DNA from: Oasisia sp. SBJ-2009
Taxonomy: Eukaryota > Annelida > Polychaeta > Sabellida > Siboglinidae
NCBI GenBank assembly: GCA_964017155.1
Contig: OZ024861.1
Location: forward strand, 53,024,309-53,088,308
DNA length: 64,000 nt
Direction of reading: 5' to 3'
A program made the translations under genes and the position numbers. The stretch's first letter is position 1. Each line of letters starts with the position of its first letter. Under the pieces are notes generated by a model. It saw only the letters and a list, made by a program, of their open reading frames with translations. It did no database searches and was not told the DNA's origin. Shown here piece after piece: positions 1 through 64,000 of this stretch.

Positions 1-43
1 GTAGACGGATGGGACTTTGTCGTTTTTCTCAGTTTTTCCGACG

Positions 44-102
44 TATCACCCTGTTAAGGTCGCCAAATGCCTCGCTCGTCGTCTAATGATTTTATATTAG
101 TG
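44..102 (+). pseudogene. 28S rRNA-derived patch, sense, in module A
   Basis: TTAAGGTCGCCAAATGCCTC matches the conserved eukaryotic 28S segment, which has an A where this has the C of GTCGCC. Upstream, TATCACCCTG stands for 28S TATGACTCTC. Downstream, GTCTAATG...TTAGTGG matches 28S TCTAATTAGTGA with about ten extra AT-rich bases in the middle. The segment is domain IV, helix 69 into 71, and contains the R2 cleavage point (between TTAAGG and the next base). It is a fragment of some 50 bases and cannot be a functional rRNA. The match is from memory of 28S; alignment would settle exact identity. Confidence 0.82.
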
Positions 103-105
103 GTT

Positions 106-129
106 CCTTATTACTCCCGCCGTTTACCC
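106..129 (-). pseudogene. 28S rRNA-derived piece, antisense, in module A
   Basis: ACTCCCGCCGTTTACCC (113-129) is the exact reverse complement of the 28S stretch GGGTAAACGGCGGGAGT, which in the rRNA lies just upstream of the sense patch found at 44-102. Read on the - strand it continues into AATAAGG, as if the 28S bases between GAGTAA and TAAGG had been lost. Sense and antisense pieces that are adjacent in 28S are thus inverted relative to each other here. Confidence 0.8.
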
Positions 130-207
130 ACCGGTCGGCACGGCACGGCACGGAACTTTGTTGAAACAGGTTTAAACAGAAATTCTCGTTTCCCCAACTG
201 ATCCCCC

Positions 208-386
208 GTAGACGGATCGGACTTTGTCGTTTTCCTCGATTTTCCGAAAGTTGGCAAAATGACGCGCACGGCCATTGGGCTTCCTTGGGAGAGTCGTAGT
301 TACTCCCCGTGCGCGACACACGCCCGAGAAGACCGACCGGCGCGTCGAACTTTGCCGTTTTTCTCGATTCGCAGAACTGATCCCCC
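208..386 (+). repeat. Module B, reference copy
   Basis: B is 179 bp in nearly all copies. It has the common head, then GAAAGTTGGC, an antisense 28S-like patch (259-307), a GC-rich unit-specific stretch with GACACACGCCCGAGAAGACC, and a tail ending CTCGATTCGCAGAACTGATC. Two sequence classes exist: B1 with GGGCTTCCTTGGGAGAGTCG, closer to 28S, and B2 with GCGTTTCCTCGAGAGGGTCG, more diverged. B2 usually follows B1 when B is doubled. A 177-bp B2 variant lacks two bases after GGATATGAC and marks one lineage in the right half of the window. Confidence 0.95.
259..307 (-). pseudogene. 28S rRNA-derived patch, antisense, in module B
   Basis: GAGAGTCGTAGTTACTCCC (289-307) differs at one of 19 positions from the reverse complement of 28S across GGGAGTAACTATGACTCTC. 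The match continues leftward without gaps to 275 (28 of 33 positions by my alignment) and with small gaps to ATGACG at 259. This is the same part of 28S as in A and D, but on the other strand. It keeps 28S bases that A and D have lost (CTCTC and AGCC), so it was not made by simple inversion of the present A or D patch. Confidence 0.8.
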
Positions 387-525
387 GTAGACGGATAGGA
401 CTTAGTCGTTTTTCTCGATTTGTTTCCAAAAGTTGGCAAAACGACGCGCCCGGTCGGTCATTCGTCTACATGCACAAGTGATCTCTACCGTCGTCGAGTC
501 CGTCTTTCCCGTCTCTCTCCCTCCG

Positions 526-568
526 CCGGCCCGGGCCGGGCCGCGCCGGGCCGGGCCGGGCCGCGCCG
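526..568 (+). repeat. GGGCC-rich tract in module C
   Basis: A 43-bp tract containing only G and C, with repeated GGGCC and GCGCC and five runs of GGG. The strands are strongly self-complementary (GGCCCGGGCC), so hairpins and possibly G-quadruplexes are expected. Number of GGGCC units is the main length polymorphism of module C. Confidence 0.85.
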
Positions 569-584
569 ATCAGTTACCGGCGGT

Positions 585-723
585 CGGCCGGGCTTCGGAA
601 CGCGACCGGCGGCAAGGCTTCGGCGCACACGCCCGGGCCGGGCTTCGGCATGCGACCGGCGGCCGGGCTTCGGAACGCGACCAGGCTTCGGCGCACACGA
701 CCGGGCCAGGTTTCGGCACGCCG
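585..723 (+). repeat. 25-bp subrepeats with TTCGG core in module C
   Basis: Six degenerate copies with TTCGG at 594, 619, 644, 669, 687 and 712, so spacing is 25, 25, 25, 18 and 25 bp. Alternating forms read CGGGCTTCGGAACGCGACC and AAGGCTTCGGCGCACACG. The 16-bp copy GGCTTCGGCGCACACG occurs twice, 68 bp apart, and is the site of a 68-bp deletion in the C copy at 33764. Confidence 0.88.
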
Positions 724-730
724 CTTGCTC

Positions 731-752
731 AACTGATCCCCCGTAGACGGAT
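731..752 (+). repeat. Conserved module joint, reference copy
   Basis: AACTGATCCCCC followed by GTAGACGGAT is the C-D joint here and recurs at almost every module boundary. Variants are one C fewer (A or hybrid modules following some D), CCTCC, CCAG, CCACCGCAG, and GCAGACGG, GTAAACGG, GTAGAAGG or GTAGACTG in the right half. It is more uniform than the module bodies, which could reflect a binding site, the ancestral monomer ends, or simply frequent exchange here. Confidence 0.85.
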
Positions 753-784
753 CGGACTTTGTTGTCGTTTTCCTCGATTTCTCC

Positions 785-838
785 AACTATCACCCTGTTA
801 AGGTCGCCAAATGCCTCGTCACCTCACCTAGCTAGTGG
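785..838 (+). pseudogene. 28S rRNA-derived patch, sense, in module D
   Basis: AACTATCACCCTGTTAAGG at the left edge matches 28S AACTATGACTCTCTTAAGG at 16 of 19 positions, and GCCAAATGCCTCGTCA (806-821) is identical to 28S. After a five-base insertion the match resumes with TCTAGTTAGTGG (28S TCTAATTAGTGA) in most D copies; this copy reads CCTAGCTAGTGG. Three substitutions (TATCAC, CCTG, GTCGCC) are shared with A, so A and D descend from one already diverged copy. Confidence 0.87.
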
Positions 839-840
839 TT

Positions 841-864
841 CCTTATTACTCCCGCCGTTTACCC
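841..864 (-). pseudogene. 28S rRNA-derived piece, antisense, in module D
   Basis: CCTTATTACTCCCGCCGTTTACCC-type sequence as in A: the last 17 bases are the exact reverse complement of 28S GGGTAAACGGCGGGAGT. The variant CCCTCCGTTTACCC appears in one D lineage (for example 26753, 28231, 44452, 53624 copies). Confidence 0.8.
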
Positions 865-932
865 ACCGGTCGGCACGGAATTCTGTTGAAAAGAATGTAG
901 ACAGACATTTACGCTTCCCCAACTGATCCCCC

Positions 933-1858
933 GTAGACGGATGGGACTTTGTCGTTTTTCTCAGTTTTTCCGACGTATCACCCTGTTAAGGTCGCCAAAT
1001 GCCTCGCTCGTCGTCTAATGATTTTATATTAGTGGTTCCTTATTACTCCCGCCGTTTACCCACCGGTCGGCACGGCACGGCACGGAACTTTGTTGAAACA
1101 GGTTTAAACAGAAATTCTCGTTTCCCCAACTGATCCCCAGTAGACGGATCGGACTTTGTCGTTTTCCTCGATTTTCCGAAAGTTGGCAAAATGACGCGCA
1201 CGGCCATTGGGCTTCCTTGGGAGAGTCGTAGTTACTCCCCGTGCGCGACACACGCCCGAGAAGACCGACCGGCGCGTCGAACTTTGCCGTTTTTCTCGAT
1301 TCGCAGAACTGATCCCCCGTAAACGGATAGGACTTAGACGTTTTTCTCGATTTGTTTCGAAAAGTTGGCAAAACGACGCGCCCGGTCGGTCATTCGTCTA
1401 CATGCACAAATGATCTCTACCGTCGTCGAGTCCGTCTTTCCTGTCTCTCTCCCTCCGCCGGCCCGGGCCGGGCCGCGCCGGGCCGGGCCGCGCCGATCAG
1501 TTACCGGCGCTCGGCCGGGCTTCGGAACGCGACCGGCGGCAAGGCTTCGGCGCACACGCCCGGGCCGGGCTTCGGCATGCGACCGGCGGCCGGGCTTCGG
1601 AACGCGATCAGGCTTCGGCGCACACGACCGCGCCAGGTTTCGGCACGCCGCTTGCTCAACTGATCCCCCGTAGACGGATCGGACTTTGTCGTCGTTTTCA
1701 TCGATTTCTCCAACTATCACCCTGTTAAGGTCGCCAAATGCCTCGTCACCTCATCTAGCTAGTGGTTCCTTATTACTCCCGCCGTTTACCCACCGGTCGG
1801 CACGGAATTCTGTTGAAAAGAATGTAGACAGATATTTACGCTTCCCCAACTGATCCCC
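933..1858 (+). repeat. Unit 2: A-B-C-D
   Basis: Modules A 933-1139, B 1140-1318, C 1319-1669 (351 type), D 1670-1858. Marked by the CCAG joint at the A-B boundary, GTAAACGG at the start of C, and CAGATATTTACGC in D. Confidence 0.95.
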
Positions 1859-2950
1859 GTAGACGGATGGGACTTTGTCGTTTTTCTCAGTTTTTCCGAC
1901 GTATCACCCTGTTAAGGTCGCCAAATGCCTCGCTCGTCGTCTAATGATTTTATATTAGTGTTTCCTTATTACTCCCGCCGTTTACCCACCGGTCGGCACG
2001 GCACGGCACGGAACTTTGTTGAAACAGGTTTAAACAGAAATTCTCCTTTCCCCAACTGATCCCCCGTAGACGGATCGGACTTTGTCGTTTTCCTCGATTT
2101 TCCGAAAGTTGGCAAAATGACGCGCACGGCCATTGCGTTTCCTCGAGAGGGTCGTAGTTACTCCTCGTGCGCGACACACGCCCGAGAAGACCGACCGGCG
2201 CGTCGAACTTTGCCGTTTTTCTCGATTCGCAGAACTTATCCCCCGCAGACGGATATGACTTAGTCGTTTTCCTCGATTTTCCGAAAGTTGGCCAAATGAC
2301 GCGCACGGCCATTGCGTTTCCTCGAGAGGGTCGTAGTAACTCCTCGTGCGCGACACACGCCCAAGAAGACCGACCGGCGCGTCGAACTTTGCCGTTTTTC
2401 TCGATTCGCAGAACTGATCCCCCGTAGACGGATAGGACTTAGTCGTTTTTCTCGATTTGTTTCCAAAAGTTGGCAAAACGACGCGCCCGGTCGGTCATTC
2501 GTCTATATGCACAGGTGATCTCTACCGCCGTCGAGTCCGTCTTTCCCGTCTCTCTCCCTCCGCCGGCCAGGGCCGGGCAGCGCCGATCAGTTACCGGCGC
2601 TCGGCCGGGCTTCGGAATGCGACCGGAGGCAAGGCTTCGGCGCACACGACCGGGCCGGGCTTCGGCATGCGACCGGCGGCCGGGCTTCGGAACGCGACCA
2701 GGCTTCGGCGCACACGACTGGGCCAGGTTTCGGCACGCCGCTTGCTCAACTGATCCCCCGTAGACTGATTCGGACTTTGTCGTCGTTTTCATCGATTTCT
2801 CAAACTATCACCCTGTTAAGGTCGCCAAATGCCTCGTCACCTCATCTAGTTAGTGGTTCCTTATTACTCCCGCCGTTTACCCGCCGGTCGGTACGGAATT
2901 CTGTTGAAAAGAATGTAGACAGACATTTACGCTTCCCCAACTGATCCCCC
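1859..2950 (+). repeat. Unit 3: A-B-B-C-D
   Basis: Modules A 1859-2065, B 2066-2244, B 2245-2423, C 2424-2759 (336 type), D 2760-2950. Both B copies are B2; the second starts GCAGACGGATATGAC. A has TTCTCCTTTCC and the reading TTAGTGTTTCC. Confidence 0.95.
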
Positions 2951-3869
2951 GTAGACGGATGGGACTTTGTCGTTTTTCTCAGTTTTTCCGACGTATCACC
3001 CTGTTAAGGTCGCCAAATGCCTCGCTCGTCGTCTAATGATTTTATATTAGTGGTTCCTTATTACTCCCGCCGTTTACCCACCGGTCGGCACGGCACGGCA
3101 CGGAACTTTGTTGAAACAGGTTTAAACAGGTATTCTCGTTTCCCCAACTAATCCCCCGTAGACGGATCGGACTTTGTCGTTTTCCTCGATTTTCCGAAAG
3201 TTGGCAAAATGACGCGCACGGCCATTGGGCTTCCTTGGGAGAGGCGTAGTTACTCCCCGTGCGCGACACACGCCCGAGAAGACCGACCGGCGCGTCGAAC
3301 TTTGCCGTTTTTCTCGATTCGCAGAACTGATCCCCCGTAGACGGATAGGACTTAGTCGTTTTTCTCGATTTGTTTCCAAAAGTTGGCAAAACGACGCGCC
3401 CGGTCGGTCATTCGTCTACATGCACAAGTGATCTCTACCGTCGTCGAGTCCGTCTTTCCCGTCTCTCTCCCTCCGCGAAGGGCCGCGCCGGGCCGGGCCG
3501 CGCCGATCAGTTACCGGCGCTCGGCCGGGCTTCGGAACGCGACCGGAGGCAAGGCTTCGGCGCACACGACCGGGCCGGGCTTCGGCATGCGACAGGCGGC
3601 CGGGCTTCGGAACGCGACCAGGCTTCGGCGCACACGACTGGGCCAGGTTTCGGCACGCCGCTTGCTCAACTGATCCCCCGTAGACTGATTCGGACTTTGT
3701 CGTCGTTTTCATCGATTTCTCCAACTATCACCCTGTTAAGGTCGCCAAATGCCTCGACACCTCATCTAGCTAGTGGTTCCTTATTACTCCCGCCGTTTAC
3801 CCACCGGTCGGCACGGAATTCTGTTGAAAAGAATGTAGACAGACATTTACGCTTCCCCAACTGATCCCC
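2951..3869 (+). repeat. Unit 4: A-B-C-D
   Basis: Modules A 2951-3157 (AGGTATTC tail), B 3158-3336 (GAGAGGCG), C 3337-3679 (343 type), D 3680-3869 (CTCGACACC). Confidence 0.95.
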
Positions 3870-4057
3870 GTAGACGGATGGGACTTTGTCGTTTTTCTCA
3901 GTTTTTCCGACGTATCACCCTGTTAAGGTCGCCAAATGCCTCGTCACCTCATCTAGTTAGTGGTTCCTTATTACTCCCGCCGTTTACCCGCCGGTCGGTA
4001 CGGAATTCTGTTGAAAAGAATGTAGACAGACATTTACGCTTCCCCAACTGATCCCCC
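3870..4057 (+). repeat. Hybrid module A/D
   Basis: 188 bp. The head is A (GGATGGG, TTTTTCTCAGTTTTTCCGACG) and the rest is D from CTCGTCACCTCATC on. The switch lies in the 28S-like stretch GTCGCCAAATGCCTCG common to both. Confidence 0.92.
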
Positions 4058-4970
4058 GTAGACGGATGGGACTTTGTCGTTTTTCTCAGTTTTTCCGACG
4101 TATCACCCTGTTAAGGTCGCCAAATGCCTCGCTCGTCGTCTAATGATTTTATATTAGTGGTTCCTTATTACTCCCGCCGTTTACCCACCGGTCGGCACGG
4201 CACGGCACGGAACTTTGTTGAAACAGGTTTAAACAGAAATTCTCGTTTCCCCAACTGATCCCCCGTAGACGGATCGGACTTTGTCGTTTTCCTCGATTTT
4301 CCGAAAGTTGGCAAAATGACGCGCACGGCCATTGGGCTTCCTTGGGAGAGTCGTAGTTACTCCCCGTGCGCGACACACGCCCGAGAAGACCGACCGGCGC
4401 GTCGAACTTTGCCGTTTTTCTCGATTCGCAGAACTGATCCCCCGTAGACGGATAGGACTTAGTCGTTTTTCTCGATTTGTTTCCAAAAGTTGGCAAAACG
4501 ACGCGCCCGGTCGGTCATTCGTCTATATGCACAGGTGATCTCTACCGCCGTCGAGTCCGTCTTTCCCGTCTCTCTCCCTCCGCCGGCCAGGGCCGGGCAG
4601 CGCCGATCAGTTACCGGCGCTCGGCCGGGCTTCGGAATGCGACCGGAGGCAAGGCTTCGGCGCACACGACCGGGCCGGGCTTCGGCATGCGACCGGCGGC
4701 CGGGCTTCGGAACGCGACCAGGCTTCGGCGCACACGACTGGGCCAGGTTTCGGCACGCCGCTTGCTCAACTGATCCCCCGTAGACTGATTCGGACTTTGT
4801 CGTCGTTTTCATCGATTTCTCAAACTATCACCCTGTTAAGGTCGCCAAATGCCTCGTCACCTCATCTAGTTAGTGGTTCCTTATTACTCCCGCCGTTTAC
4901 CCGCCGGTCGGTACGGAATTCTGTTGAAAAGAATGTAGACAGACATTTACGCTTCCCCAACTGATCCCCC
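4058..4970 (+). repeat. Unit 5: A-B-C-D
   Basis: Modules A 4058-4264, B 4265-4443 (B1), C 4444-4779 (336 type), D 4780-4970. C and D repeat those of unit 3 at an offset of 2,020 bp. Confidence 0.95.
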
Positions 4971-5889
4971 GTAGACGGATGGGACTTTGTCGTTTTTCTC
5001 AGTTTTTCCGACGTATCACCCTGTTAAGGTCGCCAAATGCCTCGCTCGTCGTCTAATGATTTTATATTAGTGGTTCCTTATTACTCCCGCCGTTTACCCA
5101 CCGGTCGGCACGGCACGGCACGGAACTTTGTTGAAACAGGTTTAAACAGGTATTCTCGTTTCCCCAACTAATCCCCCGTAGACGGATCGGACTTTGTCGT
5201 TTTCCTCGATTTTCCGAAAGTTGGCAAAATGACGCGCACGGCCATTGGGCTTCCTTGGGAGAGGCGTAGTTACTCCCCGTGCGCGACACACGCCCGAGAA
5301 GACCGACCGGCGCGTCGAACTTTGCCGTTTTTCTCGATTCGCAGAACTGATCCCCCGTAGACGGATAGGACTTAGTCGTTTTTCTCGATTTGTTTCCAAA
5401 AGTTGGCAAAACGACGCGCCCGGTCGGTCATTCGTCTACATGCACAAGTGATCTCTACCGTCGTCGAGTCCGTCTTTCCCGTCTCTCTCCCTCCGCGAAG
5501 GGCCGCGCCGGGCCGGGCCGCGCCGATCAGTTACCGGCGCTCGGCCGGGCTTCGGAACGCGACCGGAGGCAAGGCTTCGGCGCACACGACCGGGCCGGGC
5601 TTCGGCATGCGACAGGCGGCCGGGCTTCGGAACGCGACCAGGCTTCGGCGCACACGACTGGGCCAGGTTTCGGCACGCCGCTTGCTCAACTGATCCCCCG
5701 TAGACTGATTCGGACTTTGTCGTCGTTTTCATCGATTTCTCCAACTATCACCCTGTTAAGGTCGCCAAATGCCTCGACACCTCATCTAGCTAGTGGTTCC
5801 TTATTACTCCCGCCGTTTACCCACCGGTCGGCACGGAATTCTGTTGAAAAGAATGTAGACAGACATTTACGCTTCCCCAACTGATCCCC
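4971..5889 (+). repeat. Unit 6: A-B-C-D
   Basis: Modules A 4971-5177, B 5178-5356, C 5357-5699, D 5700-5889. Copy of unit 4, 2,020 bp on. Confidence 0.95.
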
Positions 5890-6077
5890 GTAGACGGATG
5901 GGACTTTGTCGTTTTTCTCAGTTTTTCCGACGTATCACCCTGTTAAGGTCGCCAAATGCCTCGTCACCTCATCTAGTTAGTGGTTCCTTATTACTCCCGC
6001 CGTTTACCCGCCGGTCGGTACGGAATTCTGTTGAAAAGAATGTAGACAGACATTTACGCTTCCCCAACTGATCCCCC
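5890..6077 (+). repeat. Hybrid module A/D
   Basis: Copy of the 3870 hybrid, 2,020 bp on, with the same switch point. Confidence 0.92.
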
Positions 6078-7009
6078 GTAGACGGATGGGACTTTGTCGT
6101 TTTTCTCAGTTTTTCCGACGTATCACCCTGTTAAGGTCGCCAAATGCCTCGCTCGTCGTCTAATGATTTTATATTAGTGGTTCCTTATTACTCCCGCCGT
6201 TTACCCACCGGTCGGCACGGCACGGCACGGAACTTTGTTGAAACAGGTTTAAACAGAAATTCTCGTTTCCCCAACTGATCCCCCGTAGACGGATCGGACT
6301 TTGTCGTTTTCCTCGATTTTCCGAAAGTTGGCAAAATGACGCGCACGGCCATTGGGCTTCCTTGGGAGAGTCGTAGTTACTCCCCGTGCGCGACACACGC
6401 CCGAGAAGACCGACCGGCGCGTCGAACTTTGCCGTTTTTCTCGATTCGCAGAACTGATCCCCCGTAGACGGATAGGACTTAGTCGTTTTTCTCGATTTGT
6501 TTCCAAAAGTTGGCAAAACGACGCGCCCGGTCGGTCATTCGTCTACATGCACAAGTGATCTCTACCGTCGTCGAGTCCGTCTTTCCCGTCTCTCTCCCTC
6601 CGCCGGCCCGGGCCGGGCCGCGCCGGGCCGGGCCGGGCCGCGCCGATCAGTTACCGGCGCTCGGCCGGGCTTCGGAACGCGACCGGCGGCAAGGCTTCGG
6701 CGCACACGCCCGGGCCGGGCTTCGGCATGCGACCGGCGGCCGGGCTTCGGAACGCGACCAGGCTTCGGCGCACACGACCGGGCCAGGTTTCGGCACGCCG
6801 CTTGCTCAACTGATCCTCCGTAGACGGATCGGACTTTGTTGTCGTTTTCCTCGATTTCTCCAACTATCACCCTGTTAAGGTCGCCAAATGCCTCGTCACC
6901 TCACCTAGTTAGTGGTTCCTTATTACTCCCGCCGTTTACCCGCCGGTCGGTACGGAATTCTGTTGAAAAGAATGTAGACAGACATTTACGCTTCCCCAAC
7001 TGATCCCCC
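6078..7009 (+). repeat. Unit 7: A-B-C-D
   Basis: Modules A 6078-6284, B 6285-6463, C 6464-6819 (356 type, ACCGGCGCTCGG), D 6820-7009. Marked by TGATCCTCCG at the C-D joint and CACCTAGTTAGTGG in D. Confidence 0.95.
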
Positions 7010-7941
7010 GTAGACGGATGGGACTTTGTCGTTTTTCTCAGTTTTTCCGACGTATCACCCTGTTAAGGTCGCCAAATGCCTCGCTCGTCGTCTAATGATT
7101 TTATATTAGTGGTTCCTTATTACTCCCGCCGTTTACCCACCGGTCGGCACGGCACGGCACGGCACGGAACTTTGTTGAAACAGGTTTAAACAGGTATTCT
7201 CGTTTCCCCAACTGATCCCCCGTAGACGGATCGGACTTTGTCGTTTTCCTCGATTTTCCGAAAGTTGGCAAAATGACGCGCACGGCCATTGGGCTTCCTT
7301 GGGAGAGGCGTAGTTACTCCCCGTGCGCGACACACGCCCGAGAAGACCGACCGGCGCGTCGAACTTTGCCGTTTTTCTCGATTCGCAGAACTGATCCCCC
7401 GTAAACGGATAGGACTTAGACGTTTTTCTCGATTTGTTTCGAAAAGTTGGCAAAACGACGCGCCCGGTCGGTCATTCGTCTACATGCACAAGTGATCTCT
7501 ACCGTCGTCGAGTCCGTCTTTCCCGTCTCTCTCCCTCCGCCGGCCCGGGCCGGGCCGCGCCGGGCCGGGCCGCGCCGATCAGTTACCGGCGCTCGGCCGG
7601 GCTTCGGAACGCGACCGGCGGCAAGGCTTCGGCGCACACGCCCGGGCCGGGCTTCGGCATGCGACCGGCGGCCGGGCTTCGGAACGCGACCAGGCTTCGG
7701 CGCACACGACCGGGCCAGGTTTCGGCACGCCGCTTGCTCAACTGATCCCCCGTAGACGGATCGGACTTTGTTGTCGTTTTCCTCGATTTCTCCAACTATC
7801 ACCCTGTTAAGGTCGCCAAATGCCTCGTCACCTCATGTAGTTAGTGGTTCCTTATTACTCCCGTCGTTTACCCGCCGGTCGGTACGGAATTCTGTTGAAA
7901 AGAATGTAGACAGACATTTACGCTTCCCCAACTGATCCCCC
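7010..7941 (+). repeat. Unit 8: A-B-C-D
   Basis: Modules A 7010-7221 (212 bp, one extra CGGCA), B 7222-7400, C 7401-7751 (351 type, GTAAACGG start), D 7752-7941 (CATGTAGTTAG, CCCGTCGTTT). Confidence 0.95.
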
Positions 7942-9070
7942 GTAGACGGATGGGACTTTGTCGTTTTTCTCAGTTTTTCCGACGTATCACCCTGTTAAGG
8001 TCGCAAAATGCCTCGCTCGTCGTCTAATGATTTTATATTAGTGGTTCCTTATTACTCCCGCCGTTTACCCACCGGTCGACACGGCCCGGCACGGAACTTT
8101 GTTGAAACAGGTTTAAACAGGTATTCTCGTTTCCCCAACTGAAACAGGTTTAAACAGAAATTCTCGTTTCCCCAACTGATCCCCCGTAGACGGATCGGAC
8201 TTTGTCGTTTTCCTCGATTTTCCGAAAGTTGGCAAAATGACGCGCACGGCCATTGGGCTTCCTTGGGAGAGTCGTAGTTACTCCCCGTGCGCGACACACG
8301 CCCGAGAAGACCGACCGGCGCGTCGAACTTTGCCGTTTTTCTCGATTCGCAGAACTGATCCCCCGTAGACGGATCGGACTTTGTCGTTTTCCTCGATTTT
8401 CCGAAAGTTGGCCAAATGACGCGCACGGCCATTGCGTTTCCTCGAGAGGGTCGTAGTAACTCCTCGTGCGCGACACACGCCCAAGAAGACCGACCGGCGC
8501 GTCGAACTTTGCCGTTTTTCTCGATTCGCAGAACTGATCCCCCGTAGACGGATAGGACTTAGTCGTTTTTCTCGATTTGTTTCCAAAAGTTGGCAAAACG
8601 ACGCGCCCGGTCGGTCATTCGTCTATATGCACAGGTGATCTCTACCGCCGTCGAGTCCGTCTTTCCCGTCTCTCTCCCTCCGCCGGCCAGGGCCGGGCAG
8701 CGCCGATCAGTTAGCGGCGCTCGGCCGGGCTTCGGAATGCGACCGGAGGCAAGGCTTCGGCGCACACGACCGGGCCGGGCTTCGGCATGCGACCGGCGGC
8801 CGGGCTTCGGAACGCGACCAGGCTTCAGCGCACACGACTGGGCCAGGTTTCGGCACGCCGCTTGCTCAACTGATCCCCCGTAGACTGATTCGGACTTTGT
8901 CGTCGTTTTCATCGATTTCTCAAACTATCACCCTGTTAAGGTCGCCAAATGCCTCGTCACCTCATCTAGTTAGTGGTTCCTTATTACTCCCGCCGTTTAC
9001 CCGCCGGTCGGTACGGAATTCTGTTGAAAAGAATGTAGACAGACATTTACGCTTCCCCAACTGATCCCCC
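7942..9070 (+). repeat. Unit 9: A*-B-B-C-D
   Basis: Modules A* 7942-8185 (244 bp, with the 37-bp duplication), B 8186-8364, B 8365-8543, C 8544-8879 (336 type), D 8880-9070. C has the private change GGCTTCAGCGC. Confidence 0.95.
8104..8177 (+). repeat. 37-bp tandem duplication in A* modules
   Basis: The A tail from GAAACAGGTTTAAACAG to CCCCAACT is present twice. The first copy has the GGTATTC form and the second the GAAATTC form, the two alternative A tails of the array. Further copies start at 16261, 18337, 21864, 23915, 35331 and 38514. All seven also share GTCGCAAAATGCC and GGTCGACACGGCCCGG. Confidence 0.9.
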
Positions 9071-9989
9071 GTAGACGGATGGGACTTTGTCGTTTTTCTC
9101 AGTTTTTCCGACGTATCACCCTGTTAAGGTCGCCAAATGCCTCGCTCGTCGTCTAATGATTTTATATTAGTGGTTCCTTATTACTCCCGCCGTTTACCCA
9201 CCGGTCGGCACGGCACGGCACGGAACTTTGTTGAAACAGGTTTAAACAGGTATTCTCGTTTCCCCAACTGATCCCCCGTAGACGGATCGGACTTTGTCGT
9301 TTTCCTCGATTTTCCGAAAGTTGGCAAAATGACGCGCACGGCCATTGGGCTTCCTTGGGAGAGGCGTAGTTACTCCCCGTGCGCGACACACGCCCGAGAA
9401 GACCGACCGGCGCGTCGAACTTTGCCGTTTTTCTCGATTCGCAGAACTGATCCCCCGTAGACGGATAGGACTTAGTCGTTTTTCTCGATTTGTTTCCAAA
9501 AGTTGGCAAAACGACGCGCCCGGTCGGTCATTCGTCTACATGCACAAGTGATCTCTACCGTCGTCGAGTCCGTCTTTCCCGTCTCTCTCCCTCCGCGAAG
9601 GGCCGCGCCGGGCCGGGCCGCGCCGATCAGTTACCGGCGCTCGGCCGGGCTTCGGAACGCGACCGGAGGCAAGGCTTCGGCGCACACGACCGGGCCGGGC
9701 TTCGGCATGCGACAGGCGGCCGGGCTTCGGAACGCGACCAGGCTTCGGCGCACACGACTGGGCCAGGTTTCGGCACGCCGCTTGCTCAACTGATCCCCCG
9801 TAGACTGATTCGGACTTTGTCGTCGTTTTCATCGATTTCTCCAACTATCACCCTGTTAAGGTCGCCAAATGCCTCGACACCTCATCTAGCTAGTGGTTCC
9901 TTATTACTCCCGCCGTTTACCCACCGGTCGGCACGGAATTCTGTTGAAAAGAATGTAGACAGACATTTACGCTTCCCCAACTGATCCCC
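9071..9989 (+). repeat. Unit 10: A-B-C-D
   Basis: Modules A 9071-9277, B 9278-9456, C 9457-9799 (343 type), D 9800-9989. Same type as units 4 and 6. Confidence 0.95.
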
Positions 9990-10177
9990 GTAGACGGATG
10001 GGACTTTGTCGTTTTTCTCAGTTTTTCCGACGTATCACCCTGTTAAGGTCGCCAAATGCCTCGTCACCTCATCTAGTTAGTGGTTCCTTATTACTCCCGC
10101 CGTTTACCCGCCGGTCGGTACGGAATTCTGTTGAAAAGAATGTAGACAGACATTTACGCTTCCCCAACTGATCCCCC
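9990..10177 (+). repeat. Hybrid module A/D
   Basis: Third copy of the 3870-type hybrid; it again follows a unit with a 343-bp C. Confidence 0.92.
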
Positions 10178-11109
10178 GTAGACGGATGGGACTTTGTCGT
10201 TTTTCTCAGTTTTTCCGACGTATCACCCTGTTAAGGTCGCCAAATGCCTCGCTCGTCGTCTAATGATTTTATATTAGTGGTTCCTTATTACTCCCGCCGT
10301 TTACCCACCGGTCGGCACGGCACGGCACGGAACTTTGTTGAAACAGGTTTAAACAGAAATTCTCGTTTCCCCAACTGATCCCCCGTAGACGGATCGGACT
10401 TTGTCGTTTTCCTCGATTTTCCGAAAGTTGGCAAAATGACGCGCACGGCCATTGGGCTTCCTTGGGAGAGTCGTAGTTACTCCCCGTGCGCGACACACGC
10501 CCGAGAAGACCGACCGGCGCGTCGAACTTTGCCGTTTTTCTCGATTCGCAGAACTGATCCCCCGTAGACGGATAGGACTTAGTCGTTTTTCTCGATTTGT
10601 TTCCAAAAGTTGGCAAAACGACGCGCCCGGTCGGTCATTCGTCTACATGCACAAGTGATCTCTACCGTCGTCGAGTCCGTCTTTCCCGTCTCTCTCCCTC
10701 CGCCGGCCCGGGCCGGGCCGCGCCGGGCCGGGCCGGGCCGCGCCGATCAGTTACCGGCGGTCGGCCGGGCTTCGGAACGCGACCGGCGGCAAGGCTTCGG
10801 CGCACACGCCCGGGCCGGGCTTCGGCATGCGACCGGCGGCCGGGCTTCGGAACGCGACCAGGCTTCGGCGCACACGACCGGGCCAGGTTTCGGCACGCCG
10901 CTTGCTCAACTGATCCCCCGTAGACGGATCGGACTTTGTTGTCGTTTTCCTCGATTTCTCCAACTATCACCCTGTTAAGGTCGCCAAATGCCTCGTCACC
11001 TCACCTAGCTAGTGGTTCCTTATTACTCCCGCCGTTTACCCACCGGTCGGCACGGAATTCTGTTGAAAAGAATGTAGACAGACATTTACGCTTCCCCAAC
11101 TGATCCCCC
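10178..11109 (+). repeat. Unit 11: A-B-C-D
   Basis: Modules A 10178-10384, B 10385-10563, C 10564-10919, D 10920-11109. Copy of unit 1 at +10,177, including ACCGGCGGTCGG. Confidence 0.95.
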
Positions 11110-12035
11110 GTAGACGGATGGGACTTTGTCGTTTTTCTCAGTTTTTCCGACGTATCACCCTGTTAAGGTCGCCAAATGCCTCGCTCGTCGTCTAATGATT
11201 TTATATTAGTGGTTCCTTATTACTCCCGCCGTTTACCCACCGGTCGGCACGGCACGGCACGGAACTTTGTTGAAACAGGTTTAAACAGAAATTCTCGTTT
11301 CCCCAACTGATCCCCAGTAGACGGATCGGACTTTGTCGTTTTCCTCGATTTTCCGAAAGTTGGCAAAATGACGCGCACGGCCATTGGGCTTCCTTGGGAG
11401 AGTCGTAGTTACTCCCCGTGCGCGACACACGCCCGAGAAGACCGACCGGCGCGTCGAACTTTGCCGTTTTTCTCGATTCGCAGAACTGATCCCCCGTAAA
11501 CGGATAGGACTTAGACGTTTTTCTCGATTTGTTTCGAAAAGTTGGCAAAACGACGCGCCCGGTCGGTCATTCGTCTACATGCACAAATGATCTCTACCGT
11601 CGTCGAGTCCGTCTTTCCTGTCTCTCTCCCTCCGCCGGCCCGGGCCGGGCCGCGCCGGGCCGGGCCGCGCCGATCAGTTACCGGCGCTCGGCCGGGCTTC
11701 GGAACGCGACCGGCGGCAAGGCTTCGGCGCACACGCCCGGGCCGGGCTTCGGCATGCGACCGGCGGCCGGGCTTCGGAACGCGATCAGGCTTCGGCGCAC
11801 ACGACCGCGCCAGGTTTCGGCACGCCGCTTGCTCAACTGATCCCCCGTAGACGGATCGGACTTTGTCGTCGTTTTCATCGATTTCTCCAACTATCACCCT
11901 GTTAAGGTCGCCAAATGCCTCGTCACCTCATCTAGCTAGTGGTTCCTTATTACTCCCGCCGTTTACCCACCGGTCGGCACGGAATTCTGTTGAAAAGAAT
12001 GTAGACAGATATTTACGCTTCCCCAACTGATCCCC
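11110..12035 (+). repeat. Unit 12: A-B-C-D
   Basis: Modules A 11110-11316, B 11317-11495, C 11496-11846, D 11847-12035. Copy of unit 2. Confidence 0.95.
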
Positions 12036-13127
12036 GTAGACGGATGGGACTTTGTCGTTTTTCTCAGTTTTTCCGACGTATCACCCTGTTAAGGTCGCCA
12101 AATGCCTCGCTCGTCGTCTAATGATTTTATATTAGTGTTTCCTTATTACTCCCGCCGTTTACCCACCGGTCGGCACGGCACGGCACGGAACTTTGTTGAA
12201 ACAGGTTTAAACAGAAATTCTCCTTTCCCCAACTGATCCCCCGTAGACGGATCGGACTTTGTCGTTTTCCTCGATTTTCCGAAAGTTGGCAAAATGACGC
12301 GCACGGCCATTGCGTTTCCTCGAGAGGGTCGTAGTTACTCCTCGTGCGCGACACACGCCCGAGAAGACCGACCGGCGCGTCGAACTTTGCCGTTTTTCTC
12401 GATTCGCAGAACTTATCCCCCGCAGACGGATATGACTTAGTCGTTTTCCTCGATTTTCCGAAAGTTGGCCAAATGACGCGCACGGCCATTGCGTTTCCTC
12501 GAGAGGGTCGTAGTAACTCCTCGTGCGCGACACACGCCCAAGAAGACCGACCGGCGCGTCGAACTTTGCCGTTTTTCTCGATTCGCAGAACTGATCCCCC
12601 GTAGACGGATAGGACTTAGTCGTTTTTCTCGATTTGTTTCCAAAAGTTGGCAAAACGACGCGCCCGGTCGGTCATTCGTCTATATGCACAGGTGATCTCT
12701 ACCGCCGTCGAGTCCGTCTTTCCCGTCTCTCTCCCTCCGCCGGCCAGGGCCGGGCAGCGCCGATCAGTTACCGGCGCTCGGCCGGGCTTCGGAATGCGAC
12801 CGGAGGCAAGGCTTCGGCGCACACGACCGGGCCGGGCTTCGGCATGCGACCGGCGGCCGGGCTTCGGAACGCGACCAGGCTTCGGCGCACACGACTGGGC
12901 CAGGTTTCGGCACGCCGCTTGCTCAACTGATCCCCCGTAGACTGATTCGGACTTTGTCGTCGTTTTCATCGATTTCTCAAACTATCACCCTGTTAAGGTC
13001 GCCAAATGCCTCGTCACCTCATCTAGTTAGTGGTTCCTTATTACTCCCGCCGTTTACCCGCCGGTCGGTACGGAATTCTGTTGAAAAGAATGTAGACAGA
13101 CATTTACGCTTCCCCAACTGATCCCCC
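12036..13127 (+). repeat. Unit 13: A-B-B-C-D
   Basis: Modules A 12036-12242, B 12243-12421, B 12422-12600, C 12601-12936, D 12937-13127. Copy of unit 3. Confidence 0.95.
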
Positions 13128-14046
13128 GTAGACGGATGGGACTTTGTCGTTTTTCTCAGTTTTTCCGACGTATCACCCTGTTAAGGTCGCCAAATGCCTC
13201 GCTCGTCGTCTAATGATTTTATATTAGTGGTTCCTTATTACTCCCGCCGTTTACCCACCGGTCGGCACGGCACGGCACGGAACTTTGTTGAAACAGGTTT
13301 AAACAGGTATTCTCGTTTCCCCAACTAATCCCCCGTAGACGGATCGGACTTTGTCGTTTTCCTCGATTTTCCGAAAGTTGGCAAAATGACGCGCACGGCC
13401 ATTGGGCTTCCTTGGGAGAGGCGTAGTTACTCCCCGTGCGCGACACACGCCCGAGAAGACCGACCGGCGCGTCGAACTTTGCCGTTTTTCTCGATTCGCA
13501 GAACTGATCCCCCGTAGACGGATAGGACTTAGTCGTTTTTCTCGATTTGTTTCCAAAAGTTGGCAAAACGACGCGCCCGGTCGGTCATTCGTCTACATGC
13601 ACAAGTGATCTCTACCGTCGTCGAGTCCGTCTTTCCCGTCTCTCTCCCTCCGCGAAGGGCCGCGCCGGGCCGGGCCGCGCCGATCAGTTACCGGCGCTCG
13701 GCCGGGCTTCGGAACGCGACCGGAGGCAAGGCTTCGGCGCACACGACCGGGCCGGGCTTCGGCATGCGACAGGCGGCCGGGCTTCGGAACGCGACCAGGC
13801 TTCGGCGCACACGACTGGGCCAGGTTTCGGCACGCCGCTTGCTCAACTGATCCCCCGTAGACTGATTCGGACTTTGTCGTCGTTTTCATCGATTTCTCCA
13901 ACTATCACCCTGTTAAGGTCGCCAAATGCCTCGACACCTCATCTAGCTAGTGGTTCCTTATTACTCCCGCCGTTTACCCACCGGTCGGCACGGAATTCTG
14001 TTGAAAAGAATGTAGACAGACATTTACGCTTCCCCAACTGATCCCC
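13128..14046 (+). repeat. Unit 14: A-B-C-D
   Basis: Modules A 13128-13334, B 13335-13513, C 13514-13856, D 13857-14046. Copy of unit 4. Confidence 0.95.
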
Positions 14047-14234
14047 GTAGACGGATGGGACTTTGTCGTTTTTCTCAGTTTTTCCGACGTATCACCCTGT
14101 TAAGGTCGCCAAATGCCTCGTCACCTCATCTAGTTAGTGGTTCCTTATTACTCCCGCCGTTTACCCGCCGGTCGGTACGGAATTCTGTTGAAAAGAATGT
14201 AGACAGACATTTACGCTTCCCCAACTGATCCCCC
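14047..14234 (+). repeat. Hybrid module A/D
   Basis: 3870-type hybrid at +10,177. Confidence 0.92.
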
Positions 14235-15166
14235 GTAGACGGATGGGACTTTGTCGTTTTTCTCAGTTTTTCCGACGTATCACCCTGTTAAGGTCGCCAA
14301 ATGCCTCGCTCGTCGTCTAATGATTTTATATTAGTGGTTCCTTATTACTCCCGCCGTTTACCCACCGGTCGGCACGGCACGGCACGGAACTTTGTTGAAA
14401 CAGGTTTAAACAGAAATTCTCGTTTCCCCAACTGATCCCCCGTAGACGGATCGGACTTTGTCGTTTTCCTCGATTTTCCGAAAGTTGGCAAAATGACGCG
14501 CACGGCCATTGGGCTTCCTTGGGAGAGTCGTAGTTACTCCCCGTGCGCGACACACGCCCGAGAAGACCGACCGGCGCGTCGAACTTTGCCGTTTTTCTCG
14601 ATTCGCAGAACTGATCCCCCGTAGACGGATAGGACTTAGTCGTTTTTCTCGATTTGTTTCCAAAAGTTGGCAAAACGACGCGCCCGGTCGGTCATTCGTC
14701 TACATGCACAAGTGATCTCTACCGTCGTCGAGTCCGTCTTTCCCGTCTCTCTCCCTCCGCCGGCCCGGGCCGGGCCGCGCCGGGCCGGGCCGGGCCGCGC
14801 CGATCAGTTACCGGCGCTCGGCCGGGCTTCGGAACGCGACCGGCGGCAAGGCTTCGGCGCACACGCCCGGGCCGGGCTTCGGCATGCGACCGGCGGCCGG
14901 GCTTCGGAACGCGACCAGGCTTCGGCGCACACGACCGGGCCAGGTTTCGGCACGCCGCTTGCTCAACTGATCCTCCGTAGACGGATCGGACTTTGTTGTC
15001 GTTTTCCTCGATTTCTCCAACTATCACCCTGTTAAGGTCGCCAAATGCCTCGTCACCTCACCTAGTTAGTGGTTCCTTATTACTCCCGCCGTTTACCCGC
15101 CGGTCGGTACGGAATTCTGTTGAAAAGAATGTAGACAGACATTTACGCTTCCCCAACTGATCCCCC
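14235..15166 (+). repeat. Unit 15: A-B-C-D
   Basis: Modules A 14235-14441, B 14442-14620, C 14621-14976, D 14977-15166. Copy of unit 7 at +8,157, with the TGATCCTCCG joint. Confidence 0.95.
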
Positions 15167-16098
15167 GTAGACGGATGGGACTTTGTCGTTTTTCTCAGTT
15201 TTTCCGACGTATCACCCTGTTAAGGTCGCCAAATGCCTCGCTCGTCGTCTAATGATTTTATATTAGTGGTTCCTTATTACTCCCGCCGTTTACCCACCGG
15301 TCGGCACGGCACGGCACGGCACGGAACTTTGTTGAAACAGGTTTAAACAGGTATTCTCGTTTCCCCAACTGATCCCCCGTAGACGGATCGGACTTTGTCG
15401 TTTTCCTCGATTTTCCGAAAGTTGGCAAAATGACGCGCACGGCCATTGGGCTTCCTTGGGAGAGGCGTAGTTACTCCCCGTGCGCGACACACGCCCGAGA
15501 AGACCGACCGGCGCGTCGAACTTTGCCGTTTTTCTCGATTCGCAGAACTGATCCCCCGTAAACGGATAGGACTTAGACGTTTTTCTCGATTTGTTTCGAA
15601 AAGTTGGCAAAACGACGCGCCCGGTCGGTCATTCGTCTACATGCACAAGTGATCTCTACCGTCGTCGAGTCCGTCTTTCCCGTCTCTCTCCCTCCGCCGG
15701 CCCGGGCCGGGCCGCGCCGGGCCGGGCCGCGCCGATCAGTTACCGGCGCTCGGCCGGGCTTCGGAACGCGACCGGCGGCAAGGCTTCGGCGCACACGCCC
15801 GGGCCGGGCTTCGGCATGCGACCGGCGGCCGGGCTTCGGAACGCGACCAGGCTTCGGCGCACACGACCGGGCCAGGTTTCGGCACGCCGCTTGCTCAACT
15901 GATCCCCCGTAGACGGATCGGACTTTGTTGTCGTTTTCCTCGATTTCTCCAACTATCACCCTGTTAAGGTCGCCAAATGCCTCGTCACCTCATGTAGTTA
16001 GTGGTTCCTTATTACTCCCGTCGTTTACCCGCCGGTCGGTACGGAATTCTGTTGAAAAGAATGTAGACAGACATTTACGCTTCCCCAACTGATCCCCC
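15167..16098 (+). repeat. Unit 16: A-B-C-D
   Basis: Modules A 15167-15378 (extra CGGCA), B 15379-15557, C 15558-15908, D 15909-16098. Copy of unit 8. Confidence 0.95.
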
Positions 16099-17242
16099 GT
16101 AGACGGATGGGACTTTGTCGTTTTTCTCAGTTTTTCCGACGTATCACCCTGTTAAGGTCGCAAAATGCCTCGCTCGTCGTCTAATGATTTTATATTAGTG
16201 GTTCCTTATTACTCCCGCCGTTTACCCACCGGTCGACACGGCCCGGCACGGAACTTTGTTGAAACAGGTTTAAACAGGTATTCTCGTTTCCCCAACTGAA
16301 ACAGGTTTAAACAGAAATTCTCGTTTCCCCAACTGATCCCCCGTAGACGGATCGGACTTTGTCGTTTTCCTCGATTTTCCGAAAGTTGGCAAAATGACGC
16401 GCACGGCCATTGGGCTTCCTTGGGAGAGTCGTAGTTACTCCCCGTGCGCGACACACGCCCGAGAAGACCGACCGGCGCGTCGAACTTTGCCGTTTTTCTC
16501 GATTCGCAGAACTGATCCCCCGTAGACGGATCGGACTTTGTCGTTTTCCTCGATTTTCCGAAAGTTGGCAAAATGACGCGCACGGCCATTGCGTTTCCTC
16601 GAGAGGGTCGTAGTTACTCCTCGTGCGCGACACACGCCCGAGAAGACCGACCGGCACGTCGAACTTTGCCGTTTTTCTCGATTCGCAGAACTGATCCCCC
16701 GTAGACGGATTGGACTTAGACGTTTTTCTCGATTTGTTTCCAAAAGTTGGCAAAACGACGCGCCCGGTCGGTCATTCGTCTATATGCACAAGTGATCTCT
16801 ACCGCCGTCGAGTCCGTCTTTCCCGTCTCTCTCCCTCCGCCGGCCAGGGCCGGGCCGCGCCGGGCCGGGCCGCGCCGATCAGTTACCGGCGCTCGGCCGG
16901 GCTTCGGAACGCGACCGGAGGCAAGGCTTCGGCGCACACGACCGGGTCGGGCTTCGGCATGCGACCGGCGGCCGGGCTTCGGAACGCGACCAGGCTTCGG
17001 CGCACACGACTGGGCCAGGTTTCGGCACGCCGCTTGCTCAACTGATCCCCCGTAGACTGATTCGGACTTTGTCGTCGTTTTCATCGATTTCTCCAACTAT
17101 CACCCTGTTAAGGTCGCCAAATGCCTCGTCACCTCATCTAGCTAGTGTTTCCTTATTACTCCCGCCATTTACCCACCGGTCGGCACGGAATTCTGTTGAA
17201 AAGAATGTAGACAGACATTTACGCTTCCCCAACTGATCCCCC
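16099..17242 (+). repeat. Unit 17: A*-B-B-C-D
   Basis: Modules A* 16099-16342, B 16343-16521, B 16522-16700, C 16701-17051 (351 type, GGATTGGACTTAGACG), D 17052-17242. The left part copies unit 9; from about 16570 the sequence departs from it. Confidence 0.94.
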
Positions 17243-18174
17243 GTAGACGGATGGGACTTTGTCGTTTTTCTCAGTTTTTCCGACGTATCACCCTGTTAAG
17301 GTCGCCAAATGCCTCGCTCGTCGTCTAATGATTTTATATTAGTGGTTCCTTATTACTCCCGCCGTTTACCCACCGGTCGGCACGGCACGGCACGGAACTT
17401 TGTTGAAACAGGTTTAAACAGGTATTCTCGTTTCCCCAACTGATCCCCCGTAGACGGATCGGACTTTGTCGTTTTCCTCGATTTTCCGAAAGTTGGCAAA
17501 ATGACGCGCACGGCCATTGGGCTTCCTTGGGAGAGGCGTAGTTACTCCCCGTGCGCGACACACGCCCGAGAAGACCGACCGGCGCGTCGAACTTTGCCGT
17601 TTTTCTCGATTCGCAGAACTGATCCCCCGTAGACGGATAGGACTTAGTCGTTTTTCTCGATTTGTTTCCAAAAGTTGGCAAAACGACGCGCCCGGTCGGT
17701 CATTCGTCTACATGCACAAGTGATCTCTACCGTCGTCGAGTCCGTCTTTCCCGTCTCTCTCCCTCCGCCGGCCCGGGCCGGGCCGCGCCGGGCCTGGCCG
17801 GGCCGCGCCGATCAGTTACCGGCGCTCGGCCGGGCTTCGGAACGCGACCGGCGGCAAGGCTTCGGCGCACACGCCCGGGCCGGGCTTCGGCATGCGACCG
17901 GCGGCCGGGCTTCGGAACGCGACCAGGCTTCGGCGCACACGACCGGGCCAGGTTTCGGCACGCCGCTTGCTCAACTGATCCCCCGTAGACGGATCGGACT
18001 TTGTTGTCGTTTTCCTCGATTTCTCCAACTATCACCCTGTTAAGGTCGCCAAATGCCTCGTCACCTCATGTAGTTAGTGTTTCCTTATTACTCCCGCCGT
18101 TTACCCGCCGGTCGGTACGGAATTCTGTTGAAAAGAATGTAGACAGACATTTACGCTTCCCCAACTGATCCCCC
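17243..18174 (+). repeat. Unit 18: A-B-C-D
   Basis: Modules A 17243-17449 (AGGTATTC), B 17450-17628 (GAGAGGCG), C 17629-17984 (356 type with GGGCCTGGCC), D 17985-18174. Confidence 0.95.
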
Positions 18175-19687
18175 GTAGACGGATGGGACTTTGTCGTTTT
18201 TCTCAGTTTTTCCGACGTATCACCCTGTTAAGGTCGCAAAATGCCTCGCTCGTCGTCTAATGATTTTATATTAGTGGTTCCTTATTACTCCCGCCGTTTA
18301 CCCACCGGTCGACACGGCCCGGCACGGAACTTTGTTGAAACAGGTTTAAACAGGTATTCTCGTTTCCCCAACTGAAACAGGTTTAAACAGAAATTCTCGT
18401 TTCCCCAACTGATCCCCCGTAGACGGATCGGACTTTGTCGTTTTCCTCGATTTTCCGAAAGTTGGCAAAATGACGCGCACGGCCATTGGGCTTCCTTGGG
18501 AGAGTCGTAGTTACTCCCCGTGCGCGACACACGCCCGAGAAGACCGACCGGCGCGTCGAACTTTGCCGTTTTTCTCGATTCGCAGAACTGATCCCCCGTA
18601 GACGGATCGGACTTTGTCGTTTTCCTCGATTTTCCGAAAGTTGGCAAAATGACGCGCACGGCCATTGCGTTTCCTCGAGAGGGTCGTAGTTACTCCTCGT
18701 GCGCGACACACGCCCGAGAAGACCGACCGGCGCGTCGAACTTTGCCGTTTTTCTCGATTCGCAGAACTTATCCCCCGCAGACGGATATGACTTAGTCGTT
18801 TTCCTCGATTTTCCGAAAGTTGGCCAAATGACGCGCACGGCCATTGCGTTTCCTCGAGAGGGTCGTAGTTACTCCTCGTGCGCGACACACGCCCAAGAAG
18901 ACCGACCGGCGCGTCGAACTTTGCCGTTTTTCTCGATTCGCAGAACTGATCCCCCGTAGACGGATAGGACTTAGTCGTTTTTCTCGATTTGTTTCCAAAA
19001 GTTGGCAAAACGACGCGCCCGGTCGGTCATTCGTCTATATGCACAAGTGATCTCTACCGCCGTCGAGTCCGTCTTTCCCGTCTCTCTCCCTCCGCCGGCC
19101 AGGGCCGGGCCGCGCCGGGCCGGGCCGCGCCGATCAGTTACCGGCGCTCGGCCGGGCTTCGGAACGCGACCGGAGGCAAGGCTTCGGCGCACACGACCGG
19201 GTCGGGCTTCGGCATGCGACCGGCGGCCGGGCTTCGGAACGCGACCAGGCTTCGGCGCACACGACTGGGCCAGGTTTCGGCACGCCGCTTGCTCAACTGA
19301 TCCCCCGTAGACTGATTCGGACTTTGTCGTCGTTTTCATCGATTTCTCCAACTATCACCCTGTTAAGGTCGCCAAATGCCTCGTCACCTCATCTAGCTAG
19401 TGTTTCCTTATTACTCCCGCCATTTACCCACCGGTCGGCACGGAATTCTGTTGAAAAGAATGTAGACAGACATTTACGCTTCCCCAACTGATCCCCCGTA
19501 GACGGATCGGACTTTGGCGTCGTTTTCCTCTATTTCTCCAACTATCACCCTGTTAAGGTCGCCAAATGCCTCGTCACCTCATCTAGTTAGTGGTTCCTTA
19601 TTACTCCCGCCGTTTACCCGCCGGTCGGTACGGAATTCTGTTGAAAAGAATGTAGACAGACATTTACGCTTCCCCAACTGATCCCCC
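18175..19687 (+). repeat. Unit 19: A*-B-B-B-C-D-D
   Basis: Modules A* 18175-18418, B 18419-18597, B 18598-18776, B 18777-18955, C 18956-19306, D 19307-19497, D 19498-19687. This is the first doubled D from the left; the second D starts GGACTTTGGCGTCG and has CCTCTATTTC. Confidence 0.94.
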
Positions 19688-20783
19688 GTAGACGGATGGG
19701 ACTTTGTCGTTTTTCTCAGTTTTTCCGACGTATCACCCTGTTAAGGTCGCCAAATGCCTCGCTCGTCGTCTAATGATTTTATATTAGTGGTTCCTTATTA
19801 CTCCCGCCGTTTACCCACCGGTCGGCACGGCACGGCACGGAACTTTGTTGAAATAGGTTTAAACAGAAATTATCGTTTCCCCAACTGATCCCCGTAGACG
19901 GATCGGACTTTGTCGTTTTCCTCGATTTTCCGAAAGTTGGCAAAATGACGCGCACGGCCATTGGGCTTCCTCGGGAGAGTCGTAGTTACTCCCCGTGCGC
20001 GACACACGCCCGAGAACACCGACCGGCGCGTCGAACTTTGCCGTTTTTCTCGACTCGCAGAACTGATCCCCGCAAACGGATATGATTTAGTCGTTTTCCT
20101 CGAGTTTCCGAAAGTTGGCCATATGACGCGCACGGCCATTGCGTTTCCTCGAGAGGGTCGTAGTTACTCCCCGTGCGCGACACACGCCCGAGAAGACCGA
20201 CCGGCGCGTCGAACTTTGCCGTTTTTCTCGATTCGCAGAACTGATCCCCCGTAGACGGATAGGACTTAATCGTTTTTCTCGATTTGTTTCCAAAAGTTGG
20301 CAAAACGACGCGCCCGGTCGGTCATTCGTCTACATGCACAAGTGATCTCTACCGTCGTCGAGTCCGTCTTTCCCGTCTCTCTCCCTCCGCGAAGGGCCGC
20401 GCCGGGCCGGGCCGCGCCGATCAGTTACCGGCGCTCGGCCGGGCTTCGGAACGCGACCGGAGGCAAGGCTTCGGCGCACACGACCGGGCCGGGCTTCGGC
20501 ATGCGACAGGCGGCCGGGCTTCGGAACGCGACCAGGCTTCGGCGCACACGACTGGGCCAGGTTTCGGCACGCCGCTTGCTCAACTGATCCCCCGTAGACT
20601 GATTCGGACTTTGTCGTCGTTTTCATCGATTTCTCCAACTATCACCCTGTTAAGGTCGCCAAATGCCTCGACACCTCATCTAGCTAGTGGTTCCTTATTA
20701 CTCCCGCCGTTTACCCACCGGTCGGCACGGAATTCTGTTGAAAAGAATGTAGACAGACATTTACGCTTCCCCAACTAATCCCC
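19688..20783 (+). repeat. Unit 20: A-B-B-C-D
   Basis: Modules A 19688-19893 (GAAATAGG, ATTATCG), B 19894-20071, B 20072-20250 (GCAAACGGATATGATT), C 20251-20593 (343 type), D 20594-20783. The first B carries AGAACACCG, a change absent from its two copies downstream. Confidence 0.94.
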
Positions 20784-21701
20784 GTAGACGGATGGGACTT
20801 TGTCGTTTTTCTCAGTTTTTCCGACGTATCACCCTGTTAAGGTCGCCAAATGCCTCGTCACCTCATCTAGTTAGTGGTTCCTTATTACTCCCGCCGTTTA
20901 CCCGCCGGTCGGCACGGCACGGCACGGAACTTTGTTGAAACAGGTTTAAACAGAAATTCTCGTTTCCCCAACTGATCCCCAGTAGACGGATCGGACTTTG
21001 TCGTTTTCCTCGATTTTCCGAAAGTTGGCAAAATGACGCGCACGGCCATTGGGCTTCCTTGGGAGAGTCGTAGTTACTCCCCGTGCGCGACACACGCCCG
21101 AGAAGACCGACCGGCGCGTCGAACTTTGCCGTTTTTCTCGATTCGCAGAACTGATCCCCCGTAAACGCATAGGACTTAGACGTTTTTCTCGATTTGTTTC
21201 GAAAAGTTGGCAAAACGACGCGCCCGGTCGGTCATTCGTCTACATGCACAAGTGATCTCTACCGTCGTCGAGTCCGTCTTTCCCGTCTCTCTCCCTCCGC
21301 CGGCCCGGGCCGGGCCGCGCCGGGCCGGGCCGCGCCGATCAGTTACCGGCGCTCGGCAGGGCTTCGGAACGCGACCGGCGGCAAGGCTTCGGCGCACACG
21401 CCCGGGCCGGGCTTCGGCATGCGACCGGCGGCCGGGCTTCGGAACGCGACCAGGCTTCGGCGCACACGACCGGGCCAGGTTTCGGCACGCCGCTTGCTCA
21501 ACTGATCCCCCGTAGACGGATCGGACTTTGTTGTCGTTTTCCTCGATTTCTCCAACTATCACCCTGTTAAGGTCGCCAAATGCCTCGTCACCTCATCTAG
21601 TTAGTGGTTCCTTATTACTCCCGCCGTTTACCCGCCGGTCGGTACGGAATTCTGTTGAAAAGAATGTAGACAGACATTTACGCTTCCCCAACTGATCCCC
21701 C
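20784..21701 (+). repeat. Unit 21: hybrid A/D/A - B-C-D
   Basis: First module 20784-20981 is a double hybrid: A head, D middle (CTCGTCACCTCATC to CCCGCCGGTCGG), A tail from the CGGCA run on. Then B 20982-21160, C 21161-21511 (GTAAACGCAT start), D 21512-21701. Confidence 0.92.
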
Positions 21702-22834
21702 GTAGACGGATGGGACTTTGTCGTTTTTCTCAGTTTTTCCGACGTATCACCCTGTTAAGGTCGCAAAATGCCTCGCTCGTCGTCTAATGATTTTATATTA
21801 GTGGTTCCTTATTACTCCCGCCGTTTACCCACCGGTCGACACGGCCCGGCACGGAACTTTGTTGAAACAGGTTTAAACAGGTATTCTCGTTTCCCCAACT
21901 GAAACAGGTTTAAACAGAAATTCTCGTTTCCCCAACTGATCCCCGTAGACGGATCGGACTTTGTCGTTTTCCTCGATTTTCCGAAAGTTGGCAAAATGAC
22001 GCGCACGGCCATTGGGCTTCCTCGGGAGAGTCGTAGTTACTCCCCGTGCGCGACACACGCCCGAGAAGACCGACCGGCGCGTCGAACTTTGCCGTTTTTC
22101 TCGACTCGCAGAACTGATCCCCGCAAACGGATATGATTTAGTCGTTTTCCTCGAGTTTCCGAAAGTTGGCCATATGACGCGCACGGCCATTGCGTTTCCT
22201 CGAGAGGGTCGTAGTTACTCCCCGTGCGCGACACACGCCCGAGAAGACCGACCGGCGCGTCGAACTTTGCCGTTTTTCTCGATTCGCAGAACTGATCCCC
22301 CGTAGACGGATAGGACTTAATCGTTTTTCTCGATTTGTTTCCAAAAGTTGGCAAAACGACGCGCCCGGTCGGTCATTCGTCTACATGCACAAGTGATCTC
22401 TACCGTCGTCGAGTCCGTCTTTCCCGTCTCTCTCCCTCCGCGAAGGGCCGCGCCGGGCCGGGCCGCGCCGATCAGTTACCGGCGCTCGGCCGGGCTTCGG
22501 AACGCGACCGGAGGCAAGGCTTCGGCGCACACGACCGGGCCGGGCTTCGGCATGCGACAGGCGGCCGGGCTTCGGAACGCGACCAGGCTTCGGCGCACAC
22601 GACTGGGCCAGGTTTCGGCACGCCGCTTGCTCAACTGATCCCCCGTAGACTGATTCGGACTTTGTCGTCGTTTTCATCGATTTCTCCAACTATCACCCTG
22701 TTAAGGTCGCCAAATGCCTCGACACCTCATCTAGCTAGTGGTTCCTTATTACTCCCGCCGTTTACCCACCGGTCGGCACGGAATTCTGTTGAAAAGAATG
22801 TAGACAGACATTTACGCTTCCCCAACTAATCCCC
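21702..22834 (+). repeat. Unit 22: A*-B-B-C-D
   Basis: Modules A* 21702-21944, B 21945-22122, B 22123-22301, C 22302-22644, D 22645-22834. From 21945 on a copy of unit 20 at +2,051. Confidence 0.94.
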
Positions 22835-23752
22835 GTAGACGGATGGGACTTTGTCGTTTTTCTCAGTTTTTCCGACGTATCACCCTGTTAAGGTCGCCAA
22901 ATGCCTCGTCACCTCATCTAGTTAGTGGTTCCTTATTACTCCCGCCGTTTACCCGCCGGTCGGCACGGCACGGCACGGAACTTTGTTGAAACAGGTTTAA
23001 ACAGAAATTCTCGTTTCCCCAACTGATCCCCAGTAGACGGATCGGACTTTGTCGTTTTCCTCGATTTTCCGAAAGTTGGCAAAATGACGCGCACGGCCAT
23101 TGGGCTTCCTTGGGAGAGTCGTAGTTACTCCCCGTGCGCGACACACGCCCGAGAAGACCGACCGGCGCGTCGAACTTTGCCGTTTTTCTCGATTCGCAGA
23201 ACTGATCCCCCGTAAACGCATAGGACTTAGACGTTTTTCTCGATTTGTTTCGAAAAGTTGGCAAAACGACGCGCCCGGTCGGTCATTCGTCTACATGCAC
23301 AAGTGATCTCTACCGTCGTCGAGTCCGTCTTTCCCGTCTCTCTCCCTCCGCCGGCCCGGGCCGGGCCGCGCCGGGCCGGGCCGCGCCGATCAGTTACCGG
23401 CGCTCGGCAGGGCTTCGGAACGCGACCGGCGGCAAGGCTTCGGCGCACACGCCCGGGCCGGGCTTCGGCATGCGACCGGCGGCCGGGCTTCGGAACGCGA
23501 CCAGGCTTCGGCGCACACGACCGGGCCAGGTTTCGGCACGCCGCTTGCTCAACTGATCCCCCGTAGACGGATCGGACTTTGTTGTCGTTTTCCTCGATTT
23601 CTCCAACTATCACCCTGTTAAGGTCGCCAAATGCCTCGTCACCTCATCTAGTTAGTGGTTCCTTATTACTCCCGCCGTTTACCCGCCGGTCGGTACGGAA
23701 TTCTGTTGAAAAGAATGTAGACAGACATTTACGCTTCCCCAACTGATCCCCC
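22835..23752 (+). repeat. Unit 23: hybrid A/D/A - B-C-D
   Basis: Hybrid 22835-23032, B 23033-23211, C 23212-23562, D 23563-23752. Copy of unit 21. Confidence 0.92.
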
Positions 23753-25083
23753 GTAGACGGATGGGACTTTGTCGTTTTTCTCAGTTTTTCCGACGTATCA
23801 CCCTGTTAAGGTCGCAAAATGCCTCGCTCGTCGTCTAATGATTTTATATTAGTGGTTCCTTATTACTCCCGCCGTTTACCCACCGGTCGACACGGCCCGG
23901 CACGGAACTTTGTTGAAACAGGTTTAAACAGGTATTCTCGTTTCCCCAACTGAAACAGGTTTAAACAGAAATTCTCGTTTCCCCAACTGATCCCCGTAGA
24001 CGGATCGGACTTTGTCGTTTTCCTCGATTTTCCGAAAGTTGGCAAAATGACGCGCACGGCCATTGGGCTTCCTCGGGAGAGTCGTAGTTACTCCCCGTGC
24101 GCGACACACGCCCGAGAAGACCGACCGGCGCGTCGAACTTTGCCGTTTTTCTCGACTCGCAGAACTGATCCCCGCAAACGGATATGATTTAGTCGTTTTC
24201 CTCGAGTTTCCGAAAGTTGGCCATATGACGCGCACGGCCATTGCGTTTCCTCGAGATGGTCGTAGTTACTCCCCGTGCGCGACACACGCCCGAGAAGACC
24301 GACCGGCGCGTCGAACTTTGCCGTTTTTCTCGATTCGCAGAACTGATCCCCCGTAGACGGATAGGACTTAATCGTTTTTCTCGATTTGTTTCCAAAAGTT
24401 GGCAAAACGACGCGCCCGGTCGGTTATTCGTCTACACGCACAAGTGATCTCTACCGTCGTCGAGTCCGTCTTTCCCGTCTCTCTCCCTCCGGCGGCCCGG
24501 GCCGGGCCGCGCCGGGCCGGGCCGCGCCGATCAGTTTCCGGCGCTCGGCCGGGCTTCGGAACGCGACCGGCGGCAAGGCTTCGGCGCACACGACCGGGCC
24601 GGGCTTCGGCATGCGACCGGCGGCCGGGCTTCGGAACGCGACCAGGCTTCGGCGCACACGACCGGGCCAGGTTTCGGCACGCCGCTTGCTCAACTGATCC
24701 CCCGTAGACGGATCGGACTTTGTCGTCGTTTTCATCGATTTCTCCAACTATCACCCTGTTAAGGTCGCCAAATGCCTCGTCACCTAATCTAGCTAGTGTT
24801 TCCTTACTACTCCCGCCATTTACCCACCGGTCGGCACGGAATTCTGTTGAAAAGAATGTAGACAGACATTTACGCTTCCCCAACTGATCCCCCGTAGACG
24901 GATCGGACTTTGGCGTCGTTTTCCTCGATTTCTCCAACTATCACCCTGTTAAGGTCGCCAAATGCCTCGTCACCTCATCTAGTTAGTGGTTCCTTATTAC
25001 TCCCGCCGTTTACCCGCCGGTCGGTACGGAATTCTGTTGAAAAGAATGTAGACAGACATTTACGCTTCCCCAACTGATCCCCC
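23753..25083 (+). repeat. Unit 24: A*-B-B-C-D-D
   Basis: Modules A* 23753-23995, B 23996-24173, B 24174-24352, C 24353-24703, D 24704-24893, D 24894-25083. C departs from unit 22 by GGTTATTCGTCTACACGC and the 351 type G/C tract, so the 2,051-bp copy ends in C. Confidence 0.94.
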
Positions 25084-26941
25084 GTAGACGGATGGGACTT
25101 TGTCGTTTTTCTCAGTTTTTACGACGTATCACCCTGTTAAGGTCGCCAAATGCCTCGCTCGTCGTCTAATGATTTTATATTAGTGGTTCCTTATTACTCC
25201 CGCCGTTTACCCACCGGTCGGCACGGCACGGCACGGAACTTTGTTGAAACAGGTTTAAACCGAAATTCTCGTTTCCCCAACTGATCCCCCGTAGATGGAT
25301 CGGGCTTTGTCGTTTTCCTCGGTTTTCCGAAAGTTGGCAAAATGACGCGCACGGCCATTGGGCTTCCTCGGGAGAGTCGTAGTTACTCCCCGTGCGCGAC
25401 ACACGCCCGAGAAGACCGACCGGCGCGTCGAACTTTGCCGTTTTTCTCGATTCGCAGAACATATCCCCCGCAGACGGATATGACAGTCGTTTTCCTCGAT
25501 TTTCCGAAAGTTGGCCAAATGACGCGCACGGCCATTGCGTTTCCTCGAGAGGGTCGTAGTTACTCCTCGTGCGCGACACACGCCCGAGAAGACCGACCGG
25601 CGCGTCGAACTTTGCCGTTTTTCTCGATTCGCAGAACTGATCCCCCGTAGACGGATTCGGACTTTGTCGTCGTTTTCATCGATTTCTCCAACTATCACCC
25701 TGTTAAGGTCGCCAAATGCCTCGTCTCCTCATCTAGCTAGTGTTTCCTTATTACTCCCGCCATTTACCCACCGGTCGGCACGGAATTCTGTTGAAAAGAA
25801 TGTAGACAGACATTTACGCTTCCCCAACTGATCCCCCGTAGACGGATCGGACTTTGGCGTCGTTTTCCTCGATTTCTCCAACTATCACCCTGTTAAGGTC
25901 GCCAAATGCCTCGTCACCTCATCTAGTTAGTGTTTCCTTATTACTCCCGCCGTTTACCCGCCGGTCGGTACGGAATTCTGTTGAAAAGAATGTAGACAGA
26001 CATTTACGCTTCCCCAACTGATCCCCCGTAGACGGATCGGACTTTGTCGTTTTCTTCGATTTTCCGAAAGTTGGCAAAATGACGCGCACGGTCATTGGGC
26101 TTCCTTGGGAGAGTCGTAGTTACTCCCCGTGCGCGACACACGCCCGAGAAGACCGACCGGCGCGTCGAACTTTGCCGTTTTTCTCGATTCGCAGAACTGA
26201 TCCCCCGTAGACGGATAGGACTTAGTCGTTTTTCTCGATTTGTTTCCAAAAGTTGGCAAAACGACGCGCCCGGTCGGTCATTCGTCTACATGCACAAGTG
26301 ATCTCTACCGTCGTCGAGTCCGTCTTTCCCGTCTCTCTCCCTCCGCCGGCCCGGGCCGGGCCGCGCCGGGCCGGGCCGGGCCGCGCCGATCAGTTACCGG
26401 CGCTCGGCCGGGCTTCGGAACGCGACCGGCGGCAAGGCTTCGGCGCACACGCCCGGGCCGGGCTTCGGCATGCGACCGGCGGCCGGGCTTCGGAACGCGA
26501 CCAGGCTTCGGCGCACACGACCGGGCCAGGTTTCGGCACGCCGCTTGCTCAACTGATCCTCCGTAGACGGATCGGACTTTGGCGTCGTTTTCCTCGATTT
26601 CTCCAACTATCACCCTGTTAAGGTCGCCAAATGCCTCGTCACCTCATCTAGCTAGTGTTTCCTTATTACTCCCGCCATTTACTCACCGGTCGGCACGGAA
26701 TTCTGTTGAAAAGAATGTAGACAGATATTTACGCTTCCCCAACTGATCCCCCGTAGACGGATCGGACTTTGGCGTCGTTTTCCTCGATTTCTCCAACTAT
26801 CACCTTGTTAAGGTCGCCAAATGCCTCGTCACCTCATCTAGTTAGTGGTTCCTTATTACTCCCTCCGTTTACCCACCGGTCGGCACGGAATTCTGTTGAA
26901 AAGAATGTAGACAGACATTTACGCTTCCCCAACTGATCCCC
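25084..26941 (+). repeat. Unit 25: A-B-B-D-D-B-C-D-D
   Basis: Modules A 25084-25290, B 25291-25469, B 25470-25646 (177 bp), D 25647-25837, D 25838-26027, B 26028-26206, C 26207-26562 (356 type), D 26563-26752, D 26753-26941. Unusual: the first B pair joins D without C, and the next B joins D without A. Confidence 0.92.
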
Positions 26942-28419
26942 GTAGACGGATGGGACTTTGTCGTTTTTCTCAGTTTTTCCGACGTATCACCCTGTTAAGG
27001 TCGCCAAATGCCTCGCTCGTCGTCCAATGATTTTATATTAGTGGTTCCTTATTACTCCCGCCGTTTACCCACCGGTCGGCACGGCACGGCACGGAACTTT
27101 GTTGAAACAGGTTTAAACAGAAATTCTCGTTTCCCCAACTGATCCCCCGTAGACGGATCGGACTTTGTCGTTTTCCTCGATTTTCCGAAAGTTGGCAAAA
27201 TGACGCGCACGGCCGTTGCGTTTCCTCGAGAGGGTCGTAGTTACTCCTCGTGCGCGACACACGCCCGAGAAGACCGACCGGCGCGTCGAACTTTGCCGTT
27301 TTTCTCGATTCGCAGAACTGATCCCCCGCAGACGGATATGACTTAGTCGTTTTCCTCGATTTTCCGAAAGTTGGCCAAATGACGCGCACGGCCATTGCGT
27401 TTCCTCGAGAGGGTCGTAGTTACTCCTCGTGCGCGACACACGCCCAAGAAGACCGACCGGCGCGTCGAACTTTGCCGTTTTTCTCGATTCGCAGAACTGA
27501 TCCCCCGTAGACGGATAGGACTTAGTCGTTTTTCTCGATTTGTTTCAAAAAGTTGGCCAAATGACGCGCACGGCCATTGCGTTTCCTCGAGAGAGTCGTA
27601 GTTACTCCCCGTGCGCGACACACGCCAGAGAAGACCGACCGGCGCGTCGAACTTTGCCGTTTTTCTCGATTCGCAGAACTGATCCCCCGTAGACGGATAG
27701 GACTTAGTCGTTTTTCTCGATTTGTTTCCAAAAGTTGGCAAAACGACGCGCCCGGTCGGTCATTCGTCTACATGCACAAGTGATCTCTACCGTCGTCGAG
27801 TCCGTCTTTCCCGTCTCTCTCCCTCCGCCGGCCAGGGCCGGGCCGCGCCGGGCCGGGCCGCGCCGATCAGTTACCGGCGCTCGGCCGGGCTTCGGAACGC
27901 GACCGGAGGCAAGGCTTCGGCGCACACGACCGGGCCGGGCTTCGGCATGCGACCGGCGGCCGGGCTTCGGAACGCGACCAGGCTTCGGCGCACACGACTG
28001 GGCCAGGTTTCGGCACGCCGCTTGCTCAACTGATCCCCCGTAGACTGATTCGGACTTTGTCGTCGTTTTCATCGATTTCTCCAACTATCACCCTGTTAAG
28101 GTCGCCAAATGCCTCGTCACCTCATCTAGCTAGTGTTTCCTTATTACTCCCGCCATTTACCCACCGGTCGGCACGGAATTCTGTTGAAAAGAATGTAGAC
28201 AGACATTTACGCTTCCCCAACTGATCCCCCGTAGACGGATCGGACTTTGGCGTCGTTTTCCTCGATTTCTCCAACTATCACCTTGTTAAGGTCGCCAAAT
28301 GCCTCGTCACCTCATCTAGTTAGTGGTTCCTTATTACTCCCTCCGTTTACCCACCGGTCGGCACGGAATTCTGTTGAAAAGAATGTAGACAGACATTTAC
28401 GCTTCCCCAACTGATCCCC
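26942..28419 (+). repeat. Unit 26: A-B-B-(C/B hybrid)-C-D-D
   Basis: Modules A 26942-27148, B 27149-27327, B 27328-27506, C/B hybrid 27507-27688, C 27689-28039, D 28040-28230, D 28231-28419. Confidence 0.93.
27507..27688 (+). repeat. Hybrid module C/B, reference copy
   Basis: 182 bp. The head is C (GGATAGGACTTAG, CTCGATTTGTTTC), the remainder B2 from GGCCAAATGACGCGCACGG on, with GAGAGAGTCG and CACGCCAGAGAAGACC. The switch is in AAAGTTGGC, shared by B and C. Six copies: 27507, 28985, 45206, 54378, 62239, 63539; each is followed by a full C. Confidence 0.9.
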
Positions 28420-29898
28420 GTAGACGGATGGGACTTTGTCGTTTTTCTCAGTTTTTCCGACGTATCACCCTGTTAAGGTCGCCAAATGCCTCGCTCGTCG
28501 TCCAATGATTTTATATTAGTGGTTCCTTATTACTCCCGCCGTTTACCCACCGGTCGGCACGGCACGGCACGGAACTTTGTTGAAACAGGTTTAAACAGAA
28601 ATTCTCGTTTCCCCAACTGATCCCCCGTAGACGGATCGGACTTTGTCGTTTTCCTCGATTTTCCGAAAGTTGGCAAAATGACGCGCACGGCCGTTGCGTT
28701 TCCTCGAGAGGGTCGTAGTTACTCCTCGTGCGCGACACACGCCCGAGAAGACCGACCGGCGCGTCGAACTTTGCCGTTTTTCTCGATTCGCAGAACTGAT
28801 CCCCCGCAGACGGATATGACTTAGTCGTTTTCCTCGATTTTCCGAAAGTTGGCCAAATGACGCGCACGGCCATTGCGTTTCCTCGAGAGGGTCGTAGTTA
28901 CTCCTCGTGCGCGACACACGCCCAAGAAGACCGACCGGCGCGTCGAACTTTGCCGTTTTTCTCGATTCGCAGAACTGATCCCCCGTAGACGGATAGGACT
29001 TAGTCGTTTTTCTCGATTTGTTTCAAAAAGTTGGCCAAATGACGCGCACGGCCATTGCGTTTCCTCGAGAGAGTCGTAGTTACTCCCCGTGCGCGACACA
29101 CGCCAGAGAAGACCGACCGGCGCGTCGAACTTTGCCGTTTTTCTCGATTCGCAGAACTGATCCCCCGTAGACGGATAGGACTTAGTCGTTTTTCTCGATT
29201 TGTTTCCAAAAGTTGGCAAAACGACGCGCCCGGTCGGTCATTCGTCTACATGCACAAGTGATCTCTACCGTCGTCGAGTCCGTCTTTCCCGTCTCTCTCC
29301 CTCCGCCGGCCAGGGCCGGGCCGCGCCGGGCCGGGCCGCGCCGATCAGTTACCGGCGCTCGGCCGGGCTTCGGAACGCGACCGGAGGCAAGGCTTCGGCG
29401 CACACGACCGGGCCGGGCTTCGGCATGCGACCGGCGGCCGGGCTTCGGAACGCGACCAGGCTTCGGCGCACACGACTGGGCCAGGTTTCGGCACGCCGCT
29501 TGCTCAACTGATCCCCCGTAGACTGATTCGGACTTTGTCGTCGTTTTCATCGATTTCTCCAACTATCACCCTGTTAAGGTCGCCAAATGCCTCGTCACCT
29601 CATCTAGCTAGTGTTTCCTTATTACTCCCGCCATTTACCCACCGGTCGGCACGGAATTCTGTTGAAAAGAATGTAGACAGACATTTACGCTTCCCCAACT
29701 GATCCCCCGTAGACGGATCGGACTTTGGCGTCGTTTTCCTCTATTTCTCCAACTATCACCCTGTTAAGGTCGCCAAATGCCTCGTCACCTCATCTAGTTA
29801 GTGGTTCCTTATTACTCCCGCCGTTTACCCGCCGGTCGGTACGGAATTCTGTTGAAAAGAATGTAGACAGACATTTACGCTTCCCCAACTGATCCCCC
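28420..29898 (+). repeat. Unit 27: A-B-B-(C/B hybrid)-C-D-D
   Basis: Modules A 28420-28626, B 28627-28805, B 28806-28984, C/B hybrid 28985-29166, C 29167-29517, D 29518-29708, D 29709-29898. Copy of unit 26 except the last D (CCTCTATTTC). Confidence 0.93.
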
Positions 29899-32089
29899 GT
29901 AGACGGATGGGACTTTGTCGTTTTTCTCAGTTTTTCCGACGTATCACCCTGTTAAGGTCGCCAAATGCCTCGCTCGTCGTCTAATGATTTTATATTAGTG
30001 GTTCCTTATTACTCCCGCCGTTTACCCACCGGTCGGCACGGCACGGCACGGAACTTTGTTGAAACAGGTTTAAACAGAAATTATCGTTTCCCCAACTGAT
30101 CCCCGTAGACGGATCGGACTTTGTCGTTTTCCTCGATTTTCCGAAAGTTGGCAAAATGACGCGCACGGCCATTGGGCTTCCTCGGGAGAGTCGTAGTTAC
30201 TCCCCGTGCGCGACACACGCCCGAGAAGACCGACCGGCGCGTCGAACTTTGCCGTTTTTCTCGATTCGCAGAACTGATCCCCCGCAGACGGATATGACAG
30301 TCGTTTTCCTCGATTTTCCGAAAGTTGGCCAAATGACGCGCACGGCCATTGCGTTTCCTCGAGAGGGTCGTAGTTACTCCTCGTGCGCGACACACGCCCG
30401 AGAAGACCGACCGGCGCGTCGAACTTTGCCGTTTTTCTCGATTCGCAGAACTGATCCCCCGTAGAAGGATAGGACTTAGTCGTTTTTCTCGATTTGTTTC
30501 CAAAAGTTGGCAAAGCGACGTGCCCGGTCGGTCATTCGTCTACATGCACAAGTGATCTCTACCGTCGTCGAGTCCGTCTTTCCCGTCTCTCTCCCTCCGC
30601 CGGCCCGGGCCGGGCCGCGCCGGGCCTGGCCGCGCCGATCAGTTTCCGGCGCTCGGCCGGACTTCGGAACGCGACCGGAGGCAAGGCTTCGGCGCACACG
30701 ACCGGGCCGGGCTTCGGCATGCGACGGGCGGCCGGGCTTCGGAACGCGACCAGGCTTCGGCGCACACGACCGGGCCAGGTTTCGGCACGCCGCTTGCTCA
30801 ACTGATCCCCCGTAGACGGATTCGGACTTTGTCGTCGTTTTCATCGATTTCTCCAACTATCACCCTGTTAAGGTCGCCAAATGCCTCGTCTCCTCATCTA
30901 GCTAGTGTTTCCTTATTACTCCCGCCGTTTACCCGCCGGTCGGTACGGAATTCTGTTGAAAAGAATGTAGACAGACATTTACGCTTCCCCAACTGATCCC
31001 CCGTAGACGGATCGGACTTTGGCGTCGTTTTCCTCGATTTCTCCAACTATCACCCTGTTAAGGTCGCCAAATGCCTCGTCACCTCATCTAGTTAGTGTTT
31101 CCTTATTACTCCCGCCGTTTACCCGCCGGTCGGGACGGAATTCTGTTGAAAAGAATGTAGACAGACATTTACGCTTCCCCAACTGATCCCCCGTAGACGG
31201 ATCGGACTTTGTCGTTTTCCTCGATTTTCCGAAAGTTGGCACAATGACGCGCACGGCCATTGTGCTTCCTTGGGAGAGTCGTAGTTACTCCCCGTGCGCG
31301 ACACACGCCCGAGAAGACCGACCGGCGCGTCGAACTTTGCCGTTTTTCTCGATTCGCAGAACTGATCCACCGCAGACGGATATGACTTAGTCGTTTTCCT
31401 CGATTTTCCGAAAGTTGGCCATATGACGCGCACGGCCATTGTGTTTCCTCGAGAGAGTCGTAGTTACTCCCCTTGCGCGACACACGCCCGAGAAGACCGA
31501 CCGGCGCGTCGAACTTTGCCGTTTTTCTCGATTCGCAGAACTGATCCCCCGTAGACGGATAGGACTTAGTCGTTTTTCTCGATTTGTTTCCAAAAGTTGG
31601 CAAAACGACGCGCCCGGTCGGTCATTCGTCTACATGCACAAATGATCTCTACCGTCGTCGAGTCCGTCTTTCCCGTCTCTCTCCCTCCGCCGGCCCGGGC
31701 CGGGCCGCGCCGGGCCCGGCCGCGCCGATCAGTTACCGGCGCTCGGCCGGGCTTCGGAACGCGACCGGCGGCAAGGCTTCGGCGCACACGCCCGGGCCGG
31801 GCTTCGGCATGCGACCGGCGGCCGGGCTTCGGAACGCGATCAGGCTTCGGCGCACACGACCGGGCCAGGTTTCGGCACGCCGCTTGCTCAACTGATCCCC
31901 CGTAGACGGATCGGACTTTGTCGTCGTTTTCATCGATTTCTCCAACTATCACCCTGTTAAGGTCGCCAAATGCCTCGTCACCTCATCTAGCTAGTGGTTC
32001 CTTATTACTCCCGCCGTTTACCCACCGGTCGGCACGGAATTCTGTTGAAAAGAATGTAGACAGATATTTACGCTCCCCAACTGATCCCC
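29899..32089 (+). repeat. Unit 28: A-B-B-C-D-D-B-B-C-D
   Basis: Modules A 29899-30104, B 30105-30283, B 30284-30460 (177 bp), C 30461-30811 (GCAAAGCGACGTGCC, GTTTCCGGCG), D 30812-31002, D 31003-31192, B 31193-31371 (GGCACAATGACG), B 31372-31550, C 31551-31901, D 31902-32089 (one T missing in CGCTCCCC). Confidence 0.92.
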
Positions 32090-33180
32090 GTAGACGGATG
32101 GGACTTTGTCGTTTTTCTCAGTTTTTCCGACGTATCACCCTGTTAAGGTCGCCAAATGCCTCGCTCGTCGTCTAATGATTTTATATTAGTGGTTCCTTAT
32201 TACTCCCGCCGTTTACCCACCGGTCGGCACGGCACGGCACGGAACTTTGTTGAAACAGGTTTAAACAGAAATTCTCCTTTCCCCAACTGATCCCCCGTAG
32301 ACGGATCGGACTTTGTCGTTTTCCTCGATTTTCCGAAAGTTGGCAAAATGACGCGCACGGCCATTGCGTTTCCTCGAGAGGGTCGTAGTTACTCCTCGTG
32401 CGCGACACACGCCCGAGAAGACCGACCGGCGCGTCGAACTTTGCCGTTTTTCTCGATTCGCAGAACTTATCCCCCGCAGACGGATATGACTTAGTCGTTT
32501 TCCTCGATTTTCCGAAAGTTGGCCAAATGACGCGCACGGCCATTGCGTTTCCTCGAGAGGGTCGTAGTTACTCCTCGTGCGCGACACACGCCCAAGAAGA
32601 CCGACCGGCGCGTCGAACTTTGCCGTTTTTCTCGATTCGCAGAACTGATCCCCCGTAGACGGATAGGACTTAGTCGTTTTTCTCGATTTGTTTCCAAAAG
32701 TTGGCAAAACGACGCGCCCGGTCGGTCATTCGTCTATATGCACAGGTGATCTCTACCGCCGTCGAGTCCGTCTTTCCCGTCTCTCTCCCTCCGCCGGCCA
32801 GGGCCGGGCAGCGCCGATCAGTTACCGGCGCTCGGCCGGGCTTCGGAATGCGATCGGAGGCAAGGCTTCGGCGCACACGACCGGGCCGGGCTTCGGCATG
32901 CGACCGGCGGCCGGGCTTCGGAACGCGACCAGGCTTCGGCGCACACGACTGGGCCAGGTTTCGGCACGCCGCTTGCTCAACTGATCCCCCGTAGACTGAT
33001 TCGGACTTTGTCGTCGTTTTCATCGATTTCTCCAACTATCACCCTGTTAAGGTCGCCAAATGCCTCGTCACCTCATCTAGCTAGTGGTTCCTTATTACTC
33101 CCGCCGTTTACCCACCGGTCGGCACGGAATTCTGTTGAAAAGAATGTAGACAGATATTTACGCTTCCCCAACTGATCCCC
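32090..33180 (+). repeat. Unit 29: A-B-B-C-D
   Basis: Modules A 32090-32296, B 32297-32475, B 32476-32654, C 32655-32990 (336 type), D 32991-33180. Same type as units 3 and 13. Confidence 0.94.
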
Positions 33181-33377
33181 GTAGACGGATGGGACTTTGT
33201 CGTTTTTCTCAGTTTTTCCGACGTATCACCCTGTTAAGGTCGCCAAATGCCTCGCTCGTCGTCTAATGATTTTATATTAGTGGTTCCTTATTACTCCCGC
33301 CGTTTACCCGCCGGTCGGTACGGAATTCTGTTGAAAAGAATGTAGACAGACATTTACGCTTCCCCAACTGATCCCCC
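33181..33377 (+). repeat. Hybrid module A/D, second type
   Basis: 197 bp. A head and A middle (CTCGCTCGTCGTCTAATG) continue through the inverted 28S piece, then the tail is D (CCCGCCGGTCGGTACGG, GAATTCTG). The switch is in ACTCCCGCCGTTTACCC, further right than in the 3870 type. Confidence 0.9.
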
Positions 33378-34241
33378 GTAGACGGATGGGACTTTGTCGT
33401 TTTTCTCAGTTTTTCCGACGTATCACCCTGTTAAGGTCGCCAAATGCCTCGCTCGTCGTCTAATGATTTTATATTAGTGGTTCCTTATTACTCCCGCCGT
33501 TTACCCACCGGTCGGCACGGCACGGCACGGAACTTTGTTGAAACAGGTTTAAACAGAAATTCTCGTTTCCCCAACTGATCCCCCGTAGACGGATCGGACT
33601 TTGTCGTTTTCCTCGATTTTCCGAAAGTTGGCAAAATGACGCGCACGGCCATTGGGCTTCCTTGGGAGAGTCGTAGTTACTCCCCGTGCGCGACACACGC
33701 CCGAGAAGACCGACCGGCGCGTCGAACTTTGCCGTTTTTCTCGATTCGCAGAACTGATCCCCCGTAGACGGATAGGACTTAGTCGTTTTTCTCGATTTGT
33801 TTCCAAAAGTTGGCAAAACGACGCGCCCGGTCGGTCATTCGTCTACATGCACAAGTGATCTCTACCGTCGTCGAGTCCGTCTTTCCCGTCTCTCTCCCTC
33901 CGCCGGCCCGGGCCGGGCCGCGCCGGGCCGGGCCGGGCCGCGCCGATCAGTTACCGGCGGTCGGCCGGGCTTCGGAACGCGACCGGCGGCAAGGCTTCGG
34001 CGCACACGACCGGGCCAGGTTTCGGCACGCCGCTTGCTCAACTGATCCTCCGTAGACGGATCGGACTTTGTTGTCGTTTTCCTCGATTTCTCCAACTATC
34101 ACCCTGTTAAGGTCGCCAAATGCCTCGTCACCTCACCTAGTTAGTGGTTCCTTATTACTCCCGCCGTTTACCCGCCGGTCGGTACGGAATTCTGTTGAAA
34201 AGAATGTAGACAGACATTTACGCTTCCCCAACTGATCCCCC
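33378..34241 (+). repeat. Unit 30: A-B-C(deleted)-D
   Basis: Modules A 33378-33584, B 33585-33763, C 33764-34051 (288 bp, a 356 type less 68 bp), D 34052-34241. The left half has unit 1/11 markers and the right half unit 7/15 markers. Confidence 0.93.
33993..34008 (+). other. 68-bp deletion junction in module C
   Basis: The 16-bp sequence GGCTTCGGCGCACACG, normally present twice 68 bp apart in C, is here present once and leads straight into ACCGGGCCAGG. Everything between the two copies is missing. To the left C reads ACCGGCGGTCGG (unit 1/11 form); to the right the joint is TGATCCTCCG and D reads CACCTAGTTAG (unit 7/15 form). Confidence 0.88.
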
Positions 34242-35168
34242 GTAGACGGATGGGACTTTGTCGTTTTTCTCAGTTTTTCCGACGTATCACCCTGTTAAGG
34301 TCGCCAAATGCCTCGCTCGTCGTCTAATGATTTTATATTAGTGGTTCCTTATTACTCCCGCCGTTTACCCACCGGTCGGCACGGCACGGCACGGAACTTT
34401 GTTGAAACAGGTTTAAACAGGTATTCTCGTTTCCCCAACTGATCCCCCGTAGACGGATCGGACTTTGTCGTTTTCCTCGATTTTCCGAAAGTTGGCAAAA
34501 TGACGCGCACGGCCATTGGGCTTCCTTGGGAGAGGCGTAGTTACTCCCCGTGCGCGACACACGCCCGAGAAGACCGACCGGCGCGTCGAACTTTGCCGTT
34601 TTTCTCGATTCGCAGAACTGATCCCCCGTAAACGGATAGGACTTAGACGTTTTTCTCGATTTGTTTCGAAAAGTTGGCAAAACGACGCGCCCGGTCGGTC
34701 ATTCGTCTACATGCACAAGTGATCTCTACCGTCGTCGAGTCCGTCTTTCCCGTCTCTCTCCCTCCGCCGGCCCGGGCCGGGCCGCGCCGGGCCGGGCCGC
34801 GCCGATCAGTTACCGGCGCTCGGCCGGGCTTCGGAACGCGACCGGCGGCAAGGCTTCGGCGCACACGCCCGGGCCGGGCTTCGGCATGCGACCGGCGGCC
34901 GGGCTTCGGAACGCGACCAGGCTTCGGCGCACACGACCGGGCCAGGTTTCGGCACGCCGCTTGCTCAACTGATCCCCCGTAGACGGATCGGACTTTGTTG
35001 TCGTTTTCCTCGATTTCTCCAACTATCACCCTGTTAAGGTCGCCAAATGCCTCGTCACCTCATGTAGTTAGTGGTTCCTTATTACTCCCGTCGTTTACCC
35101 GCCGGTCGGTACGGAATTCTGTTGAAAAGAATGTAGACAGACATTTACGCTTCCCCAACTGATCCCCC
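34242..35168 (+). repeat. Unit 31: A-B-C-D
   Basis: Modules A 34242-34448, B 34449-34627, C 34628-34978, D 34979-35168. Copy of units 8/16 but without the extra CGGCA. Confidence 0.94.
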
Positions 35169-36312
35169 GTAGACGGATGGGACTTTGTCGTTTTTCTCAG
35201 TTTTTCCGACGTATCACCCTGTTAAGGTCGCAAAATGCCTCGCTCGTCGTCTAATGATTTTATATTAGTGGTTCCTTATTACTCCCGCCGTTTACCCACC
35301 GGTCGACACGGCCCGGCACGGAACTTTGTTGAAACAGGTTTAAACAGGTATTCTCGTTTCCCCAACTGAAACAGGTTTAAACAGAAATTCTCGTTTCCCC
35401 AACTGATCCCCCGTAGACGGATCGGACTTTGTCGTTTTCCTCGATTTTCCGAAAGTTGGCAAAATGACGCGCACGGCCATTGGGCTTCCTTGGGAGAGTC
35501 GTAGTTACTCCCCGTGCGCGACACACGCCCGAGAAGACCGACCGGCGCGTCGAACTTTGCCGTTTTTCTCGATTCGCAGAACTGATCCCCCGTAGACGGA
35601 TCGGACTTTGTCGTTTTCCTCGATTTTCCGAAAGTTGGCAAAATGACGCGCACGGCCATTGCGTTTCCTCGAGAGGGTCGTAGTTACTCCTCGTGCGCGA
35701 CACACGCCCGAGAAGACCGACCGGCACGTCGAACTTTGCCGTTTTTCTCGATTCGCAGAACTGATCCCCCGTAGACGGATTGGACTTAGACGTTTTTCTC
35801 GATTTGTTTCCAAAAGTTGGCAAAACGACGCGCCCGGTCGGTCATTCGTCTATATGCACAAGTGATCTCTACCGCCGTCGAGTCCGTCTTTCCCGTCTCT
35901 CTCCCTCCGCCGGCCAGGGCCGGGCCGCGCCGGGCCGGGCCGCGCCGATCAGTTACCGGCGCTCGGCCGGGCTTCGGAACGCGACCGGAGGCAAGGCTTC
36001 GGCGCACACGACCGGGTCGGGCTTCGGCATGCGACCGGCGGCCGGGCTTCGGAACGCGACCAGGCTTCGGCGCACACGACTGGGCCAGGTTTCGGCACGC
36101 CGCTTGCTCAACTGATCCCCCGTAGACTGATTCGGACTTTGTCGTCGTTTTCATCGATTTCTCCAACTATCACCCTGTTAAGGTCGCCAAATGCCTCGTC
36201 ACCTCATCTAGCTAGTGTTTCCTTATTACTCCCGCCATTTACCCACCGGTCGGCACGGAATTCTGTTGAAAAGAATGTAGACAGACATTTACGCTTCCCC
36301 AACTGATCCCCC
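35169..36312 (+). repeat. Unit 32: A*-B-B-C-D
   Basis: Modules A* 35169-35412, B 35413-35591, B 35592-35770, C 35771-36121, D 36122-36312. Copy of unit 17 at +19,070. Confidence 0.94.
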
Positions 36313-37231
36313 GTAGACGGATGGGACTTTGTCGTTTTTCTCAGTTTTTCCGACGTATCACCCTGTTAAGGTCGCCAAATGCCTCGCTCGTCGTCTAATG
36401 ATTTTATATTAGTGGTTCCTTATTACTCCCGCCGTTTACCCACCGGTCGGCACGGCACGGCACGGAACTTTGTTGAAACAGGTTTAAACAGGTATTCTCG
36501 TTTCCCCAACTGATCCCCCGTAGACGGATCGGACTTTGTCGTTTTCCTCGATTTTCCGAAAGTTGGCAAAATGACGCGCACGGCCATTGGGCTTCCTTGG
36601 GAGAGGCGTAGTTACTCCCCGTGCGCGACACACGCCCGAGAAGACCGACCGGCGCGTCGAACTTTGCCGTTTTTCTCGATTCGCAGAACTGATCCCCCGT
36701 AGACGGATAGGACTTAGTCGTTTTTCTCGATTTGTTTCCAAAAGTTGGCAAAACGACGCGCCCGGTCGGTCATTCGTCTACATGCACAAGTGATCTCTAC
36801 CGTCGTCGAGTCCGTCTTTCCCGTCTCTCTCCCTCCGCGAAGGGCCGCGCCGGGCCGGGCCGCGCCGATCAGTTACCGGCGCTCGGCCGGGCTTCGGAAC
36901 GCGACCGGAGGCAAGGCTTCGGCGCACACGACCGGGCCGGGCTTCGGCATGCGACAGGCGGCCGGGCTTCGGAACGCGACCAGGCTTCGGCGCACACGAC
37001 TGGGCCAGGTTTCGGCACGCCGCTTGCTCAACTGATCCCCCGTAGACTGATTCGGACTTTGTCGTCGTTTTCATCGATTTCTCCAACTATCACCCTGTTA
37101 AGGTCGCCAAATGCCTCGACACCTCATCTAGCTAGTGGTTCCTTATTACTCCCGCCGTTTACCCACCGGTCGGCACGGAATTCTGTTGAAAAGAATGTAG
37201 ACAGACATTTACGCTTCCCCAACTGATCCCC
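36313..37231 (+). repeat. Unit 33: A-B-C-D
   Basis: Modules A 36313-36519, B 36520-36698, C 36699-37041 (343 type), D 37042-37231. A and B copy unit 18; C and D are of unit 4 type. Confidence 0.94.
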
Positions 37232-37419
37232 GTAGACGGATGGGACTTTGTCGTTTTTCTCAGTTTTTCCGACGTATCACCCTGTTAAGGTCGCCAAATG
37301 CCTCGTCACCTCATCTAGTTAGTGGTTCCTTATTACTCCCGCCGTTTACCCGCCGGTCGGTACGGAATTCTGTTGAAAAGAATGTAGACAGACATTTACG
37401 CTTCCCCAACTGATCCCCC
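37232..37419 (+). repeat. Hybrid module A/D
   Basis: 3870-type hybrid, again directly after a unit with a 343-bp C. Confidence 0.92.
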
Positions 37420-38351
37420 GTAGACGGATGGGACTTTGTCGTTTTTCTCAGTTTTTCCGACGTATCACCCTGTTAAGGTCGCCAAATGCCTCGCTCGTCG
37501 TCTAATGATTTTATATTAGTGGTTCCTTATTACTCCCGCCGTTTACCCACCGGTCGGCACGGCACGGCACGGAACTTTGTTGAAACAGGTTTAAACAGAA
37601 ATTCTCGTTTCCCCAACTGATCCCCCGTAGACGGATCGGACTTTGTCGTTTTCCTCGATTTTCTGAAAGTTGGCAAAATGACGCGCACGGCCATTGGGCT
37701 TCCTTGGGAGAGTCGTAGTTACTCCCCGTGCGCGACACACGCCCGAGAAGACCGACCGGCGCGTCGAACTTTGCCGTTTTTCTCGATTCGCAGAACTGAT
37801 CCCCCGTAGACGGATAGGACTTAGTCGTTTTTCTCGATTTGTTTCCAAAAGTTGGCAAAACGACGCGCCCGGTCGGTCATTCGTCTACATGCACAAGTGA
37901 TCTCTACCGTCGTCGAGTCCGTCTTTCCCGTCTCTCTCCCTCCGCCGGCCCGGGCCGGGCCGCGCCGGGCCTGGCCGGGCCGCGCCGATCAGTTACCGGC
38001 GCTCGGCCGGGCTTCGGAACGCGACCGGCGGCAAGGCTTCGGCGCACACGCCCGGGCCGGGCTTCGGCATGCGACCGGCGGCCGGGCTTCGGAACGCGAC
38101 CAGGCTTCGGCGCACACGACCGGGCCAGGTTTCGGCACGCCGCTTGCTCAACTGATCCCCCGTAGACGGATCGGACTTTGTTGTCGTTTTCCTCGATTTC
38201 TCCAACTATCACCCTGTTAAGGTCGCCAAATGCCTCGTCACCTCATGTAGTTAGTGGTTCCTTATTACTCCCGCCGTTTACCCGCCGGTCGGTACGGAAT
38301 TCTGTTGAAAAGAATGTAGACAGACATTTACGCTTCCCCAACTGATCCCCC
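37420..38351 (+). repeat. Unit 34: A-B-C-D
   Basis: Modules A 37420-37626, B 37627-37805 (private TTTTCTGAAAG), C 37806-38161 (GGGCCTGGCC as in unit 18), D 38162-38351. Confidence 0.94.
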
Positions 38352-39864
38352 GTAGACGGATGGGACTTTGTCGTTTTTCTCAGTTTTTCCGACGTATCAC
38401 CCTGTTAAGGTCGCAAAATGCCTCGCTCGTCGTCTAATGATTTTATATTAGTGGTTCCTTATTACTCCCGCCGTTTACCCACCGGTCGACACGGCCCGGC
38501 ACGGAACTTTGTTGAAACAGGTTTAAACAGGTATTCTCGTTTCCCCAACTGAAACAGGTTTAAACAGAAATTCTCGTTTCCCCAACTGATCCCCCGTAGA
38601 CGGATCGGACTTTGTCGTTTTCCTCGATTTTCCGAAAGTTGGCAAAATGACGCGCACGGCCATTGGGCTTCCTTGGGAGAGTCGTAGTTACTCCCCGTGC
38701 GCGACACACGCCCGAGAAGACCGACCGGCGCGTCGAACTTTGCCGTTTTTCTCGATTCGCAGAACTGATCCCCCGTAGACGGATCGGACTTTGTCGTTTT
38801 CCTCGATTTTCCGAAAGTTGGCAAAATGACGCGCACGGCCATTGCGTTTCCTCGAGAGGGTCGTAGTTACTCCTCGTGCGCGACACACGCCCGAGAAGAC
38901 CGACCGGCGCGTCGAACTTTGCCGTTTTTCTCGATTCGCAGAACTTATCCCCCGCAGACGGATATGACTTAGTCGTTTTCCTCGATTTTCCGAAAGTTGG
39001 CCAAATGACGCGCACGGCCATTGCGTTTCCTCGAGAGGGTCGTAGTTACTCCTCGTGCGCGACACACGCCCAAGAAGACCGACCGGCGCGTCGAACTTTG
39101 CCGTTTTTCTCGATTCGCAGAACTGATCCCCCGTAGACGGATAGGACTTAGTCGTTTTTCTCGATTTGTTTCCAAAAGTTGGCAAAACGACGCGCCCGGT
39201 CGGTCATTCGTCTATATGCACAAGTGATCTCTACCGCCGTCGAGTCCGTCTTTCCCGTCTCTCTCCCTCCGCCGGCCAGGGCCGGGCCGCGCCGGGCCGG
39301 GCCGCGCCGATCAGTTACCGGCGCTCGGCCGGGCTTCGGAACGCGACCGGAGGCAAGGCTTCGGCGCACACGACCGGGTCGGGCTTCGGCATGCGACCGG
39401 CGGCCGGGCTTCGGAACGCGACCAGGCTTCGGCGCACACGACTGGGCCAGGTTTCGGCACGCCGCTTGCTCAACTGATCCCCCGTAGACTGATTCGGACT
39501 TTGTCGTCGTTTTCATCGATTTCTCCAACTATCACCCTGTTAAGGTCGCCAAATGCCTCGTCACCTCATCTAGCTAGTGTTTCCTTATTACTCCCGCCAT
39601 TTACCCACCGGTCGGCACGGAATTCTGTTGAAAAGAATGTAGACAGACATTTACGCTTCCCCAACTGATCCCCCGTAGACGGATCGGACTTTGGCGTCGT
39701 TTTCCTCTATTTCTCCAACTATCACCCTGTTAAGGTCGCCAAATGCCTCGTCACCTCATCTAGTTAGTGGTTCCTTATTACTCCCGCCGTTTACCCGCCG
39801 GTCGGTACGGAATTCTGTTGAAAAGAATGTAGACAGACATTTACGCTTCCCCAACTGATCCCCC
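38352..39864 (+). repeat. Unit 35: A*-B-B-B-C-D-D
   Basis: Modules A* 38352-38595, B 38596-38774, B 38775-38953, B 38954-39132, C 39133-39483, D 39484-39674, D 39675-39864. Copy of unit 19 at +20,177. Confidence 0.94.
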
Positions 39865-40960
39865 GTAGACGGATGGGACTTTGTCGTTTTTCTCAGTTTT
39901 TCCGACGTATCACCCTGTTAAGGTCGCCAAATGCCTCGCTCGTCGTCTAATGATTTTATATTAGTGGTTCCTTATTACTCCCGCCGTTTACCCACCGGTC
40001 GGCACGGCACGGCACGGAACTTTGTTGAAATAGGTTTAAACAGAAATTATCGTTTCCCCAACTGATCCCCGTAGACGGATCGGACTTTGTCGTTTTCCTC
40101 GATTTTCCGAAAGTTGGCAAAATGACGCGCACGGCCATTGGGCTTCCTCGGGAGAGTCGTAGTTACTCCCCGTGCGCGACACACGCCCGAGAAGACCGAC
40201 CGGCGCGTCGAACTTTGCCGTTTTTCTCGACTCGCAGAACTGATCCCCGCAAACGGATATGATTTAGTCGTTTTCCTCGAGTTTCCGAAAGTTGGCCATA
40301 TGACGCGCACGGCCATTGCGTTTCCTCGAGAGGGTCGTAGTTACTCCCCGTGCGCGACACACGCCCGAGAAGACCGACCGGCGCGTCGAACTTTGCCGTT
40401 TTTCTCGATTCGCAGAACTGATCCCCCGTAGACGGATAGGACTTAATCGTTTTTCTCGATTTGTTTCCAAAAGTTGGCAAAACGACGCGCCCGGTCGGTC
40501 ATTCGTCTACATGCACAAGTGATCTCTACCGTCGTCGAGTCCGTCTTTCCCGTCTCTCTCCCTCCGCGAAGGGCCGCGCCGGGCCGGGCCGCGCCGATCA
40601 GTTACCGGCGCTCGGCCGGGCTTCGGAACGCGACCGGAGGCAAGGCTTCGGCGCACACGACCGGGCCGGGCTTCGGCATGCGACAGGCGGCCGGGCTTCG
40701 GAACGCGACCAGGCTTCGGCGCACACGACTGGGCCAGGTTTCGGCACGCCGCTTGCTCAACTGATCCCCCGTAGACTGATTCGGACTTTGTCGTCGTTTT
40801 CCTCGATTTCTCCAACTATCACCTTGTTAAGGTCGCCAAATGCCTCGTCACCTCATCTAGTTAGTGGTTCCTTATTACTCCCTCCGTTTACCCACCGGTC
40901 GGCACGGAATTCTGTTGAAAAGAATGTAGACAGACATTTACGCTTCCCCAACTGATCCCC
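39865..40960 (+). repeat. Unit 36: A-B-B-C-D
   Basis: Modules A 39865-40070, B 40071-40248, B 40249-40427, C 40428-40770 (343 type), D 40771-40960. Copy of unit 20 up to D. D is itself mixed: head of the GTCGTCG kind, body with CACCTTGTTAAGG and CCCTCCGTTT. Confidence 0.93.
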
Positions 40961-42257
40961 GTAGACGGATGGGACTTTGTCGTTTTTCTCAGTTTTTCCG
41001 ACGTATCACCCTGTTAAGGTCGCCAAATGCCTCGCTCGTCGTCCAATGATTTTATATTAGTGGTTCCTTATTACTCCCGCCGTTTACCCACCGGTCGGCA
41101 CGGCACGGCACGGAACTTTGTTGAAACAGGTTTAAACAGAAATTCTCGTTTCCCCAACTGATCCCCCGTAGACGGATCGGACTTTGTCGTTTTCCTCGAT
41201 TTTCCGAAAGTTGGCAAAATGACGCGCACGGCCGTTGCGTTTCCTCGAGAGGGTCGTAGTTACTCCTCGTGCGCGACACACGCCCGAGAAGACCGACCGG
41301 CGCGTCGAACTTTGCCGTTTTTCTCGATTCGCAGAACTGATCCCCCGCAGACGGATATGACTTAGTCGTTTTCCTCGATTTTCCGAAAGTTGGCCAAATG
41401 ACGCGCACGGCCATTGCGTTTCCTCGAGAGGGTCGTAGTTACTCCTCGTGCGCGACACACGCCCAAGAAGACCGACCGGCGCGTCGAACTTTGCCGTTTT
41501 TCTCGATTCGCAGAACTGATCCCCCGTAGAAGGATAGGACTTAGTCGTTTTTCTCGATTTGTTTCCAAAAGTTGGCAAAACGACGCGCCCGGTCGGTCAT
41601 TCGTCTACATGCACAAGTGATCTCTACCGTCGTCGAGTCCGTCTTTCCCGTCTCTCTCCCTCCGCCGGCCAGGGCCGGGCCGCGCCGGGCCGGGCCGCGC
41701 CGATCAGTTACCGGCGCTCGGCCGGGCTTCGGAACGCGACCGGAGGCAAGGCTTCGGCGCACACGACCGGGCCGGGCTTCGGCATGCGACCGGCGGCCGG
41801 GCTTCGGAACGCGACCAGGCTTCGGCGCACACGACTGGGCCAGGTTTCGGCACGCCGCTTGCTCAACTGATCCCCCGTAGACTGATTCGGACTTTGTCGT
41901 CGTTTTCATCGATTTCTCCAACTATCACCCTGTTAAGGTCGCCAAATGCCTCGTCACCTCATCTAGCTAGTGTTTCCTTATTACTCCCGCCATTTACCCA
42001 CCGGTCGGCACGGAATTCTGTTGAAAAGAATGTAGACAGACATTTACGCTTCCCCAACTGATCCCCCGTAGACGGATCGGACTTTGGCGTCGTTTTCCTC
42101 TATTTCTCCAACTATCACCCTGTTAAGGTCGCCAAATGCCTCGTCACCTCATCTAGTTAGTGGTTCCTTATTACTCCCGCCGTTTACCCGCCGGTCGGTA
42201 CGGAATTCTGTTGAAAAGAATGTAGACAGACATTTACGCTTCCCCAACTGATCCCCC
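40961..42257 (+). repeat. Unit 37: A-B-B-C-D-D
   Basis: Modules A 40961-41167, B 41168-41346, B 41347-41525, C 41526-41876 (GTAGAAGG start), D 41877-42067, D 42068-42257. A and the first B copy unit 26, but the C/B hybrid module is absent. Confidence 0.93.
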
Positions 42258-44640
42258 GTAGACGGATGGGACTTTGTCGTTTTTCTCAGTTTTTCCGACG
42301 TATCACCCTGTTAAGGTCGCCAAATGCCTCGCTCGTCGTCTAATGATTTTATATTAGTGGTTCCTTATTACTCCCGCCGTTTACCCACCGGTCGGCACGG
42401 CACGGCACGGAACTTTGTTGAAACAGGTTTAAACAGAAATTATCGTTTCCCCAACTGATCCCCGTAGACGGATCGGACTTTGTCGTTTTCCTCGATTTTC
42501 CGAAAGTTGGCAAAATGACGCGCACGGCCATTGGGCTTCCTCGGGAGAGTCGTAGTTACTCCCCGTGCGCGACACACGCCCGAGAAGACCGACCGGCGCG
42601 TCGAACTTTGCCGTTTTTCTCGATTCGCAGAACTGATCCCCCGCAGACGGATATGACAGTCGTTTTCCTCGATTTTCCGAAAGTTGGCCAAATGACGCGC
42701 ACGGCCATTGCGTTTCCTCGAGAGGGTCGTAGTTACTCCTCGTGCGCGACACACGCCCGAGAAGACCGACCGGCGCGTCGAACTTTGCCGTTTTTCTCGA
42801 TTCGCAGAACTGATCCCCCGTAGAAGGATAGGACTTAGTCGTTTTTCTCGATTTGTTTCCAAAAGTTGGCAAAACGACGCGCCCGGTCGGTCATTCGTCT
42901 ACATGCACAAGTGATCTCTACCGTCGTCGAGTCCGTCTTTCCCGTCTCTCTCCCTCCGCCGGCCCGGGCCGGGCCGCGCCGGGCCGGGCCGCGCCGATCA
43001 GTTACCGGCGCTCTGCCGGACTTCGGAACGCGACCGGAGGCAAGGCTTCGGCGCACACGACCGGGCCGGGCTTCGGCATGCGACCGGCGGCCGGGCTTCG
43101 GAACGCGACCAGGCTTCGGCGCACACGACCGGGCCAGGTTTCGGCACGCCGCTTGCTCAACTGATCCCCCGTAGACGGATTCGGACTTTGTCGTCGTTTT
43201 CATCGATTTCTCCAACTATCACCCTGTTAAGGTCGCCAAATGCCTCGTCTCCTCATCTAGCTAGTGTTTCCTTATTACTCCCGCCATTTACCCACCGGTC
43301 GGCACGGAATTCTGTTGAAAAGAATGTAGACAGACATTTACGCTTCCCCAACTGATCCCCCGTAGACGGATCGGACTTTGGCGTCGTTTTCCTCGATTTC
43401 TCCAACTATCACCCTGTTAAGGTCGCCAAATGCCTCGTCACCTCATCTAGTTAGTGTTTCCTTATTACTCCCGCCGTTTACCCGCCGGTCGGGACGGAAT
43501 TCTGTTGAAAAGAATGTAGACAGACATTTACGCTTCCCCAACTGATCCCCCGTAGACGGATCGGACTTTGTCGTTTTCCTCGATTTTCCGAAAGTTGGCA
43601 CAATGACGCGCACGGCCATTGTGCTTCCTTGGGAGAGTCGTAGTTACTCCCCGTGCGCGACACACGCCCGAGAAGACCGACCGGCGCGTCGAACTTTGCC
43701 GTTTTTCTCGATTCGCAGAACTGATCCACCGCAGACGGATATGACTTAGTCGTTTTCCTCGATTTTCCGAAAGTTGGCCATATGACGCGCACGGCCATTG
43801 TGTTTCCTCGAGAGAGTCGTAGTTACTCCCCTTGCGCGACACACGCCCGAGAAGACCGACCGGCGCGTCGAACTTTGCCGTTTTTCTCGATTCGCAGAAC
43901 TGATCCCCCGTAGACGGATAGGACTTAGTCGTTTTTCTCGATTTGTTTCCAAAAGTTGGCAAAACGACGCGCCCGGTCGGTCATTCGTCTACATGCACAA
44001 GTGATCTCTACCGTCGTCGAGTCCGTCTTTCCCGTCTCTCTCCCTCCGCCGGCCAGGGCCGGGCCGCGCCGGGCCGGGCCGCGCCGATCAGTTACCGGCG
44101 CTCGGCCGGGCTTCGGAACGCGACCGGAGGCAAGGCTTCGGCGCACACGACCGGGCCGGGCTTCGGCATGCGACCGGCGGCCGGGCTTCGGAACGCGACC
44201 AGGCTTCGGCGCACACGACTGGGCCAGGTTTCGGCACGCCGCTTGCTCAACTGATCCCCCGTAGACTGATTCGGACTTTGTCGTCGTTTTCATCGATTTC
44301 TCCAACTATCACCCTGTTAAGGTCGCCAAATGCCTCGTCACCTCATCTAGCTAGTGTTTCCTTATTACTCCCGCCATTTACCCACCGGTCGGCACGGAAT
44401 TCTGTTGAAAAGAATGTAGACAGACATTTACGCTTCCCCAACTGATCCCCCGTAGACGGATCGGACTTTGGCGTCGTTTTCCTCGATTTCTCCAACTATC
44501 ACCTTGTTAAGGTCGCCAAATGCCTCGTCACCTCATCTAGTTAGTGGTTCCTTATTACTCCCTCCGTTTACCCACCGGTCGGCACGGAATTCTGTTGAAA
44601 AGAATGTAGACAGACATTTACGCTTCCCCAACTGATCCCC
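42258..44640 (+). repeat. Unit 38: A-B-B-C-D-D-B-B-C-D-D
   Basis: Modules A 42258-42463, B 42464-42642, B 42643-42819 (177 bp), C 42820-43170 (CGCTCTGCCGGAC), D 43171-43361, D 43362-43551, B 43552-43730, B 43731-43909, C 43910-44260, D 44261-44451, D 44452-44640. Parallels unit 28 at +12,359. Confidence 0.92.
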
Positions 44641-46119
44641 GTAGACGGATGGGACTTTGTCGTTTTTCTCAGTTTTTCCGACGTATCACCCTGTTAAGGT
44701 CGCCAAATGCCTCGCTCGTCGTCCAATGATTTTATATTAGTGGTTCCTTATTACTCCCGCCGTTTACCCACCGGTCGGCACGGCACGGCACGGAACTTTG
44801 TTGAAACAGGTTTAAACAGAAATTCTCGTTTCCCCAACTGATCCCCCGTAGACGGATCGGACTTTGTCGTTTTCCTCGATTTTCCGAAAGTTGGCAAAAT
44901 GACGCGCACGGCCGTTGCGTTTCCTCGAGAGGGTCGTAGTTACTCCTCGTGCGCGACACACGCCCGAGAAGACCGACCGGCGCGTCGAACTTTGCCGTTT
45001 TTCTCGATTCGCAGAACTGATCCCCCGCAGACGGATATGACTTAGTCGTTTTCCTCGATTTTCCGAAAGTTGGCCAAATGACGCGCACGGCCATTGCGTT
45101 TCCTCGAGAGGGTCGTAGTTACTCCTCGTGCGCGACACACGCCCAAGAAGACCGACCGGCGCGTCGAACTTTGCCGTTTTTCTCGATTCGCAGAACTGAT
45201 CCCCCGTAGACGGATAGGACTTAGTCGTTTTTCTCGATTTGTTTCAAAAAGTTGGCCAAATGACGCGCACGGCCATTGCGTTTCCTCGAGAGAGTCGTAG
45301 TTACTCCCCGTGCGCGACACACGCCAGAGAAGACCGACCGGCGCGTCGAACTTTGCCGTTTTTCTCGATTCGCAGAACTGATCCCCCGTAGACGGATAGG
45401 ACTTAGTCGTTTTTCTCGATTTGTTTCCAAAAGTTGGCAAAACGACGCGCCCGGTCGGTCATTCGTCTACATGCACAAGTGATCTCTACCGTCGTCGAGT
45501 CCGTCTTTCCCGTCTCTCTCCCTCCGCCGGCCAGGGCCGGGCCGCGCCGGGCCGGGCCGCGCCGATCAGTTACCGGCGCTCGGCCGGGCTTCGGAACGCG
45601 ACCGGAGGCAAGGCTTCGGCGCACACGACCGGGCCGGGCTTCGGCATGCGACCGGCGGCCGGGCTTCGGAACGCGACCAGGCTTCGGCGCACACGACTGG
45701 GCCAGGTTTCGGCACGCCGCTTGCTCAACTGATCCCCCGTAGACTGATTCGGACTTTGTCGTCGTTTTCATCGATTTCTCCAACTATCACCCTGTTAAGG
45801 TCGCCAAATGCCTCGTCACCTCATCTAGCTAGTGTTTCCTTATTACTCCCGCCATTTACCCACCGGTCGGCACGGAATTCTGTTGAAAAGAATGTAGACA
45901 GACATTTACGCTTCCCCAACTGATCCCCCGTAGACGGATCGGACTTTGGCGTCGTTTTCCTCTATTTCTCCAACTATCACCCTGTTAAGGTCGCCAAATG
46001 CCTCGTCACCTCATCTAGTTAGTGGTTCCTTATTACTCCCGCCGTTTACCCGCCGGTCGGTACGGAATTCTGTTGAAAAGAATGTAGACAGACATTTACG
46101 CTTCCCCAACTGATCCCCC
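44641..46119 (+). repeat. Unit 39: A-B-B-(C/B hybrid)-C-D-D
   Basis: Modules A 44641-44847, B 44848-45026, B 45027-45205, C/B hybrid 45206-45387, C 45388-45738, D 45739-45929, D 45930-46119. Copy of unit 27 at +16,221. Confidence 0.93.
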
Positions 46120-49100
46120 GTAGACGGATGGGACTTTGTCGTTTTTCTCAGTTTTTCCGACGTATCACCCTGTTAAGGTCGCCAAATGCCTCGCTCGTCG
46201 TCTAATGATTTTATATTAGTGGTTCCTTATTACTCCCGCCGTTTACCCACCGGTCGGCACGGCACGGCACGGAACTTTGTTGAAACAGGTTTAAACAGAA
46301 ATTATCGTTTCCCCAACTGATCCCCGTAGACGGATCGGACTTTGTCGTTTTCCTCGATTTTCCGAAAGTTGGCAAAATGACGCGCACGGCCATTGGGCTT
46401 CCTCGGGAGAGTCGTAGTTACTCCCCGTGCGCGACACACGCCCGAGAAGACCGACCGGCGCGTCGAACTTTGCCGTTTTTCTCGATTCGCAGAACTGATC
46501 CCCCGCAGACGGATATGACAGTCGTTTTCCTCGATTTTCCGAAAGTTGGCCAAATGACGCGCACGGCCATTGCGTTTCCTCGAGAGGGTCGTAGTTACTC
46601 CTCGTGCGCGACACACGCCCGAGAAGACCGACCGGCGCGTCGAACTTTGCCGTTTTTCTCGATTCGCAGAACTGATCCCCCGTAGAAGGATAGGACTTAG
46701 TCGTTTTTCTCGATTTGTTTCCAAAAGTTGGCAAAACGACGCGCCCGGTCGGTCATTCGTCTACATGCACAAGTGATCTCTACCGTCGTCGAGTCCGTCT
46801 TTCCCGTCTCTCTCCCTCCGCCGGCCCGGGCCGGGCCGCGCCGGGCCGGGCCGCGCCGATCAGTTACCGGCGCTCTGCCGGACTTCGGAACGCGACCGGA
46901 GGCAAGGCTTCGGCGCACACGACCGGGCCGGGCTTCGGCATGCGACCGGCGGCCGGGCTTCGGAACGCGACCAGGCTTCGGCGCACACGACCGGGCCAGG
47001 TTTCGGCACGCCGCTTGCTCAACTGATCCCCCGTAGACGGATTCGGACTTTGTCGTCGTTTTCATCGATTTCTCCAACTATCACCCTGTTAAGGTCGCCA
47101 AATGCCTCGTCTCCTCATCTAGCTAGTGTTTCCTTATTACTCCCGCCATTTACCCACCGGTCGGCACGGAATTCTGTTGAAAAGAATGTAGACAGACATT
47201 TACGCTTCCCCAACTGATCCCCCGTAGACGGATCGGACTTTGGCGTCGTTTTCCTCGATTTCTCCAACTATCACCCTGTTAAGGTCGCCAAATGCCTCGT
47301 CACCTCATCTAGTTAGTGTTTCCTTATTACTCCCGCCGTTTACCCGCCGGTCGGTACGGAATTCTGTTGAAAAGAATGTAGACAGACATTTACGCTTCCC
47401 CAACTGATCCCCCGTAGACGGATCGGACTTTGTCGTTTTCCTCGATTTTCCGAAAGTTGGCAAAATGACGCGCACGGCCATTGGGCTTCCTTGGGAGAGT
47501 CGTAGTTACTCCCCGTGCGCGACACACGCCCGAGAAGACCGACCGGCGCGTCGAACTTTGCCGTTTTTCTCGATTCGCAGAACTGATCCCCCGTAGACGG
47601 ATAGGACTTAGTCGTTTTTCTCGATTTGTTTCCAAAAGTTGGCAAAGCGACGTGCCCGGTCGGTCATTCGTCTACATGCACAAGTGATCTCTACCGTCGT
47701 CGAGTCCGTCTTTCCCGTCTCTCTCCCTCCGCCGGCCCGGGCCGGGCCGCGCCGGGCCTGGCCGCGCCGATCAGTTTCCGGCGCTCGGCCGGACTTCGGA
47801 ACGCGACCGGAGGCAAGGCTTCGGCGCACACGACCGGGCCGGGCTTCGGCATGCGACGGGCGGCCGGGCTTCGGAACGCGACCAGGCTTCGGCGCACACG
47901 ACCGGGCCAGGTTTCGGCACGCCGCTTGCTCAACTGATCCCCCGTAGACGGATTCGGACTTTGTCGTCGTTTTCATCGATTTCTCCAACTATCACCCTGT
48001 TAAGGTCGCCAAATGCCTCGTCTCCTCATCTAGCTAGTGTTTCCTTATTACTCCCGCCGTTTACCCGCCGGTCGGTACGGAATTCTGTTGAAAAGAATGT
48101 AGACAGACATTTACGCTTCCCCAACTGATCCCCCGTAGACGGATCGGACTTTGTCGTTTTCCTCGATTTTCCGAAAGTTGGCACAATGACGCGCACGGCC
48201 ATTGTGCTTCCTTGGGAGAGTCGTAGTTACTCCCCGTGCGCGACACACGCCCGAGAAGACCGACCGGCGCGTCGAACTTTGCCGTTTTTCTCGATTCGCA
48301 GAACTGATCCACCGCAGACGGATATGACTTAGTCGTTTTCCTCGATTTTCCGAAAGTTGGCCATATGACGCGCACGGCCATTGTGTTTCCTCGAGAGAGT
48401 CGTAGTTACTCCCCTTGCGCGACACACGCCCGAGAAGACCGACCGGCGCGTCGAACTTTGCCGTTTTTCTCGATTCGCAGAACTGATCCCCCGTAGACGG
48501 ATAGGACTTAGTCGTTTTTCTCGATTTGTTTCCAAAAGTTGGCAAAACGACGCGCCCGGTCGGTCATTCGTCTACATGCACAAGTGATCTCTACCGTCGT
48601 CGAGTCCGTCTTTCCCGTCTCTCTCCCTCCGCCGGCCAGGGCCGGGCCGCGCCGGGCCGGGCCGCGCCGATCAGTTACCGGCGCTCGGCCGGGCTTCGGA
48701 ACGCGACCGGAGGCAAGGCTTCGGCGCACACGACCGGGCCGGGCTTCGGCATGCGACCGGCGGCCGGGCTTCGGAACGCGACCAGGCTTCGGCGCACACG
48801 ACTGGGCCAGGTTTCGGCACGCCGCTTGCTCAACTGATCCCCCGTAGACTGATTCGGACTTTGTCGTCGTTTTCATCGATTTCTCCAACTATCACCCTGT
48901 TAAGGTCGCCAAATGCCTCGTCACCTCATCTAGCTAGTGTTTCCTTATTACTCCCGCCATTTACCCACCGGTCGGCACGGAATTCTGTTGAAAAGAATGT
49001 AGACAGACATTTACGCTTCCCCAACTGATCCCCCGTAGACGGATCGGACTTTGGCGTCGTTTTCCTCTATTTCTCCAACTATCACCCTGTTAAGGTCGCC

Positions 49101-49224
49101 AAATGCCTCGTCACCTCATCTAGTTAGTGGTTCCTTATTACTCCCGCCGTTTACCCGCCGGTCGGTACGGAATTCTGTTGAAAAGAATGTAGACAGACAT
49201 TTACGCTTCCCCAACTGATCCCCC
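46120..49224 (+). repeat. Unit 40: A-B-B-C-D-D-B-C-D-B-B-C-D-D
   Basis: Modules A 46120-46325, B 46326-46504, B 46505-46681 (177 bp), C 46682-47032, D 47033-47223, D 47224-47413, B 47414-47592, C 47593-47943, D 47944-48134, B 48135-48313, B 48314-48492, C 48493-48843, D 48844-49034, D 49035-49224. The middle D is single, unlike the next two long units. Confidence 0.92.
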
Positions 49225-52200
49225 GTAGACGGATGGGACTTTGTCGTTTTTCTCAGTTTTTCCGACGTATCACCCTGTTAAGGTCGCCAAATGCCTCGCT
49301 CGTCGTCTAATGATTTTATATTAGTGGTTCCTTATTACTCCCGCCGTTTACCCACCGGTCGGCACGGCACGGCACGGAACTTTGTTGAAACAGGTTTAAA
49401 CAGAAATTATCGTTTCCCCAACTGATCCCCGTAGACGGATCGGACTTTGTCGTTTTCCTCGATTTTCCGAAAGTTGGCAAAATGACGCGCACGGCCATTG
49501 GGCTTCCTCGGGAGAGTCGTAGTTACTCCCCGTGCGCGACACACGCCCGAGAAGACCGACCGGCGCGTCGAACTTTGCCGTTTTTCTCGATTCGCAGAAC
49601 TGATCCCCCGCAGACGGATATGACAGTCGTTTTCCTCGATTTTCCGAAAGTTGGCCAAATGACGCGCACGGCCATTGCGTTTCCTCGAGAGGGTCGTAGT
49701 TACTCCTCGTGCGCGACACACGCCCGAGAAGACCGACCGGCGCGTCGAACTTTGCCGTTTTTCTCGATTCGCAGAACTGATCCCCCGTAGAAGGATAGGA
49801 CTTAGTCGTTTTTCTCGATTTGTTTCCAAAAGTTGGCAAAACGACGCGCCCGGTCGGTCATTCGTCTACATGCACAAGTGATCTCTACCGTCGTCGAGTC
49901 CGTCTTTCCCGTCTCTCTCCCTCCGCCGGCCCGGGCCGGGCCGCGCCGGGCCGGGCCGCGCCGATCAGTTACCGGCGCTCTGCCGGACTTCGGAACGCGA
50001 CCGGAGGCAAGGCTTCGGCGCACACGACCGGGCCGGGCTTCGGCATGCGACCGGCGGCCGGGCTTCGGAACGCGACCAGGCTTCGGCGCACACGACCGGG
50101 CCAGGTTTCGGCACGCCGCTTGCTCAACTGATCCCCCGTAGACGGATTCGGACTTTGTCGTCGTTTTCATCGATTTCTCCAACTATCACCCTGTTAAGGT
50201 CGCCAAATGCCTCGTCTCCTCATCTAGCTAGTGTTTCCTTATTACTCCCGCCATTTACCCACCGGTCGGCACGGAATTTTGTTGAAAAGAATGTAGACAG
50301 ACATTTACGCTTCCCCAACTGATCCCCCGTAGACGGATCGGACTTTGGCGTCGTTTTCCTCGATTTCTCCAACTATCACCCTGTTAAGGTCGCCAAATGC
50401 CTCGTCACCTCATCTAGTTAGTGTTTCCTTATTACTCCCGCCGTTTACCCGCCGGTCGGTACGGAATTCTGTTGAAAAGAATGTAGACAGACATTTACGC
50501 TTCCCCAACTGATCCCCCGTAGACGGATCGGACTTTGTCGTTTTCCTCGATTTTCCGAAAGTTGGCAAAATGACGCGCACGGCCATTGGGCTTCCTTGGG
50601 AGAGTCGTAGTTACTCCCCGTGCGCGACACACGCCCGAGAAGACCGACCGGCGCGTCGAACTTTGCCGTTTTTCTCGATTCGCAGAACTGATCCCCCGTA
50701 GACGGATAGGACTTAGTCGTTTTTCTCGATTTGTTTCCAAAAGTTGGCAAAGCGACGTGCCCGGTCGGTCATTCGTCTACATGCACAAGTGATCTCTACC
50801 GTCGTCGAGTCCGTCTTTCCCGTCTCTCTCCCTCCGCCGGCCCGGGCCGGGCCGCGCCGGGCCTGGCCGCGCCGATCAGTTTCCGGCGCTCGGCCGGACT
50901 TCGGAACGCGACCGGAGGCAAGGCTTCGGCGCACACGACCGGGCCGGGCTTCGGCATGCGACGGGCGGCCGGGCTTCGGAACGCGACCAGGCTTCGGCGC
51001 ACACGACCGGGCCAGGTTTCGGCACGCCGCTTGCTCAACTGATCCCCCGTAGACGGATTCGGACTTTGTCGTCGTTTTCATCGATTTCTCCAACTATCAC
51101 CCTGTTAAGGTCGCCAAATGCCTCGTCTCCTCATCTAGCTAGTGTTTCCTTATTACTCCCGCCGTTTACCCGCCGGTCGGTACGGAATTCTGTTGAAAAG
51201 AATGTAGACAGACATTTACGCTTCCCCAACTGATCCCCCGTAGACGGATCGGACTTTGGCGTCGTTTTCCTCGATTTCTCCAACTATCACCCTGTTAAGG
51301 TCGCCAAATGCCTCGTCACCTCATCTAGTTAGTGTTTCCTTATTACTCCCGCCGTTTACCCGCCGGTCGGGACGGAATTCTGTTGAAAAGAATGTAGACA
51401 GACATTTACGCTTCCCCAACTGATCCCCCGTAGACGGATCGGACTTTGTCGTTTTCCTCGATTTTCCGAAAGTTGGCACAATGACGCGCACGGCCATTGT
51501 GCTTCCTTGGGAGAGTCGTAGTTACTCCCCGTGCGCGACACACGCCCGAGAAGACCGACCGGCGCGTCGAACTTTGCCGTTTTTCTCGATTCGCAGAACT
51601 GATCCACCGCAGACGGATATGACTTAGTCGTTTTCCTCGATTTTCCGAAAGTTGGCCATATGACGCGCACGGCCATTGTGTTTCCTCGAGAGGGTCGTAG
51701 TTACTCCCCTTGCGCGACACACGCCCGAGAAGACCGTCCAGCGCGTCGAACTTTGCCGTTTTTCTCGATTCGCAGAACTGATCCCCCGTAGACGGATAGG
51801 ACTTAGTCGTTTTTCTCGATTTGTTTCCAAAAGTTGGCAAAACGACGCGCCCGGTCGGTCATTCGTCTACATGCACAAGTAATCTCTACCGTCGTCGAGT
51901 CCGTCTTTGCCGTCTCTCTCCCTCCGCCGGCCAGGGCCTGGCCGCGCCGGGCCGGGCCGCGCCGATCAGTTACCGGCGCTCGGCCGGGCTTCGGAACGCG
52001 ACCGGAGGCAAGGCTTCGGCGCACACGACCGGGCCGGGCTTCGGCATGCGACCGGCGGCCGGGCTTCGGAACGCGACCAGGCTTCGGCGCACACGACTGG
52101 GCCAGGTTTCGGCACGCCGCTTGCTCAACTGATCCCCCGTAGACTGATTCGGATTTTGTCGTCGTTTTCATCGATTTCTCCAACTATCACCCTGTTAAGG

Positions 52201-52519
52201 TCGCCAAATGCCTCGTCACCTCATCTAGCTAGTGTTTCCTTATTACTCCCGCCATTTACCCACCGGTCGGCACGGAATTCTGTTGAAAAGAATGTAGACT
52301 GACATTTACGCTTCCCCAACTGATCCCCCGTAGACGGATCGGACTTTGGCGTCGTTTTCCTCTATTTCTCCAACTATCACCCTGTTAAGGTCGCCAAATG
52401 CCTTGTCACCTCATCTAGTTAGTGGTTCCTTATTACTCCCGCCGTTTACCCGCCGGTCGGTACGGAATTCTGTTGAAAAGAATGTAGACAGACATTTACG
52501 CTTCCCCAACTGATCCCCC
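49225..52519 (+). repeat. Unit 41: A-B-B-C-D-D-B-C-D-D-B-B-C-D-D
   Basis: Modules A 49225-49430, B 49431-49609, B 49610-49786 (177 bp), C 49787-50137, D 50138-50328, D 50329-50518, B 50519-50697, C 50698-51048, D 51049-51239, D 51240-51429, B 51430-51608, B 51609-51787, C 51788-52138 (AAGTAATCTC, CTTTGCCGTC), D 52139-52329, D 52330-52519. Confidence 0.92.
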
Positions 52520-53812
52520 GTAGACGGATGGGACTTTGTCGTTTTTCTCAGTTTTTCCGACGTATCACCCTGTTAAGGTCGCCAAATGCCTCGCTCGTCG
52601 TCTAATGATTTTATATTAGTGGTTCCTTATTACTCCCGCCGTTTACCCACCGGTCGGCACGGCACGGCACGGAACTTTGTTGAAACAGGTTTAAACAGAA
52701 ATTATCGTTTCCCCAACTGATCCCCGTAGACGGATCGGACTTTGTCGTTTTCCTCGATTTTCCGAAAGTTGGCAAAATGACGCGCACGGCCATTGGGCTT
52801 CCTCGGGAGAGTCGTAGTTACTCCCCGTGCGCGACACACGCCCGAGAAGACCGACCGGCGCGTCGAACTTTGCCGTTTTTCTCGATTCGCAGAACTGATC
52901 CCCCGCAGACGGATATGACAGTCGTTTTCCTCGATTTTCCGAAAGTTGGCCAAATGACGCGCACGGCCATTGCGTTTCCTCGAGAGGGTCGTAGTTACTC
53001 CTCGTGCGCGACACACGCCCGAGAAGACCGACCGGCGCGTCGAACTTTGCCGTTTTTCTCGATTCGCAGAACTGATCCCCCGTAGAAGGATAGGACTTAG
53101 TCGTTTTTCTCGATTTGTTTCCAAAAGTTGGCAAAACGACGCGCCCGGTCGGTCATTCGTCTACATGCACAAGTGATCTCTACCGTCGTCGAGTCCGTCT
53201 TTCCCGTCTCTCTCCCTCCGCCGGCCAGGGCCGGGCCGCGCCGGGCCGGGCCGCGCCGATCAGTTACCGGCGCTCGGCCGGGCTTCGGAACGCGACCGGA
53301 GGCAAGGCTTCGGCGCACACGACCGGGCCGGGCTTCGGCATGCGACCGGCGGCCGGGCTTCGGAACGCGACCAGGCTTCGGCGCACACGACTGGGCCAGG
53401 TTTCGGCACGCCGCTTGCTCAACTGATCCCCCGTAGACTGATTCGGACTTTGTCGTCGTTTTCATCGATTTCTCCAACTATCACCCTGTTAAGGTCGCCA
53501 AATGCCTCGTCACCTCATCTAGCTAGTGTTTCCTTATTACTCCCGCCATTTACCCACCGGTCGGCACGGAATTCTGTTGAAAAGAATGTAGACAGACATT
53601 TACGCTTCCCCAACTGATCCCCCGTAGACGGATCGGACTTTGGCGTCGTTTTCCTCGATTTCTCCAACTATCACCTTGTTAAGGTCGCCAAATGCCTCGT
53701 CACCTCATCTAGTTAGTGGTTCCTTATTACTCCCTCCGTTTACCCACCGGTCGGCACGGAATTCTGTTGAAAAGAATGTAGACAGACATTTACGCTTCCC
53801 CAACTGATCCCC
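52520..53812 (+). repeat. Unit 42: A-B-B-C-D-D
   Basis: Modules A 52520-52725, B 52726-52904, B 52905-53081 (177 bp), C 53082-53432, D 53433-53623, D 53624-53812. Confidence 0.93.
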
Positions 53813-56800
53813 GTAGACGGATGGGACTTTGTCGTTTTTCTCAGTTTTTCCGACGTATCACCCTGTTAAGGTCGCCAAATGCCTCGCTCGTCGTCCAATG
53901 ATTTTATATTAGTGGTTCCTTATTACTCCCGCCGTTTACCCACCGGTCGGCACGGCACGGCACGGAACTTTGTTGAAACAGGTTTAAACAGAAATTCTCG
54001 TTTCCCCAACTGATCCCCCGTAGACGGATCGGACTTTGTCGTTTTCCTCGATTTTCCGAAAGTTGGCAAAATGACGCGCACGGCCGTTGCGTTTCCTCGA
54101 GAGGGTCGTAGTTACTCCTCGTGCGCGACACACGCCCGAGAAGACCGACCGGCGCGTCGAACTTTGCCGTTTTTCTCGATTCGCAGAACTGATCCCCCGC
54201 AGACGGATATGACTTAGTCGTTTTCCTCGATTTTCCGAAAGTTGGCCAAATGACGCGCACGGCCATTGCGTTTCCTCGAGAGGGTCGTAGTTACTCCTCG
54301 TGCGCGACACACGCCCAAGAAGACCGACCGGCGCGTCGAACTTTGCCGTTTTTCTCGATTCGCAGAACTGATCCCCCGTAGACGGATAGGACTTAGTCGT
54401 TTTTCTCGATTTGTTTCAAAAAGTTGGCCAAATGACGCGCACGGCCATTGCGTTTCCTCGAGAGAGTCGTAGTTACTCCCCGTGCGCGACACACGCCAGA
54501 GAAGACCGACCGGCGCGTCGAACTTTGCCGTTTTTCTCGATTCGCAGAACTGATCCCCCGTAGACGGATAGGACTTAGTCGTTTTTCTCGATTTGTTTCC
54601 AAAAGTTGGCAAAACGACGCGCCCGGTCGGTCATTCGTCTACATGCACAAGTAATCTCTACCGTCGTCGAGTCCGTCTTTGCCGTCTCTCTCCCTCCGCC
54701 GGCCAGGGCCTGGCCGCGCCGGGCCGGGCCGCGCCGATCAGTTACCGGCGCTCGGCCGGGCTTCGGAACGCGACCGGAGGCAAGGCTTCGGCGCACACGA
54801 CCGGGCCGGGCTTCGGCATGCGACCGGCGGCCGGGCTTCGGAACGCGACCAGGCTTCGGCGCACACGACTGGGCCAGGTTTCGGCACGCCGCTTGCTCAA
54901 CTGATCCCCCGTAGACTGATTCGGATTTTGTCGTCGTTTTCATCGATTTCTCCAACTATCACCCTGTTAAGGTCGCCAAATGCCTCGTCACCTCATCTAG
55001 CTAGTGTTTCCTTATTACTCCCGCCATTTACCCACCGGTCGGCACGGAATTCTGTTGAAAAGAATGTAGACTGACATTTACGCTTCCCCAACTGATCCCC
55101 CGTAGACGGATCGGACTTTGGCGTCGTTTTCCTCGATTTCTCCAACTATCACCCTGTTAAGGTCGCCAAATGCCTCGTCACCTCATCTAGTTAGTGTTTC
55201 CTTATTACTCCCGCCGTTTACCCGCCGGTCGGTACGGAATTCTGTTGAAAAGAATGTAGACAGACATTTACGCTTCCCCAACTGATCCCCCGTAGACGGA
55301 TCGGACTTTGTCGTTTTCCTCGATTTTCCGAAAGTTGGCAAAATGACGCGCACGGCCATTGGGCTTCCTTGGGAGAGTCGTAGTTACTCCCCGTGCGCGA
55401 CACACGCCCGAGAAGACCGACCGGCGCGTCGAACTTTGCCGTTTTTCTCGATTCGCAGAACTGATCCCCCGTAGACGGATAGGACTTAGTCGTTTTTCTC
55501 GATTTGTTTCCAAAAGTTGGCAAAGCGACGTGCCCGGTCGGTCATTCGTCTACATGCACAAGTGATCTCTACCGTCGTCGAGTCCGTCTTTCCCGTCTCT
55601 CTCCCTCCGCCGGCCCGGGCCGGGCCGCGCCGGGCCTGGCCGCGCCGATCAGTTTCCGGCGCTCGGCCGGACTTCGGAACGCGACCGGAGGCAAGGCTTC
55701 GGCGCACACGACCGGGCCGGGCTTCGGCATGCGACGGGCGGCCGGGCTTCGGAACGCGACCAGGCTTCGGCGCACACGACCGGGCCAGGTTTCGGCACGC
55801 CGCTTGCTCAACTGATCCCCCGTAGACGGATTCGGACTTTGTCGTCGTTTTCATCGATTTCTCCAACTATCACCCTGTTAAGGTCGCCAAATGCCTCGTC
55901 TCCTCATCTAGCTAGTGTTTCCTTATTACTCCCGCCGTTTACCCGCCGGTCGGTACGGAATTCTGTTGAAAAGAATGTAGACAGACGTTTACGCTTCCCC
56001 AACTGATCCCCCGTAGACGGATCGGACTTTGGCGTCGTTTTCCTCGATTTCTCCAACTATCACCCTGTTAAGGTCGCCAAATGCCTCGTCACCTCATCTA
56101 GTTAGTGTTTCCTTATTACTCCCGCCGTTTACCCGCCGGTCGGGACGGAATTCTGTTGAAAAGAATGTAGACAGACATTTACGCTTCCCCAACTGATCCC
56201 CCGTAGACGGATCGGACTTTGTCGTTTTCCTCGATTTTCCGAAAGTTGGCACAATGACGCGCACGGCCATTGTGCTTCCTTGGGAGAGTCGTAGTTACTC
56301 CCCGTGCGCGACACACGCCCGAGAAGACCGACCGGCGCGTCGAACTTTGCCGTTTTTCTCGATTCGCAGAACTGATCCACCGCAGACGGATATGACTTAG
56401 TCGTTTTCCTCGATTTTCCGAAAGTTGGCCATATGACGCGCACGGCCATTGTGTTTCCTCGAGAGAGTCGTAGTTACTCCCCTTGCGCGACACACGCCCG
56501 AGAAGACCGACCGGCGCGTCGAACTTTGCCGTTTTTCTCGATTCGCAGAACTGATCCCCCGTAGACGGATAGGACTTAGTCGTTTTTCTCGATTTGTTTC
56601 CAAAAGTTGGCAAAACGACGCGCCCGGTCGGTCATTCGTCTACATGCACAAGTGATCTCTACCGTCGTCGAGTCCGTCTTTCCCGTCTCTCTCCCTCCGC
56701 CGGCCAGGGCCGGGCCGCGCCGGGCCGGGCCGCGCCGATCAGTTACCGGCGCTCGGCCGGGCTTCGGAACGCGACCGGAGGCAAGGCTTCGGCGCACACG

Positions 56801-57292
56801 ACCGGGCCGGGCTTCGGCATGCGACCGGCGGCCGGGCTTCGGAACGCGACCAGGCTTCGGCGCACACGACTGGGCCAGGTTTCGGCACGCCGCTTGCTCA
56901 ACTGATCCCCCGTAGACTGATTCGGACTTTGTCGTCGTTTTCATCGATTTCTCCAACTATCACCCTGTTAAGGTCGCCAAATGCCTCGTCACCTCATCTA
57001 GCTAGTGTTTCCTTATTACTCCCGCCATTTACCCACCGGTCGGCACGGAATTCTGTTGAAAAGAATGTAGACAGACATTTACGCTTCCCCAACTGATCCC
57101 CCGTAGACGGATCGGACTTTGGCGTCGTTTTCCTCTATTTCTCCAACTATCACCCTGTTAAGGTCGCCAAATGCCTCGTCACCTCATCTAGTTAGTGGTT
57201 CCTTATTACTCCCGCCGTTTACCCGCCGGTCGGTACGGAATTCTGTTGAAAAGAATGTAGACAGACATTTACGCTTCCCCAACTGATCCCCC
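53813..57292 (+). repeat. Unit 43: A-B-B-(C/B hybrid)-C-D-D-B-C-D-D-B-B-C-D-D
   Basis: Modules A 53813-54019, B 54020-54198, B 54199-54377, C/B hybrid 54378-54559, C 54560-54910 (AAGTAATCTC), D 54911-55101, D 55102-55291, B 55292-55470, C 55471-55821, D 55822-56012, D 56013-56202, B 56203-56381, B 56382-56560, C 56561-56911, D 56912-57102, D 57103-57292. This is the longest unit of the window, 3,480 bp. Confidence 0.92.
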
Positions 57293-60200
57293 GTAGACGG
57301 ATGGGACTTTGTCGTTTTTCTCAGTTTTTCCGACGTATCACCCTGTTAAGGTCGCCAAATGCCTCGCTCGTCGTCTAATGATTTTATATTAGTGGTTCCT
57401 TATTACTCCCGCCGTTTACCCACCGGTCGGCACGGCACGGCACGGAACTTTGTTGAAACAGGTTTAAACAGAAATTACGTTTCCCCAACTGATCCCCGTA
57501 GACGGATCGGACTTTGTCGTTTTCCTCGATTTTCCGAAAGTTGGCAAAATGACGCGCACGGCCATTGGGCTTCCTCGGGAGAGTCGTAGTTACTCCCCGT
57601 GCGCGACACACGCCCGAGAAGACCGACCGGCGCGTCGAACTTTGCCGTTTTTCTCGATTCGCAGAACTGATCCCCCGCAGACGGATATGACAGTCGTTTT
57701 CCTCGATTTTCCGAAAGTTGGCCAAATGACGCGCACGGCCATTGCGTTTCCTCGAGAGGGTCGTAGTTACTCCTCGTGCGCGACACACGCCCGAGAAGAC
57801 CGACCGGCGCGTCGAACTTTGCCGTTTTTCTCGATTCGCAGAACTGATCCCCCGTAGAAGGATAGGACTTAGTCGTTTTTCTCGATTTGTTTCCAAAAGT
57901 TGGCAAAACGACGCGCCCGGTCGGTCATTCGTCTACATGCACAAGTGATCTCTACCGTCGTCGAGTCCGTCTTTCCCGTCTCTCTCCCTCCGCCGGCCCG
58001 GGCCGGGCCGCGCCGGGCCGGGCCGCGCCGATCAGTTACCGGCGCTCTGCCGGACTTCGGAACGCGACCGGAGGCAAGGCTTCGGCGCACACGACCGGGC
58101 CGGGCTTCGGCATGCGACCGGCGGCCGGGCTTCGGAACGCGACCAGGCTTCGGCGCACACGACCGGGCCAGGTTTCGGCACGCCGCTTGCTCAACTGATC
58201 CCCCGTAGACGGATTCGGACTTTGTCGTCGTTTTCATCGATTTCTCCAACTATCACCCTGTTAAGGTCGCCAAATGCCTCGTCTCCTCATCTAGCTAGTG
58301 TTTCCTTATTACTCCCGCCATTTACCCACCGGTCGGCACGGAATTTTGTTGAAAAGAATGTAGACAGACATTTACGCTTCCCCAACTGATCCCCCGTAGA
58401 CGGATCGGACTTTGGCGTCGTTTTCCTCGATTTCTCCAACTATCACCCTGTTAAGGTCGCCAAATGCCTCGTCACCTCATCTAGTTAGTGTTTCCTTATT
58501 ACTCCCGCCGTTTACCCGCCGGTCGGTACGGAATTCTGTTGAAAAGAATGTAGACAGACATTTACGCTTCCCCAACTGATCCCCCGTAGACGGATCGGAC
58601 TTTGTCGTTTTCCTCGATTTTCCGAAAGTTGGCAAAATGACGCGCACGGCCATTGGGCTTCCTTGGGAGAGTCGTAGTTACTCCCCGTGCGCGACACACG
58701 CCCGAGAAGACCGACCGGCGCGTCGAACTTTGCCGTTTTTCTCGATTCGCAGAACTGATCCCCCGTAGACGGATAGGACTTAGTCGTTTTTCTCGATTTG
58801 TTTCCAAAAGTTGGCAAAGCGACGTGCCCGGTCGGTCATTCGTCTACATGCACAAGTGATCTCTACCGTCGTCGAGTCCGTCTTTCCCGTCTCTCTCCCT
58901 CCGCCGGCCCGGGCCGGGCCGCGCCGGGCCTGGCCGCGCCGATCAGTTTCCGGCGCTCGGCCGGACTTCGGAACGCGACCGGAGGCAAGGCTTCGGCGCA
59001 CACGACCGGGCCGGGCTTCGGCATGCGACGGGCGGCCGGGCTTCGGAACGCGACCAGGCTTCGGCGCACACGACCGGGCCAGGTTTCGGCACGCCGCTTG
59101 CTCAACTGATCCCCCGTAGACGGATTCGGACTTTGTCGTCGTTTTCATCGATTTCTCCAACTATCACCCTGTTAAGGTCGCCAAATGCCTCGTCTCCTCA
59201 TCTAGCTAGTGTTTCCTTATTACTCCCGCCGTTTACCCGCCGGTCGGTACGGAATTCTGTTGAAAAGAATGTAGACAGACATTTACGCTTCCCCAACTGA
59301 TCCCCCGTAGACGGATCGGACTTTGGCGTCGTTTTCCTCGATTTCTCCAACTATCACCCTGTTAAGGTCGCCAAATGCCTCGTCACCTCATCTAGTTAGT
59401 GTTTCCTTATTACTCCCGCCGTTTACCCGCCGGTCGGGACGGAATTCTGTTGAAAAGAATGTAGACAGACATTTACGCTTCCCCAACTGATCCCCCGTAG
59501 ACGGATCGGACTTTGTCGTTTTCCTCGATTTTCCGAAAGTTGGCACAATGACGCGCACGGCCATTGTGCTTCCTTGGGAGAGTCGTAGTTACTCCCCGTG
59601 CGCGACACACGCCCGAGAAGACCGACCGGCGCGTCGAACTTTGCCGTTTTTCTCGATTCGCAGAACTGATCCACCGCAGACGGATATGACTTAGTCGTTT
59701 TCCTCGATTTTCCGAAAGTTGGCCATATGACGCGCACGGCCATTGTGTTTCCTCGAGAGGGTCGTAGTTACTCCCCTTGCGCGACACACGCCCGAGAAGA
59801 CCGTCCAGCGCGTCGAACTTTGCCGTTTTTCTCGATTCGCAGAACTGATCCCCCGTAGACGGATAGGACTTAGTCGTTTTTCTCGATTTGTTTCCAAAAG
59901 TTGGCAAAACGACGCGCCCGGTCGGTCATTCGTCTACATGCACAAGTAATCTCTACCGTCGTCGAGTCCGTCTTTGCCGTCTCTCTCCCTCCGCCGGCCA
60001 GGGCCTGGCCGCGCCGGGCCGGGCCGCGCCGATCAGTTACCGGCGCTCGGCCGGGCTTCGGAACGCGACCGGAGGCAAGGCTTCGGCGCACACGACCGGG
60101 CCGGGCTTCGGCATGCGACCGGCGGCCGGGCTTCGGAACGCGACCAGGCTTCGGCGCACACGACTGGGCCAGGTTTCGGCACGCCGCTTGCTCAACTGAT

Positions 60201-60586
60201 CCCCCGTAGACTGATTCGGATTTTGTCGTCGTTTTCATCGATTTCTCCAACTATCACCCTGTTAAGGTCGCCAAATGCCTCGTCACCTCATCTAGCTAGT
60301 GTTTCCTTATTACTCCCGCCATTTACCCACCGGTCGGCACGGAATTCTGTTGAAAAGAATGTAGACTGACATTTACGCTTCCCCAACTGATCCCCCGTAG
60401 ACGGATCGGACTTTGGCGTCGTTTTCCTCTATTTCTCCAACTATCACCCTGTTAAGGTCGCCAAATGCCTTGTCACCTCATCTAGTTAGTGGTTCCTTAT
60501 TACTCCCGCCGTTTACCCGCCGGTCGGTACGGAATTCTGTTGAAAAGAATGTAGACAGACATTTACGCTTCCCCAACTGATCCCCC
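57293..60586 (+). repeat. Unit 44: A-B-B-C-D-D-B-C-D-D-B-B-C-D-D
   Basis: Modules A 57293-57497 (one base shorter, AAATTACG), B 57498-57676, B 57677-57853 (177 bp), C 57854-58204, D 58205-58395, D 58396-58585, B 58586-58764, C 58765-59115, D 59116-59306, D 59307-59496, B 59497-59675, B 59676-59854, C 59855-60205, D 60206-60396, D 60397-60586. Copy of unit 41 at +8,067. Confidence 0.92.
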
Positions 60587-63152
60587 GTAGACGGATGGGA
60601 CTTTGTCGTTTTTCTCAGTTTTTCCGACGTATCACCCTGTTAAGGTCGCCAAATGCCTCGCTCGTCGTCTAATGATTTTATATTAGTGGTTCCTTATTAC
60701 TCCCGCCGTTTACCCACCGGTCGGCACGGCACGGCACGGAACTTTGTTGAAACAGGTTTAAACAGAAATTATCGTTTCCCCAACTGATCCCCGTAGACGG
60801 ATCGGACTTTGTCGTTTTCCTCGATTTTCCGAAAGTTGGCAAAATGACGCGCACGGCCATTGGGCTTCCTCGGGAGAGTCGTAGTTACTCCCCGTGCGCG
60901 ACACACGCCCGAGAAGACCGACCGGCGCGTCGAACTTTGCCGTTTTTCTCGATTCGCAGAACTGATCCCCCGCAGACGGATATGACAGTCGTTTTCCTCG
61001 ATTTTCCGAAAGTTGGCCAAATGACGCGCACGGCCATTGCGTTTCCTCGAGAGGGTCGTAGTTACTCCTCGTGCGCGACACACGCCCGAGAAGACCGACC
61101 GGCGCGTCGAACTTTGCCGTTTTTCTCGATTCGCAGAACTGATCCCCCGTAGAAGGATAGGACTTAGTCGTTTTTCTCGATTTGTTTCCAAAAGTTGGCA
61201 AAACGACGCGCCCGGTCGGTCATTCGTCTACATGCACAAGTGATCTCTACCGTCGTCGAGTCCGTCTTTCCCGTCTCTCTCCCTCCGCCGGCCCGGGCCG
61301 GGCCGCGCCGGGCCGGGCCGCGCCGATCAGTTACCGGCGCTCTGCCGGACTTCGGAACGCGACCGGAGGCAAGGCTTCGGCGCACACGACCGGGCCGGGC
61401 TTCGGCATGCGACCGGCGGCCGGGCTTCGGAACGCGACCAGGCTTCGGCGCACACGACCGGGCCAGGTTTCGGCACGCCGCTTGCTCAACTGATCCCCCG
61501 TAGACGGATTCGGACTTTGTCGTCGTTTTCATCGATTTCTCCAACTATCACCCTGTTAAGGTCGCCAAATGCCTCGTCTCCTCATCTAGCTAGTGTTTCC
61601 TTATTACTCCCGCCATTTACCCACCGGTCGGCACGGAATTCTGTTGAAAAGAATGTAGACAGACATTTACGCTTCCCCAACTGATCCCCCGTAGACGGAT
61701 CGGACTTTGGCGTCGTTTTCCTCGATTTCTCCAACTATCACCCTGTTAAGGTCGCCAAATGCCTCGTCACCTCATCTAGTTAGTGTTTCCTTATTACTCC
61801 CGCCGTTTACCCGCCGGTCGGGACGGAATTCTGTTGAAAAGAATGTAGACAGACATTTACGCTTCCCCAACTGATCCCCCGTAGACGGATCGGAATTTGT
61901 CGTTTTCCTCGATTTTCCGAAAGTTGGCACAATGACGCGCACGGCCATTGTGCTTCCTTGGGAGAGTCGTAGTTACTCCCCGTGCGCGACACACGCCCGA
62001 GTAGACCGACCGGCGCGTCGAACTTTGCCGTTTTTCTCGATTCGCAAAACTGATCCACCGCAGACGGATATGACTTAGTCGTTTTCCTCGATTTTCCGAA
62101 AGTTGGCCATATGACGCGCACGGCCATTGTGTTTCCTCGAGAGGGTCGTAGTTACTCCCCTTGCGCGACACACGCCCGAGAAGACCGACCAGCGCGTCGA
62201 ACTTTGCCGTTTTTCTCGATTCGCAGAACTGATCCCCCGTAGACGGATAGGACTTAGTCGTTTTTCTCGATTTGTTTCAAAAAGTTGGCCAAATGACTCG
62301 CACGGCCATTGCGTTTCCTCGAGAGAGTCGTAGTTACTCCCCGTGCGCGACACACGCCAGAGAAGACCGACCGGCGCGTCGAACTTTGCCGTTTTTCTCG
62401 ATTCGCAGAACTGATCCCCCGTAGACGGATAGGACTTAGTCGTTTTTCTCGATTTGTTTCCAAAAGTTGGCAAAACGACGCGCCCGGTCGGTCATTCGTC
62501 TACATGCACAAGTGATCTCTACCGTCGTCGAGTCCGTCTTTCCCGTCTCTCTCCCTCCGCCGGCCAGGGCCGGGCCGCGCCGGGCCGGGCCGCGCCGATC
62601 AGTTACCGGCGCTCGGCCGGGCTTCGGAACGCGACCGGAGGCAAGGCTTCGGCGCACACGACCGGGCCGGGCTTCGGCATGCGACCGGCGTCCGGGCTTC
62701 GGAACGCGACCAGGCTTCGGCGCACACGACTGGGCCAGGTTTCGGCACGCCGCTTGCTCAACTGATCCCCAGTAGACGGATTCGGACTTTGGCGTCGTTT
62801 TCCTCGATTTCTCCAACTATCACCCTGTTAAGGTCGCCAAATTCCTCGTCACCTCATCTAGCTAGTGTTTCCTTATTACTCCCGCCATTTACCCACCGGT
62901 CGGCACGGAATTCTGTTGAAAAGAACGTAGACAGATATTTACGCTTCCCCAACTGATCCCCCGTAGACGGATCGGACTTTGGCGTCGTTTTCCTCGATTT
63001 CTCCAACTATCACCCTGTTAAGGTCGCCAAATGCCTCGTCACCTCATCTAGTTAGTGTTTCCTTATTACTCCCGCCGTTTACCCGCCGGTCGGGACGGAA
63101 TTCTGTTGAAAAGAATGTAGACAGACATTTACGCTTCCCCAACTGATCCCCC
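60587..63152 (+). repeat. Unit 45: A-B-B-C-D-D-B-B-(C/B hybrid)-C-D-D
   Basis: Modules A 60587-60792, B 60793-60971, B 60972-61148 (177 bp), C 61149-61499, D 61500-61690, D 61691-61880, B 61881-62059, B 62060-62238, C/B hybrid 62239-62420 (AAATGACTCGCACGG), C 62421-62771 (CGGCGTCCGGG), D 62772-62962, D 62963-63152. Private substitutions are denser here than further left. Confidence 0.92.
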
Positions 63153-64000
63153 GTAGACGGATGGGACTTTGTCGTTTTTCTCAGTTTTTCCGACGTATCA
63201 CCCTGTTAAGGTCGCCAAATGCCTCGCTCGTCGTCCAATGATTTTATATTAGTGGTTCCTTATTACTCCCGCCGTTTACCCACCGGTCGGCACGGCACGG
63301 CACGGAACTTTGTTGAAACAGGTTTAAACATAAATTCTCGTTTCCCCAACTGATCCCCCGTAGACGGATCGGACTTTGTCTTTTTTCTCGATTTTCCGAA
63401 AGTTGGCAAAATGACGCGCACGGCCGTTGCGTTTCCTCGAGAGGGTCGTAGTTACTCCTCGTGCGCGACACACGCCCAAGAAGACCGACCGGCGCGTCGA
63501 ACTTTGCCGTTTTTCTCGATTCGCAGAACTGATCCCCCGTAGACGGATAGGACTTAGTCGTTTTTCTCGATTTGTTTCAAAAAGTTGGCCAAATGACTCG
63601 CATGGCCATTGCGTTTCCTCGAGAGAGTCGTAGTTACTCCCCGTGCGCGACACACGCCAGAGAAGACCGACCGGCGCGTCGAACTTTGCCGTTTTTCTCG
63701 ATTCGCAGAACTGATCCCCCGTAGACGGATAGGACTTAGTCGTTTTTCTCGATTTGTTTCCAAAAGTTGGCAAAACGACGCGCCCGGTCGGTCATTCGTC
63801 TACATGCACAAGTGATCTCTACCGTCGTCGAGTCCGTCTTTCCCGTCTCTCTCCCTCCGCCGGCCAGGGCCGGGCCGCGCCGGGCCGGGCCGCGCCGATC
63901 AGTTACCGGCGCTCGGCCGGGCTTCGGAACGCGACCGGAGGCAAGGCTTCGGCGCACACGACCGGGCCGGGCTTCGGCATGCGACCGGCGGCCGGGCTTC
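63153..64000 (+). repeat. Unit 46: A-B-(C/B hybrid)-C, cut by window end
   Basis: Modules A 63153-63359, B 63360-63538 (GTCTTTTTTCTCG), C/B hybrid 63539-63720 (GCATGGCC), C 63721-64000 incomplete. Confidence 0.93.

Follow-up and report, generated by a model that had tools for sequence, protein, structure and literature searches.

A rearranged fragment of 28S rRNA from around the R2 site forms part of a satellite in Oasisia sp.

The window analyzed here, a 64,000-bp stretch of the Oasisia sp. SBJ-2009 genome, consists from position 1 to 64000 (forward strand) of a single tandem array with no large inserted element. We cut all four module types at a shared header (289 header hits with at most four edits), so that every module starts with the header by construction. 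This yielded 288 full modules (98 B, 90 D, 56 G, and 44 A) in 64 kb, the long tandem array of near-identical units expected of a 28S-derived satellite. The modules mostly follow the order G-D(D)-A-B(B), with one G, one or two D, an optional A, and one to three B, and exceptions are few. The longest exact internal duplication in the window is 4,525 bp, and the 90 D modules comprise 30 distinct sequences. The first representatives of the features discussed below are listed here, with negative and positive numbers giving positions in 28S before and after the R2 cut.

197-375, forward strand: B module, the first of 98 (module splitting)
273-307, reverse strand: antisense 28S block of the B type, -25 to +10 (alignment, z 12.3)
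376-731, forward strand: G module, consisting of the header and GC-rich subrepeats, in which no 28S block was detected
732-784, forward strand: shared header of a D module (header hits, module starts)
785-837, forward strand: sense 28S block of a D module, spanning the R2 cut from -19 to +29 and interrupted after +15 by a 5-bp insertion (BLAST, alignment, shuffles)
798-804, forward strand: TTAAGGT, which fits the R2Bm cleavage motif given in PMC10499050
846-864, reverse strand: antisense 28S block of a D module, -18 to -36, which holds the R2Bm upstream motif, RUM (BLAST, alignment)
976-1006, forward strand: sense 28S block of an A module, -16 to +15 (alignment, z 10.0 against 100 shuffles)
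1043-1061, reverse strand: antisense 28S block of an A module, 19 of 19 bases identical (BLAST, alignment)

As for the 28S references, they are seven contaminant rDNA contigs retrieved by a pattern scan of bacterial and archaeal assemblies rather than 28S of Oasisia itself, and the Rfam family LSU_rRNA_eukarya was found in all seven. Numbering follows the main reference (L002), in which -1 and +1 are bases 2642 and 2643. The 20-mer TTAAGGTCGCCAAATGCCTC, which marks the R2 site, occurs in 125 exact copies in the window, all on the forward strand, and is absent from 100 shuffles. When up to one substitution is allowed, there are 135 copies on the forward strand and none on the reverse strand, in agreement with the estimate of about 135 sense copies made from the sequence alone. 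Likewise, the site is present, as had been proposed, in every A and D module: it is carried by 134 of the 288 full modules (90 D and 44 A) and by a partial A-type module at the start of the window.

The similarity to 28S extends well beyond the site itself. Aligned to L002, the commonest D form is identical at 43 of 48 aligned bases, apart from a five-base insertion, and scores 58 against a maximum of 32 among 100 shuffles (z 16.5). The homology is therefore far from being confined to fewer than 15 bases or matched by shuffled sequence. In BLAST searches, the E values are 2e-5 for the D block and 0.005 for the A block. Past +15, the extension of the D block is supported, with only 2 of 500 shuffles aligning as well, whereas that of the A block is unsupported (87 of 500). 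Upstream of the sense blocks in both module types, resemblance to 28S is absent (500 of 500 shuffles as good). The match had been placed from AACTAT to TTAGTGG, which is borne out for 785-837; base 838, the last G of TTAGTGG, lies outside it because 28S reads on as ACGCGC. At the four fixed differences from 28S, six or more of the seven rDNA contigs share the same base, the deviating contig being L006.

The sense block is real, yet it is only one of three 28S blocks, the antisense segments at 846-864 and, in B modules, at 273-307 having been overlooked in the sequence-only reading. In all 135 A/D units, the upstream flank from -18 to -36 is present in inverted orientation and downstream of the site. 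This antisense block is identical to 28S in 103 of the 135 copies, with one or two changes in the other 32, and its start lies 48 bp (90 D copies) or 57 bp (45 A copies) downstream of the first base of TTAAGG. In B modules (n = 98), the region from -25 to +10 is carried in antisense. It crosses the R2 site unbroken, and 29 of its 35 bases are identical to 28S in the commonest full-length form. BLAST recovers a 19-base core of this block with an E value of only 0.07, and its extension beyond +10 is matched by 153 of 500 shuffles. The B block is also variable, 9 of its 35 columns showing a minor form in at least two copies. Compared with 100 shuffles each, all blocks align to 28S above chance, with z values of 16.5 (D sense), 12.3 (B), 10.0 (A sense), 6.6 (A antisense), and 5.1 (commonest D antisense form, which has one change). 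Homology restricted to the sense strand is therefore rejected, and common descent from 28S, the one conclusion that the sequence-only reading considered secure, is well supported.

The B block lies inside a predicted hairpin (window 240-330) closed by CGCGCACGG and CCGTGCGCG, which has a folding z of -1.0, 28 of 200 shuffles folding equally well. A stable DNA hairpin of the D region was considered and rejected (z +0.7).

Outside the three blocks, no part of the modules is clearly more similar to the seven rDNA contigs than shuffled sequence, the lowest shuffle counts (2 of 60 and 3 of 60) being those of the piece just before the B block. Significant similarity to 28S is thus confined to -36 to +29. 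The header of the D module is no closer to rDNA than its shuffles, and the same is true of the G modules, including that at 376-731, with their GC-rich subrepeats of about 25 bp. The eight bases between the two D blocks, GTTCCTTA, are aligned equally well to antisense 28S by 139 of 1,000 shuffles. A weak sense remnant, AAGTTGGCAAAA..TGACGCGCA, was seen in B modules (11 of 1,000 shuffles as good), on which we do not rely; in G modules, the same remnant is matched by 224 of 1,000 shuffles. The 28S-derived runs are slightly more conserved between A and D than the rest of the modules (584 of 20,000 shuffles), a weak difference on which we do not rely either and which could be a hint of selection.

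The array is not a working rRNA gene: it holds only about 65 bp of 28S, in rearranged form, and the 64-kb window gives no Rfam hit at gathering score. At a low threshold, a 2.2-kb portion gave Rfam hits to an miRNA and other families at chance level only. The longest open reading frames in the array are at most 189 aa, and none of the viral contigs and plasmids compared with the satellite matched it.

We then place the window in the genome, which comprises 764 Mb in 33 contigs, 14 of them large (42 to 71 Mb). The window occupies 53.02-53.09 Mb on C8, a contig of 54.0 Mb. Genome-wide, the exact site, with A or C at +2, occurs 13,434 times (6,486 + 6,948), while a reversed-pattern control gave 0. 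Around the window, 10-kb samples contain the satellite over a span of 274 kb; those taken on this contig at 52.02, 52.52, and 53.59 Mb do not contain it. The site or the satellite was found on seven large contigs (C1, C2, C3, C8, C10, C12, and C13). At eight loci elsewhere in the genome, with 149 D and 150 B modules, the satellite mostly takes the form of B-D dimers about 361 bp long, with a mixed arrangement at one of the loci (L043). Of 28 contig ends, 17 were queried and 3 of these consist of N; among the 14 readable ends, 5 have the satellite within 2.5 kb, while the other 9 have none within that distance. Some arrays lie about 0.4 to 1 Mb inward of contig ends. The array is a non-coding satellite that is often near chromosome ends.

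The 28S state at +2, A, is carried by 383 of the 13,434 sites. Two such copies in the only stretch sampled on C3 (L059) are in A-type modules, and one on C1 is in a D module; A at +2 may be either the ancestral state or a reversion. At the start of C8, the satellite directly follows 502 bp of mostly CCCTAA telomere. The junction, CCCTAAC immediately followed by TCTCTCGACG, lies inside a B-type 28S block (L031:490-520), and this single junction is perhaps a coincidence, perhaps a trace of telomere healing at a break. On C1, a satellite of about 504 bp adjoins the array, with the boundary near 366.5 kb (L024, L029, and L030).

Since the segment kept in the satellite surrounds the R2 site, its motifs can be compared with what R2 proteins recognize. 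According to PMC10499050, the R2Bm protein needs an upstream motif at -34 to -22, whose wild-type form is AACGGCGGGA at -31 to -22, and a cut motif, RASIN, which is T-6TNANNT+1. The spacing between them tolerates one additional base, and a larger increase or any decrease inhibits cutting. The resolved part of the target in the R2Bm complex runs from -38 to +21 (PMC10499050). In another study, one of the two R2Bm subunits leaves a footprint at -40 to -20 and the other over a stretch that begins immediately before the site and ends at +20 (PMC6895275). R2Tg reads bases between -25 and -20 (PMC12222951). The idea that the sense segment covers the R2 contacts on both sides of the cut is thus wrong, because the block starts at -19 and the needed motif lies at -34 to -22. 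The missing upstream part is present in A/D modules, but it is inverted and downstream.

The two motifs themselves are well preserved. The cleavage motif is kept at all 135 sense sites of the window, and the RUM core is kept on the minus strand in 127 of the 135 antisense blocks. In D modules elsewhere in the genome, the cut motif is found in 141 of 149 and the antisense block is recognizable in 147 of 149. By contrast, B modules have lost both R2Bm motifs. Taken alone, the upstream consensus occurs four times on the forward strand of the window, and its wild-type form 103 times on the reverse strand. As pairs, however, the upstream and cut motifs were found on neither strand of the window at any spacer from 0 to 39, whether in wild-type, consensus, or relaxed form. 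The arrangement of a functional R2 target, with the upstream motif in the same orientation 15-16 bases before the cut motif, is consequently absent from the window. The wild-type pair at spacing 15 or 16 is also absent from the other loci of this genome that were compared at this point, while a looser consensus pair occurs at 14 of these loci, outside or at the edge of arrays. Where inspected (L030), the looser pair lies in the different, 504-bp satellite, most units of which match the R2Bm upstream consensus and cut motif at a working spacing (18 matches); these matches are most likely due to chance in a repeated unit. The four fixed differences from 28S avoid both R2 motifs, for which the chance expectation is P 0.13, and we do not rely on this.

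R2 insertions within the repeats were looked for in the window. None of the 135 sites contains a large insertion, and none of the 288 modules has gained more than about 40 bp; a 37-bp duplication is present in the longest form of A. With no motif pair and no large insertion, a landing role for an R2Bm-like protein is unlikely. The proposal that the array is a pool of R2 landing sites thus finds no support for an R2Bm-type protein, and we reject a working landing site of the R2Bm type on the lack of any motif pair in the window.

Together, these findings show a real 28S-derived satellite, richer than first described and with a clear rearrangement, in which the arrangement of the motifs lends no support to R2-specific readings. 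We think that a dead, rearranged fragment of 28S, from -36 to +29, was probably amplified as a satellite, the tested copies of which hold no working target of the R2Bm type and most likely have no R2-related function. Since the 28S piece is broken and partly inverted, it is most likely a relic and not a working R2 target. Growth of the satellite from a 28S fragment, one of the origins suggested from the sequence alone, is the one we favor, the three significant blocks all falling within that interval. The founder unit would have captured a single short 28S stretch, -36 to +29 around the R2 cut; the three blocks tile this interval, so one stretch accounts for all of them. In B modules, the stretch, as far as it is kept, is contiguous in antisense. 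In A/D modules, it is split at -19/-18, where B is unbroken, and the two parts have opposite orientations. The split falls in the loop of helix 69. One antisense stretch may thus have been captured and then have undergone an in-place inversion of about 50 bp in the A/D lineage, such as template switching during replication could produce at the helix-69 quasi-palindrome. Template switching reportedly inverts spacers between inverted repeats (PMC8604942). The short inversions at inverted repeats reported there resemble the one proposed for A/D, but they were observed in yeast genes, whereas the A/D event is deduced from its junction alone. Subsequently, the units would have diverged, been combined into B-D dimers and G-D-A-B higher-order units, and gone on to spread through unequal exchange and gene conversion, to which the long exact duplications and identical modules point.

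Some observations complicate this origin from one rearranged 28S stretch. The eight bases between the D blocks, GTTCCTTA, are left unexplained by a single inversion. Moreover, when compared by eye over their overlap, the B and D blocks have no derived change in common, so two separate captures are possible. The slightly higher conservation of the 28S-derived runs between A and D, a possible hint of selection, also speaks against this origin. Random capture leaves the coincidence with the R2 site unexplained as well.

Repair by a polymerase-theta-like mechanism fills breaks with short templated pieces. An R2 cut in 28S could have been repaired in this way, with short flank pieces templated from both strands, and the product then amplified. 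All the pieces do lie within 36 bp of the cut and in both orientations, and their span, -36 to +29, is near the -38 to +21 resolved with R2Bm in PMC10499050. However, if the array were the scar of a break made by R2, a breakpoint would be expected at the cut, and there is none: two of the three blocks pass through this position intact, which means that the repair templates would have had to be uncut copies. The breakpoints therefore give no support to the scar that had been suggested, and we regard an R2-triggered origin as unlikely. We are a little more doubtful that the array is part of an rDNA spacer or of a nucleolus-organizer border and spreads with rDNA. Satellites are known inside intergenic spacers, as PMC10257491 reports for Lepidoptera, but no rRNA gene was found in the 64-kb window or in 16 further sampled loci, one mitochondrial gene excepted, and the site or satellite is spread over seven large contigs; on C8, the samples that contain it extend over 274 kb. 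When the assembly was searched for a 28S pattern that bridges the R2 site, GACTCTCTTAAGGTAGCCAAATGCC, there was no match. We do not read this as loss of rDNA, which is probably missing from the assembly or may differ from the pattern. The mitochondrial exception, a small contig (C33, 15,483 bp) with an SSU rRNA match, carries in its first 9,000 bases, as read by eye, ND4L and ND4, then ND1, ND3, ND2, COI, and COII (L057 and L058). We take this order to be of the annelid type, with which the TTAGGG telomeres are in keeping.

SINEs derived from 28S (SINE28) have been reported. Their existence lends some credit to the view that the array began as a SINE-like element, retroposed from an rRNA fragment and partly derived from 28S, and became tandem afterward. 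We nevertheless find this very unlikely, because a single transcript gives one orientation, not two, and the fragment is internal to 28S. The two remaining possibilities would give the array a role toward R2. In one, judged from the layout of the motifs, R2 would bind without cutting: the binding and cut motifs are kept but placed so that bound R2 could not nick, and thousands of copies would then act as an uncuttable sponge at chromosome ends that titrates R2 from the rRNA genes. If true, this would reveal a novel means by which a host can keep a selfish element in check, but we consider it highly improbable. Least credible of all is a pool of landing sites or cleavable decoys. The cleavage motif is intact throughout the window and in most D modules elsewhere, as such a pool would demand. 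Against it, no upstream motif precedes the cut motif on either strand at spacers of 0-39, B modules lack both motifs, and none of the 135 sites has received a large insertion; a decreased spacing, or one increased by more than one base, inhibits cutting by R2Bm (PMC10499050).

Satellites derived from rDNA have mostly been traced to the intergenic spacer or to 5S, and a spacer-related satellite reportedly exists in Vicia. The array resembles these satellites in being tandem repeats that arose from part of the rDNA unit and are located outside it. It differs from them in that its source is a 65-bp stretch of 28S coding sequence, which is split and inverted, and in that the rest of its unit has no clear similarity to rDNA. 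Compared with the R2 target in 28S itself, the array has the same stretch and keeps TTAAGGT, but its upstream motif is inverted and downstream of the cut, and the window is free of inserted elements. The Lepidoptera spacer satellites (PMC10257491) share with it a link to rDNA, there by position and here by descent; they adjoin rRNA genes in spacers, whereas the array has no rRNA gene nearby where scanned. We found no precedent for a satellite or SINE derived from 28S or from the R2 site in the literature searched, which left most subscription papers outside.

The array derives from a short piece of coding sequence that a site-specific retrotransposon also targets, and the -19/-18 junction is a sharp record of how this piece was rearranged. 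In practical terms, any primer, probe, or motif search designed on the R2 site risks cross-matching over 13,000 copies of the satellite in a genome of this kind. In one of the contaminant 28S genes (L005:5392-5807), a group I intron match in Rfam begins close to the R2 site, which suggests that another mobile element uses the same stretch.
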